Shown in pieces: positions 1 through 43,838 of a stretch of 43,838 nt of DNA. A model generated the notes under the pieces. The model saw only the letters and a program-made list of their open reading frames with translations, did no database searches and had not been told where the DNA came from. Source of the stretch: a virus; the IMG/VR virus record IMGVR_UViG_3300032665_000067, positions 1-43,838 of that record. One strand, given 5' to 3'. Both the position numbers and the translations under genes were made by a program. The first letter of the stretch is position 1; every line of letters begins with the position of its first letter.

Positions 1-105
1 CATGATAGCGACCGCCTGCTTTTGATTCTTGACCTTGGGGCCACTCTTTGAGCCGGAACGGAGTTGGCCCTTTTTCCATTTGCCCATGACTTGATTTGAC
101 GGCAT
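1..105 (-). CDS. DUF6496-like small basic protein, 5' part only
   Basis: This is the start of the leftward gene that is complete at 43566-43763. The window edge cuts it after about 35 codons because the molecule was linearised inside the gene. The ATG at 105-103 follows an AGGAGA ribosome site. See the entry at 43566 for the product. Confidence 0.85.
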   Translation of the reverse strand, partial: MPSNQVMGKWKKGQLRSGSKSGPKVKNQKQAVAIM

Positions 106-180
106 ATCATTCTCCTGTTGGTTATGGTCCCGTCTTTCCGCCCTTACGCCGCGAAAGTGAGCGTTTCTTGGATCGGCCGC
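1..180. repeat. Terminal direct repeat, left copy
   Basis: These 180 bases recur at 43659-43838 with one difference, T at 128 against C at 43786. The repeat reflects a circular or circularly permuted molecule, or a short true terminal redundancy; the sequence alone cannot separate these. The mismatch falls in the third position of a Gly codon of the leftward gene 122-295 and is silent. Confidence 0.95.
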
Positions 181-295
181 CCATACTCAGCCGCCGCTTG
201 CCGGGAATGAAGTCCGGGTTGTCGAGCCAAACGAACAGCGCCTTAGATGAGCGCACTGTTTTGCGGGGCCTCAAGGCTTTGTATCGCTTCTTCAT
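122..295 (-). CDS. Small Arg/Lys-rich protein
   Basis: The product has 57 residues and is very basic. It begins MKKRYKALRPRK and ends MGGRSKKRSLSRRKGGKTGP, with a short hydrophobic stretch (ALFVWLDNPDF) in the middle. The ATG at 295 was chosen because a GAGAGG-type ribosome site lies five bases upstream; ATGs at 349 and 313 are open in frame, but 349 lies inside the upstream gene. The charge suggests nucleic-acid binding. No family was recognised. The next leftward gene starts 17 bases beyond its stop, which supports one operon across the circular join. Confidence 0.65.
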   Translation of the reverse strand: MKKRYKALRPRKTVRSSKALFVWLDNPDFIPGKRRLSMGGRSKKRSLSRRKGGKTGP

Positions 296-320
296 TCCCC
301 CCTCTCGGCGCATAAGCGCG

Positions 321-581
321 TTAACCGACGCGGCGGCGATGTTCTTCATGCTTGCGCCGCATATCGTCTGCTGTTTGAATGTTGATCCAGCTACAGATGG
401 CGTTCATGAGCAATTCGTCGAGTTCCTTATTCTCAGCTAGGAGGGCACGCGCCCGCTCTTTGATGAGCTGTTGAATATCGTTATCGACGCCATGACCGAC
501 CTTATCTGCGATGACCTCATTGACCATCGCACGGATCGCTTCCTCAAATGCTCGCTCAACTATGTTTTTCATGTCGTCCAT
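321..581 (-). CDS. Small acidic helical hypothetical protein
   Basis: The 86-residue product has a run of charged amphipathic helix (EEAIRAMVNEVIADKVGHGVD, then KERARALLAENKELDELLMNAI) and a His/Arg-rich end. A GGAGAG ribosome site lies seven bases before the ATG. It belongs to the leftward block of small early-type genes. No function can be assigned. The heptad-like spacing of Leu and Ile would allow dimerisation. Confidence 0.75.
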   Translation of the reverse strand: MDDMKNIVERAFEEAIRAMVNEVIADKVGHGVDNDIQQLIKERARALLAENKELDELLMNAICSWINIQTADDMRRKHEEHRRRVG

Positions 582-611
582 TGGTTTCTCTCCGTTCTCC
601 CGGCTATGTGA

Positions 612-830
612 TTAAAGTCCGATCCCAAGGACAGCCTTCTCATAAATTTCCTCGGCCTGCTCGCGGGTCATTTCTGGATACTCCAGCATCGTTTCGCCAA
701 CAACCCACGACTTGCGCTGCGCTTCTCGCATTTCCTTTTTCTGCTCTGGCGTCATGGCGTCGTAACGCTTCTGAGCCTCAATAAGCAGCCGCTCTAATTC
801 GGGGTTGCTTAATCTCGGTGCTGTCAGCAT
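612..830 (-). CDS. Small helical hypothetical protein
   Basis: The 72-residue protein is rich in Glu, Arg and Lys, with a MTPEQKKEMREAQRKSW helix and a second helix, MTREQAEEIYEKAVLG. An AAGGGA ribosome site precedes the ATG by about seven bases. It is the first gene after a 185-base gap holding an interleaved inverted-repeat pair, so that structure would lie in its 5' leader. No family was recognised. Confidence 0.75.
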   Translation of the reverse strand: MLTAPRLSNPELERLLIEAQKRYDAMTPEQKKEMREAQRKSWVVGETMLEYPEMTREQAEEIYEKAVLGIGL

Positions 831-862
831 TCGTCATCCCTTCATCAAAGGTGCGTAATGGT

Positions 863-936
863 GTCCTTGGATAATCGACCCGTCACCGGGCGGCAGCAAG
901 TGCATGTCATCATCCAAGGACCTATCGGCGACGGGT
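863..936 (-). other. Interleaved inverted repeats (pseudoknot-type) in a leader
   Basis: Two perfect inverted repeats interleave. GTCCTTGGAT at 863-872 pairs with ATCCAAGGAC at 912-921, and ACCCGTC at 878-884 pairs with GACGGGT at 930-936. As RNA this order gives an H-type pseudoknot topology. The element lies in the 831-1015 gap, otherwise empty, upstream of the leftward gene 612-830. A role in that gene's translation is inference. Confidence 0.35.
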
Positions 937-1015
937 GAGCAGTCCTTTACCGCTTAAAGAGTCTCCACTCGGTACAGCGGGCCAATAGTTTTCTATTCTC
1001 CGTTCCGATTCCCTA

Positions 1016-1324
1016 TTATCGCGGGCGCTTGGTCGCTAATCGGTCGGCAACTTTGTCAGCGCGCTCCCACACCTTGTCATCGAAGTAGTTCAAGTCGCCA
1101 GCGCCAGCTACCGAATATCCGATAAGCTGCGCGAGTTGTGTCTGATCCTCGGGATCGTTTCTAAACATCAGCGCAATGGCGTTAAGGTCGATGACGCCGC
1201 GCTCTTGCAAGTATTTGATAATCTTGTTCGGCTTAAAGCGATACGTCCCCAGATCGTCCATATAGATCGGCTGCATCGGATGCTTTAGTCGGCGAAGTCG
1301 CCGCTCAGCGGGTGTCAAGCTCAT
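1016..1324 (-). CDS. Conserved phage protein of unknown function
   Basis: The protein has 102 residues. Its pattern (…MDDLGTYRFKPNKIIKYL, then DLNAIALM, then QLAQLIGYSVAGAGDLNYFDDKVW) is a type I recognise from many phages and prophages, always without known function. The start at 1324 follows an AGGGGA ribosome site; the frame stays open upstream to 1471, but that part reads as non-coding. It sits in the leftward small-gene block. It is likely cytoplasmic and early, judging only from position. Confidence 0.85.
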   Translation of the reverse strand: MSLTPAERRLRRLKHPMQPIYMDDLGTYRFKPNKIIKYLQERGVIDLNAIALMFRNDPEDQTQLAQLIGYSVAGAGDLNYFDDKVWERADKVADRLATKRPR

Positions 1325-1359
1325 ATCAGCATCCCCTATGCTGCAAGCGCAGCCGTTGC

Positions 1360-1490
1360 TCAATCTCCCGCACGTTCTCCGGCAAACCGCGCCAGGAAGT
1401 CCGGCTCGTCCGGATGCTCGTACAGATTCAGAACGCCAAGATGTGCGTGCCATCCTTCGGCGCTGTTTCAATGGGCTGCCATCCGGTCAT
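1360..1490 (-). pseudogene. Frameshifted WQPIETAPKDGT-type gene
   Basis: The ATG at 1490-1488 has a GAGGAA ribosome site and opens MTGWQPIETAPKDGTHILAF, an N-terminal signature common to DUF551-like phage proteins. A TGA at 1430-1428 then stops it after 20 codons. In another frame the sequence continues with protein-like text (NLYEHPDEPDFLARFAGERAGD) to a stop at 1362-1360. A one-base change, or a -1 slip between about 1431 and 1445, would join the two halves into about 43 residues. I see no canonical slippery heptamer. It may be a broken gene, a sequencing error or two very short ORFs. Confidence 0.45.
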
Positions 1491-1528
1491 TGGTCGTGTT
1501 CCTCGTGAATGAGGGTTGAAAGATTCAT
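1487..1528 (-). CDS. Micro-ORF MNLSTLIHEEHDQ
   Basis: This 13-codon ORF overlaps the stop of the HTH gene (ATGA at 1528-1525). Its own TGA overlaps the ATG of the next gene at 1490. Its first nine codons match the micro-ORF at 2153-2215 (MNLSALIHD) with mostly silent changes. That favours translation over chance. The role may be translational coupling or a tiny peptide; neither is shown. Confidence 0.4.
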   Translation of the reverse strand: MNLSTLIHEEHDQ

Positions 1529-1719
1529 CGCGCGGCTTCAATATCTTTGACTGTAATTTTACCAGCAACAGCCAACCGGAGAAGGATGACGGCGGTTCCT
1601 TCAACACCTTCTTGCGCCCAGCGCCGCGCCGTTCTCTCACCAATTCCAAGCAACTTGGCGGCTCCTACTTGCGTAAGACCCAATCGACGGAGAGCGGCGC
1701 GGTACTGAGTTGCGGTCAT
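1525..1719 (-). CDS. Small HTH DNA-binding protein
   Basis: The 64-residue protein begins MTATQYRAALRRLGLTQVGAAKLLGIGERTARRWAQEG. This is a helix-turn-helix of the XRE/Cro type, with Q18 and the ERTARRW recognition helix. It is followed by a hydrophobic helix and ITVKDIEAAR. The ATG overlaps the stop of the upstream gene (ATGA at 1719-1716), so translation is probably coupled. It would act as a small transcriptional regulator. The palindromic promoter upstream at 2046-2084 is a natural target for it or its partner, which is inference. Confidence 0.8.
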   Translation of the reverse strand: MTATQYRAALRRLGLTQVGAAKLLGIGERTARRWAQEGVEGTAVILLRLAVAGKITVKDIEAAR

Positions 1720-1994
1720 GCGGCTATCTGGCTTTCGATATCCGAGGCAATCAAGCCCGCAATTTGTAACATGCTCACCGCGTGCTGACCGGCTTCGGTA
1801 AGCGTAATGACGCGCTGGGCATCGGCAACGATCAGGCCCTTGGATGAAAGGCTCCAAATCGCCGCGTCGGTGCCGTCACGCACCTTTGCGCCGCTCAGAA
1901 GATAGCCCAGCGCATCGATTTCCTTCTTGCCGAGCTTGAGACAGAAAGTCGCGCTGGTAACGTAATTGCTGAAAACAAGATTTTCAGTTGTCAT
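1716..1994 (-). CDS. Winged-helix-like small protein
   Basis: The protein has 92 residues. The middle (KEIDALGYLLSG, then AAIWSLSSKGLIVADAQRVITLTEAGQHAVSML) reads like a winged-helix fold: helix, recognition helix and a beta wing ending in TLTEAG, as in MarR/PadR-like proteins. It is the first gene behind the palindromic promoter at 2046-2084. It has a GGAGAA ribosome site that lies in a 12-base tandem repeat. It overlaps the HTH gene by four bases, so the two are probably made together as a regulatory pair. Confidence 0.7.
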   Translation of the reverse strand: MTTENLVFSNYVTSATFCLKLGKKEIDALGYLLSGAKVRDGTDAAIWSLSSKGLIVADAQRVITLTEAGQHAVSMLQIAGLIASDIESQIAA

Positions 1995-2018
1995 CTTCGT
2001 TCTCCACTTCGTTCTCCA
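1995..2018. repeat. Tandem 12-bp repeat duplicating a ribosome site
   Basis: CTTCGTTCTCCA occurs twice in tandem (1995-2006 and 2007-2018). On the minus strand each copy gives GGAGAACG, so the leftward gene starting at 1994 has two ribosome sites in a row. Only the nearer copy has normal spacing. Confidence 0.7.
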
Positions 2019-2045
2019 CCGGGCATCATTGCCCTTGCAAAGTCT

Positions 2046-2084
2046 AACTTAGGCCATATCGGCCGCCATGTCAATATGGCCTAA
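2046..2084 (-). promoter_or_regulatory. Leftward promoter inside an 11-bp palindrome
   Basis: TTAGGCCATAT (2049-2059) and ATATGGCCTAA (2074-2084) are perfect inverted arms. On the minus strand a consensus TTGACA (-35) covers 2074-2069, followed 17 bases on by TAAGTT (2051-2046, a weak -10). Both boxes overlap the arms, as expected for a repressor operator. It would drive 1994-1525. The rest of 1995-2211 shows only the micro-ORF at 2153-2215. Confidence 0.55.
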
Positions 2085-2152
2085 TAGAAAAAGCGATGCT
2101 CAATTCGCGAACGGGCATCACTGTCGATTACTGACCAGGGCCGGATGCGTTC

Positions 2153-2215
2153 TCAGAGCCGGTTCCGAGGTATTATGTTTCCGCACTTATCGTGAATGAG
2201 CGCGGAGAGATTCAT
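2153..2215 (-). CDS. Micro-ORF MNLSALIHDKCGNIIPRNRL
   Basis: This 20-codon ORF starts on the ATGA that ends the upstream zinc-ribbon/sigma-like gene. Its first nine residues match the micro-ORF at 1487-1528, and the codons differ mainly at third positions. It has no other visible motif. It could be a coupled peptide or the remains of a longer gene. Confidence 0.4.
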   Translation of the reverse strand: MNLSALIHDKCGNIIPRNRL

Positions 2216-3099
2216 GTGTGTACTCGAATGTAACGTTCGGCGGCATCTTCGTTTGAGATTAAGTCATGAAGCGTACCTTCGCCGTCTTCCCCGAGAGGCG
2301 CATCGAAGGAAATCCATTTATATTTCCACGGCGATGCCTGCATGACTTTTGTGATGAATTTCTTTACGTCCGTCCCGATCGACTCGCGTGTTGCCGTGCC
2401 TTCCAAAATTGCCAAAATGACATCCTGACACATATCGGCGCGCTGATCTTCGTGTGGCCAACGCGGCACAATAGAATTGGCAAACTGGACGAGGTCGGCT
2501 CCCTCCATTTTGGATTCTGATTTTAGGTAGGGGTAGCGCAAATCACCGGAACGTCCGTAAAGCAGCCGTTCTGGCTTTTGACGTTCTTTTAATTGCAGCC
2601 AAGTAAGGCGCTGTAGAATTGCATAAGGCGTTGTGCAGCCATCCTTGCCTTCGGTTTTGGCGATGCGAAGCCGCTGGATATTCGTGAAGGTGCTTTTGTA
2701 ACCAAGCTTCAATTCGGAGCAAAATTCATGGATTGACTTGAATTGCGACGGCTCAAGAACGAGCGACAATGCAAATAGATAATTTCTTAGCGGCATTTTT
2801 GCGCCGGAAAAAACGGTGCTGCTCGTAACGCTATAGTCGTGCCGGCATTGGGCACAGCGCCACCGCTCAAGCTTCTTGAGCTTGTAACTCTCGTTGCTGT
2901 AACAGTTCGGGCACTTCGGGATGCCGCCGCTGTCATACCATCGAATCAACCGAAATCCGGCATCAATCGCTTTTTGATCCATCCCCAACAAATCGTCAGC
3001 CGTTAGAACGCCCGACGCGATGCGTTGCACCGCTGGCGTCTCTAACGCACGGGCCAGAGCTTCGTGACCTTCAAGAGATTGTAAGCTGGCGTATTTCAT
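2212..3099 (-). CDS. Zinc-ribbon protein with a sigma-70-like C-terminal part
   Basis: The protein has 295 residues. Residues 63-85 form a zinc ribbon (C63-x2-C66, C82-x2-C85) followed by HDYSVTSSTVFSGAKMPLRNYLFALSLVL. This matches the N-terminal ribbon of IS1595-type transposases, but no DDE catalytic domain follows. Residues 200-285 instead hold ADMCQDVILAILEG, then ISFDAPLGEDGEGTLHDLI, which closely resembles the sigma-70 segment reading SL(D/N)APIGEDG…L.D. The likely role is transcription control, perhaps of late genes, as a sigma-like or RNA-polymerase-binding factor. That is inference. The ATG is preceded by only a weak GAG site and by a strong UUCG hairpin. Confidence 0.7.
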   Translation of the reverse strand: MKYASLQSLEGHEALARALETPAVQRIASGVLTADDLLGMDQKAIDAGFRLIRWYDSGGIPKCPNCYSNESYKLKKLERWRCAQCRHDYSVTSSTVFSGAKMPLRNYLFALSLVLEPSQFKSIHEFCSELKLGYKSTFTNIQRLRIAKTEGKDGCTTPYAILQRLTWLQLKERQKPERLLYGRSGDLRYPYLKSESKMEGADLVQFANSIVPRWPHEDQRADMCQDVILAILEGTATRESIGTDVKKFITKVMQASPWKYKWISFDAPLGEDGEGTLHDLISNEDAAERYIRVHT

Positions 3100-3122
3100 A
3101 TTTTTTCTCGGGCATCGAAGCT

Positions 3123-3232
3123 GGGGAGGCCGAAGCCTCCCCGCCCCGGTATTATGGCGCGCTACTGCACCCCCGGAGGCTGTTGAAGCCTCCGGGGGTG
3201 CCTTGTCCAGTTAGAGTAGCGCGTAACATAAT
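3123..3232 (-). promoter_or_regulatory. Highly structured leader (nested hairpins, UUCG loop)
   Basis: Reading leftward, a long stem forms from three perfect helices: 3227-3232 with 3151-3156, 3215-3223 with 3158-3166, and 3188-3201 with 3167-3180 (14 bp, GC-rich). A second hairpin follows, GGGGAGGC-UUCG-GCCUCCCC (3142-3123). Its UUCG loop exists only in the leftward transcript. Both hairpins contain GGAGGC and GCCUCC, so they could pair with each other as alternatives. No U-tract follows. The structure ends 23 bases before the ATG at 3099, which suits an attenuator or translational control. The rest of 3100-3312 holds nothing else I can name. Confidence 0.6.
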
Positions 3233-3312
3233 GGTGCCTCCATCTTAGAATGCCGAGTTCCGCTCGGCGCGGTAAAACTGTCCGCGTTCCTTATGAGTTA
3301 CTGCCGGGGGGC

Positions 3313-3585
3313 TTACGATTCTACCGTCAGGTCGTCTATGTCGCCGACCCAATGTTGATGGGTTCCCCACGTCCCGTTGGCTCGATAGCGAACGCCATAG
3401 CAAGAAATAGATGCGCCAGGATTGCCGAAATTGTAAACGCGAGGCTCAATGACCTCCAAACGAAACAGGATACCGTCCTTGTTACGCACGGTCGCTCCAA
3501 TCTCAATGCCGTCAGCCGCGAGCTTTGACTCGACGCGCTTCCAGATCACGACGAACGCCCGCTGAAACTCATTCGTCGCTGTCAT
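3313..3585 (-). CDS. Hypothetical protein, beta-rich C-terminus
   Basis: The product has 90 residues: MTATNEFQRAFVVIWKRVESKLAADG…, followed by strand-like text (GATVRNKDGILFRLEVIEPRVYN, then GVRYRANGTWGTHQHWVGDIDDL). The ATG at 3585 lies inside the last codons of the zinc protein 3569-3706, a 17-base overlap, with GGAAG just before it. In-frame ATGs further up lie within that gene. No family was recognised. It is the last gene before the structured leader. Confidence 0.6.
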   Translation of the reverse strand: MTATNEFQRAFVVIWKRVESKLAADGIEIGATVRNKDGILFRLEVIEPRVYNFGNPGASISCYGVRYRANGTWGTHQHWVGDIDDLTVES

Positions 3586-3706
3586 CTTCCGGCTCGGCTG
3601 CTTCATACGCAATGCAGTCGCAGAGGGTGCATGCTGTTGATCCAAGGTGCTTATCGTCATGGCCGTGTTCCTCTTTTGCGTGGCCGCAGTGGCAGGGATG
3701 GTCCAT
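3569..3706 (-). CDS. Small CxCGH zinc-binding protein
   Basis: This short gene encodes 45 residues: MDHPCHCGHAKEEHGHD, then TACTLCDCIAYEAAEPEDDSDE. The C-x-C-G-H…H…C-x2-C-x-C-x3-Y pattern is a small zinc-binding type I recognise from phages and actinobacteria, of unknown role. A strong AGGAGAG ribosome site precedes the ATG at 3706. The acidic tail is typical. It overlaps the next gene by 17 bases. It is likely cytoplasmic and may touch nucleic acid or protein through its zinc knuckle. Confidence 0.7.
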   Translation of the reverse strand: MDHPCHCGHAKEEHGHDDKHLGSTACTLCDCIAYEAAEPEDDSDE

Positions 3707-3723
3707 AAAACTCTCCTCATTCT

Positions 3724-3957
3724 TCACGAACAAACACGTTGAAGTTCATATAAGCCGCGCTCGGTGATCTTCACAGCAACGGCCGGACTAGTCGGGGTGT
3801 CGCGACGTACCCATTCAGTTAGGCCGCCGCGAATCATGGCAGAGTGGCAAATACCGTCCCCACGTCTCTTGTAAAGAGATTTCAGCTGGCGGGTATCGAG
3901 CTGACCGCCAGCCTCGGCAATCGCTTGCAAGATTTTGCGGTCAAAGTCCGATAGCAT
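3724..3957 (-). CDS. Winged-helix-like small protein
   Basis: The 77-residue protein reads MLSDFDRKILQAIAEAGGQLDTRQLKSLYKRRGD, then VAVKITERGLYELQRV. This is the layout of a compact winged helix: helices, then a wing strand ending ITERGLYEL. An AGGTGA ribosome site lies five bases before the ATG. It sits among other small regulators of the leftward block. A DNA-binding role is inference from the fold pattern. Confidence 0.7.
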   Translation of the reverse strand: MLSDFDRKILQAIAEAGGQLDTRQLKSLYKRRGDGICHSAMIRGGLTEWVRRDTPTSPAVAVKITERGLYELQRVCS

Positions 3958-3973
3958 TCGTCACCTATTGGAA

Positions 3974-4069
3974 TTAGTGCATCCCAAACGGGCCGTGGAT
4001 ATTAAACAGCCAGCAAATAAATAGGAAGGCGACAGTCCCAAAAACCAGAAGCGCAGTTGGTCCGTCCAT
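3974..4069 (-). CDS. 31-residue single-span membrane protein
   Basis: The product starts MDGPTALLVFGTVAFLFICWLF and ends NIHGPFGMH. One transmembrane helix covers residues 5-22. An AGGTGA ribosome site lies six bases before the ATG, and the gene fits exactly between its neighbours. Such micro-membrane proteins occur several times in this genome. Function is unknown; toxin, leader or membrane-modulating peptide are all possible. Confidence 0.55.
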   Translation of the reverse strand: MDGPTALLVFGTVAFLFICWLFNIHGPFGMH

Positions 4070-4098
4070 TTTGGGTCACCTATTGGAAAGGATCGTGG

Positions 4099-4278
4099 CT
4101 AGACCAACTGCCGTTTCATCTTGAAGGTATGCGTGGCATTCAAGTAATAGACGCCCACCCTCTCGCCTTCGGCATCTTCTGGAATATCCTCGACGTTGAC
4201 CGCCACCGCGTAGATTGGCGTGCCATCCTCAAGCTTTTCGCAGACGTAGATCAGCAGTTTCTTCGGTAGCGTTTTCAT
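4099..4278 (-). CDS. Small hypothetical protein
   Basis: The 59-residue product is MKTLPKKLLIYVCEKLEDGTPIYAVAVNVEDIPEDAEGERVGVYYLNATHTFKMKRQLV in full, given here in parts by its order: basic start, strand (LLIYVCE), strand (PIYAVAVNVEDIP), acidic turn, strand (VGVYYL), basic tail. An AGGAG ribosome site lies eight bases before the ATG at 4278. The alternating hydrophobic pattern suggests a small beta fold. No family name is known to me. Confidence 0.75.
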   Translation of the reverse strand: MKTLPKKLLIYVCEKLEDGTPIYAVAVNVEDIPEDAEGERVGVYYLNATHTFKMKRQLV

Positions 4279-4311
4279 GGTCTCGGCTCCTATTACAAAT
4301 GATCGCGGCTA

Positions 4312-4683
4312 CTAGGCCGCCTGAACCTTCGGCTCCATCGCCTTGAAATCTTCGGATGGATTGAACCAGTCGTCATTGACGATGTGGCCGATGGCGTGAA
4401 CCTTGGAGTGCTCGCATCGGACACGGATCGTCTTGCCCTTGAGCTGCGACCACTCCGATACGCCGGCAATCTCCATGCAGCGCCAAATAAAGTGGCCAGC
4501 GTAATTGGCCTCTAGGGCCTGCTTGTGGTGGCTAAAGTCCTTGGGCAAATAGAGGCTATAGCCGCCGAACCCCTGTCCAGCGCCGCCGTAATCGAGGCTG
4601 AGCCATGCTGACAGCAGCCCATGATCCTCATTCGTGATCCGCGCGGATTCGATGACGGCGTTTTTGGTTTCGATTCTGTCCAT
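4312..4683 (-). CDS. Conserved phage hypothetical protein
   Basis: The protein has 123 residues. After [20 protein letters not shown] comes a Gly-rich stretch ([21 protein letters not shown]) and an aromatic part ([30 protein letters not shown]). This pattern recurs in phage early regions without assigned function. The start at 4683 follows a GAGGGA ribosome site at good spacing; an ATG at 4701 is open in frame but lacks one. It belongs to the leftward operon, next to the HNH nuclease. Confidence 0.8.
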
Positions 4684-4707
4684 GAAACTTCCCTCATTCA
4701 TTAGAGA

Positions 4708-5043
4708 TTATCGATTGGCTTCCAGGATCTTCTCGCCCAGCTCATGATTACCGCTCACTCTCCACAGCGCCAGACAGACAAAGATCGGATCAATCCCATG
4801 TTTGTTCCAGAATGCAACTTCGCCCATGTCGTGTTGGTCCCGATGGTGCCGGCTGCATAATGGGACGGTCCAACAATCCTCCGGTTTCCGTCCCATTCCC
4901 GATTCCGGCTTTGCAGCTCTGGCATCTGAAAACCTGACATGAGCGCATTCCGTCTCGATATTGTTGCTACAGACCAGGCAACTAAGCGTGCGTATGTAGT
5001 CTTGATGGGCCACGTTTGCGCCTGTGGATTGTGAATATCTCAT
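4708..5043 (-). CDS. DUF968/HNH-type nuclease
   Basis: The protein has 111 residues. It shows C22-x2-C25 and C33, H35 (DYIRTLSCLVCSNNIETECAHVR), then DCWTVPLCSRHHRDQHDMGEVAFWNKHGID. This is the DUF968/Ref-like variant of the HNH fold, where Cys and His residues hold zinc and the HHRDQH segment gives the catalytic and metal-binding histidines. Relatives are phage-encoded nucleases tied to recombination. A GGAG site lies ten bases upstream of the ATG. It overlaps the small basic gene 4982-5164 and is probably co-transcribed with the SSB-tailed protein, which fits a DNA-processing role. Confidence 0.8.
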   Translation of the reverse strand: MRYSQSTGANVAHQDYIRTLSCLVCSNNIETECAHVRFSDARAAKPESGMGRKPEDCWTVPLCSRHHRDQHDMGEVAFWNKHGIDPIFVCLALWRVSGNHELGEKILEANR

Positions 5044-5164
5044 CGCGTAGTTGCTCCAGCGTTAGCTTCTCGAGGATCGAGTGGATGTGCGAACGCCTCT
5101 TGTGCTGTTTGCGCTTGACTGCAATGGTCTCGATCAGGTTCGAGCGTTTACGCTGTAAGTTCAT
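4982..5164 (-). CDS. Small basic hypothetical protein
   Basis: The ORF encodes 60 residues rich in Arg, Lys and His, with an amphipathic helix SILEKLTLEQLRDEIFTIHRR in its second half. Its ATG overlaps the end of the upstream gene by 17 bases, and its tail overlaps the HNH gene by 62 bases. The double overlap makes it less certain than its neighbours. No family was recognised. Confidence 0.45.
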   Translation of the reverse strand: MNLQRKRSNLIETIAVKRKQHKRRSHIHSILEKLTLEQLRDEIFTIHRRKRGPSRLHTHA

Positions 5165-5633
5165 CGGCGCATTCCTTCCAGGCTATCCAGGCGGAATAGA
5201 TGATGTCCCATCGGTTCCCGGCCGCTGTGTTTGGCAGGATTTCCGATCGCGATTTAACCCTGCACGCATAGCGCACCATATTAGCCGCGCTGGTCTCGTC
5301 GGTGACGTTGATATTGGGCGGCTTGCCGGCAAACCTCTCGTCCAGGAAACGCCAGAACAGCGGATCGAGACAGAGGATGGCTGCCCGGGTCACCATCCGC
5401 TTGGAAGGCGGCTCCGGTGCGGGTATCGAAGTCACCGGAGCCGTTGCCTCTCCCTGTTGTAAGCGCGCCAGTGCGACGGGCACAGGCGTCGAATAGGTCG
5501 GCCAGCCGAGGATTTCAGTGAGCAACGGGCCGCGCTCGGCGGGGACATGCAAGGTCACTTTGATGAATTCCTTGTGCTGCCGATCGTTCTGGATATCGAC
5601 AACCTGAGCGTCTATGGCGGCAAGTTTGCTCAT
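5148..5633 (-). CDS. Conserved phage hypothetical protein
   Basis: The protein has 161 residues. The N-terminal half (MSKLAAIDAQVVDIQNDRQHKEFIKVTLHVPAE, then ILGWPTYSTPVPVALARL) is of a type common in alphaproteobacterial prophages. The C-terminal half has a helical segment (DPLFWRFLDERFAGKPPNINVTDETSAANMVRY) and IIYSAWIAWKECADEL. It lies between the SSB-tailed protein and the HNH gene, so a part in DNA metabolism is plausible but unproven. Confidence 0.8.
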   Translation of the reverse strand: MSKLAAIDAQVVDIQNDRQHKEFIKVTLHVPAERGPLLTEILGWPTYSTPVPVALARLQQGEATAPVTSIPAPEPPSKRMVTRAAILCLDPLFWRFLDERFAGKPPNINVTDETSAANMVRYACRVKSRSEILPNTAAGNRWDIIYSAWIAWKECADELTA

Positions 5634-6052
5634 CAGAACGGAATGTCGTCAGATAGGCCATTGTGGATTCTATCCGGCGCTACGGTTTGATCCGGCATCG
5701 GATCGAGGTCGCGAGGCTTCGTTGGCGTTGTCGGCAGAACCTTTACCCTGATTGCCGGGATGAGTTCGCCCCCGAATTCGACGTAGGGATCGACAAATAG
5801 CGTGATCTGCTTGCCGATCCATTTGTCGTAATCCTTGCCGTGAGCGTGGGCAATGCGCTGGGCATTTGTTTTGTTACACACAAGCGCCTTTTTTGCGCCC
5901 CTGAACTTGATGACAAGTTTGCCCTGCATCCGGCCTTCACGGCTCTTAAATTCCTTTGGTTCCACCGACTCAATGATAACGGTCGGTTCTTTCCCCTCGA
6001 TATCGGCGGCCTTGAGCGTATCGCCGCTAAATACGTTGTCAATCGAAGCCAT
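5633..6052 (-). CDS. Putative single-stranded DNA-binding protein (SSB-like tail)
   Basis: The 139-residue protein has a beta-rich body (TVIIESVEPKEF, then KLVIKFRGAKKALVCNKTNAQRIAHAHG, then WIGKQITLFVDPYVEFGG) that would suit an OB-like fold. It ends LSDDIPF, the same tip (DDIPF) with which bacterial SSB recruits its partners. The likely role is binding single-stranded DNA during replication or recombination. This rests on the tail and on the HNH neighbour, not on a recognised core domain. The ATG at 6052 follows an AGGAGA site and overlaps the preceding stop (TGATG). Confidence 0.7.
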   Translation of the reverse strand: MASIDNVFSGDTLKAADIEGKEPTVIIESVEPKEFKSREGRMQGKLVIKFRGAKKALVCNKTNAQRIAHAHGKDYDKWIGKQITLFVDPYVEFGGELIPAIRVKVLPTTPTKPRDLDPMPDQTVAPDRIHNGLSDDIPF

Positions 6053-6237
6053 CAAACTTCTCCTTCACCTTCGGCCCATTGCAGTCGTTCGTCCCGATCT
6101 AGTCTTAACTCTCGGCAATGCTCACAGACGCAAACCGTTTTTGTTTGTGAGCGCATATTACCGACTTCAATATAGCAGTCCGGATCATCGTCGGTGTCGA
6201 TAAGACGGTCGCAGTCATGGCAACGATCCATGCTCAT
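6052..6237 (-). CDS. Small four-cysteine zinc-type protein
   Basis: The 61-residue acidic protein carries C6-x2-C9 and C39-x2-C42 (MSMDRCHDCDRLID…CVCEHCREL), a simple zinc-ribbon arrangement. Its start overlaps the upstream stop (ATGA at 6237-6234), and an alternative ATG lies two codons in. Its stop overlaps the start of the SSB-tailed gene. It may be an adaptor or nucleic-acid-binding protein; the family is unknown. Confidence 0.7.
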   Translation of the reverse strand: MSMDRCHDCDRLIDTDDDPDCYIEVGNMRSQTKTVCVCEHCRELRLDRDERLQWAEGEGEV

Positions 6238-6488
6238 TGGTCGGCCGTCAGTTTCGCGCGCACCGCATCCATCCGGTCGGCCAATGTCCGCAATGCTTTT
6301 GCGTCCGCTTCGAGCCGGATCATCGCCAGAGTTTCAGGGGAGAAGCCGCCTTCGCACCCATTGAGCCAATCCAGATAATACGAATAGCGCGATTGCACAT
6401 CGTTGGTGATGGTGCGAATAGCTTCCGCCGAGGAATGAACGCTGTGGGCTGAATTGCTGTGCTGCTGCATGAATTGAGCGATATTCAT
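6234..6488 (-). CDS. Small helical hypothetical protein
   Basis: The protein has 84 residues. It starts MNIAQFMQQHSNSAHSVHSS and then forms predicted helices, including ALAMIRLEADAKALRTLADRMDAVRAKL with a Leu heptad. A GGAAGG ribosome site lies five bases before the ATG. It overlaps both neighbours by four bases, so it is a regular member of the operon. No function was recognised. Confidence 0.7.
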   Translation of the reverse strand: MNIAQFMQQHSNSAHSVHSSAEAIRTITNDVQSRYSYYLDWLNGCEGGFSPETLAMIRLEADAKALRTLADRMDAVRAKLTADQ

Positions 6489-6622
6489 TTTGCCTTCCCA
6501 CGGTTATACTCGTTCCACCACGTTACCCAAAACCATTCCGGCCTATCCAGCTCCACACATTCCTCGTTGCGCTTGGGGACATGCTTGGAGCAGTAGAACA
6601 GTTTCGAGCAATTACAGGTCAT
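6485..6622 (-). CDS. Cys-rich 45-residue protein
   Basis: The product begins MTCNCSKLFYCSKHVPKRNEEC and ends with aromatic-rich text (PEWFWVTWWNEYNRGKAK). Cysteines at 3, 5, 11 and 22 plus H14 could bind a metal. Both ends overlap their neighbours by ATGA, which is the main support that this short gene is real. Function is unknown. Confidence 0.55.
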   Translation of the reverse strand: MTCNCSKLFYCSKHVPKRNEECVELDRPEWFWVTWWNEYNRGKAK

Positions 6623-6744
6623 GGAAAATCCACCACGAAAGCGGCGAGCGCCATGCCCATCACCAGCAATGCAGCAACAAGGCCGCAGCCGACCATGATG
6701 TAGAGTTCATGGCGGTAGTAGCGCGGGGTGCGAAGCGTTTGCAT
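6619..6744 (-). CDS. 41-residue single-span membrane protein
   Basis: This is the first gene of the leftward block. It reads MQTLRTPRYYRHELYIM, then one transmembrane helix (VGCGLVAALLVMGMALAAFVV), then DFP. The basic N-terminus predicts a cytoplasmic N-tail. Its stop overlaps the next ATG. There is no good ribosome site, but the start lies only a few bases from the palindrome-bearing control region. Function is unknown. Confidence 0.5.
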   Translation of the reverse strand: MQTLRTPRYYRHELYIMVGCGLVAALLVMGMALAAFVVDFP

Positions 6745-6750
6745 GATTTG

Positions 6751-6812
6751 CTTATGTCATAAGTGGACATTCATTGTCAAGGCTTGACGCTAATTTATTT
6801 TTGGATTATATC
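6751..6812. promoter_or_regulatory. Divergent control region with 13-bp palindrome
   Basis: CTTATG-T-CATAAG at 6751-6763 is a perfect palindrome and a likely operator. Rightward, TTGACG (6784-6789), a 17-base spacer and TATATC (6807-6812) form a promoter. Its start point would fall at the ATG at 6820, giving a leaderless repressor mRNA. Leftward, TTGACA reads from 6780 to 6775, with no good -10 but with the palindrome where it should be. The layout is that of a repressor switch. Confidence 0.6.
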
Positions 6813-6819
6813 GCTCGCA

Positions 6820-7056
6820 ATGAAAGGCACCGACATCAAAGCCTTGCGCGACCGGCGCGGCGAGACGCAAGCCCAATTCGCTCAACACTTCGGCGTCAGC
6901 CGCACCACAATAATCAAATGGGAAGCCGATGGCCCTCCCAATATGGGACCGGCGCGGAAGCTTCTCGAGCTTGTCATGGCTAAATTAGGGGGCAAGAATG
7001 GGTTCATTAAGCTGGACAGCCGAACAAGACCAAGAGCTGCGGCAACTGGCGACTGA
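6820..7056 (+). CDS. XRE-family repressor-like protein
   Basis: The 78-residue protein reads MKGTDIKALRDRRGETQAQFAQHFGVSRTTIIKWEADG. This is a typical Cro/CI helix-turn-helix, with QAQFAQHFGVSRTTIIKWE as the two DNA-binding helices. It has no oligomerisation or peptidase domain. The ATG at 6820 lies seven bases after a TATATC -10 box, so the mRNA is probably leaderless, as for CI-type repressors. It most likely binds the palindrome at 6751-6763 and sets the balance between the two divergent blocks. Its end overlaps the GcrA gene by 59 bases. Confidence 0.85.
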   Translation: MKGTDIKALRDRRGETQAQFAQHFGVSRTTIIKWEADGPPNMGPARKLLELVMAKLGGKNGFIKLDSRTRPRAAATGD

Positions 7057-7489
7057 TGGTTGGTCGGCGCGGCAGATATCGGTCAGGTTCCCGGGCAAGA
7101 CCCGTAATGCCGTGATAGGTCGGCTACATCGCATTGGTGCGGTTCTGACGCTCAAGAATCGTTACGGCCAAACCATAGATCCCAAAGCCAAAGCGCAACG
7201 CGACCTGGAAAACCAGCAGCGCCGAGCAGCGGTTCGATTGGCAAAAGGTATTTCTTTTCAGAAAAAGGAATATCGCGAGATAAATCACATTATCGACGGC
7301 AACCCCACTCCCAAGTGCATTTCGTTCATGGAATTGGACAACCAGTCCTGCCGCTATGTGATCGGCGATGTAAAGGGCCTGGATACGGTGTTCTGTGGGG
7401 ATATCAAGCTGGATGGGCAGGCTTATTGTCAGGCGCACTACAGATGGTGTTATAGGCCGAGCATTTACAAGCCGATTGCAATGAGATAG
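6998..7489 (+). CDS. GcrA-family cell-cycle regulator
   Basis: The protein has 163 residues. Residues 1-48 (SWTAEQDQELRQLATDGWSARQISVRFPGKTRNAVIGRLHRIG) form the GcrA helix-turn-helix. The end (MELDNQSCRYVIGDVKGLDTVFCG, then AYCQAHYRWCYRP) matches the GcrA C-terminal domain, with its C…C…C…H residues, which contacts sigma-70 region 2. In Alphaproteobacteria GcrA activates promoters, often those carrying methylated GANTC. A phage copy could redirect host sigma-70 transcription. GGGGGC lies just before the ATG. No CcrM-like methylase was found here. This gene is the strongest clue to an alphaproteobacterial host. Confidence 0.88.
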   Translation: MGSLSWTAEQDQELRQLATDGWSARQISVRFPGKTRNAVIGRLHRIGAVLTLKNRYGQTIDPKAKAQRDLENQQRRAAVRLAKGISFQKKEYREINHIIDGNPTPKCISFMELDNQSCRYVIGDVKGLDTVFCGDIKLDGQAYCQAHYRWCYRPSIYKPIAMR

Positions 7490-7577
7490 ACAGGATTTAG
7501 CCGGGACAGCGTGGTAGCTCCCGTTGCCTGCCACTACAGGCTCACCGGCTTTCATCTTTGCCTTAGTGGAGGCTCAA

Positions 7578-7919
7578 GTGTCGAAAACCACCAATCGTAT
7601 TGCGGCTCAAACCCGAGAGGTTTTGGCCGACCGCTTTCCTTTGTGCTTCATGCCGAAAGGTCATCGCAAGAGGCCGCTAAAGATCGGCATAAAACAAGAG
7701 ATCGCCCAAGCCTGTCCGGATCTTAAGATTGTCTACATCGGTTTGGCTTTAGCCGATTATTGCGGCGGCCCAACTTACCTAAGCGCTATGAAAACTGGAG
7801 CGTTCCGCATTGACCTAGCGGGCCTCGCCTGTGGCATTGTCAGCGAGGAGCATCATCAACACGCCAAAGAGAGAATGGACAGGCTGGCGGCCAAATGGGA
7901 CGCCGAGGCGGCCGAATGA
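7578..7919 (+). CDS. ProQ/FinO-domain RNA chaperone
   Basis: The 113-residue protein has the compact ProQ/FinO core: VLADRFPLCFMPKGHRKRPLKIGIKQEI, then GLALADYCGGPTYLSAMKTGAFRIDLAG, then EEHHQHAKERM. The PLKIGI and YLSAM…GAFRIDL motifs are the family hallmarks. Members bind structured RNA stems and terminators and guide small-RNA regulation. A GTG start at 7578 is favoured over an upstream ATG at 7524, because GGAGG lies five bases before it. The phage gene might stabilise or silence RNAs; the target is unknown. Its stop overlaps the DUF1376 start. The gap 7490-7577 shows no gene. Confidence 0.88.
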   Translation: MSKTTNRIAAQTREVLADRFPLCFMPKGHRKRPLKIGIKQEIAQACPDLKIVYIGLALADYCGGPTYLSAMKTGAFRIDLAGLACGIVSEEHHQHAKERMDRLAAKWDAEAAE

Positions 7920-8350
7920 GCCGCGCCTGGATGCCGATGTACTGGGGTGATTACTTCGCCTCGACGCTTCATTTGTCGGTCGAGCAGAGCGGCGCTTACC
8001 TTCATCTGATCGGCCACTATTGGGTTAACGGCGGCCTACCTAACGATGAAAAACAGCTTATGGCAATTGCCAGAATGGATGACGAGCAATGGCGTGGCAA
8101 TTGCCATGTTCTCCACAGTTTCTTCACAATTGATTGGCGTCACAAGCGCATAGACAAAGAGTTGGCAAAAGCCAAAAGCCTAAGTGATAGAAGGGCTTTG
8201 TATGGGCTCAAGGGTGCAATGGCCAAGCACGGCAAGCTCAACGGTCATTCCTGGCAAAAGCCAACACAATCACAATCACATATAGAAAGAGGGCTTACCG
8301 AGAAAGAAACGGAAGCCCTCGATCGCCTGAGCAAGAAACCGCAGCACTAG
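7916..8350 (+). CDS. DUF1376 (YdaU-like) replication-associated protein
   Basis: The protein has 144 residues. The first 90 (MSRAWMPMYWGDYFASTLHLSVEQSGAYLHLIGHYWVNGGLPNDEKQLMAIARM, then LHSFFTIDWRHKRIDKELAKA) are a clear DUF1376 domain. This domain is found at the N-terminus of phage replication-initiation proteins. The protein stops after a basic helix, with no helicase-loader or second domain, so it is short for the family. It is the only replication-type protein recognised here, which implies heavy reliance on host replication. It starts on ATGA at 7916. Confidence 0.85.
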   Translation: MSRAWMPMYWGDYFASTLHLSVEQSGAYLHLIGHYWVNGGLPNDEKQLMAIARMDDEQWRGNCHVLHSFFTIDWRHKRIDKELAKAKSLSDRRALYGLKGAMAKHGKLNGHSWQKPTQSQSHIERGLTEKETEALDRLSKKPQH

Positions 8351-8550
8351 TCGTTCGTCGGCTCCTGCAACATTTCCACAAGATCGAGCTGGTTTGCCTC
8401 GTTACTGAACAGCCCCACATCGCATGGCTGTTGCGGTTTCGGCGCGAGTTTGGGCTTTTGCCATTGCCGCTCGGCGACGGTCTTAGCGTCCTCAGTAAAT
8501 CGCGCAGCGATGATGCCGTTGAGCCAGTTTTGGGCGTCTTTCGGGATCAT
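8347..8550 (-). CDS. Small hypothetical protein
   Basis: The 67-residue protein begins MIPKDAQNWLNGIIAARFTEDAKTVAERQWQKP and ends with an acidic tail (LFSNEANQLDLVEMLQEPTND). AGGTGA lies four bases before the ATG. It converges with the DUF1376 gene and the two stop codons overlap. It is the last gene of a four-gene leftward island. The family is unknown. Confidence 0.65.
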   Translation of the reverse strand: MIPKDAQNWLNGIIAARFTEDAKTVAERQWQKPKLAPKPQQPCDVGLFSNEANQLDLVEMLQEPTND

Positions 8551-8592
8551 GGCATCACCTATGCTGCATACTTGGCGCGGCAGGATATTTGG

Positions 8593-8799
8593 TCATAGCG
8601 TCACCCGTTGAGCCAGCTCTTGCGAGATCATGCCGTCTTTCGACAGCCAATCAATCCAGTCAGTGAAGGCGCAGCGCGTATCAGTTACATACATCGTGCC
8701 GCCGCCCGAATAGTTGCGGATTTTCTTGCGCTGCATGTCAGGATGCTCGCGCCAAAATGCCTCGCGGACCTGTTTCTGTGTGCTGTAAGCGTATGCCAT
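8593..8799 (-). CDS. Conserved small phage protein
   Basis: The protein has 68 residues: AYSTQKQVREAFWREHPDM, then VTDTRCAFTDWIDWLSKDGMISQELAQRVTL. I recognise this layout (STQKxVRxAFW…D.R.AF.D..D.L…G.IS..LA…TL) from many phages and prophages, without known function. A GAGGG site lies five bases upstream of the ATG. It belongs to the leftward island governed by the promoter pair at 9320-9376. Confidence 0.8.
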   Translation of the reverse strand: MAYAYSTQKQVREAFWREHPDMQRKKIRNYSGGGTMYVTDTRCAFTDWIDWLSKDGMISQELAQRVTL

Positions 8800-8813
8800 G
8801 ATACCCTCGCCGG

Positions 8814-9071
8814 TTAGAACAGGATTTCGGTTTCAGCGGTCATGCCGGCCGCCAAGCATTGCAGGCGATTATCTGACTCCCGCAGGAAGGCGCGGAAATC
8901 CGTAAAGATTGCGTCGATCTGCTCTAACGCCAGATCGAGGGCATTCATCCCGTCGCAGCGTGCGCGCAGATCGACTTGGCTGACAATGCGGCCGGCTGTG
9001 TACGATTTGCCGCCGCTGGCAGGTTTGGCTGCGCGCCGAGCGTTCAGGTTGTCGATTGAGAGGGCGGGCAT
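8814..9071 (-). CDS. Small hypothetical protein
   Basis: The 85-residue protein begins MPALSIDNLNARRAAKPASGGKSYTAGRIVSQVDLRARCDG. It then forms a helix (ALDLALEQIDAIFTDFRAFLRESDNRLQCLAAGM). It lies three bases after the stop of 9075-9290. No domain was recognised. Confidence 0.65.
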   Translation of the reverse strand: MPALSIDNLNARRAAKPASGGKSYTAGRIVSQVDLRARCDGMNALDLALEQIDAIFTDFRAFLRESDNRLQCLAAGMTAETEILF

Positions 9072-9074
9072 GGC

Positions 9075-9290
9075 TTAGTTCTCAATGCCGTAGCGTGTGC
9101 CGTAATCGAGTAGTAATAGCTTGCCACCGATCGGCACATCGGGCTTGCCAACTGCGATTTCGCCGTCCTCGATCTTATTGCGAACAAGGTACTCGAGCTC
9201 GGCGGGCGTCAGCTCGTCATTGCCTTGGCTGCGGTAGTAGTCGCAAGCTTTGGTAAAATTTACGAAATGGCTAGTTCCGGTGATTGTCAT
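9075..9290 (-). CDS. Conserved small phage protein
   Basis: The 71-residue protein reads MTITGTSHFVNFTKACDYYRSQG, then EYLVRNKIEDGEIAVGKPDVPIGGKLLLLDYGTRYGIEN. This GTSHF…A..YY…I..GEI.IGKP……G….D.G.RY.IE layout is widespread in phages and has no known role. GAGGATC precedes the ATG. It is the first gene read from the leftward promoter in the 9320-9376 region, so it is the one most directly exposed to the RHH regulator. Confidence 0.8.
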   Translation of the reverse strand: MTITGTSHFVNFTKACDYYRSQGNDELTPAELEYLVRNKIEDGEIAVGKPDVPIGGKLLLLDYGTRYGIEN

Positions 9291-9319
9291 TTGATCCTCG
9301 CAGGGTTTGAGCGGTAAGT

Positions 9320-9376
9320 CCTATTGACAAAACGGTATCTACTACGATAGGATATTCAGGTCAATAGGTGATACCG
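9320..9376. promoter_or_regulatory. Face-to-face promoters with matched -35 contexts
   Basis: CCTATTGAC at 9320-9328 and its exact inverse GTCAATAGG at 9360-9368 give TTGAC -35 boxes pointing at each other. A second inverted pair, CGGTATC (9333-9339) and GATACCG (9370-9376), overlaps them. Rightward, TTGACA is followed after 18 bases by TAGGAT (9348-9353). Leftward, TTGACC is followed after 17 bases by TAGATA (9341-9336). The two promoters would interfere, and a symmetric repressor could occupy both. Confidence 0.55.
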
Positions 9377-9445
9377 AATAAATTGAGTGATATTAGGTTA
9401 ACTTATTGAAGCGACAGGAAAACAAAATTTAACGGGTTGACGAAT

Positions 9446-9634
9446 ATGGGCCGAAAGCGCATTAACGGAGCCGCGATAACGGTGCGAATGGAGGCGGAGG
9501 CGCTTCCGCAGATCCGGGAGGCGAGGCTCGGCAAAGAGAAAACCGCCGACTTCATTCGGACAGCCATCGCCTCCGAGCTGGCAAAGCGCAAGCGGCAAAA
9601 GCAATCGGCCGAATGGCGCAAAGAGATCCCCTAA
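9446..9634 (+). CDS. Ribbon-helix-helix regulator
   Basis: The 62-residue protein reads MGRKRINGAAITVRMEAEALPQIREARLGKEKTADFIRTAIASELAKRKRQ. A short basic strand (ITVRM) is followed by two helices, with KEKTADFIRTAIASEL as the second. This is the CopG/Arc type of dimeric DNA-binding protein. A TTG at 9437 in the same frame is an alternative start. It lies just right of the symmetric promoter pair, the expected place for an autoregulator of both transcripts. Confidence 0.8.
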   Translation: MGRKRINGAAITVRMEAEALPQIREARLGKEKTADFIRTAIASELAKRKRQKQSAEWRKEIP

Positions 9635-9919
9635 ATGCCCGGCCTCGGCAAAATAACACCACGATACCGCTTCTCGCCCAAATCAGGCTCTTCCCAGAGA
9701 AAGCGCCGTAAGGCCCGCATCAGGGCAGAGAAGGCCAAAGACGAGATTTTAGCCGCCCAGCTCCGGCAGACGCTCCAGGAAGGCTTAAACGCACTGTACC
9801 CGCTCCTAGCTGCAAAGCGCATATCCTTGGATGAATTCAGCCGTATCATGCAAGGCGTCATCGCCGATATCGTTGTTATGGACCGCAGGGGCGATAAAGT
9901 TTTTGGGCCGAGTGCCTGA
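9635..9919 (+). CDS. Basic helical hypothetical protein
   Basis: The protein has 94 residues. A very basic start (MPGLGKITPRYRFSPKSGSSQRKRRKARIRAEKAKDE) is followed by amphipathic helices (LRQTLQEGLNALYPLLAAKRISLDEFSRIMQGVIADIVV). Its ATG directly follows the stop of the RHH gene, so the two are coupled. It may bind nucleic acid or partner the regulator. The family is unknown. Confidence 0.7.
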   Translation: MPGLGKITPRYRFSPKSGSSQRKRRKARIRAEKAKDEILAAQLRQTLQEGLNALYPLLAAKRISLDEFSRIMQGVIADIVVMDRRGDKVFGPSA

Positions 9920-10007
9920 GCGGAAGTTTCCAAGCCGTGCTGATTACGTGCTAATCGCCGTTTCAGTGGTGATTTTATTGATATTGTACGTGCTGGGGTG
10001 GAATTAG
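9912..10007 (+). CDS. 31-residue single-span membrane protein
   Basis: A GTG start overlaps the end of the upstream gene by eight bases. The product is a basic head (PERKFPSRAD), one transmembrane helix (YVLIAVSVVILLILYVLGW) and an end at TAG. There is no ribosome site, so it would need coupling. The same frame reopens right after the TAG as 42 protein-like codons (10008-10136, ending VGWFVGTVEHPK) without any start codon before its ATG at codon 26. Confidence 0.4.
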   Translation: MPERKFPSRADYVLIAVSVVILLILYVLGWN

Positions 10008-10318
10008 GCTGTCCCCGATACATTACAGCCCGGGTTCGACATCCTCGCTGGCAAGCCCATTGCCGACCAATGCCAGGCCATCATGCCCATTGCAGTGGTG
10101 GGTTGGTTTGTGGGTACGGTAGAGCACCCAAAATAATGTGTAATACAATCAACAGCTTGGGCCTGAGTTGGGCGGACACAGTAGGAGCCGTACTGGGCTG
10201 GAATGAACTCGGGATTGGGGCGGGGAGTGGGGTGCGGTGTGAAAATTTTATCCACCCACACGGCAACCGCAGCCCAAATTGAACCTTGGACAACCCTACT
10301 CAATACAGGGTGTGACAT
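10004..10318 (-). CDS. Possible exported or anchored protein, uncertain
   Basis: The 104-residue frame begins MSHPVLSRVVQGSIWAAVAVWVDKIF, a possible membrane anchor, then runs into a Pro-rich stretch (TPHPTPRPNPEF) and a Cys-containing part. GGGAG lies six bases before the ATG, and the triple operator lies directly upstream. Against it, the last 40 residues are odd in composition and the plus strand there also reads as protein (10008-10136). I see no better explanation for 10137-10328. Confidence 0.35.
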   Translation of the reverse strand: MSHPVLSRVVQGSIWAAVAVWVDKIFTPHPTPRPNPEFIPAQYGSYCVRPTQAQAVDCITHYFGCSTVPTNQPTTAMGMMAWHWSAMGLPARMSNPGCNVSGTA

Positions 10319-10328
10319 CACAACTCCC

Positions 10329-10387
10329 GTTAAGTCTTAACACGTTAGACTAACGCTTGACAGTTAGACTAACAGTGTTAGACTAAC
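10329..10387 (+). promoter_or_regulatory. Promoter with three identical palindromic operators
   Basis: GTTAG-A-CTAAC occurs exactly at 10344-10354, 10363-10373 and 10377-10387. A related palindrome, GTTAAG-T-CTTAAC, lies at 10329-10341. TTGACA (10357-10362) and TAGACT (10379-10384), 16 bases apart, form a promoter whose spacer is operator 2 and whose -10 lies inside operator 3. The start point would fall near 10391. It precedes the long rightward operon and is probably its main regulated promoter. Confidence 0.7.
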
Positions 10388-10390
10388 ACC

Positions 10391-10642
10391 ATGGAGGCAC
10401 CGAAATGCAGATTGTGCGGGACGAGGCATTGGGGGACCTGTGCCACGAATGCCAAGGAAACAATTGCGTCGATAAAATCAAAACTGGCGGAGACCTCGCC
10501 GCAGGTTACGCCTACGCTTGCACGAAATGTGGCGCAGCGTGGTTTATCTCCAGCGGGGGACAAAAATTTGAACTTCGACCGGACAGCCTACCAACGTGAA
10601 TACATGAGAAAATGGCGCAAGAACCGGAAACCCACAGAATGA
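10391..10642 (+). CDS. Zinc-knuckle-like small protein
   Basis: The 83-residue protein starts MEAPKCRLCGTRHWGTC (C6-x2-C9-x3-H13-x3-C17). It ends FDRTAYQREYMRKWRKNRK, a basic helix of a kind I recognise from small phage proteins. There is no ribosome site, but the ATG coincides with the expected start point of the promoter, so a leaderless mRNA is likely. A second frame, 10405-10599, lies within it. Its end overlaps the SDR gene start (ATGA). Confidence 0.55.
   Translation: MEAPKCRLCGTRHWGTCATNAKETIASIKSKLAETSPQVTPTLARNVAQRGLSPAGDKNLNFDRTAYQREYMRKWRKNRKPTE
10405..10599 (+). CDS. Zinc-ribbon protein in an overlapping frame
   Basis: This 64-residue frame lies wholly inside 10391-10642. It reads DLCHECQGNNCVDKIK, then YAYACTKCGAAWFISSGG, a C-x2-C…C-x2-C zinc ribbon. 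GGAGG lies seven bases before its ATG, the best ribosome site in the area. Either this frame, the enclosing one, or both are used. Two zinc-type patterns in two frames of one stretch is unexpected. Confidence 0.5.
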   Translation: MQIVRDEALGDLCHECQGNNCVDKIKTGGDLAAGYAYACTKCGAAWFISSGGQKFELRPDSLPT

Positions 10643-11241
10643 GGCACTTCATAGTCGGGGGCGATGGCAAGGTAGGGACGGCTCTCCGCAGGGAATTAGT
10701 GGCCCGGGGCGAGAGTTTCTGGTGGTCGACCAGGAAGCAAGGTCTGTCGGAAGGCGTCTTTCTTGACCTCGCCAGACCGATTAAGGCGCTTCCCAAAGCC
10801 GATATCCTCTACCTCGTAGCCGCCATCCCCGGATTTTACCCTTGCGAGGCGTCCGCAGAATCCTGGGTGGTCAATGTAGACGCTCCCATAGCCATTGCAA
10901 AGTATTATGCCAACAGTGCTTTTACCGTATTCGTATCGTCCGATGCGGTGGAATGGGCAAGTTTCACGGCTTACGGGCGGCAGAAGATGCAAGTCGAGTC
11001 CTACATGCACACCATTAACGCCGCGATCGTGAGGGCATCCCATATCGGCCCGGGCCACTTCGGGAAGTTTGCCCATGTGCTTGCCGATGTCGGGATGAAC
11101 GGCAAGCCGGGCGTTACTCGTTGGGCCATGAACCAGACCGAACATGATGCATTCAGGAGCGACCATGGTCTGCGGCGCGGCGTCCAGAGGGTTATGGGCG
11201 GAGGGATCAAGCTTGCCAAGCTGATCGGGAGGAAGCGATGA
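10639..11241 (+). CDS. SDR-family NAD(P)-dependent epimerase/dehydratase-like protein
   Basis: The 200-residue protein begins MRHFIVGGDGKVGTALRRELVARG, a Rossmann GxxGxxG nucleotide-binding motif. The active-site set follows: VFVSSDAVEW (Ser/Thr region) and AYGRQKMQVE (Y-x3-K). This is the extended short-chain dehydrogenase type, whose members modify nucleotide sugars. At about 200 residues it is short for the family, lacking much of the C-terminal substrate domain. It starts on ATGA and is followed by glycosyltransferase-like and methyltransferase genes. Together they suggest a sugar-modifying pathway, probably aimed at a surface glycan. Confidence 0.8.
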   Translation: MRHFIVGGDGKVGTALRRELVARGESFWWSTRKQGLSEGVFLDLARPIKALPKADILYLVAAIPGFYPCEASAESWVVNVDAPIAIAKYYANSAFTVFVSSDAVEWASFTAYGRQKMQVESYMHTINAAIVRASHIGPGHFGKFAHVLADVGMNGKPGVTRWAMNQTEHDAFRSDHGLRRGVQRVMGGGIKLAKLIGRKR

Positions 11242-12290
11242 TGAAGCCGATCTACTTCATCGTCACCTTTTGGGGCCGGCAGTACGCGGATTATTTCCGC
11301 GAATCGACGCTTGCTACCCTTGGGCCGCAACTGCGACCCTGCGACAAATGGCTGATCGTCTGCCCGTGTGCCGACCGGCCGGATTATCTAGATCCCAACA
11401 AGTTTATCTGGATCGAGTTGCCGCCAATTGGAGACAATCCGGTCTACAAGCAGCAGAACGAGGGCCAGAAGCTCGCCTACCAATGGTGCTTCGAGCACAA
11501 GGTATGGGCGTCGATGGCCTCTCCCGACTACATCGTGTCGGACAACTATGTGCAAACCCTGATCCGGTTACAGAGCGAAGGCTATGATCTGGTTCAACAC
11601 ACAGCTTTGCGGCAGAACGAAACCACGTTTCGAGCCGAAGCCGGCGATCGCAAGACATTCTCGCCGCGTGAACTCGCGGGATTGAATATTCGGCATTTGC
11701 ACCGCGAGCAGACACCGTTCTTCCAGGGTTCGCGGATGATGCCGTGGCTACCGCCGATGCGGCTGTGGAAGTGCGAAGATCAACTGATCCTGCACTGCTA
11801 CATCGCCAATCCGATCCTGATGAACTTCGGCAGCATCGAGAAACTCAATCTGCGTTGCGTGCGCTATCTCGCGGTGGAGAATGTGTTCCTCGATTACAAT
11901 TTTACGGATGTCAAACGTTATCTGATAACCGATTCCGATGAGCTGTGTACCGCGAGCCTATCGCCGGATTACCCCCCTGCTTGGAAGGAGCGCGGTTCAC
12001 GTCCGCGATGGTGGCTCGATCTTGGCCTTCGCATGTCACGTTATCTGTGGCCGCGCTCCGGTGGCTATGTGTTTGCCCGCGCCGCCTATTGGCATTGCGG
12101 AGAGCTAAAGCACGTGACTTCGACGGAGGAATTCTGCGCGGGAGCATTCCGGTTTGGGCCGCTATCGTTTACGCTCGGCTATCTGGCGCGGTTTTATCTG
12201 TTGCATTTCCTGCCGTTCCTGCGGAGGAAAAAACGCATTAGAAATGCCGTGCGATGGCTGCGTAATCCTGACCTTGTGGGATGCAAATGA
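11238..12290 (+). CDS. Glycosyltransferase-like protein
   Basis: The protein has 350 residues. It opens MMKPIYFIVTFWGRQYADYFRESTLATLGPQL. It then has a stretch (MASPDYIVSDNYVQTLIRLQSEGYDLV) where a GT-A-like enzyme would bind its donor, and ITDSDEL later. It ends with hydrophobic and basic residues (YLARFYLLHFLPFLRRKKRIRNAVRWL), suggesting membrane association. I recognise this layout from unclassified transferases in polysaccharide loci but cannot name a family. GGAGG lies five bases before the ATG. It sits between the SDR and methyltransferase genes with four- and ten-base overlaps. Confidence 0.55.
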   Translation: MMKPIYFIVTFWGRQYADYFRESTLATLGPQLRPCDKWLIVCPCADRPDYLDPNKFIWIELPPIGDNPVYKQQNEGQKLAYQWCFEHKVWASMASPDYIVSDNYVQTLIRLQSEGYDLVQHTALRQNETTFRAEAGDRKTFSPRELAGLNIRHLHREQTPFFQGSRMMPWLPPMRLWKCEDQLILHCYIANPILMNFGSIEKLNLRCVRYLAVENVFLDYNFTDVKRYLITDSDELCTASLSPDYPPAWKERGSRPRWWLDLGLRMSRYLWPRSGGYVFARAAYWHCGELKHVTSTEEFCAGAFRFGPLSFTLGYLARFYLLHFLPFLRRKKRIRNAVRWLRNPDLVGCK

Positions 12291-12928
12291 TAAGACAAAT
12301 CCAAAGCCTCTTGAAACACCGCCCCACCACCTTGGCCTATGTCATGGGACTACCCTTGTCCGAAAGTACCAGGGAACGGGAACTGCATCGCTTGAAGGAT
12401 CACGGCCAGCAGGACGAACGAGAATTGAAGTTCCTGCTAAGACATATCGCAGGTTCAAGATCCATCCTGGAAATCGGCTCCTGCTTCGGCCAGACGCTTC
12501 GTCTGATGGCAAGCGTCTGTCCCAAGGCAAAGATACGTTCAATTGATCTCGGGTTGGGAATCGGCATCATCGAAGGCATGAATACCGGCAAGTATCTTCT
12601 GCAAACCATGGAGGATCTGAAATCCCAAGGTCACGATACCGCCGTTTGCTTCAACAACAGTCACAGCCCCCTTGCGGTGCAATGGGCGCGGAAGAACGGA
12701 CCTTATGATTTCATCTTCATCGACGGCGACCATTCCTACGAGGGCGTCAAGTCGGATTGGCTTGGCTACGGCCCGCTTGGAAAAATGGTCGGATTCCACG
12801 ATATTGCTTCAAAATCAGTCGGCAAGCTCTGGCTCGAAATCAAACGCGACTACAGAGTCATCCAGTGCATCGAAAGCCCCATGGGGGTCGGCATTGTTCT
12901 CCCAAGCCTACCACTTGACGCAGCGTAG
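12281..12928 (+). CDS. Class I SAM-dependent methyltransferase
   Basis: The protein has 215 residues. ILEIGSCFGQTLRLMA is motif I (SAM binding), IRSIDLG follows as motif II, and YDFIFIDGDHSYEGVKSDW with GFHDI matches the Methyltransf_24 group. That group includes sugar and small-molecule O-methyltransferases. N-terminal helices precede the core. The gene follows the SDR and glycosyltransferase-like genes, so methylation of a glycan is the best guess. ATG at 12281 or 12287 could start it. Confidence 0.82.
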   Translation: MQMIRQIQSLLKHRPTTLAYVMGLPLSESTRERELHRLKDHGQQDERELKFLLRHIAGSRSILEIGSCFGQTLRLMASVCPKAKIRSIDLGLGIGIIEGMNTGKYLLQTMEDLKSQGHDTAVCFNNSHSPLAVQWARKNGPYDFIFIDGDHSYEGVKSDWLGYGPLGKMVGFHDIASKSVGKLWLEIKRDYRVIQCIESPMGVGIVLPSLPLDAA

Positions 12929-13301
12929 TACCGGGCGCGATCTGGTTCACGGCTGGAAGATCAATGGCAAACTGTCGCGATACAGGAATTCCTTTATCTA
13001 TCCGTGGACCGACAAGGCCATCGTCATCAAGGGCATAGAGCTTCTACCCTTCCCCAAGTGGCAGCATGTGCCGATCAAGTGCAGATGGTTGATGGTTGGA
13101 AACAGTTATGTCAGTGATATAATGCTGATGTCGGACGGAGACCGGACGGCTAACTTCGGGCTGAACTTCCAGTTTCCTGGACGGGATACGGAGACGGTCC
13201 ATAGCTATCTCGATCTTCACGGCCACTGCTTCCCGGGAGCCTTCGTCTCCGTCATGCTCAACTTCTTCTACGAGATGGACCATGTGGAACGCAGTCTATG
13301 A
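12915..13301 (+). CDS. Hypothetical beta-rich protein, start uncertain
   Basis: About 128 residues follow a possible TTG start that overlaps the methyltransferase end. The frame is open much further up, but that part lies antiparallel in meaning to the methyltransferase frame and looks non-coding. Visible text includes WTDKAIVIKGIELLPFPKW, MVGNSYVSDIMLMSDGDRTANFGLNF and LDLHGHCFPGAFVSVMLNFFYEM. These suggest beta strands of a jelly-roll kind. It lies between the glycan genes and KTSC. No function was recognised. Confidence 0.55.
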   Translation: MTQRSTGRDLVHGWKINGKLSRYRNSFIYPWTDKAIVIKGIELLPFPKWQHVPIKCRWLMVGNSYVSDIMLMSDGDRTANFGLNFQFPGRDTETVHSYLDLHGHCFPGAFVSVMLNFFYEMDHVERSL

Positions 13302-13446
13302 CAAGGAAACCCAGACCATGAAACTGACGTTTCCGAACGGCAGGACCTACGAGTTCGAGGGCGTCCCTCCCGATATCTACGAGAATTTCCAGAAGGCGGA
13401 AAGCAAGGGGACGTTCTACAACACTTATCTACGAGGTCAGTATTGA
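13282..13446 (+). CDS. KTSC-domain protein
   Basis: The 54-residue product is a complete KTSC domain: MWNAVYDKETQTMKLTFPNGRTYEFEGVPPDIYENFQKAES, then GTFYNTYLRGQY. KTSC is a short alpha/beta domain found alone or fused to tRNA-synthetase-like and other proteins; its role is not well known. It overlaps the previous gene by 20 bases. Its TGA overlaps the TTG start of terL, so TerL is probably translated by coupling from it. Confidence 0.85.
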   Translation: MWNAVYDKETQTMKLTFPNGRTYEFEGVPPDIYENFQKAESKGTFYNTYLRGQY

Positions 13447-15458
13447 CTCCCGAACTCAAGGATACCGTTCTCAAGCTCGGAAGGAATAGACTCCTTGCCC
13501 ATCAAGTCCTGTTCCAGCATCGTCATTCTGACAGAACGCCCGCTTTCCACAGTGAGGTTATTGATTTATGGCATTCGCAGATACCCGCAGCATTGGTTAT
13601 GGTTTTCCGGGAAGGTGGGAAGTCTACCATCGCTGAGGAAGCGTTCGTTATTGGAGCAGGCTATCAACTATTCCACAACGCCCTTATCATTGGAGCTACT
13701 GAGAAGCGTGCCTGCGAACGATTAAGAGCGATCAAGCATGAGATCGAGACCAACGAACTTGTACAGATGCTCTTTGGAAACCTTGTGGGCGCGGTATGGA
13801 ACGAAGCAGAAATTATACTTTCAAACGGTGTCCGCATTATTGCGGTGGGTCGAGGCCAATCGCTTAGAGGCACCAAGCATCTGCATTATCGTCCCGACTT
13901 CTGCTTTTGCGACGACATTGAGGAAGAAGAACACGTCAAAACCCCGGAAGCCCGCGCCGAAACGCTAGGCTGGTTCATGTCGGTCGTGGTCCCCGCACTG
14001 GACAAACACGCCAGAATCCGGATCAATGCAACGCCGCTCGATCGCGATGCGCTGCCCTTTGCCATCCGTGACAAGCTCAAATGGCCGACCAAAACCTATC
14101 CCATTGAATATATTGATGAAAATAACAAGCGCCAACCGACATGGCCGGCGCGATATCCCTTGGACTGGATCGACCGCAAGAAACGGGAGTTCGAGAGCGT
14201 CGGACGTCTGGACGACTATCTCCGAGAATACATGTGTATCGCGGAAGATCCCAAACGCAAGACATTCACCAGCGATATGATCGTGGTAACCCCGAAGGTG
14301 AGAACATGGCACCCTACCTACGCCTTCTTCGATCCGGCGAGGACTACCAAATCAACATCGGCCACAACTGGGTGGGCGGTGTGGTCGTGGATCAGCAATC
14401 GTTTGATAGTCTGGGACGGCGGTGGCAATCTGTGGAAACCCGACCAGATGGTGAAGGAGATATTCAAGGCAGCAAACGACTACTCCCCGGTAACGATTGG
14501 AGTTGAGGAAGATGGCTTGAACGAATTCCTGATGCAGCCGTTACGGCATGAGATGGTCAGGCGCGGTTATGTCATTCCGATTCAGCCAATGAAAGCACCG
14601 AAAGGAAAATTTGGTTTTATCGAAGGATTGCAGCCGTTCTTCAACGCAAGGGAAATCAGCTTTGCCAAGGAACTCCCCGAACTAAGAACCCAATTCCTCT
14701 CCTACCCCACAGGACGAATCGACGGGCCGAATGCGCTCGCTTACGCTCTCCTTATGCGACCGGGAGAGATTATCTATGACGATTTCGGCGCGGATAATGT
14801 TGGCGACGTACCTGTTCGGGAGCGTAGCTCTACTTGGCTATGTCTTGGTGCACGGCATGGTCTCACTACTGGAGTCCTTGTCCAATATGACGGCCGGCTC
14901 TCCATCCTCGCCGACTTCGTTCACGAAGGAGACCCCGGCTCCTGTGTCGAAACCATAGTGAAGGAGGCCAATCTTGTCGCCCAAGGGAAACTGGTGGCTA
15001 GTGCTGAACACTGGTCTGGCTATAATCATATTGGTTTGCGTGGTGCTGTATCTAAGATCCCCGCCGAGCTGCACCGGGGAAGCCTCTCCGAAGTGGGGCG
15101 AGACGAAATACGCGCCCTGCTCCGCAAACGAATCAAGGATGCCCCCGCACTTAGGGTTTCTGGGAATGCCCACTGGACACTGAACGCTTTTGCAGCCGGG
15201 TACTGCCGGGAAATCGGCAAAGACGGCATCGTGAAGATGGAAGCCAAGGAGGGGGTTTATCGGGTCTTGATGGAAGGATTGGAAGCCTTTGCAGGTCTCC
15301 TTAAACTCGGTATGATGGACAAGCCCAACATGCAGCGCACTGCATCGGGACAAAGCTATATCTCGGCTCTGCCGGGAAGGATGGGGGTCACGGATGCGAA
15401 GGATAATTTCCCTTCTGCTGGTATCGTTTCTGAGCCTCTGTCCGCTCGGCGTCATTGA
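13443..15458 (+). CDS. Terminase large subunit
   Basis: The 671-residue ATPase-nuclease packages DNA through the portal. Walker A is FREGGKST at 55-62. Walker B is FCFCDD at 153-158, with a catalytic Glu just after. The C-terminal nuclease begins at YAFFDPAR (D297) and continues with VEEDGLNEF near 354-362. Residues from about 455 to 670 form an extra conserved-looking region (AHWTLNAFAAGYC, EGVYRVLMEGLEAFAGLL), making the protein longer than most. TTG is the start, with GAGG six to seven bases before it. Two membrane-protein frames are embedded in this extra region (14776-14958 and 14974-15183). No small terminase was recognised beside it. Confidence 0.92.
   Translation: MTPELKDTVLKLGRNRLLAHQVLFQHRHSDRTPAFHSEVIDLWHSQIPAALVMVFREGGKSTIAEEAFVIGAGYQLFHNALIIGATEKRACERLRAIKHEIETNELVQMLFGNLVGAVWNEAEIILSNGVRIIAVGRGQSLRGTKHLHYRPDFCFCDDIEEEEHVKTPEARAETLGWFMSVVVPALDKHARIRINATPLDRDALPFAIRDKLKWPTKTYPIEYIDENNKRQPTWPARYPLDWIDRKKREFESVGRLDDYLREYMCIAEDPKRKTFTSDMIVVTPKVRTWHPTYAFFDPARTTKSTSATTGWAVWSWISNRLIVWDGGGNLWKPDQMVKEIFKAANDYSPVTIGVEEDGLNEFLMQPLRHEMVRRGYVIPIQPMKAPKGKFGFIEGLQPFFNAREISFAKELPELRTQFLSYPTGRIDGPNALAYALLMRPGEIIYDDFGADNVGDVPVRERSSTWLCLGARHGLTTGVLVQYDGRLSILADFVHEGDPGSCVETIVKEANLVAQGKLVASAEHWSGYNHIGLRGAVSKIPAELHRGSLSEVGRDEIRALLRKRIKDAPALRVSGNAHWTLNAFAAGYCREIGKDGIVKMEAKEGVYRVLMEGLEAFAGLLKLGMMDKPNMQRTASGQSYISALPGRMGVTDAKDNFPSAGIVSEPLSARRH
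14776..14958 (+). CDS. Overprinted small membrane protein 1 (inside terL)
   Basis: This frame is shifted +1 from terL. It encodes 60 residues: MTISARIMLATYLFGSVALLGYVLVHGM as one transmembrane helix, then a Ser/Thr/Pro-rich soluble tail ending APVSKP. GGGAGAG lies eight bases before the ATG. Its TAG at 14956-14958 is followed at once by the ribosome site of the next embedded gene. Function is unknown; a lysis or membrane role would be typical for embedded phage genes. The frame could still be accidental. Confidence 0.5.
   Translation: MTISARIMLATYLFGSVALLGYVLVHGMVSLLESLSNMTAGSPSSPTSFTKETPAPVSKP
14974..15183 (+). CDS. Overprinted small membrane protein 2 (inside terL)
   Basis: A perfect AAGGAGG lies six bases before a TTG start. 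The 69-residue product has one transmembrane helix (WWLVLNTGLAIIILVCVVLYL). A Cys- and Pro-containing tail follows (SPPSC, KYAPC, HLGFLGMPTGH), which would be periplasmic if the N-terminus stays inside. It is in the same +1 frame as 14776-14958. The ribosome site and the helix together make it the better supported of the two. It could be spanin- or holin-like, but no family was recognised. Confidence 0.55.
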   Translation: MSPKGNWWLVLNTGLAIIILVCVVLYLRSPPSCTGEASPKWGETKYAPCSANESRMPPHLGFLGMPTGH

Positions 15459-16296
15459 ACTCCATGCTCAAGCGGTCCAGGTCGTAGCATCATGCGGAAC
15501 GCTTCCTTCCACTCCATCGGTAGGTAGCGCGAACGGCCCCATTACGATCGACCAGACCGGCAAGCTCTGCGTTAACGCAGTCGTCAATGCCAATACGGTC
15601 ATAGCCACGCCCCTGGCGGTCGTCGTCGTCGCCACTCCGCTTTCCGTTACGGTCACCCCTTCCATCGTCGTTAACGTTGCTACCCCGCTTTCGATCAATG
15701 TCCCGCAAGTCGCCGCTATCGTGTCGGGGGCCTATGCGGACGGTGCCCAAACCACAATCGGCGATAAAGGAGACGGCCTTTATTCCGGCAGTGGATCGTC
15801 CACATTGATGTCCATCATGAAGGGCATTTATGCGGCGATTGTCAGCAATGCCAGCATTATAGTGGCTAATACTCTGACGGCTGGCCAACAAACTATGGCC
15901 AATTCCAATCCTGTTGCACTAGCCTCCAACCAATCGGTAGGAGACCCTTGCACCTTCCAGGCCAAGACAATGACGACCGTATCGGTTAATACGGCAACGG
16001 CCCTCATAGTGCCGGGAGTATCCGGTAAATTGATCTATGTCTGCTACGACAAGGTTCTGGATGGTGCGGCAGAGGAAGTTTCTTTGGTCGAAGGTACTGC
16101 TACGGGCGGGAGTCTCAAGGCCGTCGATGGCAGCACCACAGTCGCTCAGGGCAATCCACTTGCTGCAAACGGCGGCTGGAGCAGCGGCGCGGGAATCGGA
16201 ACCGTGGCGCAGACGGCCAGTCCATCCAGCAATCTTCTCGTTTTGAAATCGGGTACGGCAACTGCGGTGATTCGCACTACCTACGTCCAGCAATAG
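15394..16296 (+). CDS. Exported beta-rich repeat protein
   Basis: The protein has 300 residues. It starts with a textbook Sec signal peptide (MRRIISLLLVSFLSLCPLGVIELHAQA, cleavage after HAQA). A set of imperfect repeats follows, of the type VATPLSV-V-V (residues about 70-110), and then Ser/Thr/Gly-rich strands. The start lies within the end of terL in the +1 frame, behind GGGGG. It is the first of three exported proteins before the portal. It may decorate the virion or act in the periplasm; nothing in it names a family. Confidence 0.75.
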   Translation: MRRIISLLLVSFLSLCPLGVIELHAQAVQVVASCGTLPSTPSVGSANGPITIDQTGKLCVNAVVNANTVIATPLAVVVVATPLSVTVTPSIVVNVATPLSINVPQVAAIVSGAYADGAQTTIGDKGDGLYSGSGSSTLMSIMKGIYAAIVSNASIIVANTLTAGQQTMANSNPVALASNQSVGDPCTFQAKTMTTVSVNTATALIVPGVSGKLIYVCYDKVLDGAAEEVSLVEGTATGGSLKAVDGSTTVAQGNPLAANGGWSSGAGIGTVAQTASPSSNLLVLKSGTATAVIRTTYVQQ

Positions 16297-16298
16297 CC

Positions 16299-17093
16299 AT
16301 GCGGAAACACCTATCGACCATAGCAATCCTCCTGCTATGCGCGGGATTGGCTTGCCTGTCGCAAGTCCCGACCGGGATATTCAAGTCCGCTCATGCCCAA
16401 ACAACGATGCTGTTGACGGGGGCGGGGCTGGGTGCGCCGGGAGGTGGGGGTGCTACCTGGGCAAATCAAAGCTCCTATATTATTCCTTATGGGACTTCGG
16501 GGCCAACCTACACGGTCGGAAGCATTCCCATTGGAACGGCAACGTCAACGCGCCAAGTTGTCGTGGCTATTGCAGCCGCGGCGCTTGGAACTTACTCTGT
16601 CACCGTCAATTCAATATCGCTCACTCAAGTATCCGGTTCCAACACTTTTGATGGGAGTACAGGTTGGTCATGCGCCACGTTTTCTGGAAATATTACCAGT
16701 TCAACAACGGCCTCAGTGGCAATTACCACAACTGGTTCGCATTTTTTCGGGGGCGGCTTCATCGTTGGAGTGCTTGATAATCTCAATAGCGCCACAGCGG
16801 GAAGCGCCACTTACGGGGATTATACGTCGGGTACAGGTCCCTACGCTGCGGTTGGTAGCATCACCATTTCGAGCGGTGGTTGGGGCATTGCGACGGCCGG
16901 ATTTTCTGGTACTGCTACGCCTTCAATTTCATGGACGACTTTGAGCCAAGATACATCGGCAACGGATGCCGGTGACGGCATTGAAATTAGCGAGGCATCA
17001 ACTAAAAGCGCCGGGAGTCTGACGCCCACCGTTTCCAGCATTGGGACGAGTGTAAATGCTGGTGCCTGCATGACAGCAGCGGCATGGAGATAA
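16299..17093 (+). CDS. Exported Gly/Ser/Thr-rich protein
   Basis: The 264-residue protein has an N-terminal signal (MRKHLSTIAILLLCAGLACLSQV…KSAHAQT) and a Gly-rich linker (GLGAPGGGG). It then has strand-rich text common in appendage or adhesin proteins (STTASVAITTTGSHFFGGGF, GSITISSGGWGIATAGF). A Cys pair (C124, C257) could form a disulphide outside the cytoplasm. It starts two bases after the previous stop. No enzyme motif was seen. Confidence 0.7.
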   Translation: MRKHLSTIAILLLCAGLACLSQVPTGIFKSAHAQTTMLLTGAGLGAPGGGGATWANQSSYIIPYGTSGPTYTVGSIPIGTATSTRQVVVAIAAAALGTYSVTVNSISLTQVSGSNTFDGSTGWSCATFSGNITSSTTASVAITTTGSHFFGGGFIVGVLDNLNSATAGSATYGDYTSGTGPYAAVGSITISSGGWGIATAGFSGTATPSISWTTLSQDTSATDAGDGIEISEASTKSAGSLTPTVSSIGTSVNAGACMTAAAWR

Positions 17094-17094
17094 C

Positions 17095-19488
17095 ATGCGA
17101 AGATGGTGGATTTTAGTTATTGCGTTGCTGTTTTGTGGCCCTTCGGTTGATGCAGAGTTTTGGATTGGACAGACTTACGCTACTTCCTCTAGCTTTCATA
17201 ATGCGTCCATTGGTGCGGGCGGCTATATTGTCGGCATGTCGCTTAATTCGGATGGGACAATGGCCGCTAGGCCAAATACCTACGGGGCCTACAGTTGGCA
17301 GGCTGGCACGAAGAACCCACAGACCGGCACTACTGGAACATGGCAACAACTGCTTTCGCCCGCTGCTATTGCAAACTCTCTCACGACCACCCAATGGCTT
17401 CATGATATTATTCAAGGTGACGGAGAGGCGGCGTTTTTTGAATTGCAGATCGCACCGAGTAATTCCACTATTTGGTACGGTGTTTTCGACGGATATGTGT
17501 GGAAATCAACCAATGCAGGTGTGACTTGGACAAAAACGGGATCGACACCCACGGGGTCGCAAATGACCTCGATATCGGCGGGCGGTAAGTGGCAGAATTG
17601 GGGACCGAAACTCGCCATTCACCCGACCAATCCCGCAGTGCTCTATATCGGATTACCGACTGGGCTTTATTTCACTGACGATAGCGGAACGACCTGGACA
17701 TTGGTGAGCACTGCGCAGGTTCCCGCGCCGACTTCCGGCTATGTCACCGGCATAGCATTCGATCCATCGACGCCCTCGACGGTCTATGCCAATTCCAACG
17801 GCAACGGGACTTATCAAACAACGAATGCCAGCACTAGCAGCGCAGGAACGTGGAGCGCGATATCCGGCGGTCCAAGCACAAACGGTGTTGTCTCCGGTAA
17901 GGTCACTCCTACCGGGGGGATTTATTACGCGCTAGATGGTGTTAACGGGTCTGCGGGTAATTTGTGGGGCTACAATGGATCGTGGACTCAGGTGTTATCC
18001 AACTCCCCCGATCCGGTTTTTGCCTTTGCCGTCGACCCGTCAAATGCCAGTCATCTTATCGCTGCCGGCACCGTTAATGCTCAGTTCAACGAGACGACGA
18101 GTGGCGATAGTGCAAGTGGTTGGTCAGGTTGGACAGCTAACGCCACGCAGAGCGCAACGGGCGACATTCCGTGGATGACAATTCTATCGCCCTATCTCGC
18201 GGGAGCCTATCTGTACTTTAACCCTTCAAATTCGCACATGCTTTACTCGACGGGAGGCAATAGTTTTTGGACCATAACATGGTCGGGATCAATTACTACT
18301 GGCACGACAATGACTGCAAATTCAATGGGGCGCGGCATCGAGGAATTGGTTGGCACATCTGTTTTGGCGCCTCCGACGGCTACGACTAATCCCGTTTACG
18401 GCATGGAAGATCACGCCGCGTGGTACAAAACTCCAAGCACATTGGGGTTATATCAATCTACTTTTGGATTAAACGGGAATAGCACGGTAATTGCTATTTG
18501 GGATATGAGTGACTGCTCAACGAGCGCAACTACCTTAGTCGCAAATGCGGACGGCAACTACGGCGGCGACGGCGGAGAACAATCGGCGATTTCAACTGAC
18601 GGCGGCCAGACCTGGACGCAGTTCGCCAGTACGAGTTATAATCCGTCAACAATTTCAGGCGGCACCATTGCCTGCGGCACACCAAACAATATCGTTATAG
18701 CCAAAACGAATGGCACAGGAACCGCGCCATATTATACGACCGACGGCGGTGCGTCATGGCACGCGATTTCTATGACTGGCCCTAGCGGCGCTGTAAGTTG
18801 GAACCACTTTTGCGGGGCAAGTTTCTACAAGGCAAAATGCGTCGCTGCTGACAAGGCCGATGCGACCGGAATGACGTTCTATCTCATGCTCGGCGGCTCA
18901 GACGGCAATCAGGGTTTTTATAAATCTACCAACGGCGGCGCATCGTGGACATTTCAAAGTGCCGGAAATTCAAGGGGCAACCTCAGCGACCAGAATGTAA
19001 AGATCAGGGCCACGCCCGGACAGGCAGGAGACATTTGGTGGGCATCTGGGCCATCACCTAGCGCCGGGGATAACACACTTCAACATTCAACCAACGGTGG
19101 GGCGAACTGGACGACGATTACGAATGCAAGTAACGCGGCTTGTATCGGTTTTGGTGCCCCGGCTCCCGGTAAATCCTACCCGAGCGTTTATTATATTGGT
19201 TGGTATAACGTTGCCGGCGTGACGCAGACTTACGGCGTATGGGAAGCTGATGACATTGGGACAAACGCACAGGGAACATGGAAACAGCTACTTAATGTGG
19301 ATGGTAGCGCATTCCCATTAGACAGCCTTGATATTGTAACAAGTTGCAGCGGTGACCCTAATATGTCGGGACATGTCTATTTAACATTCGGCGGGTCAGG
19401 CGGCGCTTATTATCCCTACCTTCTCAACCGCGACCTCGATCCGGCGAGCAATGACAATACCCCCGCATATCTGGACAAGGTGGGGTGA
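17095..19488 (+). CDS. Exported Asp-box beta-propeller protein
   Basis: The protein has 797 residues. A signal peptide (MRRWWILVIALLFCGPSVDAEF) is followed by at least six Asp-box motifs of the S/T-x-D/N-x-G-x-x-W type, near residues 136, 193, 500, 547, 610 and 664 (for example STDGGQTW, STNGGASW). Asp-boxes mark the blades of sialidase-like and GH74-like propellers. No sialidase catalytic arginine motif (FRIP) was seen, so it may bind or cut glycan in another way, or be purely structural. GGAG precedes the ATG. It lies just before the portal gene. Confidence 0.75.
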   Translation: MRRWWILVIALLFCGPSVDAEFWIGQTYATSSSFHNASIGAGGYIVGMSLNSDGTMAARPNTYGAYSWQAGTKNPQTGTTGTWQQLLSPAAIANSLTTTQWLHDIIQGDGEAAFFELQIAPSNSTIWYGVFDGYVWKSTNAGVTWTKTGSTPTGSQMTSISAGGKWQNWGPKLAIHPTNPAVLYIGLPTGLYFTDDSGTTWTLVSTAQVPAPTSGYVTGIAFDPSTPSTVYANSNGNGTYQTTNASTSSAGTWSAISGGPSTNGVVSGKVTPTGGIYYALDGVNGSAGNLWGYNGSWTQVLSNSPDPVFAFAVDPSNASHLIAAGTVNAQFNETTSGDSASGWSGWTANATQSATGDIPWMTILSPYLAGAYLYFNPSNSHMLYSTGGNSFWTITWSGSITTGTTMTANSMGRGIEELVGTSVLAPPTATTNPVYGMEDHAAWYKTPSTLGLYQSTFGLNGNSTVIAIWDMSDCSTSATTLVANADGNYGGDGGEQSAISTDGGQTWTQFASTSYNPSTISGGTIACGTPNNIVIAKTNGTGTAPYYTTDGGASWHAISMTGPSGAVSWNHFCGASFYKAKCVAADKADATGMTFYLMLGGSDGNQGFYKSTNGGASWTFQSAGNSRGNLSDQNVKIRATPGQAGDIWWASGPSPSAGDNTLQHSTNGGANWTTITNASNAACIGFGAPAPGKSYPSVYYIGWYNVAGVTQTYGVWEADDIGTNAQGTWKQLLNVDGSAFPLDSLDIVTSCSGDPNMSGHVYLTFGGSGGAYYPYLLNRDLDPASNDNTPAYLDKVG

Positions 19489-19574
19489 TGACAGCCCTGT
19501 TTTGGTGTATTCTGCCTTCCACGATCGCGGTAATTTGGCTGTCCTACTATCACATAGCGGGCAAGAATGGCTGA
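19488..19574 (+). CDS. 28-residue single-span membrane protein
   Basis: The product is MTALFWCILPSTIAVIWLSYYHIAGKNG in full, split here as head (MTALFWC), helix (ILPSTIAVIWLSYY) and tail (HIAGKNG). Its ATG overlaps the previous stop (TGATG) and it has AAGGTGGGG upstream. Its last eight bases overlap the portal start. It fills the gap between propeller and portal exactly. The role may be holin-like or simply to couple portal translation. Confidence 0.5.
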   Translation: MTALFWCILPSTIAVIWLSYYHIAGKNG

Positions 19575-21711
19575 TATCAGGGATGACCCCTCGGACGAGG
19601 ATGAGGCAATAGAACAGCCCGTCCAGACCGAAAGCCGCGACCGCGAACTATCGACTATCGAATCCATCAATTCCGAATGCCTGAAAATCTATCGGGATGT
19701 CGAGCAGGGTTTCCAGAACCAATGGGACCGCGCCAATTCCCAGATGGACTATTGGGACATATACCACTGCCAGCTCGGTCCCAAACAGTTCTATACCGGA
19801 AATTCCCAGATCTTTGTCCCCATCGTTCATGACGCGGTGAATGCCAGGGTTACCCGGTTCAACAATCAGATATTTCCGCAATCCGGGAAGCACATCGAAG
19901 TCACGGCTTCCGAAGATAAGCCAACCGCGATCATGTCGCTGTTGGAACACTACATCCGAAAAGCGAAGCTCCGCACCAATGTCATGCCGGCGCTTATCAG
20001 GAACGGGGATATCGAGGGGCAATACAATATCTATGTGAAGTGGGTCAGGAATGAGCGCCACGTCGCCATGCGGATCAACAAGAAAAAAACCGTGGACGAC
20101 ATGGAGATTGATGACGAGTACGAGGACATAGACGAACAAACCATCGTGCATCAGTATCCGATGGCGGAAGTCATCGCAGATGCCGATGTCCTGGTTCTTC
20201 CCTTTACGTCTGACAGTGTTGAAGCGGCAATCGACAATGGCGGTTCAGTTTCGATCATTCGCAGATACAGCAAAGCCAAAATCCGACAGATGATCCGGGA
20301 CGGAGAATTTGAAAAAGAGGCAGGCCAGAATCTTTTGGCGACAATGGCCGGTAAGGGAAAAAACCAGAGTCCCAACAAGAAAAAGAACATCACCACGGCG
20401 GCGGGAATCCAAACAGAAGGCGATCAGAAAACCGCTCTCGTCTATGAGACTTGGACGAAGCTGAAAGTGGATGGCGAACGCAGGATCGTCCGCATTTATT
20501 TCGGTGGCGAAGATCAGGTGTCGGGGTGCAAGTTGAACCCCTATTGGTGCGACAAAGTGCCGCTCCTTTCCGCCCCTGTGGAAAAGATCGAAGGCAGCTT
20601 CAAGGGCAACTCCAAGATCAAGTTTGTCGAAACGCTCCAGTATGCCGCTAATGACGCGGTAAATGAGGGAATGGATTCAGCGGCTTATGCTCTTTTGCCC
20701 ATCATCATGACCGATCCGGCAAAGAACCCCAGGACTGGTTCCATGGTGCTCAATGTGGCAGCGATTTGGGAAACCAGCCCCAAGGATACCCAATTCGCCG
20801 AATTCCCGCAGTTGTGGAAAGAGGCATTCCAGATCGTATCGAGCGCGAAAGATCAGATATTCCAAACACTTAGCGTCAACCCGGCGATGATGCCGCAGCA
20901 GGTTACGGCCCCGGGGAAAAAACCCAATCAAGCCCAGATCGCCTCGGAGCAGCAGGTCGATCTTCTGACTACGGCGGATTCCGTCACCACGATCGAGCAG
21001 GAAATTCTCACCCCCTATCTGCAATGGTGTGTGTGGCTCGATCATCAGTTCAGAGACGAGAAAACCACCGTTCCTTCATTCGGCGAACTCGGCGTGAAGA
21101 TGCAAATGGAGGAAATCCCGCCAATTCAGATGGGCAAACGGTTTGAATTCCGCTGGTACGGGGTAGAGGCCGCGCGGAATATGCAGCAAATCCAGCAGCA
21201 GATGGCGGGCCTGAATGTATTGCGAGGAATCCCGCCGCAACTCTATCCGGGCCGCACTCTCGATCTTGGGCCTCTGATGTCGGCATGGGTTGACAACATC
21301 TATGGCGCACGGCTTGGGCCGCTGATTTTCAAGAACACGATAGACCAATTGGGCCTCAATCCAGAATACGAAAATCAAATGCTCGAACAAGGAATGCACG
21401 TTTCCGTTCAGCCGATGGACAACGATCAGGAACACATCAAAGCTCATATGCAGGCGTTCCAGGAGAAGGGCGATTTCTCGGGTCAATTGCGCGCCCACAT
21501 GATCGAGCATCAGATGCAGATGCAAAAGAAACAGCAAGCCGCGATGATACAGCAACAGCAGCAATTACAGGGGCCGCAACAGGGCGGCGGCGGTCAACCT
21601 CGGCAAGGAGCGGCCCCCGGAGGGCCACGGCCGAACGGCCAAGGACCCCCCGGCATGATCCATCAGGATAGAATCCCGATGGGCGCGCCTAGACAGCGGG
21701 GGGCGATGTAA
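19567..21711 (+). CDS. Portal protein (P22-like)
   Basis: The 714-residue protein forms the dodecameric ring at the packaging vertex, through which TerL pumps DNA. N-terminal text (DVEQGFQNQWDRANSQMDYWDIYHCQLGPKQF, FVPIVHDAVNARVTRFNNQIFP) and the central long helices fit the podovirus/P22-type portal. Residues about 625-714 are a Gln-, Gly- and Pro-rich tail (QKKQQAAMIQQQQQLQ, GGGGQPRQG) that may be the barrel or a flexible extension. It lies downstream of terL and upstream of the lysis genes. Confidence 0.88.
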   Translation: MADIRDDPSDEDEAIEQPVQTESRDRELSTIESINSECLKIYRDVEQGFQNQWDRANSQMDYWDIYHCQLGPKQFYTGNSQIFVPIVHDAVNARVTRFNNQIFPQSGKHIEVTASEDKPTAIMSLLEHYIRKAKLRTNVMPALIRNGDIEGQYNIYVKWVRNERHVAMRINKKKTVDDMEIDDEYEDIDEQTIVHQYPMAEVIADADVLVLPFTSDSVEAAIDNGGSVSIIRRYSKAKIRQMIRDGEFEKEAGQNLLATMAGKGKNQSPNKKKNITTAAGIQTEGDQKTALVYETWTKLKVDGERRIVRIYFGGEDQVSGCKLNPYWCDKVPLLSAPVEKIEGSFKGNSKIKFVETLQYAANDAVNEGMDSAAYALLPIIMTDPAKNPRTGSMVLNVAAIWETSPKDTQFAEFPQLWKEAFQIVSSAKDQIFQTLSVNPAMMPQQVTAPGKKPNQAQIASEQQVDLLTTADSVTTIEQEILTPYLQWCVWLDHQFRDEKTTVPSFGELGVKMQMEEIPPIQMGKRFEFRWYGVEAARNMQQIQQQMAGLNVLRGIPPQLYPGRTLDLGPLMSAWVDNIYGARLGPLIFKNTIDQLGLNPEYENQMLEQGMHVSVQPMDNDQEHIKAHMQAFQEKGDFSGQLRAHMIEHQMQMQKKQQAAMIQQQQQLQGPQQGGGGQPRQGAAPGGPRPNGQGPPGMIHQDRIPMGAPRQRGAM

Positions 21712-21788
21712 TGCCGGAGGAATGGGAAGCCTACGACTCCGAACCGGAGGACGATCCCGATAACTGGCGGGATGAGGCTGACGAATAA
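21711..21788 (+). CDS. 25-residue acidic micro-protein
   Basis: MPEEWEAYDSEPEDDPDNW followed by RDEADE is the whole product; more than half is Asp or Glu. Both ends are TAATG junctions with portal and endolysin, and a G-run lies upstream. Tiny acidic proteins in this position may act as DNA mimics or couplers, but nothing shows it here. Confidence 0.5.
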   Translation: MPEEWEAYDSEPEDDPDNWRDEADE

Positions 21789-22336
21789 TGCCAGACCGTT
21801 TTTCAATCTGCTTGCCGTTTACTCTCGCTCAGGAATGCCCATTCCCGAACGATTGGAGCAATCCGAAGAACTATTCTTATGACAGTCATGATCCCGGTGG
21901 TGCGACGATGTGCGGGATTATCCAGAGGGAATATGATCTGTGGAGAAAAGGTCATGATCTAGCCTGTCAGCCGGTCGAGTTGATACCCCAGGATGAAGGC
22001 TACTCGCTTTATCAAGTGGCCTATTGGCTTCCAAGATGTCCCAATCTTTCCTCGGGTCTTGACCTTCAATACTTCGATACATCGGTCAACATGGGACCGA
22101 CGCAAGCCACCAGGATTTTGCAAGTTGCACTCGGAATAAACAACGATGGAATCTGGGGGCCGCAGACCGATGCTGCCGTGACATTAGCTAGGCGAGACTT
22201 GGCCGCTCATATCGAAGCCTTCACCAACAGACGCACGGCAGTCTATAAGATATTGCCAGGATTTCCTTATTTCGGTACAGATTGGTTGCGTCGGGCAGAG
22301 GAAATGGGCGCACAAGCACTGAAAATGGCTGCATGA
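21788..22336 (+). CDS. GH108 endolysin (N-acetylmuramidase)
   Basis: The 182-residue enzyme cuts the glycan strands of peptidoglycan at lysis. The N-terminal GH108 domain has FTLAQECPFPNDW (catalytic Glu near 16), then DPGGATMCGIIQREYDLWRKG. The family usually has a shorter E-G-G-Y motif, so this one has an altered loop. The C-terminal part (FDTSVNMGPTQATRILQVALGINNDGIWGPQTDAAV) is the usual PG-binding-3 helical domain. No signal peptide is present, so it depends on the holin. It is followed by a serine hydrolase, holin and spanin-like gene. Confidence 0.88.
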   Translation: MPDRFSICLPFTLAQECPFPNDWSNPKNYSYDSHDPGGATMCGIIQREYDLWRKGHDLACQPVELIPQDEGYSLYQVAYWLPRCPNLSSGLDLQYFDTSVNMGPTQATRILQVALGINNDGIWGPQTDAAVTLARRDLAAHIEAFTNRRTAVYKILPGFPYFGTDWLRRAEEMGAQALKMAA

Positions 22337-22863
22337 TCCGGAAGATTGCCATTATCTGGGGACTCGGAGGCGGCTTCTTCGATCCGTCGAGCGGCGAGGT
22401 TGCGATGGTGGCGCGCTGCAAAGCAATCGGTCTCGATATCGGAGCCAGCCCCTATCATTACGATGACGGCCAATCCATTTATGAATTCCTCAAAACTGCG
22501 GATTGGCGCGGTATTGTCGGGGACAGCTTTGGGGCTTGTTTCGGGCCTGATTATGCCGGTGACTTGGCACCAACAAAGGTGGATTTCCTCGGCGGTTTCC
22601 AGCCATCGGTCTATTCGAGCAACATCAAGACGCTGGCGGACGGCACAAAATACATTGCCATTCCGGCGAACGTGATAACGGCCCACGTCATCCGCGACCC
22701 GGACTGGATTGACACGGCAGGTCTCGGTTATGCGAAGTGGATCGCCGACAATCCGAAAACCACCCGTCTCTTGGAAACGGACCATCGCGGGGCGCACCCG
22801 GACGATTGGGGTTATTCACAGGACTTAATGTTTGCCGAAATCAAGCAACTGATGGGGGCCTAG
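22333..22863 (+). CDS. Alpha/beta-hydrolase-like serine hydrolase in the lysis cassette
   Basis: The 176-residue protein begins MIRKIAIIWGLGGGF, a strand and an oxyanion-type loop. It has GDSFG at 63-67, a nucleophile elbow with S65. Late histidines (ETDHRGAHPDDWG, H151 and H155) and D residues could complete the triad. The fold is of the small lipase/esterase type. Its place between endolysin and holin, on an ATGA overlap, suggests cleavage of an envelope ester, in the manner of LysB. That role is inference, and a non-lytic role is possible. Confidence 0.6.
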   Translation: MIRKIAIIWGLGGGFFDPSSGEVAMVARCKAIGLDIGASPYHYDDGQSIYEFLKTADWRGIVGDSFGACFGPDYAGDLAPTKVDFLGGFQPSVYSSNIKTLADGTKYIAIPANVITAHVIRDPDWIDTAGLGYAKWIADNPKTTRLLETDHRGAHPDDWGYSQDLMFAEIKQLMGA

Positions 22864-22864
22864 A

Positions 22865-23215
22865 ATGCTGACGTTAAGTCCTGGCGCGAGATTCGCAATC
22901 GGCATCTGTATTACGCTTGCAATCGGCATTAGCTCTGGTGCGGTGGTCCTTACCCACGCCATACCGGCCGCCTGGATCAGTCCCGTAGAAGCATGGTGCG
23001 GCATCATTGCTTTTGTGGGGTCTGCCGCTCAGACCGGATTGCAGGGATTGGGCATGAGCAATGCCAATAAGGTCGCGGCGGCTCAGTCCCTTCCGTCAGA
23101 CCAGAAGATTGCGATTGCCGCGAGCGCCCCGGAAGTTAGTCAGATTGTGACGACGAGAGAAATCGCCCAAGCGGCGGGACCTATCGGGGATGGGGCCAAG
23201 GTGGTTTCGCAATGA
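22865..23215 (+). CDS. Putative holin
   Basis: The 116-residue protein has two transmembrane helices (FAIGICITLAIGISSGAVVLTHAI and EAWCGIIAFVGSAAQTGLQGLGM). An Ala-rich polar tail follows. Size, topology and place just after the endolysin pair fit a holin that opens the inner membrane. The start lies one base after the previous stop. The long soluble tail is more than a minimal holin needs and may be regulatory. Confidence 0.65.
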   Translation: MLTLSPGARFAIGICITLAIGISSGAVVLTHAIPAAWISPVEAWCGIIAFVGSAAQTGLQGLGMSNANKVAAAQSLPSDQKIAIAASAPEVSQIVTTREIAQAAGPIGDGAKVVSQ

Positions 23216-23412
23216 CCGGCTTTATCGAGGACATGCTGCTGCGGCAGGAAGGGTTGTCCGATGCCGACATTGCCGCTGTTAACGCGGCACTGCCGGACGT
23301 TCAGGCGTTGGATGCAGCGTTGCAAGCGCAATGGCCCCGGATCAGCAAGCTCGCTCCCCTGTTTCTCCGCTTATTCAATATCGTCATCGCAAAACAAAGG
23401 ACGCTGACATGA
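23212..23412 (+). CDS. Small helical protein of the lysis region
   Basis: The protein has 66 residues: an acidic start (MTGFIEDMLLRQEGLSDADIAAVNAALPDVQALDAAL) and an amphipathic end (WPRISKLAPLFLRLFNIVIAKQRTLT). It overlaps the holin stop and the next start by ATGA. The hydrophobic end could lie on the membrane. No family is known. Confidence 0.65.
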   Translation: MTGFIEDMLLRQEGLSDADIAAVNAALPDVQALDAALQAQWPRISKLAPLFLRLFNIVIAKQRTLT

Positions 23413-23861
23413 GTACGCTGACCAATATCGAAAACACGTTGGGCATAGTCGAGACCGATGTAGTGAATTTCTTCTCGACCACGCTGCCGAAAATCGAATC
23501 GGAAGTTGCGACTGCGATCAATACCGTGGCGCAGGACTTCGACAACGTGCTGCAATGGCTCGGGGCGCACGGCCAGGAAATCGCGTCCGACGTAGCCGGG
23601 CTTCTCGGCATCGTGGCTGCTGCCGGCGTCGGAATCCCCGCTCCGGTTCTTGCCGCCGCTGCGGCGCTCAATACTGCGGTTAGCCTCGTCAATACGGCAG
23701 TCGCGGCGCAGCAACAGTCGGCTTCGTCCGGTGGTACTGCACTGCAACAGGCGGTTTCTGCCGGGTCGGCGGCCTATCAGTCGCTCAAGACAGCGCAGAT
23801 CGCCACGTCTCAGGCGCAACAGACCGTTGCCAAGCCTGCCACGGCTTCTGCAACCCCCTGA
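23409..23861 (+). CDS. Ala-rich helical protein
   Basis: The 150-residue protein has N-terminal helices (VETDVVNFFSTTLPKIESEVATAINTVAQDFDNVL). A hydrophobic Ala/Val/Gly segment (VAGLLGIVAAAGVGIPAPVLAAAAALNTAV) could span or line a membrane. An Ala/Ser/Gln-rich coiled tail follows. It could be a lysis accessory or a small structural protein. It starts on ATGA at 23409 after the previous gene. Confidence 0.65.
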   Translation: MSTLTNIENTLGIVETDVVNFFSTTLPKIESEVATAINTVAQDFDNVLQWLGAHGQEIASDVAGLLGIVAAAGVGIPAPVLAAAAALNTAVSLVNTAVAAQQQSASSGGTALQQAVSAGSAAYQSLKTAQIATSQAQQTVAKPATASATP

Positions 23862-23863
23862 TA

Positions 23864-24187
23864 ATGAGCGACTATTCGATCCAAAAATATCTAAATCCAA
23901 TCCTCATTGCTCTCGTTGGGGCATTAGGAGCGGCGGTAGGTCTATTGGTTTGGACTTCCCTTCAAGACATCAAAACAGCACAAACCACTGCCGCTCATAC
24001 GCTATGGGACAATGTGCAAACGGTGGCAAGGGCGAATGCCGATCTGAACAATGCAATGACCGGACTGGCGACTACGCTAAAGGATCACATTCAGGTCGAG
24101 ACGCAGATAGATCAGGATTTCAAGGTCGAACAACTCGACCACGAACAGCGCATTCGAGGTTTGGAACGTCCTTCAAAGGGCGGTTGA
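23864..24187 (+). CDS. Spanin-like inner-membrane protein (i-spanin candidate)
   Basis: The protein has 107 residues. A short cytoplasmic N-tail leads to one helix (ILIALVGALGAAVGLLVWTSL), then a long charged coiled-coil region to the end (ANADLNNAMTGLATTLKDHIQVETQIDQDFKVEQLDHEQRIRGLE). This is the layout of an inner-membrane spanin subunit reaching into the periplasm. It follows the endolysin and holin genes. The expected outer lipoprotein partner is not obvious; the tiny ORF 24201-24266 comes next. Confidence 0.6.
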   Translation: MSDYSIQKYLNPILIALVGALGAAVGLLVWTSLQDIKTAQTTAAHTLWDNVQTVARANADLNNAMTGLATTLKDHIQVETQIDQDFKVEQLDHEQRIRGLERPSKGG

Positions 24188-24200
24188 CGGGGAGGGGCTT

Positions 24201-24266
24201 ATGCGGGCGATACTCGTTATTGCTATGCTTGTGCTTTCATTATCGCCCATCTGCAAACAATGCTAG
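24201..24266 (+). CDS. 21-residue signal-peptide-like peptide
   Basis: The product is MRAILVIAMLVLSLSPICKQC in full, broken as basic head (MRA), hydrophobic core (ILVIAMLVLSLSP) and ICKQC. GGAGGGG lies three to six bases before the ATG. It looks like a lipoprotein or secretion signal cut down to almost nothing. In place it would be the outer-membrane spanin, but it lacks both a proper lipobox and a body. Confidence 0.45.
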   Translation: MRAILVIAMLVLSLSPICKQC

Positions 24267-24276
24267 GAGCAAAGCC

Positions 24277-24549
24277 ATGTTAGATCGTTTGGAAGAACTG
24301 GAAGCCAAGGTGCAGCATCTCATGTCGCTGCCGTCTGTCGTCAAGGATTTGGCCGACGAACGAAAAGCCATCTTGGAAGCCAAGGAAAAGGCCGACAAAG
24401 AGGCCAAGGAAAAGGAAGAAGCCCGCAAGAAGGCCGAGATCGAAGCCAACCAGAAAGCCGCCGCTGCTGCGGCCGAGAAGGAAAGCCGTCCGGTCCCGGA
24501 ATTCTCCAAGGCCGAACCGGAAAAATCCGAAGGCCGCATCAGCCTGTAG
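24277..24549 (+). CDS. Charged coiled-coil protein
   Basis: The 90-residue protein starts MLDRLEELEAKVQHLMSLPSVVKDLADERKAILEAKEKADKEAKEKEEARKKAEIEANQK and so on, almost entirely Glu, Lys and Ala helix. It ends in a Pro-containing tail. The ATG at 24277 follows AGGAGC; the frame is open far upstream, but that part overlaps other genes and reads as noise. It lies just before the scaffold and may aid head assembly. Confidence 0.7.
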   Translation: MLDRLEELEAKVQHLMSLPSVVKDLADERKAILEAKEKADKEAKEKEEARKKAEIEANQKAAAAAAEKESRPVPEFSKAEPEKSEGRISL

Positions 24550-24655
24550 GGCTATTGCCTTCCGTGAATAGCTTCATGTAGTATGGCCCATCGACTGGTG
24601 GCCGTAAGTCACCATTTCGACTGACGGGCGTTACTCGTCTCATGGGGCACGTTGA
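24550..24655 (+). promoter_or_regulatory. Gap before the head genes; possible weak promoter
   Basis: This is one of the few gaps in the rightward operon. TTGCCT near 24555, an 18-base spacer and TAGTAT near 24579 could act as a weak promoter for scaffold and capsid. Short imperfect stems (GGTG…CACC, GACG…CGTC) follow. The evidence is thin. Confidence 0.2.
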
Positions 24656-25357
24656 ATGGCTGATGAACCTGAACTGGAAGTCGAGGAACTTGAACCCGAA
24701 GTTGCCGAACCGGAGGAGGCGGAAGCCGAACCGGAGGTAACCCAACCGGAAGTTCAAGAACCGGAAGAACAACCGGGACTCCAGGTTCAACCGTCTCGCG
24801 CCAATACTCGCATCCAGACGCTATCCGAAGAAGCCCGGGCGGCTAAAGCGGAGCTTGCCGAGACAAGGCGGCGTTTGGACGAGATTACGGCGCGGATTTC
24901 TCAGCCGGCTCAGGAATCTCCCGAGCAACGCGCACAGCGTTTCGCGTTAATGACTCCGCAAGAGCAGATGTCCGAAACCCTCCGCGATTCGGAGAAACGG
25001 ATGGCTGCTCAACTGCAAACGATGCAGATGCAGACTGCGGATTCAGTGGATAGGACGGCGTTCCAGGTCAAAGCGCAGGTCGATCCGCTATACGCCAAAT
25101 GGGCACCGAAGGTCGAAGGAAAGTTGGCGGAATTGCGTTCGCAAGGGAACAGTCCCAACCGCGAGACAATTCTGAAATACCTCATCGGGGAAGCGGCGTT
25201 GGAGGGACGGGGCAAGCAGGGCAAGACGCAGGCGGCACAGGCTGCTCGCAGGGTTGTCAATGCCAAGACCCGGCCGACCAATTCCGGCAGCGATGCCCAG
25301 GCACAGCGGACACGAACGGCAAGTTTGGAACGGCGTCTCGAAAACGTAGAAATCTAG
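24656..25357 (+). CDS. Scaffolding protein
   Basis: The 233-residue protein directs capsid assembly and then leaves the prohead. It has a very acidic start (PELEVEELEPEVAEPEEAEAEPE…), then coiled coils (LSEEARAAKAELAETRRRLDEITARI, QEQMSETLRDSEKRMAAQLQTMQMQ). It ends in a basic tail (AARRVVNAKTR, TRTASLERRLENVEI) that would bind the capsid protein. The gene directly precedes the major capsid gene, the usual place. There is no protease motif. Confidence 0.8.
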   Translation: MADEPELEVEELEPEVAEPEEAEAEPEVTQPEVQEPEEQPGLQVQPSRANTRIQTLSEEARAAKAELAETRRRLDEITARISQPAQESPEQRAQRFALMTPQEQMSETLRDSEKRMAAQLQTMQMQTADSVDRTAFQVKAQVDPLYAKWAPKVEGKLAELRSQGNSPNRETILKYLIGEAALEGRGKQGKTQAAQAARRVVNAKTRPTNSGSDAQAQRTRTASLERRLENVEI

Positions 25358-25376
25358 GGCACCCTGGAGAGACGCT

Positions 25377-26720
25377 ATGGCTGTGAACGTCAGCGGAAGT
25401 TTTTCTGCCGATCTGGAAGCATATATTGCCGACGAGACGCTTCCGCTCACTCGCAAGCAACTGGTCGTCTACCAGTTTGGCGACCCGGCAACCCTCCCGA
25501 AAGGTCGAGGGGTTACCTACACAGCCACCCGGTACAACCGCGTGCCGCTGCCATTTGCCCCTCTCTCGGAAGGCGTCCCGCCCCAAGGCGAACTGATGAC
25601 CATCCAGCAGGTCACCGCTACCGCCCTGCAATGGGGCGATAAGGTCACCATTACCGATGTGGCGGAACTGACCATCAAGCACCCGCTGTTCAAGGAAGCC
25701 ATCAAGCTGATGGCGCTGCAAGTCTCGGAAACCCTGGAACGTAACACCTTCAACAATCTCCAAGGGTTTACCCAAGTCAATTACGTCAATTCGCGCGGCT
25801 CACGAGCAGCCCTTGTTGCGGGCGACGTGATGAACACCCACGAACTCAACCGCGCCTACGCCATGCTTCTCAACATCGGTGCACCCCGCTTCATGGGCGA
25901 CGAGATGACCGATACCAAGCTGGAAGCCGATGGCGGTGGTGCAAGGGCTTCCTCGAATCCGAGGGCAATGCCGCACTATGTCGCCGTGCTGCACCCATTC
26001 TGCGCGGCGGACCTGCGGGAAAACAGCTCGATCCAAACCGCATGGTCCTATTCGGACATCAACCGGCTCTATAATTTCGAGCTAGGCGAATGGTCCGGCA
26101 TCCGCTTTACCTTCACCAACATGGTGCCATTCTGGACCGGCAATGCGGCGATCACGCCGACTGCCGCTCTGACCGGCTCTTTGGCGACCAATACCTACTA
26201 CGCAATCGTCACGGCGTCCGACACCCAGAATCAGTACGAAAGCCAGATTTATCAGGTGTCGGCAGGTATCTCGGTTACCGGCCCCAATGGCTCGTTGCAG
26301 GTCGTCCTTCCGGTTCTGTCGGGCTATACCTTCAACGTCTATGTAGGAACCTCGAATGCCCCGACGAACCTGGGCTTGTCGTCTGCCGGCCCGACTTCCG
26401 GCCCGATGCAGGGCCAGGCAGTGCAATTGGCGGGTGGCCAGACCGTCACCATAACCGGCCTGGGAGCCTTCCAGATCCCGCCCGCCGCTCCGTCAACGGG
26501 AGTCACCGTCTATCCCAATTACATCTTCGGGCGCGGCGCATATGCCCAGGTGAAACTGGATGAAGTGAAGTTCACCTATTTGAAGGATGCGGATAAGAGC
26601 GATCCGCTCAACCAGTTGCGCGTGGTTGGGTGGAAAACTTATTATGGGACGCTCTTGAAGAACATTCAATTCGCAATGCGAATTGAATCAACTTCTGCGT
26701 TCAATTCTACCTTCGGCTAG
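25377..26720 (+). CDS. Major capsid protein, N4-gp56 type, with an inserted domain
   Basis: The 447-residue protein builds the head. PLTRKQLVVYQFGDPATLPKGRGVTYTATRYNRVPLPF and the following helices (TITDVAELTIKHPLFKEAIKLMALQVSETLERNTF) are the signature of the N4-gp56 capsid family. Residues about 255-375 (AALTGSLATNTYYAIVTASDTQNQYES, LPVLSGYTFNVYVGTSNAPTNLG, QTVTITGLGAFQIP) read as an Ig/fibronectin-III-like domain set into the core, which resumes at VYPNYIFGRGAYAQV. GGAGAG lies seven bases before the ATG. The insertion probably projects from the capsid surface. Confidence 0.88.
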   Translation: MAVNVSGSFSADLEAYIADETLPLTRKQLVVYQFGDPATLPKGRGVTYTATRYNRVPLPFAPLSEGVPPQGELMTIQQVTATALQWGDKVTITDVAELTIKHPLFKEAIKLMALQVSETLERNTFNNLQGFTQVNYVNSRGSRAALVAGDVMNTHELNRAYAMLLNIGAPRFMGDEMTDTKLEADGGGARASSNPRAMPHYVAVLHPFCAADLRENSSIQTAWSYSDINRLYNFELGEWSGIRFTFTNMVPFWTGNAAITPTAALTGSLATNTYYAIVTASDTQNQYESQIYQVSAGISVTGPNGSLQVVLPVLSGYTFNVYVGTSNAPTNLGLSSAGPTSGPMQGQAVQLAGGQTVTITGLGAFQIPPAAPSTGVTVYPNYIFGRGAYAQVKLDEVKFTYLKDADKSDPLNQLRVVGWKTYYGTLLKNIQFAMRIESTSAFNSTFG

Positions 26721-26729
26721 GAGCAGATC

Positions 26730-27020
26730 ATGGGATACCGACTTCGCTATCAGGTGTGGGTTGACTGGCTTCCGGCAGGCTTAGGCCCCGGCCTCTCCAA
26801 CCCAACTGGCCCCGGTGCCCCGGGTGGCCCGGCGCAAACGCTGGCATTCTTCAACTCGCAAGGTCAGGTCTCGGGGGCGAGCTATCCGCCGACTTCCAGC
26901 ACGTTCCTCAATGCGGACGTAGCCAACCTGCTCACGTCCATGACAACCGACCTCACGGCGCAGATGGAAAATGCGGCGGTACAGACCCGCATTCAGAACT
27001 TCTCGACTGGCACAGGCTAA
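26730..27020 (+). CDS. Small structural-type protein
   Basis: The 96-residue protein starts MGYRLRYQVWVDWLPAGLGPGL. It has a Pro/Gly-rich linker (SNPTGPGAPGGPAQTL) and a helical end (NADVANLLTSMTTDLTAQMENAAVQTRIQNF). AGGAGC lies six bases before the ATG. It directly follows the capsid gene, so a minor head or decoration protein is likely. No family is known. Confidence 0.7.
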   Translation: MGYRLRYQVWVDWLPAGLGPGLSNPTGPGAPGGPAQTLAFFNSQGQVSGASYPPTSSTFLNADVANLLTSMTTDLTAQMENAAVQTRIQNFSTGTG

Positions 27021-27023
27021 ACC

Positions 27024-27572
27024 GTGTCCACGAAAACATTAGGGACGCTTTCAACTACGTCTCTGACGGCGTTACAGGCTCCCCCGAAATACAATGCCAC
27101 TCCGGGGCTTGCCATCGCCGACTTGGCGGCGATGAACAATTCCATCTACAACGATGAGCTAAACCCCCAGCAATTGCTCAGTCAGCAAATCATGAACACC
27201 TGCTGGGCACAATCCGGCGAAAGCGGACTGCTCACGATCCCCAATCGCGGTGTGCTCCAGGTTCATGCCGGGGATTGGGTTGCGATCGACCAGAGCGGTT
27301 GGCCCATCCTGATCGGCAAGGAATCCCTGCCGCAGACCTTGACGGCCACCGGAAACTACTCGGTCGCGGCAGGAACAGCGGTTACATCGCTCTCGGTCAA
27401 TGTGCTGACTTTGGGCTGGTGGGCCGGGATGCTAATAACCGGAAGCAATATCCCGACAGGAACGTTCATCAAGGCAATCGCCGCAAACGGCCTTAGTCTG
27501 ACTTTGACCAAGGCGGCGACCGGAACCGGAACCGGAGCGACGCTTACGGTCGGCTCCTGGACACACAGCTAG
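27024..27572 (+). CDS. Possible head decoration protein
   Basis: The 182-residue protein uses a GTG start. After a helical N-terminus (PGLAIADLAAMNNSIYNDELNPQQLLSQQIMNTCWAQ) it is all strand-like (GVLQVHAGDWVAIDQSGWPILIG, TGNYSVAAGTAVTSLSVNVLTLGWWAGMLI). It ends with a Thr/Gly-rich tail. Position after the capsid and the beta-rich end suit a surface decoration protein. No family was recognised. Confidence 0.65.
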   Translation: MSTKTLGTLSTTSLTALQAPPKYNATPGLAIADLAAMNNSIYNDELNPQQLLSQQIMNTCWAQSGESGLLTIPNRGVLQVHAGDWVAIDQSGWPILIGKESLPQTLTATGNYSVAAGTAVTSLSVNVLTLGWWAGMLITGSNIPTGTFIKAIAANGLSLTLTKAATGTGTGATLTVGSWTHS

Positions 27573-27579
27573 GGGCACC

Positions 27580-28056
27580 ATGGCACGGCGAAAAAAGGAA
27601 ATCCTCGACGCGCTCGAGCTTCGTATTGCCGGCGCGGAACTGCTGACGCCTTCCGACAAGCAGGAAATCCTCAAGCAAGCCCGAGAACAGGTCGAAGAAA
27701 CCCGCAAGAAGGGTGCTATCGAAGCCTATCTCAAGGCGGCGATGAAAGAGGAAGAACGGCAGTTCAAGCCGCAGGAAGTCTATGAGGACTTCACCGTAGA
27801 CCTCCCCGAATACGCCCCCTACATCCAGATCGAAGGCATCCGGTATTTCCACGGTCTCACTTACGAAATTCCCTATTCGCAGGCCCGCTCCATGGCGGAC
27901 CTCCAGCAGTCGGCATGGCAGCATGATCGCGAAATCCACGGCCAGCGGCGCAGGGGCGACGTGACCAGAGATCCGTTCGGCAGGGGTATCAATCAGCAGC
28001 GCGAGACCTCGATGTCCATGAGCACGGGTGCGGTGAATACCAGGGATAGCTTCTGA
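27580..28056 (+). CDS. Conserved structural-region protein
   Basis: The 158-residue protein has a basic start and a long helix (AELLTPSDKQEILKQAREQVEETRKKGAIEAYLKAAMKEEERQ). It continues with YEDFTVDLPEYAPYIQIEGIRYFHGLTYEIPYSQARSMADLQQSAWQHDREI. I recognise the latter type from podovirus-like and uncultured phage head regions. It could be a connector or head-completion protein. AGGGGC precedes the ATG. Confidence 0.7.
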   Translation: MARRKKEILDALELRIAGAELLTPSDKQEILKQAREQVEETRKKGAIEAYLKAAMKEEERQFKPQEVYEDFTVDLPEYAPYIQIEGIRYFHGLTYEIPYSQARSMADLQQSAWQHDREIHGQRRRGDVTRDPFGRGINQQRETSMSMSTGAVNTRDSF

Positions 28057-28499
28057 TGCTCGACAAGACCGGAGAGACGACTGCGGCGACTGCCATGGCT
28101 ATCGCAGTCTCCACACAGGTCGGTCCCAATACTTCGCTCGGTATGACGTTCTATCTGCCCTTGGACATGACGCTCAAGGACATCAATAAGTACGTCGATA
28201 AGGTCATGCTGATCGCGGATTATCAGAACGACAAGGGTATGCTCTACAAGATGAAGCTGGAACTGGAGGCCGCCAAGAAGCAGCTCCAGACCCACACCGA
28301 GCAGCGCGCCAACGCGCAAACCAAATACCAACTGGATCATGTGATCAGCCAAAGACGGGGTGACTGGAAACCGACAGGTTCCCAAGCCAAGGAACTGGAG
28401 AACTTCGACCGCAGCATCAAGCACGGCCGCGAAGTCATCATCCCCAAGATTGAAAAAGACATTGCAGACCTGGAGCGCAAAGTCGCAGCGGGGGTGTAA
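28056..28499 (+). CDS. Coiled-coil structural-region protein
   Basis: The protein has 147 residues: a short N-terminal part (GPNTSLGMTFYLPLDMTLKDINKYVDKVMLIADYQND). A long coiled coil follows to the end (MLYKMKLELEAAKKQLQTHTEQRANAQTKY…NFDRSIKHGREVIIPKIEKDIADLERKV). It starts on TGATG after the previous gene. It may be an assembly chaperone or minor head protein; no family is known. Confidence 0.65.
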   Translation: MLDKTGETTAATAMAIAVSTQVGPNTSLGMTFYLPLDMTLKDINKYVDKVMLIADYQNDKGMLYKMKLELEAAKKQLQTHTEQRANAQTKYQLDHVISQRRGDWKPTGSQAKELENFDRSIKHGREVIIPKIEKDIADLERKVAAGV

Positions 28500-29266
28500 T
28501 GCCCTTAACCGCCGCTCAAATCTGCACTCTCGCCCAGCAGGACGCCAGATGCCCCGGCTTCTCCATACAAGCCGGGCAACTCCTGAACATGATCCTGCAA
28601 GACCTCTGCCAGACTTTCGATTTTGCCGTCACCAAGCAGACGTTCCAATTCAACTTTGCCACATCGCAACTAAACTCTCTGGGGCAGGCTTACCAGAACC
28701 TGCCCGCCAATTATCTGCGGGGCATTCGTAACGAGTGCTTCTATGTGATTGACGGCGTTCCCTATCCGATGATCCCTTACGATCAGGAGGAAGGGGATAT
28801 GCTGGTCGAGCAGGCCGGGTTATCGAATTTCCCGGTCGCGTTCTGGACCGACATGAGTTTGTCAGGGGTGACCAACAGCCCAACGGGATCGGGTGGCAGT
28901 GCGGTTCCGGTGGCTCTGTTCTGGATGCCGCCGTCCGGTAGCTATCCCTGCACCATCCGCTACCATTCGCTGATGGCGGATATTGCAACACCGCAGACAT
29001 CAAATACAATTCCGTGGTTTCCCAATCAGTCCTATCTCAGGCGGAGGCTGGCCGGGGAATTGATGCTGCAAACCGATGATGAGCGGGCCAGTCAATTCCT
29101 GGGGGACGATGAGGACAAGACGCCGCAAGGTGCCGGTGTTATGCTCCGGAAATATCTTACATTGCAGGGCGATAAATCAAATCGTGTGCAGACTGTGAAG
29201 CTAGATCGGCGCGCATTCGGGAGCCGCTGGGAAAAACTTCCGAACACAAAACAGATCGGCTGGTGA
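28499..29266 (+). CDS. Putative head-tail connector / tail-tube-A-like protein
   Basis: The 255-residue protein has helices at the start (AQICTLAQQDARCPGFSIQAGQLLNMILQDLCQTFDF). A beta core follows, with LPANYLRGIRNECFYVIDGVPYPMIPYDQEE, a Gly/Ser linker, and FWMPPSGSYPCTIRYHSLMADI. It ends with LRRRLAGELMLQTDDERASQFLGDDED. The mixed fold and place before the tail genes resemble podovirus adaptor proteins (gp11/P22 gp4-like or tail tubular A). This is inference from layout. Confidence 0.6.
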   Translation: MPLTAAQICTLAQQDARCPGFSIQAGQLLNMILQDLCQTFDFAVTKQTFQFNFATSQLNSLGQAYQNLPANYLRGIRNECFYVIDGVPYPMIPYDQEEGDMLVEQAGLSNFPVAFWTDMSLSGVTNSPTGSGGSAVPVALFWMPPSGSYPCTIRYHSLMADIATPQTSNTIPWFPNQSYLRRRLAGELMLQTDDERASQFLGDDEDKTPQGAGVMLRKYLTLQGDKSNRVQTVKLDRRAFGSRWEKLPNTKQIGW

Positions 29267-29268
29267 CC

Positions 29269-29871
29269 ATGAAAAAACTTCTTCTCGTCCTTCTCGGCCT
29301 GCTCACCACATCGACTCTGGTTCTCGCCCAGACCGGCTCATCCAAGACCATCTCGGCTCTTGAAACCGAGATCAATACGCTCTGGCCGACCACAGGCGCG
29401 GGAGCAATAACGGCTACCAATGCCCGGCAGACGTTGCAGGATATCGTCAATTCCTATTCGCCGTATGCCGGCACCGCTACTGCGTTGTCGGTTGTCAACG
29501 GGGGGACCGGAGATAGTGGTACGGCGTGGACGGGATTTTCCCCATCTATTTCTTGTGGGAGCGGTGCACTTATAAGCGCAACAGCTACGGGTCGATATAA
29601 AACTCTTGGGAAAACAGTCTTTATTACTTACATTGCCAGCATCATTTCGCCAGGGTCTTGTGCCTATGGTATATTTTTTTCAACGCCAGTAACAAATAAT
29701 TCCATTACAATAGCTTCGTTGGCTGGACGTGAAGATTCTGTAAACGGCAAGGAATTGGTTGCGGTATCTAATTTAGGTACGGCAATTTTCCAGACTTATA
29801 ATTATGATGACACAACACCAATTGCTACAGGTTCAGTATTAAGCATATCCGGTGTCTACGAGTCCCAATAA
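29269..29871 (+). CDS. Tail-fibre-like protein with signal peptide
   Basis: The 200-residue protein begins MKKLLLVLLGLLTTSTLVLAQT, a clear Sec signal. It continues with INTLWPTTGAGAITATNARQTLQDIVNSY, a segment typical of phage tail-fibre N-termini. The C-terminal half, from about 29560, is strongly AT-rich compared with the rest of the genome and probably came from elsewhere as a receptor-binding tip. Cysteines at about 96 and 131 (ISCGSG, GSCAYG) may pair outside the cytoplasm. GTG at 29263 is an alternative start. Confidence 0.65.
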   Translation: MKKLLLVLLGLLTTSTLVLAQTGSSKTISALETEINTLWPTTGAGAITATNARQTLQDIVNSYSPYAGTATALSVVNGGTGDSGTAWTGFSPSISCGSGALISATATGRYKTLGKTVFITYIASIISPGSCAYGIFFSTPVTNNSITIASLAGREDSVNGKELVAVSNLGTAIFQTYNYDDTTPIATGSVLSISGVYESQ

Positions 29872-31574
29872 TGCAGCGCAACTCCAAACCTTTGACATGG
29901 CGCGCCAAAGGACTTTCCGACACGGAAGATGCCTCATCTACATTCAATGGGGCCATGAACTCGCTTTCCAATCTCATCCCCGACCCCGCGACTGCCAGAC
30001 TATGGATGTGCCGACCCGCTGCTACCAAGCTGGCTAATTTCTCGACTACAGGCGACTTTAATCTTGATTTCAGTGCAGACTTTTCCATTCCCAACACCGC
30101 TTGGCAAAACGCTTACGGAACGACGCTCATCGGCACACTAGGTTTTATCTCGGCCTCGATCATGCTGGGCGATACCTGCTACGGCATGATAGCGGGCGGA
30201 TTGGGCTATGACGTTCCTTTTGCCTACAATCTGGCAACCCAAACGCTCACGCTCCCCTCTGGTGTCACAGCGGGAAACGTCCCTGCCAGTCCATCCACCA
30301 CTGGAACCTGGACGCCACCGACCATGGCGATCATAGGTTCCAAGATCATCGTCACTCATCCGGGATTCAACGGTGCGGGGACAAACTGGATCGGGGTTAT
30401 CAACATCCTCAATCCCGCCGCCCCGGTGTGGAGCACGACAAATCTCACGGGAGCAATCCAGTTCACGACCGTTCCTACTGCGGTGGCGCAGTTCTTCAAC
30501 AGGGCGTATTTCATCCACAATGCGCCGGCCCAGCCTGCCGCTATTTTCTCGGATATTCTCGCTCCGACCAATGCAACCAATGCCAATCAGATATTGACGT
30601 TCGGGGATACCGTTCCACTGACCGCTCTGGCAGGGTTGCCGCTCAACAATCAGTTGGGAGGGATTATCCAGTCCTTGATGGTATTCAAGGGAGTGACCAG
30701 CATCAATCAGATCACGGGAGATTATGCGCTTAGTACTCTTTCGCAAAATTCTTTGGATATTGCCACCGGGACATTGGCTCCGAAGTCGATTTGCGCGACG
30801 CCTAAAGGGCTGGCCTTCATTGCGCCGGATGGACTGCGGGTTATCAACTTCACCGCGCAGGTATCCGATCCGATCGGATTTGACGGCTCGGGCGTGACGT
30901 TGCCGTTCAGCTCCAGCATCGTCCCGTCGAGAATGGTGGCGGCGTGTAATGGCAGTCTCTACCGGGTAACGACCCAGAACGGTAATCTTCCCGGCTCTCC
31001 TAATTATGAATACTGGTATGATTTTGCCAGACAGATCTGGTCCGGTCCTCATACTTTCCCGATGAATCAGATCCTTCCCTGGAGGGGCACGTTCGTCTGC
31101 GCTCCGATAGCAAGTCTGGCATCGCTTTGGGAAAGCGATTCGATCCAGAACACCACAAGCTCATTTGTGGAGAACGGTACTCAACTGTCATGGTCCTGGA
31201 ATACGCCGTTACTCCCAGATACGGACGAGATAACCAACAACGCAATGACGGAAGGCTCGATTGATCTAGCCTTCGCTCCCGGAGGCGCGGTCAATGTCTC
31301 GGTGGAGGATCAGAACTCGGCCGTTATAGATACCGTCTCGATCTCGGCCACAGGTGCTCCTACCATCTGGGGAGCATTCACCTGGGGAGCCGCAGTATGG
31401 GGCGGCGCGGCCAATGCCTTGGCTCCGCAACAACTGCAATGGCATTTCCCGATCACATTCGCTAGAATGTCGCTGCAAGCGACCGGGCAATCGGCGGGAC
31501 AAGTGCGAGTCGGGGCGCTCCACATGCGCTATCAAATGCTCAAGCAGTATGTGAACATCGGGGCAGCGGCATGA
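29871..31574 (+). CDS. DNA-stabilisation / tail-hub-like beta protein
   Basis: The 567-residue protein starts LTWRAKGLSDTEDASSTFNGAMNSLSNLIPDPATARLWMCRPAA. This resembles the N-termini of P22 gp10-type packaged-DNA stabilisation proteins. A long run of beta text follows, with repeated propeller-like strands (FNRAYFIHNAPAQPAAIF, GLAFIAPDGLRVINF, SLYRVTTQNGNL, NYEYWYDFARQIWSGPHTF). It would close the portal channel and carry fibres. It lies between two fibre-like genes and overlaps both junctions. Confidence 0.65.
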   Translation: MQRNSKPLTWRAKGLSDTEDASSTFNGAMNSLSNLIPDPATARLWMCRPAATKLANFSTTGDFNLDFSADFSIPNTAWQNAYGTTLIGTLGFISASIMLGDTCYGMIAGGLGYDVPFAYNLATQTLTLPSGVTAGNVPASPSTTGTWTPPTMAIIGSKIIVTHPGFNGAGTNWIGVINILNPAAPVWSTTNLTGAIQFTTVPTAVAQFFNRAYFIHNAPAQPAAIFSDILAPTNATNANQILTFGDTVPLTALAGLPLNNQLGGIIQSLMVFKGVTSINQITGDYALSTLSQNSLDIATGTLAPKSICATPKGLAFIAPDGLRVINFTAQVSDPIGFDGSGVTLPFSSSIVPSRMVAACNGSLYRVTTQNGNLPGSPNYEYWYDFARQIWSGPHTFPMNQILPWRGTFVCAPIASLASLWESDSIQNTTSSFVENGTQLSWSWNTPLLPDTDEITNNAMTEGSIDLAFAPGGAVNVSVEDQNSAVIDTVSISATGAPTIWGAFTWGAAVWGGAANALAPQQLQWHFPITFARMSLQATGQSAGQVRVGALHMRYQMLKQYVNIGAAA

Positions 31575-33127
31575 GAAAGATTCTGGCTCTTTTCTTTCTG
31601 CTGCTGGCATCCCCTGCTTACGCAGGGGTGACCTGTTCGCTTCCCTATACTTTCACCAACGGTACCATTGCTGACGCCACCCAAGTCATGGCGAACTACG
31701 ATGCATTGGTTACGTGCCTGACCAATGCCGCCCAAGCGGGCGCGAATAACGACATCACATCGTTGTCAGGACTGACCACTCCAATCACGCCCAATCAGGG
31801 CGGCGCGAATACCTTTATTGGGCAGGCTCCTACTGCTTCCGGTAACGAGATTGTTGTTGTTAACACGGTCCCCGGAAACTACGCCAATGTCCTGAATTAT
31901 TCCGTGGCTTTGGTTGCTCCAACCACGAATACCGGCCCGGAGACGATGAACGTCAACGGGCAGGGCGTCGAAAATATCTACAAGCAAAGCACTGCCGGTC
32001 CCGTCCCTTTGACGGGCGGTGAAATCGTCTCCGGCCAAACTCTCGTAGCCCGATGGGACGGCACTGAATATCAGATCAATCCGGTCCCGAGCGTTGCTGC
32101 GGGATGGGGACTGTCCCAAAACGCCAGCCAAACCGCTCTCCAGATTGCAACGACCAATCCTCCTTACGGGTATGATCTGCCGATCAATCTGGAGTTGTCG
32201 GCAAGCGTACCGACTACGAACATTCTGCAAATCAATATCCTGAACAATGCCGGGGTTACGCCTGCGGCCACCAGTCCTGTTCTGATCCCGTTTCGCGATC
32301 CGACGATAGCCAATGGCGATCCGCAATGGGTGGCCGTTACAGGTCCATTGAGCATCAACACCAACGCAATAGGGGCGACTCTTGGAACCGCCAATGGTGT
32401 GCCGTTCCATTTATGGATAGTGGCATTCGATAATGCAGGGACGGTGGTGCCTGCCCTATTCAATGCGTCCGTAGTCACTCCAATAGCTTCCGCTCAGATT
32501 TTTCCACTTGATACCACTACGCCAGCCTCCACGACGGGTATCGGAAATGGAGCGACAAGCGCAGGGGTGTTTTACACGCCGAATGGGATCAGCCTTTCGT
32601 CCAAGGCATTTACCATTCTTGGCTACTGTTCCTATCCCAGCGGTCTGACCACGGCGGGAAGCTACGCGACGGCCTGTAGCAAGCTTCAATTGATGGGGGC
32701 AGGAGTCAAGAAACCGGGAGATATCGTTCAAACCGTGTCTAATTTTACGACAGCGGTAGGAACTGCAAATACCGGGACACTAGCAACTTTGAATGGCGGC
32801 CCGACACTTTCCATAACGCCGCAATCGTCGGAAGATCTGTTGCGGGTTTTCTCGGACGGTACGGCGTCGATAGGTGCTTCGAGCAATATCGCAACGATAC
32901 AAATGCAAAGAGGGACGACGTTGATCGGCGTCCCCAGCCCTATTTACGCGGCAGCAGCGAATGCGGGGTCGGCCGTTCCCATGCTCAATTACGATGATCC
33001 GGCGACGACCAGTACTACGACATACAGTTTCAAAGGAGCGGCGGGCGCGGGTGGCGGTCAGCAGACCTTGTATTATCCACTGGCGAATACTGGTTCCGTC
33101 ATGGAAATCCAGGAGATACGCGATTGA
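31571..33127 (+). CDS. Tail-fibre-like protein with signal peptide
   Basis: The 518-residue protein begins MRKILALFFLLLASPAYAGVTCS, a Sec signal with an AYA-G cleavage site. YTFTNGTIADATQVMANYDALVTCL, then AGANNDITSLSGLTTPITPNQGG is the phage fibre segment that normally precedes the shaft. The rest is a long beta-rich region with Gly-rich turns and an end (GAAGAGGGQQTLYYPL) like a trimeric fibre tip. It starts on ATGA. Its TGA overlaps the TTG of the O-antigen ligase-like gene. Confidence 0.75.
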   Translation: MRKILALFFLLLASPAYAGVTCSLPYTFTNGTIADATQVMANYDALVTCLTNAAQAGANNDITSLSGLTTPITPNQGGANTFIGQAPTASGNEIVVVNTVPGNYANVLNYSVALVAPTTNTGPETMNVNGQGVENIYKQSTAGPVPLTGGEIVSGQTLVARWDGTEYQINPVPSVAAGWGLSQNASQTALQIATTNPPYGYDLPINLELSASVPTTNILQINILNNAGVTPAATSPVLIPFRDPTIANGDPQWVAVTGPLSINTNAIGATLGTANGVPFHLWIVAFDNAGTVVPALFNASVVTPIASAQIFPLDTTTPASTTGIGNGATSAGVFYTPNGISLSSKAFTILGYCSYPSGLTTAGSYATACSKLQLMGAGVKKPGDIVQTVSNFTTAVGTANTGTLATLNGGPTLSITPQSSEDLLRVFSDGTASIGASSNIATIQMQRGTTLIGVPSPIYAAAANAGSAVPMLNYDDPATTSTTTYSFKGAAGAGGGQQTLYYPLANTGSVMEIQEIRD

Positions 33128-34224
33128 TCTTCTTCATCCTGACAGTGCTTTGCTTTCCCGGACTTCCTGACGGAGCGGTCATTCCGAAGTGGGCGTTTCT
33201 TTCTCTGGTCTGTGCGGTCCTATTTTTCTTCGTAGAATTTTCCCCTCTGACTTGGGCGATCGTTGCTTACATGACGCTGATGGCCTGGATAGGTCCAATT
33301 GGGTTTGAAGCCTCTTTGCTCTGGGTACACTTCATTATTCTGGTCGTCCTGTTCCATGTGCCATTTAATATGCGGACGGTTGCGATCGGGATGGGATGTG
33401 GAATAGCGGTCAATAGCGCGGTGGTGCTGGCGCAGTATTTCGGTCTGCATTACGTCCCGGAACTGACTCCCATGGCCGGGCTGTTCTACAACAGGAATAT
33501 CGGGGCGGAAGCCGCAGCTATGGGGCTAGTTTTGGTTATCGGCTACCGCCTGTGGTGGCTGATTCCCGGATTTCTTCCCACCCTTTATTGGGGTTCAAGA
33601 GCGCCCATCATTGCTCTGGGAGTTTACGGAGGGCTGTTCCTTTGGAGGAAATCCCCGTTCTGGGCGATGCTTTCTTTCCTAGGGGGGCTTCTGTTCGTGG
33701 TCTCGATCATGCACGATTATGGGGGTCTGGAGACCTTGGCCGTGCGGGTTGGGGTATGGCGGGATATGCTTCCGGGGCTAACAGTATTCGGCAGGGGGCT
33801 GGGGTCTTTCCTCGTCCAATTCCCGCTGTTCCAGCGCCATTCCGATGTGCTGACACTGCGGTTCGAGAACACCCATAACGACTTCATGCAGCTTCTTTAC
33901 GAACTAGGGATAGGGGCTATAGTTCTTGTTATTACTCTTTTCGTCCAGATGTGGTATGCACCGAAAACCCCGGCATGGTATGCCATGGTGGTCTTTCTGG
34001 TGGAGGGCTGTTTTGGGTTTCCGCTCTATGAGCCTGTTACCGGGGGTCTTGCGGTGGTTTGCGCGGGGCAGCTTTTTGGCTCTCGCATTGCTGTTTTCGA
34101 TCTGCTCCATCCTGTCGGACTACGACTATGGGCAAGGGCTAAAAACCGGCTCGCTCCAGGATTTCGTGCTGTCGGCGCGGTTGTTTCCGCTTGTACGCAG
34201 CTACAGGTCAGGTCCGGCCTATGA
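33124..34224 (+). CDS. O-antigen ligase/polymerase-like membrane protein (Wzy_C type), frame 1 part
   Basis: The predicted product has 366 residues with about ten transmembrane helices. It carries RVGVWRDMLPGLTVFGRGLGSFLVQF, then RFENTHNDFMQLLYELGIGA near residue 245. This G-x-G plus H-N…E-x-G pattern marks the periplasmic loop of O-antigen ligases and Wzy polymerases. Such enzymes join or polymerise lipid-linked surface sugars. AGGAG precedes a TTG start. After about residue 317 the frame turns into basic noise (HPVGLRLWARAKNRLAPGF), while the natural continuation lies in the +1 frame (34028-34432). See the frameshift site at 34066-34078. Confidence 0.72.
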   Translation: MIFFILTVLCFPGLPDGAVIPKWAFLSLVCAVLFFFVEFSPLTWAIVAYMTLMAWIGPIGFEASLLWVHFIILVVLFHVPFNMRTVAIGMGCGIAVNSAVVLAQYFGLHYVPELTPMAGLFYNRNIGAEAAAMGLVLVIGYRLWWLIPGFLPTLYWGSRAPIIALGVYGGLFLWRKSPFWAMLSFLGGLLFVVSIMHDYGGLETLAVRVGVWRDMLPGLTVFGRGLGSFLVQFPLFQRHSDVLTLRFENTHNDFMQLLYELGIGAIVLVITLFVQMWYAPKTPAWYAMVVFLVEGCFGFPLYEPVTGGLAVVCAGQLFGSRIAVFDLLHPVGLRLWARAKNRLAPGFRAVGAVVSACTQLQVRSGL

Positions 34225-34432
34225 TGTTATTGAAAAAGGCGACTTCCAGGATGCCGGGCTTATCAAGGAAGCTTTGCGGTACGATCCGTTCGCGGCTGAC
34301 CTTTGGTATGGGCTGGCGCGCATGGAGTTGAAGTCGAACGACAAGGCAGGCTATATTGCGGCACTGACCGAGCTACAACGGCTCACGCCAGGACTGCAAT
34401 ACCAGATAGCGACCATACGGGGGACACGATGA
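34028..34432 (+). CDS. C-terminal TM-TPR part of the O-antigen ligase-like protein (+1 frame)
   Basis: The frame reads one transmembrane helix (SFLALALLFSICSIL) and then a soluble helical part (FQDAGLIKEALRYDPFAADLWYGLARMELKSNDKAGYIAALTELQRLTPGLQY). That part looks like a pair of TPR repeats and ends in TR. O-antigen ligases of the Wzy_C/TPR kind carry just such a tail. No good ribosome site precedes the ATG at 34028. Fusion to 33124-34224 by a +1 shift at about 34072, or loss of one T from the T5 run, gives a continuous protein of about 435 residues. It could instead be a separate protein started internally. Confidence 0.6.
   Translation: MSLLPGVLRWFARGSFLALALLFSICSILSDYDYGQGLKTGSLQDFVLSARLFPLVRSYRSGPAYDVIEKGDFQDAGLIKEALRYDPFAADLWYGLARMELKSNDKAGYIAALTELQRLTPGLQYQIATIRGTR
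34066..34078 (+). promoter_or_regulatory. Candidate +1 frameshift site like that of prfB
   Basis: GGGG, a three-base spacer CAG, and CTT TTT G follow in order. In prfB (RF2) an AGGGGG, three bases and CTT followed by T let the Leu tRNA slip from CUU to UUU. The same spacing and slip codon appear here, exactly where the ligase-like frame must pass to +1. The stop codon that promotes the prfB slip is absent. Confidence 0.4.
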
Positions 34433-35049
34433 AACGTATTCTTGCGGTACTGGCGGCGATTACTGCATCGGCGGCGGTCGCCTTTGCAGCGAACATCCCG
34501 CTGCTTTCGGGGGTACAATATAGCGATCCGAGCCAACTCCTTGCCACGGTCAATGCGGCGATCAGCAGCATCAACACCAACGGTCCCGGCCTTTATGCCG
34601 CCCAACCCGGGCCAACGGCTTCCATCGCTACGACGGTCCTCCAGGTTCTCGGGACCACCGTAGTCCCGACCGGAACCCTGACCAGTCCCGGCCAGAGTTT
34701 CCGCATCAAGTGTTCGGGTATTGCTTCCTCTGATACCAACTCCAAACAGGTCGGAATCTATTTCGGCACCGGGGCGGTTGCCTCGACGGCGGCTTTCACG
34801 GTTGCCAGCGCCTATTGGAATGTCGATCTTCTGGTGACTGCGGTGACCGCGACGGCCAACACCGTTTACACGGGCGAAGCCCAATTCGGCAACTCTGCAA
34901 GCGTCGGCACGCCATCGAGTATCGTAGTCGGTCAGGACACCACCGATAACCTGTCCGGTGCGATCACGGTTTCCTGCCAAGCCAAGCAGGGCACGTCCGC
35001 TGCCGGCGATGTCACCATGGAAGATCTTCTGGTCGAACAGGTGAAGTGA
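34429..35049 (+). CDS. Exported beta-rich protein
   Basis: The 206-residue protein has a Sec signal (MKRILAVLAAITASAAVAFAANIP). A fibre-like start follows (YSDPSQLLATVNAAISSINTNGPGLY), then a beta domain with two to three cysteines (FRIKCSGIASSDTNSKQVGIYFG, AITVSCQAKQG). It ends DVTMEDLLVEQVK. It starts on ATGA after the ligase tail. It may be a small capping or fibre protein. No family is known. Confidence 0.7.
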   Translation: MKRILAVLAAITASAAVAFAANIPLLSGVQYSDPSQLLATVNAAISSINTNGPGLYAAQPGPTASIATTVLQVLGTTVVPTGTLTSPGQSFRIKCSGIASSDTNSKQVGIYFGTGAVASTAAFTVASAYWNVDLLVTAVTATANTVYTGEAQFGNSASVGTPSSIVVGQDTTDNLSGAITVSCQAKQGTSAAGDVTMEDLLVEQVK

Positions 35050-35183
35050 TGAAGAAGAAAAAAATGATGATGAAGGGCAAGCCTAAATCCATGGACAAGG
35101 GCGAAGGCAAGATGGATTTCAGCGCCATGAAGTCCAAGGGCAAAAAGGCTAGGAACAAACGGCTGGAAGGAAAACCGCTATGA
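35049..35183 (+). CDS. 44-residue Lys/Met-rich protein
   Basis: The product starts MKKKKMMMKGKPKSMDKGEGK and ends KKARNKRLEGKPL. The same 13-residue end closes the unrelated leftward protein at 43566-43763, with most codons differing at silent positions. It starts on TGATG and ends on ATGA. A DNA-binding or virion-packaged basic peptide is plausible. Confidence 0.6.
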   Translation: MKKKKMMMKGKPKSMDKGEGKMDFSAMKSKGKKARNKRLEGKPL

Positions 35184-35362
35184 AGATGGGATCGGGCAAA
35201 GGCTCGATGGCGGCCGAACCCAAACTGGCCCAGCGCGGCATGAAGGATCGGGCGCCGTCGTCCATGGACAAGTCCATGAAACCGTCAGGCGGGAGGGTCA
35301 ACAGTGAATCAACCCGCGACAGCACGGCAAAGACCCCAAAGACCCTCGGCCCCCGTAATTAA
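35180..35362 (+). CDS. 60-residue basic low-complexity protein
   Basis: The product is rich in Lys, Met, Ser and Gly (MKMGSGKGSMAAEPKLAQRGMKDRAPSSMDKSMKPSGG) with a basic end. It overlaps the previous gene by four bases and the GNAT gene by 59. It is probably disordered. It may have arisen with its neighbour 35049-35183 by drift of one basic peptide family. Confidence 0.5.
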   Translation: MKMGSGKGSMAAEPKLAQRGMKDRAPSSMDKSMKPSGGRVNSESTRDSTAKTPKTLGPRN

Positions 35363-35888
35363 GCTGGTTCGGCCGGATATTGTCGAGCATGGCCTTTTGA
35401 GCGGGGCTGATCGTTCCGATGTCCGGCCGAATCTTTCTTTCCAGATAGAGCCTTTCGTCAAGGTGGCTCAAGAGCTACCGCCCTTATTCATCCGGCACTA
35501 CGAAGAACTGGCGGAGAACAAGGACGTTTACCCGCTCGACCCGGATTGGGACAAATACTTCGCTCTGGATATCTCAGGGATACTCCGCTTCGTTACTGTC
35601 CGGTCGGGCAATCTTTTGGTCGGCTACATCTCCAATCTGGTTTCTTCGCATCTCCACTCCAAATCGACGCTCGTTTGCGAGATTGAGATGTTCTGGCTCG
35701 AGCCGGTCTATCGCTATGGCTGGAACGGGATTAGAATGTTCCGCTACAATGACGACTACCTGAAATCTCTCGGGGTCAAGCTCGTCCACGTCTCGGAAAA
35801 GCTACGATTCAGGGGAGGCAAAGTAGGTCTGGTATTCAAGCGATTGGGGTATCGAATAGTGGAGACGAACTGGGGTAGGGTTCTTTAA
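35304..35888 (+). CDS. GNAT-family acetyltransferase-like protein
   Basis: The 194-residue protein has the layout of a phage GNAT group: FVKVAQELPPLFIRHYEELAENKDVYPLDPDWDKYFALDISGILRFVTVRSGNLLVGYISNLVSSHLH, then EMFWLEPVYRYGWNGIRMFRYNDDYLKSLGVK. The Y-R-Y-G-W-N-G-I segment stands where acetyl-CoA is bound, and VFKRLGYRI is the usual end. Relatives lie in late operons of many phages; the substrate is unknown. GTG start with GGGAGGG seven bases upstream. Confidence 0.78.
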   Translation: MNQPATARQRPQRPSAPVIKLVRPDIVEHGLLSGADRSDVRPNLSFQIEPFVKVAQELPPLFIRHYEELAENKDVYPLDPDWDKYFALDISGILRFVTVRSGNLLVGYISNLVSSHLHSKSTLVCEIEMFWLEPVYRYGWNGIRMFRYNDDYLKSLGVKLVHVSEKLRFRGGKVGLVFKRLGYRIVETNWGRVL

Positions 35889-36865
35889 TGGGCATTTCCG
35901 GGACCGTATCAGCTCTCGCTGGAGCTGCCTCACTTGGCGGGGGACTTGCCGGCCTGTTCGGGGGGGGAGGAGCTAATTCCGTCCAGCTCCCGCCGCAATT
36001 CAACATGCCCAACCAAGCGGGCGCAGCAAACAATGCCTATTCCGGGATTGGGGGACTGAACAACTACAATACCTATGCCCCGAATATCGGGCAGGTTCAG
36101 GGCATCACATCCAATCTGGTCAACAATCCCTACTCAAATCAATTCCAGCAGGGCGCAAATACCGCTGGCGGATTGGAACAACTTGGTGGGTTAGGCTCCT
36201 ACGGTGCCGGTCAAAACCTCATGCAAGGCGGCTCTCAAGTCCTCAATACCGCGATGGACCCACAGAACGCCCTTTACAACCAGCAACTCCAGCAGACCTT
36301 GGGACAGCAAGGCGCACTCAATGCAGCAGCGGGCGTGGGGACCACTCCTTACGGTGCCGGTCTCCAGGATCAGAACCTCCAGAACTTCAACATCGCTTGG
36401 CAGAACAACGAACTGCAACGGCAACTCGCCGGGCTAGGCGGGGCTGGGAGTGCTTACGGCCAAGGTTCTCAATTGATGCAAGGCGGGGCCGGTCAAGTCC
36501 TGGGCGGGGCAGGAACGCCCTACCAGACCTATCAAGGAATCGGCTCCGGTCAGATCGGCAATCTGGGTACACTCGGGCAGTTCGGCCAATCGGCCTCTCA
36601 ACTGCCTCAGCAGACCATCCAAGATTATTTGTCTTATCTCGGCCAAGGCAATGCGGCCGGTCAGGTTGCCAACCAACAGGCACAGCTTGGGCTTAATCAG
36701 AACCAGATGGGGTTCAATCAAAACCAGATATATGGCTCTCAAATCGGCAGCGGTTTGGCTTCATTGGGAGGTCAGGGCTGGGGAAACCTTGGAAACTTTG
36801 GTGGTTATGGACAAGCTGCGCCCTATGGTTACGGAACCAACAGTAGCCAGGGAGCCATATACTAA
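35888..36865 (+). CDS. Gly/Gln/Asn-rich putative internal virion protein
   Basis: The protein has 325 residues. A hydrophobic Gly/Ala start (ISGTVSALAGAASLGGGLAGLFGGGG) could insert in a membrane. Long stretches of Gln, Asn, Gly and Tyr follow (NAYSGIGGLNNYNTYAPNIGQ, NQAQLGLNQNQMGFNQNQ). Such proteins precede the large ejection proteins in podoviruses and are thought to help form the DNA channel through the envelope. It is the first of three such genes in a row. Confidence 0.65.
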   Translation: MGISGTVSALAGAASLGGGLAGLFGGGGANSVQLPPQFNMPNQAGAANNAYSGIGGLNNYNTYAPNIGQVQGITSNLVNNPYSNQFQQGANTAGGLEQLGGLGSYGAGQNLMQGGSQVLNTAMDPQNALYNQQLQQTLGQQGALNAAAGVGTTPYGAGLQDQNLQNFNIAWQNNELQRQLAGLGGAGSAYGQGSQLMQGGAGQVLGGAGTPYQTYQGIGSGQIGNLGTLGQFGQSASQLPQQTIQDYLSYLGQGNAAGQVANQQAQLGLNQNQMGFNQNQIYGSQIGSGLASLGGQGWGNLGNFGGYGQAAPYGYGTNSSQGAIY

Positions 36866-38010
36866 TGCCGGGCTTCGGGGGATTGGCCGGTCTCGGAAAC
36901 GCCTTAACCGGCTATAATCAGGAATACGACCAAATCACCAAACAGTTAGGTGATGTTGCTTTCGGCCGTACTCTACAAGCGTTATCCCAGCAATCTCCGA
37001 CTATGCCCGGGATGCAGCCGCAGGGAATGCCGCAGCAGCCAGGAATGGGGGGAATGCCCCCACAGCAGCAAGGGCAACAGCCCATGCCGGGCGGCGGGCC
37101 CCCTCCACCACCACCCACCCCGCCGCCCGCCCCACAAGGCGGTCCAGGCCCATCACAGCAGCCGGCAAGCCCGCAAAGCCCGGTCGGGCAGGGTCAGGCA
37201 GGGATGGGCCAACAGCCGCCCCAGCAGCCTCCTATGCAGCCTACGGGGTATGGCCGGCAGGGGCAGTTGGATTGGCGGGCCGTGATCCAGAAGGTGCAGC
37301 AAGCCAACCCGCAGGCCCCGCCACAGGTTCTAGCGGCAGCGGTCAACCGCTTTTTGCCTTTAATGAACCAACAATCCCAGATGGAGTGGAAACAGATCGA
37401 ATTGCAGTTGCGCGAACAGGGTTTGCAGAACCAGCAGAATCTTGGTCAGCAAAGGATAGAACAAGGCCAGGAACGGGTCGATCAAGGCTCTCAGAGGCTC
37501 CAGCAAGCCCAGGACAAGGAAGCGGAGCGCGAAAAGGAATTCTCAGTCCGGGAGACCAGGCTCGAGACCGAACAGCAGGTCAAGGCGGACCAGGGCTATC
37601 AGCGCCTCCAGATGCAAAAGGATGCTATTCAGAACCAGATCAACCGTACCAATGCCAATCAATACATCTCGCAATGGCGGGCGATCGTTGACGCCCAGCA
37701 CAAGCGCGCATTGGAAATCATCCAGTCAAATTCAGGTTTCTCGGGTTTAAGCCCGGAGGACAAGAAAAAACTATTAGATGACGAGAACCAGAAATATGAG
37801 AAAGAAATCGCCGATATGCGAGACCGGATCGGCAGAACGACCCCGACCGGAGGGGGAAGCCCTGAACCCGAGAAAAAGACCGAGCAACGCGCGCCAGAAA
37901 GCGGGGCTGCTCCGGGAAGTCCGGTCAAGGTGCAAACCCCCGACGAGGCTGCTAAACTTGCTCCGGGGACTAAATACATTACGCCTGACGGTCAGACTTA
38001 CACACGATAA
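36865..38010 (+). CDS. Pro/Gln-rich coiled-coil putative internal virion protein
   Basis: The 381-residue protein has a Pro/Gln/Gly/Met-rich part at 45-125, with a run of prolines. A long coiled coil follows (QMEWKQIELQLREQGLQNQQNLGQQRIEQGQERVDQGSQRLQQAQDKEAEREKEF…). It ends with a short domain, TPDEAAKLAPGTKYITPDGQTYTR. It starts on TAATG. Length, coil and place point to an ejection or internal core protein. Confidence 0.65.
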   Translation: MPGFGGLAGLGNALTGYNQEYDQITKQLGDVAFGRTLQALSQQSPTMPGMQPQGMPQQPGMGGMPPQQQGQQPMPGGGPPPPPPTPPPAPQGGPGPSQQPASPQSPVGQGQAGMGQQPPQQPPMQPTGYGRQGQLDWRAVIQKVQQANPQAPPQVLAAAVNRFLPLMNQQSQMEWKQIELQLREQGLQNQQNLGQQRIEQGQERVDQGSQRLQQAQDKEAEREKEFSVRETRLETEQQVKADQGYQRLQMQKDAIQNQINRTNANQYISQWRAIVDAQHKRALEIIQSNSGFSGLSPEDKKKLLDDENQKYEKEIADMRDRIGRTTPTGGGSPEPEKKTEQRAPESGAAPGSPVKVQTPDEAAKLAPGTKYITPDGQTYTR

Positions 38011-40607
38011 TGGATTGGCCCGGTACACCGGAAACGCCTAATCAATCAGTCGCCCAGCGATGGCCGGGAACGCCTGAACAGCCGTCGTTTATCGGTGATA
38101 TAAAAGCCCAAGCCGGTGCGGGTTGGGAAAAGATCAAGCAAGGTATTGCCCACCCAGAACAGGCAGGTATTTTGGGGGCGTGGCCGGGCATTGCCCAAGG
38201 TGCAGCTCAGATTATCGGTTCTCCTATCAGTGCGGCGGGATCGGCAATCGACCGTCAGTTCCCCGTTCTGAAACAAGCCGAGAAGAATGATCCGTGGAAG
38301 GGAACCATCTTTGCCACGCCTTCCACAGCCGATGTGATTGGGACTGCCCTCGGACTTGGTGGCAGCAAAGTCGGCGGAGCCGCGCCAGCAGCAGGCGCCG
38401 CCGAAGCGACTACATTCAAAAAGATATTTTCTCCCGGTACAGTCTCTCCAGAGGCCGAACAAGCAGCGGGCGGATTGCGCGAAGCTTCGGGGACTGCGGC
38501 TCGAAATAGTGCTCAGACACAGGCTGCATTGAGTACTTTTGAATCTCGCATCAATGCGCTTCCTCCAGACAAGCAATTAGGCATCCTCGATTACATGGAA
38601 GGACGCTCCAAAGGGGCAACCATCCCAGATCCAAGCCTACAATCGTTTGCCGACGAATTCCGCAAGCAGATGGAATTGCGCGCCAACAAGATCGCTTCCA
38701 CTGATAAGTTGTCCCAAGCGGGGTTGGTCGAGGACTATGTGAGGCATTACTGGACCGACCCGAAGAAAGCGGAGGAATTCGTCAAGACTTGGTATACCAA
38801 ACAAGGCTCCGGGGCTTCATTGAAACAACGATCCATCCCGACAATCTCAGAAGGCATCAAGGCAGGACTGACCCCACTCACGCATAATCCGGTCGAGATA
38901 GCCATGCGGTACGTCACTAGCATGGACAAATATATTGCCATGAATGAGATGATGACCGCTGGAGAACATGCCGGGACTGTCAAGTTTTTCAAGTTGGGAG
39001 ATAGGGGTATTCCGGAAGGATGGACAAAACTAAACGGCCATCTCTCACAAAAGGGAATGACGGCGGCTTATGCCCCTGAGGATTGGGCGCGGGTCTGGAA
39101 CAACTACGTCTCTCCGGGCGTCTATCGTAATCAGGATTTGGGCAATGCTTACCAGTCGTTTCGCAATGCCTCTAATTTGACAACGCAAAGCATTCTTTCA
39201 TTCTCCGGCTATCACGTCATGGCGATGGCACAGGAGGCTATCACATCGGAATTTGCCAAAGGGATTGGGCAAGTCATCGGTGGAACCAAGACGGCGTTGA
39301 GCGGACTAAGGCGCGGTGATGCAGGAACTATCTTAAGAGGCGGCAAGATTGCAGCCAAAGGTGCGGGTTCGACCGCTGGCGCGTTGACTGCTCCGGTTAC
39401 GTCCTATCTTAAGGGCAAGAAATTTCAGAACGTTTATCTCGGGAGAACGTCGGGGTCGCCGGATTTTCGGTCAGTGGTCGATACTTTCACCAAAGCCGGA
39501 GGGCGCGGAACCGGGAAATTACATGCTCCGGATTATCAGTTCTCTAACGGAGGGTCATATTTCAGTGCCTGGAAACGCGGCTCACTCAAGATGGAATTGC
39601 GCGGTGCATTGAAGGAAATCGCCGATTCCAAGTTTCCTCCCTACGAAATTGCAAGGCATATAACGAGTGCCATTGGACGTTCGTTCGAGACTATCATGGA
39701 CCCACTCTTCAAAGAATATATCCCAATGCTCAAGAACGGTGCGTTTTCGGAAGGCATGAGATCATGGCTGGAGATGAATCCGCAAGCCGGTTACGATGAG
39801 CAGATGGCTTTTGCCAGAAAACTGGTGGACTCGATTGACAACCGCTTCGGTGAAATGATCCAGGACAATATCTTCTGGCACACCCTAATGAAACAAACAG
39901 CTACTCTCGGGATGCTGTCTTATTCTTGGAACCTTGGAAGTCTGCGGCTTGCTACCGGAGCAGCGGATATTCTCAAGACAGCGGGGAAAGCTCTGGACCC
40001 GACCTCTAAGACCTACAGCCCCAACGCCTCATGGATCATCGGCTTCCCAATGGCGGTTGCTACCATGAACGGCATCTATCAGTATCTCAAGACTGGTCAA
40101 CCACCAAAAACCGCAAACGATTTGGTCTTTCCTCCTACTGGCGGGAAGGCTCCAGGGTTTGGCGGCAGAGGACAAGTACCAGAACGCGCGATGCTGCCCG
40201 GCTACGAGAAAGAACCCTTCGGCTGGTACTACAATGGCACCAAGGAATTGGAGAATAAGCTAAACCCATTGGTACGAATGGGTTGGGAGGCTATGAACAA
40301 TTCAGATTGGAGAAACGACCCGATCGTAAGACCCGATCCCACTGTCCCACAATGGCTGCATGATTACTTTACATTCGTTCTGGGAAGCCTCAATCCGATT
40401 TCTCTTGGACGATTCGGACAAGGTGAAATGCACGGTTCAGCAATGGGCAAACCCGAGGAATTTCTTGGCATTAGGCCGGCTCCGCAATACGGCGAAGATC
40501 CGGAGGGCTATGCGCGGGGGATGTCTGCAATCGAAAAGAAACGATGGTTATTGAAACAGGAGCATGACCGCGCCACGCAGCGCAAGTACGGCGGGCCGCA
40601 GCAGTGA
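38010..40607 (+). CDS. Large internal virion / ejection protein
   Basis: The 865-residue protein opens with two copies of WPGTPE (residues 3-8 and 18-23). Mixed helical text follows, with a Gly/Ala-rich membrane-like part (SPISAAGSAID, GGSKVGGAAPAAGAAEA) and long helical domains (EMNPQAGYDEQMAFARKLVDSIDNRFGEMIQDNIFWHTLMKQTATLGMLSYSWNLG). No peptidoglycan-cutting motif was seen. It lies where podoviruses encode their largest ejection protein. Confidence 0.7.
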   Translation: MDWPGTPETPNQSVAQRWPGTPEQPSFIGDIKAQAGAGWEKIKQGIAHPEQAGILGAWPGIAQGAAQIIGSPISAAGSAIDRQFPVLKQAEKNDPWKGTIFATPSTADVIGTALGLGGSKVGGAAPAAGAAEATTFKKIFSPGTVSPEAEQAAGGLREASGTAARNSAQTQAALSTFESRINALPPDKQLGILDYMEGRSKGATIPDPSLQSFADEFRKQMELRANKIASTDKLSQAGLVEDYVRHYWTDPKKAEEFVKTWYTKQGSGASLKQRSIPTISEGIKAGLTPLTHNPVEIAMRYVTSMDKYIAMNEMMTAGEHAGTVKFFKLGDRGIPEGWTKLNGHLSQKGMTAAYAPEDWARVWNNYVSPGVYRNQDLGNAYQSFRNASNLTTQSILSFSGYHVMAMAQEAITSEFAKGIGQVIGGTKTALSGLRRGDAGTILRGGKIAAKGAGSTAGALTAPVTSYLKGKKFQNVYLGRTSGSPDFRSVVDTFTKAGGRGTGKLHAPDYQFSNGGSYFSAWKRGSLKMELRGALKEIADSKFPPYEIARHITSAIGRSFETIMDPLFKEYIPMLKNGAFSEGMRSWLEMNPQAGYDEQMAFARKLVDSIDNRFGEMIQDNIFWHTLMKQTATLGMLSYSWNLGSLRLATGAADILKTAGKALDPTSKTYSPNASWIIGFPMAVATMNGIYQYLKTGQPPKTANDLVFPPTGGKAPGFGGRGQVPERAMLPGYEKEPFGWYYNGTKELENKLNPLVRMGWEAMNNSDWRNDPIVRPDPTVPQWLHDYFTFVLGSLNPISLGRFGQGEMHGSAMGKPEEFLGIRPAPQYGEDPEGYARGMSAIEKKRWLLKQEHDRATQRKYGGPQQ

Positions 40608-41935
40608 AATGCCTCGTTATCGACCCCTATGGCTATGCGCTCGACTTCTCCCTCCGCGCGCAAGCCAACGGCCATCAAATAAAGCACTTCATCAAAAAAA
40701 CACCCAAGACCGATCATATCGGCAAAGGTCTGGTAGAACTGGTTGACGAATGGCAACCGTGGTTCCGCTGGGCGGACCTGATCTTCTGTGCCGACAATAC
40801 AAAATACGTTCGCGAGCTCGGTTATGCCAAACAATCCCATGATGTGCCGATCATCTATGGCGGAGAGGACGGGGCATCATGGGAACTGGACCGAGGGATA
40901 GGGCAAGCAATTTTCAAGAAACACGGCATTCCCACTATACCGGGAAAGGAATTCACCGACTATGATGCAGCAATCGCCCACGTCAAAAAACACGATCAGC
41001 GATTTGTCTCCAAGCCCAACGGTGACGAAGGTGATAAAAGTCTATCCTACGTCTCCAAATCTCCCTCCGATATGGTCTATATGCTGGAGCGATGGAAGCG
41101 TCTCGGTAAGCTCAAATCATCCTTTATCCTCCAGGAATTCGTCCCAGGTACAGAAATGGCTGTCGGAGGGTGGTTCGGTCCAGGAGGCTTCAATGAAGGA
41201 TGGTGCGAGAACTTCGAGTTCAAGAAACTGATGAATGGCGACATCGGCCCGGCGACGGGCGAAATGGGAACGGTCCTCCGCTACGTCAAACAATCCAAAC
41301 TCGCCAAGAAAGTCCTCGCTCCAATGGAGCAGGAACTATCGAAGATCGGTTATGTCGGCTATGTTGATGTGAACTGCATCATAGACGAAAAGGGCAACCC
41401 ATGGCCGTTGGAATGGACGACCCGTCCTGGATACCCGACACTAAACATCCAGCAACCCTTGCATGACGGGGACATGGTCGAATGGCTGATGAATCTGGCG
41501 AAGGGAATGGACAGCCGCAATCTGATCTACGACAAGATAGCGGTGGGGATAGTCATAGCGATCCCGGACTTCCCGTACAGCCACCTAACTCGGAAGGAAG
41601 TGGTGGGAGTGCCGATCTACGGCCTGACGCAAAGCCTGTTGAAACACTTCCACCCATGCGAGATGCAATTGGGGGAGGACATCCCAAGCCTAGAAGGGGG
41701 CGTCCTCCTAAGAACTCCCATGTTGACAACAGCGGGGGATTACGTCGCGGTGATGACGGCGATCGCAGGCACCGTAAAAGACGCGGCATTGACGGCGCAG
41801 CGGAGGATCGAGAAACTTACGGTGCCGAACTCGCTGCTACACAGAACGGATATTGGTCGTCGTCTAGCGAAGCAGCTTCCTTTGATCCAAAAGAATGGTT
41901 TCGCGGCGGGGATGATGTTCTCAGCGACAAGCTAG
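40604..41935 (+). CDS. PurD-like ATP-grasp ligase
   Basis: The protein has 443 residues. ATP-grasp signs are QAIFKKHGIPTIPGKEF, FVSKPNGDEGDKS (K137), LQEFVPGTEMAVGGWF (E178, E184), VDVNCII (D255, N257) and PLEWTTRPGYPT (E270). The order and the late HRTDIGRRL match phosphoribosylamine-glycine ligase (PurD), which forms an amide bond with glycine at the cost of ATP. The PurD substrate loops are poorly kept, so the phage enzyme may join another amine and acid. GTG start overlaps the previous stop. The last 454 bases are shared with another frame (41482-42186). Confidence 0.75.
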   Translation: MKCLVIDPYGYALDFSLRAQANGHQIKHFIKKTPKTDHIGKGLVELVDEWQPWFRWADLIFCADNTKYVRELGYAKQSHDVPIIYGGEDGASWELDRGIGQAIFKKHGIPTIPGKEFTDYDAAIAHVKKHDQRFVSKPNGDEGDKSLSYVSKSPSDMVYMLERWKRLGKLKSSFILQEFVPGTEMAVGGWFGPGGFNEGWCENFEFKKLMNGDIGPATGEMGTVLRYVKQSKLAKKVLAPMEQELSKIGYVGYVDVNCIIDEKGNPWPLEWTTRPGYPTLNIQQPLHDGDMVEWLMNLAKGMDSRNLIYDKIAVGIVIAIPDFPYSHLTRKEVVGVPIYGLTQSLLKHFHPCEMQLGEDIPSLEGGVLLRTPMLTTAGDYVAVMTAIAGTVKDAALTAQRRIEKLTVPNSLLHRTDIGRRLAKQLPLIQKNGFAAGMMFSATS

Positions 41936-42186
41936 GCGAAGCAGCCGGCCTTTCACTCTCCCACTGCATCGAGATCCTAAACCTGCCCATGCCGTCCAAG
42001 GACGAGGCGGGATTTGCAGCGATGCTCAGAGCCAAGGGCCATGCTTCCCAAGTCGCATTGACCATGATGGCGCGAGTTCAGGAACAGCAATTGAAAAAGA
42101 AAGCCTCCGATGAGTTCTCCCGGCTGATCGACATAATCCAGCAGGAGGAACGCAAGATTAAGCCGATGAAGGTTATTGAAGGCTAG
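41482..42186 (+). CDS. AT-hook protein overlapping the ATP-grasp gene
   Basis: The frame encodes 234 residues. Residues 1-150 overlap the ATP-grasp gene and are low-complexity (Gly, Asp, Ser, Pro), with a canonical AT-hook KPRRGRPPK at about 69-77. The unshared end (LGEAAGLSLSHCIEILNLPMPSKDEAGFAAMLRAKGHASQVALTMMARVQEQQLKKKASDEFSRLIDIIQQEERKIKP) is helical and clearly protein-like. Because that end has no start of its own, the overlap must be used; ATG at 41482 or 41656 fits. A DNA-binding role, conceivably small terminase, is inference. Confidence 0.65.
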   Translation: MADESGEGNGQPQSDLRQDSGGDSHSDPGLPVQPPNSEGSGGSADLRPDAKPVETLPPMRDAIGGGHPKPRRGRPPKNSHVDNSGGLRRGDDGDRRHRKRRGIDGAAEDRETYGAELAATQNGYWSSSSEAASFDPKEWFRGGDDVLSDKLGEAAGLSLSHCIEILNLPMPSKDEAGFAAMLRAKGHASQVALTMMARVQEQQLKKKASDEFSRLIDIIQQEERKIKPMKVIEG

Positions 42187-42287
42187 GCCGCCCGGTTACC
42201 AACCCGGAAATCTTCGACGCGGCGATAGCACGTTGCTGAGGCACCAAAATAAGAGGAAACAGCGGTGTTCTCAGCACAGAATGAACA

Positions 42288-43076
42288 ATGACCCAAGGAA
42301 ATAAACAGTCCCCCAACCAACCCGATAGCGGCGGCAATCCAGCCTCCCCACAACAAGAAATCGTTGCGGCCATCAATTCCCTTAGCAAACAGTATGAGAC
42401 CACTCAGGGCAACCGCAAAGAGCACGATGACAATGTTCTGTGGTGGACTAAACGGGCCACCTTTGGCGTAGGATTTTATACGCTGATAACGCTGGGAATT
42501 GCTGTTATTGCGCTCTGTCAGTTGCAAACATCCCGCAACACCGAAAGACGAAGTTTGCGAGCCTACATTGGGATCAATAACGAAAAAATTTCCATTATCT
42601 GCCGCTCTTGCGATGATCCAATTAAATACCCGCCATCCGACATAATTACGGATGCCAATATGTTGTTCTTCGAGGTCAAAAACTTCGGACAAACTCCCGC
42701 GCTTTTCGTTGAAGGGGTAGTCGGGCTCAAGGATATGCCTTTGAACGCCCCATTGCCCCGCTACTTTGACTATCCCGTCGGGACGGCCAACGAAAGGATC
42801 CCGGGAGGAAAGATCGCTCCATTCCCTCTCGATCCACACGACAAGGGCGATTTCGGATTTCCTATGGGAGCTCAACAAATTCCGTTGATAAAACGTGCTA
42901 GAGACAAACAGATCACGCTCTATGTTTATGGGGACCTTACTTACATCGACGCCTTTCAGTGTACCGCGACCGTCCTTTATTGTTATCGGTACGAGCCTGA
43001 CATGTCGCCGATCCATCAGTTCGTGATGTGTCCCGAACACAACGAACCCGCAAGTGACTGCAAAACAAAGCAGTAG
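42288..43076 (+). CDS. Membrane-anchored hypothetical protein
   Basis: The 262-residue protein has a polar start and one transmembrane helix (FGVGFYTLITLGIAVIALCQL, 58-78). An outside domain follows, with RRSLRAYIGINNEKI, FFEVKNFGQTPALFVEG and FPLDPHDKGDFGFPM, plus several cysteines. The V-x-N-x-G-x-T-P-A pattern is common in bacterial anchored proteins of unknown function. No ribosome site is evident and a stop lies two codons upstream, so ATG 42288 is the only start. The gap 42187-42287 holds nothing certain. Confidence 0.7.
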   Translation: MTQGNKQSPNQPDSGGNPASPQQEIVAAINSLSKQYETTQGNRKEHDDNVLWWTKRATFGVGFYTLITLGIAVIALCQLQTSRNTERRSLRAYIGINNEKISIICRSCDDPIKYPPSDIITDANMLFFEVKNFGQTPALFVEGVVGLKDMPLNAPLPRYFDYPVGTANERIPGGKIAPFPLDPHDKGDFGFPMGAQQIPLIKRARDKQITLYVYGDLTYIDAFQCTATVLYCYRYEPDMSPIHQFVMCPEHNEPASDCKTKQ

Positions 43077-43119
43077 CAAGGGCACCCAAAAGTAGTCAAG
43101 TAGTGCATAATCGCCCTTG
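43077..43119. terminator. Possible convergent terminator
   Basis: CAAGGGC (43077-43083) and GCCCTTG (43113-43119) are exact inverted arms around a 29-base loop. They lie between the 3' end of the rightward gene at 43076 and the end of the leftward operon at 43151. There is no T-run and the loop is long, so support rests mostly on place. Confidence 0.25.
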
Positions 43120-43150
43120 GAAAGGTTCTGGATCATATCGTCGGTGTGTT

Positions 43151-43420
43151 TCATAGAAGCTCATTGAGCAGCGACAGCACTTCGCGCTGTGTTGTCTTGT
43201 CCAGGGTTTTGATCTGTTTGAGGCACGATGAGAAGATCGAAAATGCACTAGCCTCAGGTGATTTGGGAGGGCGACCGGGTTTGAGGGCCTGTCCGTTTTC
43301 AAATTTTTGAATTTGTTTTTCCAGTGAAGGAGTCAAGTCGTCAACAACAATAGGCTTCGCCCCCTTCGGCCGGGCTACTCCGATTCTGCCAACTGCCGCC
43401 CGTTCAGCTTCGTCGTCCAT
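43151..43420 (-). CDS. Small protein with AT-hook-like motif
   Basis: The 89-residue protein has a charged start (MDDEAERAAVGRIGVARPKGAKPIVVDDL) and a helix (TPSLEKQIQKFENG). It then has KPGRPPK, close to the AT-hook core, and a helical end (SIFSSCLKQIKTLDKTTQREVLSLLNELL). Its ATG overlaps the previous stop (TAATG). It is the last sure gene of the leftward block. It may be a DNA-binding regulator or a terminase-associated protein; both are guesses. Confidence 0.65.
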   Translation of the reverse strand: MDDEAERAAVGRIGVARPKGAKPIVVDDLTPSLEKQIQKFENGQALKPGRPPKSPEASAFSIFSSCLKQIKTLDKTTQREVLSLLNELL

Positions 43421-43569
43421 TAGGGCTTGTCCTTGCAGACATAATAGGAGTCATAGATTGCCGATCCATAGAGACATTGCGCCGGATCGTGGACATACAT
43501 CTTGGCGTGTGGCTGCATCACAACGTAGATGCAAAATGCGGTGAATAGCTTGCATAGAATGGCGGTCAT
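43420..43569 (-). CDS. 49-residue exported or anchored protein
   Basis: The product starts MTAILCKLFTAFCIYVVM, a short hydrophobic N-terminus, and goes on QPHAKMYVHDPAQCLYGS, then YDSYYVCKDKP. C33 and C46 in the tail could pair in the periplasm. It overlaps both neighbours (ATGA before, TAATG after). No family is known. Confidence 0.55.
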   Translation of the reverse strand: MTAILCKLFTAFCIYVVMQPHAKMYVHDPAQCLYGSAIYDSYYVCKDKP

Positions 43570-43763
43570 AACGGTTTGCCTTCCAAGCGTTTGTTGCGGG
43601 CTTTTTTCTTATCGGGGTATTTTCCCCCATGTTTACCCTCTTTGCGCTTTTCCGACAACATGATAGCGACCGCCTGCTTTTGATTCTTGACCTTGGGGCC
43701 ACTCTTTGAGCCGGAACGGAGTTGGCCCTTTTTCCATTTGCCCATGACTTGATTTGACGGCAT
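43566..43763 (-). CDS. DUF6496-like small basic protein
   Basis: The 65-residue protein reads MPSNQVMGKWKKGQLRSGSKSGPKVKNQKQAVAIMLSEKRK, and KYPDKKKARNKRLEGKPL at the end. The G-x-K-V-x-x-x-K-Q-A-x-A-I-x-L-S-E segment matches DUF6496-type proteins, which are small, basic and common on plasmids and phages; their role is unknown. The last 13 residues equal those of 35049-35183. AGGAGA precedes the ATG. The gene crosses the linearisation point, and its start is repeated at 1-105. Confidence 0.75.
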   Translation of the reverse strand: MPSNQVMGKWKKGQLRSGSKSGPKVKNQKQAVAIMLSEKRKEGKHGGKYPDKKKARNKRLEGKPL

Positions 43764-43838
43764 ATCATTCTCCTGTTGGTTATGGCCCCGTCTTTCCGCC
43801 CTTACGCCGCGAAAGTGAGCGTTTCTTGGATCGGCCGC
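43659..43838. repeat. Terminal direct repeat, right copy
   Basis: This copy matches positions 1-180 except for C at 43786, where the left copy has T at 128. It contains the first part of the leftward gene 43566-43763 and the end of the gene complete at 122-295. Confidence 0.95.

Follow-up and report, generated by a model that had tools for sequence, protein, structure and literature searches.

A phage protein with an IS1595-type zinc ribbon and a sigma-like C-terminal domain that recurs behind varied DNA-binding heads

Introduction

The late sigma factor of phage T4, gp55, which functions with gp33, is described as a small sigma-70 family protein that has diverged strongly and docks via sigma domain 2, with domain 4 not being part of the same protein (PMC2988020). 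Thus, a very divergent phage sigma factor without a domain 4 of its own can run late genes. In Bacillus subtilis, SigO-RsoA is presented as a split sigma factor, with sigma2 but not sigma4 in one polypeptide (PMC8103513), and the minimal sigma factor of jumbo phages, which has a single HTH, is described as a phage factor that uses host RNA polymerase (RNAP; PMC7824862). As for the contacts themselves, sigma domain 2 is reported to dock on the beta-prime coiled coil (PMC2988020), and region 3.2, the sigma finger, to enter the active-site cleft and contact the template strand (PMC8103513).

Here we describe P0001, a protein encoded in an IMG/VR phage record of 43,838 nucleotides, the whole of which is called the window below. 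Whereas gp55 lacks a fused DNA-binding head and has a sliding-clamp motif at its C-terminus, P0001 has a transposase-type head at its N-terminus and a finger motif near its C-terminus. The sigma4 partner in SigO-RsoA is a separate protein, whereas P0001 has no known sigma4 partner. The jumbo-phage factor retains a region-4-like HTH, whereas P0001 appears to retain the sigma2/finger side.

Results

The P0001 Gene and Its N-Terminal Head

An earlier note on this DNA, made from the letters alone, had described the open reading frame at 2212-3099 as a transposase-type zinc ribbon joined to a sigma-70-like segment. We confirmed the frame, which begins with ATG and lies on the minus strand, a point missing from that note. 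The gene and its parts are as follows.

2212-3099, minus strand: gene for P0001, 295 aa (IS1595-type ribbon/HTH head and sigma-like C-terminal domain)
2839-2967, minus strand: Zn_ribbon_IS1595, residues 45-87 (C63, C66, C82, C85); Pfam PF12760, E 3.9e-8
2650-2838, minus strand: post-ribbon IS1595-type segment, residues 88-150 (SVTSSTVF...KMPLR...); BLASTP to L007
2515-2649, minus strand: linker, residues 151-195, at the position of the transposase DDE domain, which is absent
2215-2526, minus strand: C-terminal domain, residues 192-295, common to 40 other aligned proteins; AlphaFold2 pLDDT 84.1
2380-2505, minus strand: sigma 2.1-2.2-like helical part, residues 199-240, with ADMCQD at 221-226; hhalign, VIA-align
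2245-2316, minus strand: sigma-finger (region 3.2)-like motif, residues 262-285, close to the C-terminus

The four cysteines and the SVTSSTVF segment (residues 90-97) stand exactly where they had been placed, and their assignment to an IS1595 ribbon holds. Zn_ribbon_IS1595 is a significant Pfam match (33.6 bits vs a cut-off of 25.4), and residues 14-147 align by BLASTP to a full IS1595 transposase, L007, with 33% identity and a pair E of 8e-20. The post-ribbon segment is likely the DNA-binding part of the transposase N-terminus, a putative HTH. The ribbon and the segment following it are thus common to P0001 and the IS1595-family transposases. These transposases carry DDE_Tnp_IS1595, which is present in L007 at E 3.8e-38, whereas PF12762 gave no match in the one record searched, the phage genome. 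Between the HTH and the C-terminal domain there is a gap of only ~45 residues. Both results agree with the earlier statement that no DDE domain is present and argue against a hidden RNase H-like fold. As the DDE domain is missing, P0001 was rejected as a transposase.

PHROGs matches of P0001 were to families of unknown function only. One near-identical relative of the whole protein was found, on another contig from this phage, and none was found in genome contigs.

The C-Terminal Domain of P0001

The sequence SFDAPLGEDGEGTLHDLI forms residues 264-281 of P0001, after which 14 residues remain. The sigma-70 signature that had been reported near the end of the protein is convincing at the level of the family described below but only suggestive for P0001 alone (E 0.006-0.08): the whole protein matches Sigma70_r3 at E 0.08 and RpoD_Cterm at E 0.046, and the C-terminal piece by itself matches them at E 0.012 and E 0.006. 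Sigma region 4, which recognises the -35 element and binds the beta flap, is absent, with no Pfam match of P0001 to Sigma70_r4 at E<=10, and PF04542 (Sigma70_r2) had no match in the phage record at E<=1. In ECF sigma factors the AED-L-V-[QS]-type motif contacts the clamp; ADMCQD occupies its place in P0001. Regions 2.3-2.4 look shortened, which makes recognition of a -10 element doubtful.

The finger segment of RpoS, RpoD and RpoH (region 3.1-3.2), S-L-D-x-P-x-G-x-D-G-x-x-T-L-x-D, is common to the domain family together with the helix preceding it. Unlike these sigma factors, P0001 has no region 4 and matches region 2 only weakly.

Members and Distribution of the Domain

The C-terminal domain recurs in other proteins. 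It comprises ~90 residues, lies near the protein C-terminus in every aligned case (41 members aligned), and has a consensus of roughly ..Y..I..AVPR.LP...RDD.IS...LA.LEG......I...VK.F....NR.F....SLD.PL.DDG..TL.DTI... The domain was previously unnamed. For none of the 41 domains does any Pfam or NCBIfam model, sigma models included, attain its curated cut-off, and present annotation therefore overlooks the members, which pass as "hypothetical protein". Few of the 41 have a sigma-model match even when E is relaxed to <=1. We found no earlier description of the domain or its member proteins, and no experiment on any member, in the open-access PMC literature.

A search with the P0001 C-terminus gave marginal matches, E 6 and 8, in the Brevundimonas phages Leszy and Delta, both at the end of proteins that are similar in length to P0001 and have unrelated N-termini. 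DNA patterns derived from these few residues were used to find further phage members; 20 of the 60 stretches from one such search were confirmed by profile. A region-2 DNA pattern yielded 23 stretches in genome contigs, none with the domain in frame.

Among phages, members occur in IMG/VR records and in three that have been cultured, Delta (gp104), Leszy and Ochrobactrum phage POI1126. Microvirga and Mesorhizobium plasmids carry members too, and the bacterial genomes searched by profile yielded them in a few Hyphomicrobiales. Some of the genome members are phage-borne: the genome protein L065 includes the entire L159 from an IMG/VR contig. As the genome searches sampled 347, 119, 337 and 349 genomes, and only the best candidates were scored in many, the range of hosts given here is a minimum. 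The 41-row alignment leaves out the near-duplicates L010, L065 and L142, a member with a frame shift that cuts the domain (L089) and a weak, partial one (L075); POI1126 gp56 was found after it had been built. Excluded from member counts as true sigma factors were L037-L039, L041, L042, L056, L070, L078 and L081-L086.

Relationship to Sigma Factors

The profiles used in the genome searches were built without sigma factors, with thresholds of E 0.01 in one search and 0.001 in the others. All nine non-member loci that they detected (L056, L070, L078, L081-L086) are sigma-70 factors. The 41-member profile gave 11 matches up to E 10 among 177,635 PDB sequences, of which ranks 1-7 are SigA, SigB and five RpoS, the best at E 0.003. 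The viral sigma factor L038 aligns over model positions 26-89, corresponding to region 2.2 to the finger. Thus, outside the family an independent profile finds sigma factors, in line with the sigma-like reading of the segment in the earlier note.

We compared the domain with sigma factors by hhalign. A first sigma set scored 57.3, but this value is biased because the set had partly been chosen by the finger motif. We therefore used 8 RpoD/RpoH and 22 ECF sequences taken, independently of the motif, from three genomes searched with PF04542. Against RpoD/RpoH the full domain scored 27.5 (maximum of 80 column shuffles, 19.5) and the finger half gave P 1.8e-4, while the N-terminal half, at 16.3, stayed below the shuffle maximum of 19.1. 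Against the ECF factors the N-terminal half (region 2.1-2.2) scored 20.4, where 80 column shuffles reached at most 18.1; the full domain, also at 20.4, fell below its shuffle maximum of 20.6.

Structure prediction, which had been proposed as a check, gave a divided answer. The AlphaFold2 model of the C-terminal domain, built with 22 sequences, has a pLDDT of 84.1. Foldseek found no significant PDB match for either structure model, whereas in VIA-align two sigma factors headed the 15 chains, both over model residues up to 72, with Z ~4, which is below the level that the tool calls trustworthy for helical folds. They are ShbA (Z 4.2, 69 aligned, rmsd 3.6) and a PDB entry titled RPSH-RPOB (Z 4.0, 63 aligned, rmsd 3.3), in which RPSH is presumably sigma-H. 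With a first, poorer model the sigma factor HrdB was retrieved at Z 2.6. In BFVD the best match was A0A6B9SWJ1 (E 0.037, prob 0.99), whose 274 aa equal the length of the Delta protein; another match there was an Alteromonas phage HTH protein at E 1.4.

From these comparisons, homology of the finger half to sigma region 3.1-3.2 is well supported at the sequence level. Homology of the N-terminal half to sigma2 is tentative, given the weak match to ECF region 2.1-2.2.

Varied DNA-Binding Heads

The conserved C-terminal domain is found in dozens of phage proteins, behind DNA-binding heads that differ from the ribbon of P0001. Among 21 full-length members scanned against Pfam, the heads of 11 contain a domain of a DNA-binding type that scores above its curated cut-off, as listed here.

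Zn_ribbon_IS1595 head, above the Pfam cut-off: P0001
HTH_23 head, above the Pfam cut-off: L013, L127, L133, L137, L087
Sf6_terminase head, above the Pfam cut-off: L040, L066, L077, L159
NUMOD4 head, above the Pfam cut-off: L145

Two more (L012, L176) have such a domain just under the cut-off. The remaining eight have no recognised Pfam DNA-binding domain; some of them show Cys/His patterns that we judged by eye to be zinc-binding. L087, from a human faecal phage (MT835519.1), is very long, with HTH and Cys-rich segments in an array followed by the sigma-like domain at its end. In L040, L066, L077 and L159 a head that matches the HTH of the Sf6 terminase small subunit is fused to the sigma-like tail, suggesting from sequence that packaging-type HTHs may have been recruited as DNA-binding heads.

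The 5′ Region of the Gene and the Phage Genome

Two hairpins were found in the 5′ region of the P0001 gene.

3123-3142, minus strand: hairpin GGGGAGGC-TTCG-GCCTCCCC
3167-3201, minus strand: 15-bp perfect GC-rich hairpin

Both are very stable; the fold of 3090-3320 on the minus strand has a z of -7.57. Elsewhere in the record, a perfect, short-looped stem of at least 9 bp occurs just once, at 26664-26688. The hairpins could be a terminator, an attenuator or an operator. Similar hairpins were not seen near the ORF starts of 28 relatives, for which the ORF starts are approximate and 3 stretches are shorter than 120 bases. Rfam gave no match anywhere in the window.

A direct terminal repeat of 180 bases with one mismatch (1-180 and 43659-43838) makes a circular or terminally redundant genome probable and leaves ~43,658 unique bases. 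The P0001 gene belongs to a leftward gene set. The rightward set starts near 10.6 kb, is ~31 kb long and includes terminase, head-tail adaptor-like and major head protein genes. It begins, ahead of the terminase, with genes for a sugar-nucleotide epimerase-like protein (a weak match) and a methyltransferase (10612-12928, plus strand), and near its end, at 40604-41935 on the plus strand, encodes an ATP-grasp protein resembling phosphoribosylglycinamide synthetase (GARS_A, E 2.4e-10).

Discussion

P0001 is neither a transposase nor a canonical sigma factor. The resemblance to sigma factors, if right, makes the domain a rearranged sigma relative and not a new kind of machine. We put at about even the chance that P0001 serves the phage as a transcription factor that is derived from sigma, is directed to DNA and binds RNA polymerase. 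In such a factor the IS1595-type ribbon and HTH, derived from a transposase but lacking its nuclease, would select a DNA site, and the C-terminal domain would be a reduced sigma module. The sigma 2.1-2.2-like helical part would dock on the beta-prime clamp helices and the finger segment would then extend toward the active centre. As P0001 has no sigma region 4, the transplanted head would supply the promoter-upstream contact that sigma4 usually makes. P0001 would bring host RNAP to phage promoters or hold it there, as a sigma substitute or a co-factor, and by analogy with T4 gp55 this is its likeliest action.

From the present comparisons we infer RNAP binding, positive action, promoter choice and control of a late operon. 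For the last, the earlier note had argued that a phage without an RNA polymerase gene could turn on its long late operon with a sigma-like switch factor. The ORFs scanned are consistent with the lack of such a gene, though PF00940 gave no match in control genomes either, and a late-operon role of P0001 is possible from the gene arrangement.

It is unlikely that the C-terminal domain is an unrelated small helical domain, serving oligomerisation, packaging or another DNA-related task, in which the likeness to the SLD...DG..TL.D finger arose by convergence. The failure of every model to reach a curated sigma cut-off and the lack of a significant Foldseek match would fit such an origin, and the Sf6_terminase heads of some members also suit a packaging role; however, the non-members in the genome-wide scans were sigma factors in 9 of 9 cases, as were the top 7 PDB sequence matches, and a sigma2-like part followed by a finger part is the order found in sigma factors. 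If the tail does bind RNAP at the sigma sites, it might do so as a competitor or roadblock that displaces host sigma, so that host, or phage early, transcription is shut down, or that represses at DNA-bound sites. The predicted contacts are those of host sigma, so that binding would be mutually exclusive, and the absent region 4 and shortened 2.3-2.4 suit a ligand that does not initiate. The Delta and POI1126 members also lie in clusters of small genes, distant from the structural genes. Mere competition, however, needs no kept finger motif, and action at specific sites is implied by the variety of DNA-binding heads; we consider this reading distinctly improbable.

A DNA-binding head with an RNAP-binding tail would also be a suitable kit for an antiterminator or elongation factor that, like lambda Q, is DNA-bound and loads onto RNAP, and the ~31 kb rightward gene set would offer it a long late operon. 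The sigma finger occupies the path of the nascent RNA, though, which fits initiation and not elongation, and no Q-like similarity was seen in the domain searches of P0001, making such a factor very unlikely. In Alphaproteobacteria, PhyR targets an anti-sigma factor. It is reported to have a sigma-like domain (PMC8103513), a precedent that, with a domain family largely in Alphaproteobacteria, would allow P0001 to be a sigma mimic that titrates an anti-sigma factor. Neither the conservation of the finger instead of region 4 nor the fusion to DNA-binding heads is expected of such a decoy, and we regard this role as highly improbable. Decay of an IS1595 transposase, finally, is scarcely credible as the origin of P0001: the ribbon and HTH match IS1595, but the frame is open, without stops, and the place of the DDE domain is taken by a domain conserved in 40 proteins with unrelated heads. 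This conserved C-terminal domain refutes a decayed transposase.

Returning to a sigma-derived factor that binds RNAP, we consider it somewhat doubtful, though worth stating, that the family represents a hitherto unnamed class of modular, sigma-like phage initiation factors that have dropped sigma4, are targeted to promoters via interchangeable mobile-element heads and have a reversed domain order. The N-terminal heads would be the transposase ribbon, terminase-type HTHs, NUMOD4 and HTH arrays, with the conserved sigma2/finger module near the C-terminus. As members are present in the cultured phages Delta, Leszy and POI1126, the domain can be tested in laboratory strains.

Taken together, a shared tail on varied heads points to a route, so far unstudied, by which phages could steer host transcription. 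Should the tail work as a sigma module, then phages and other mobile elements, chiefly alphaproteobacterial ones, would own numerous separately assembled factors with the potential to redirect host RNAP, and the swapping of heads would be a natural experiment in changing promoter specificity.
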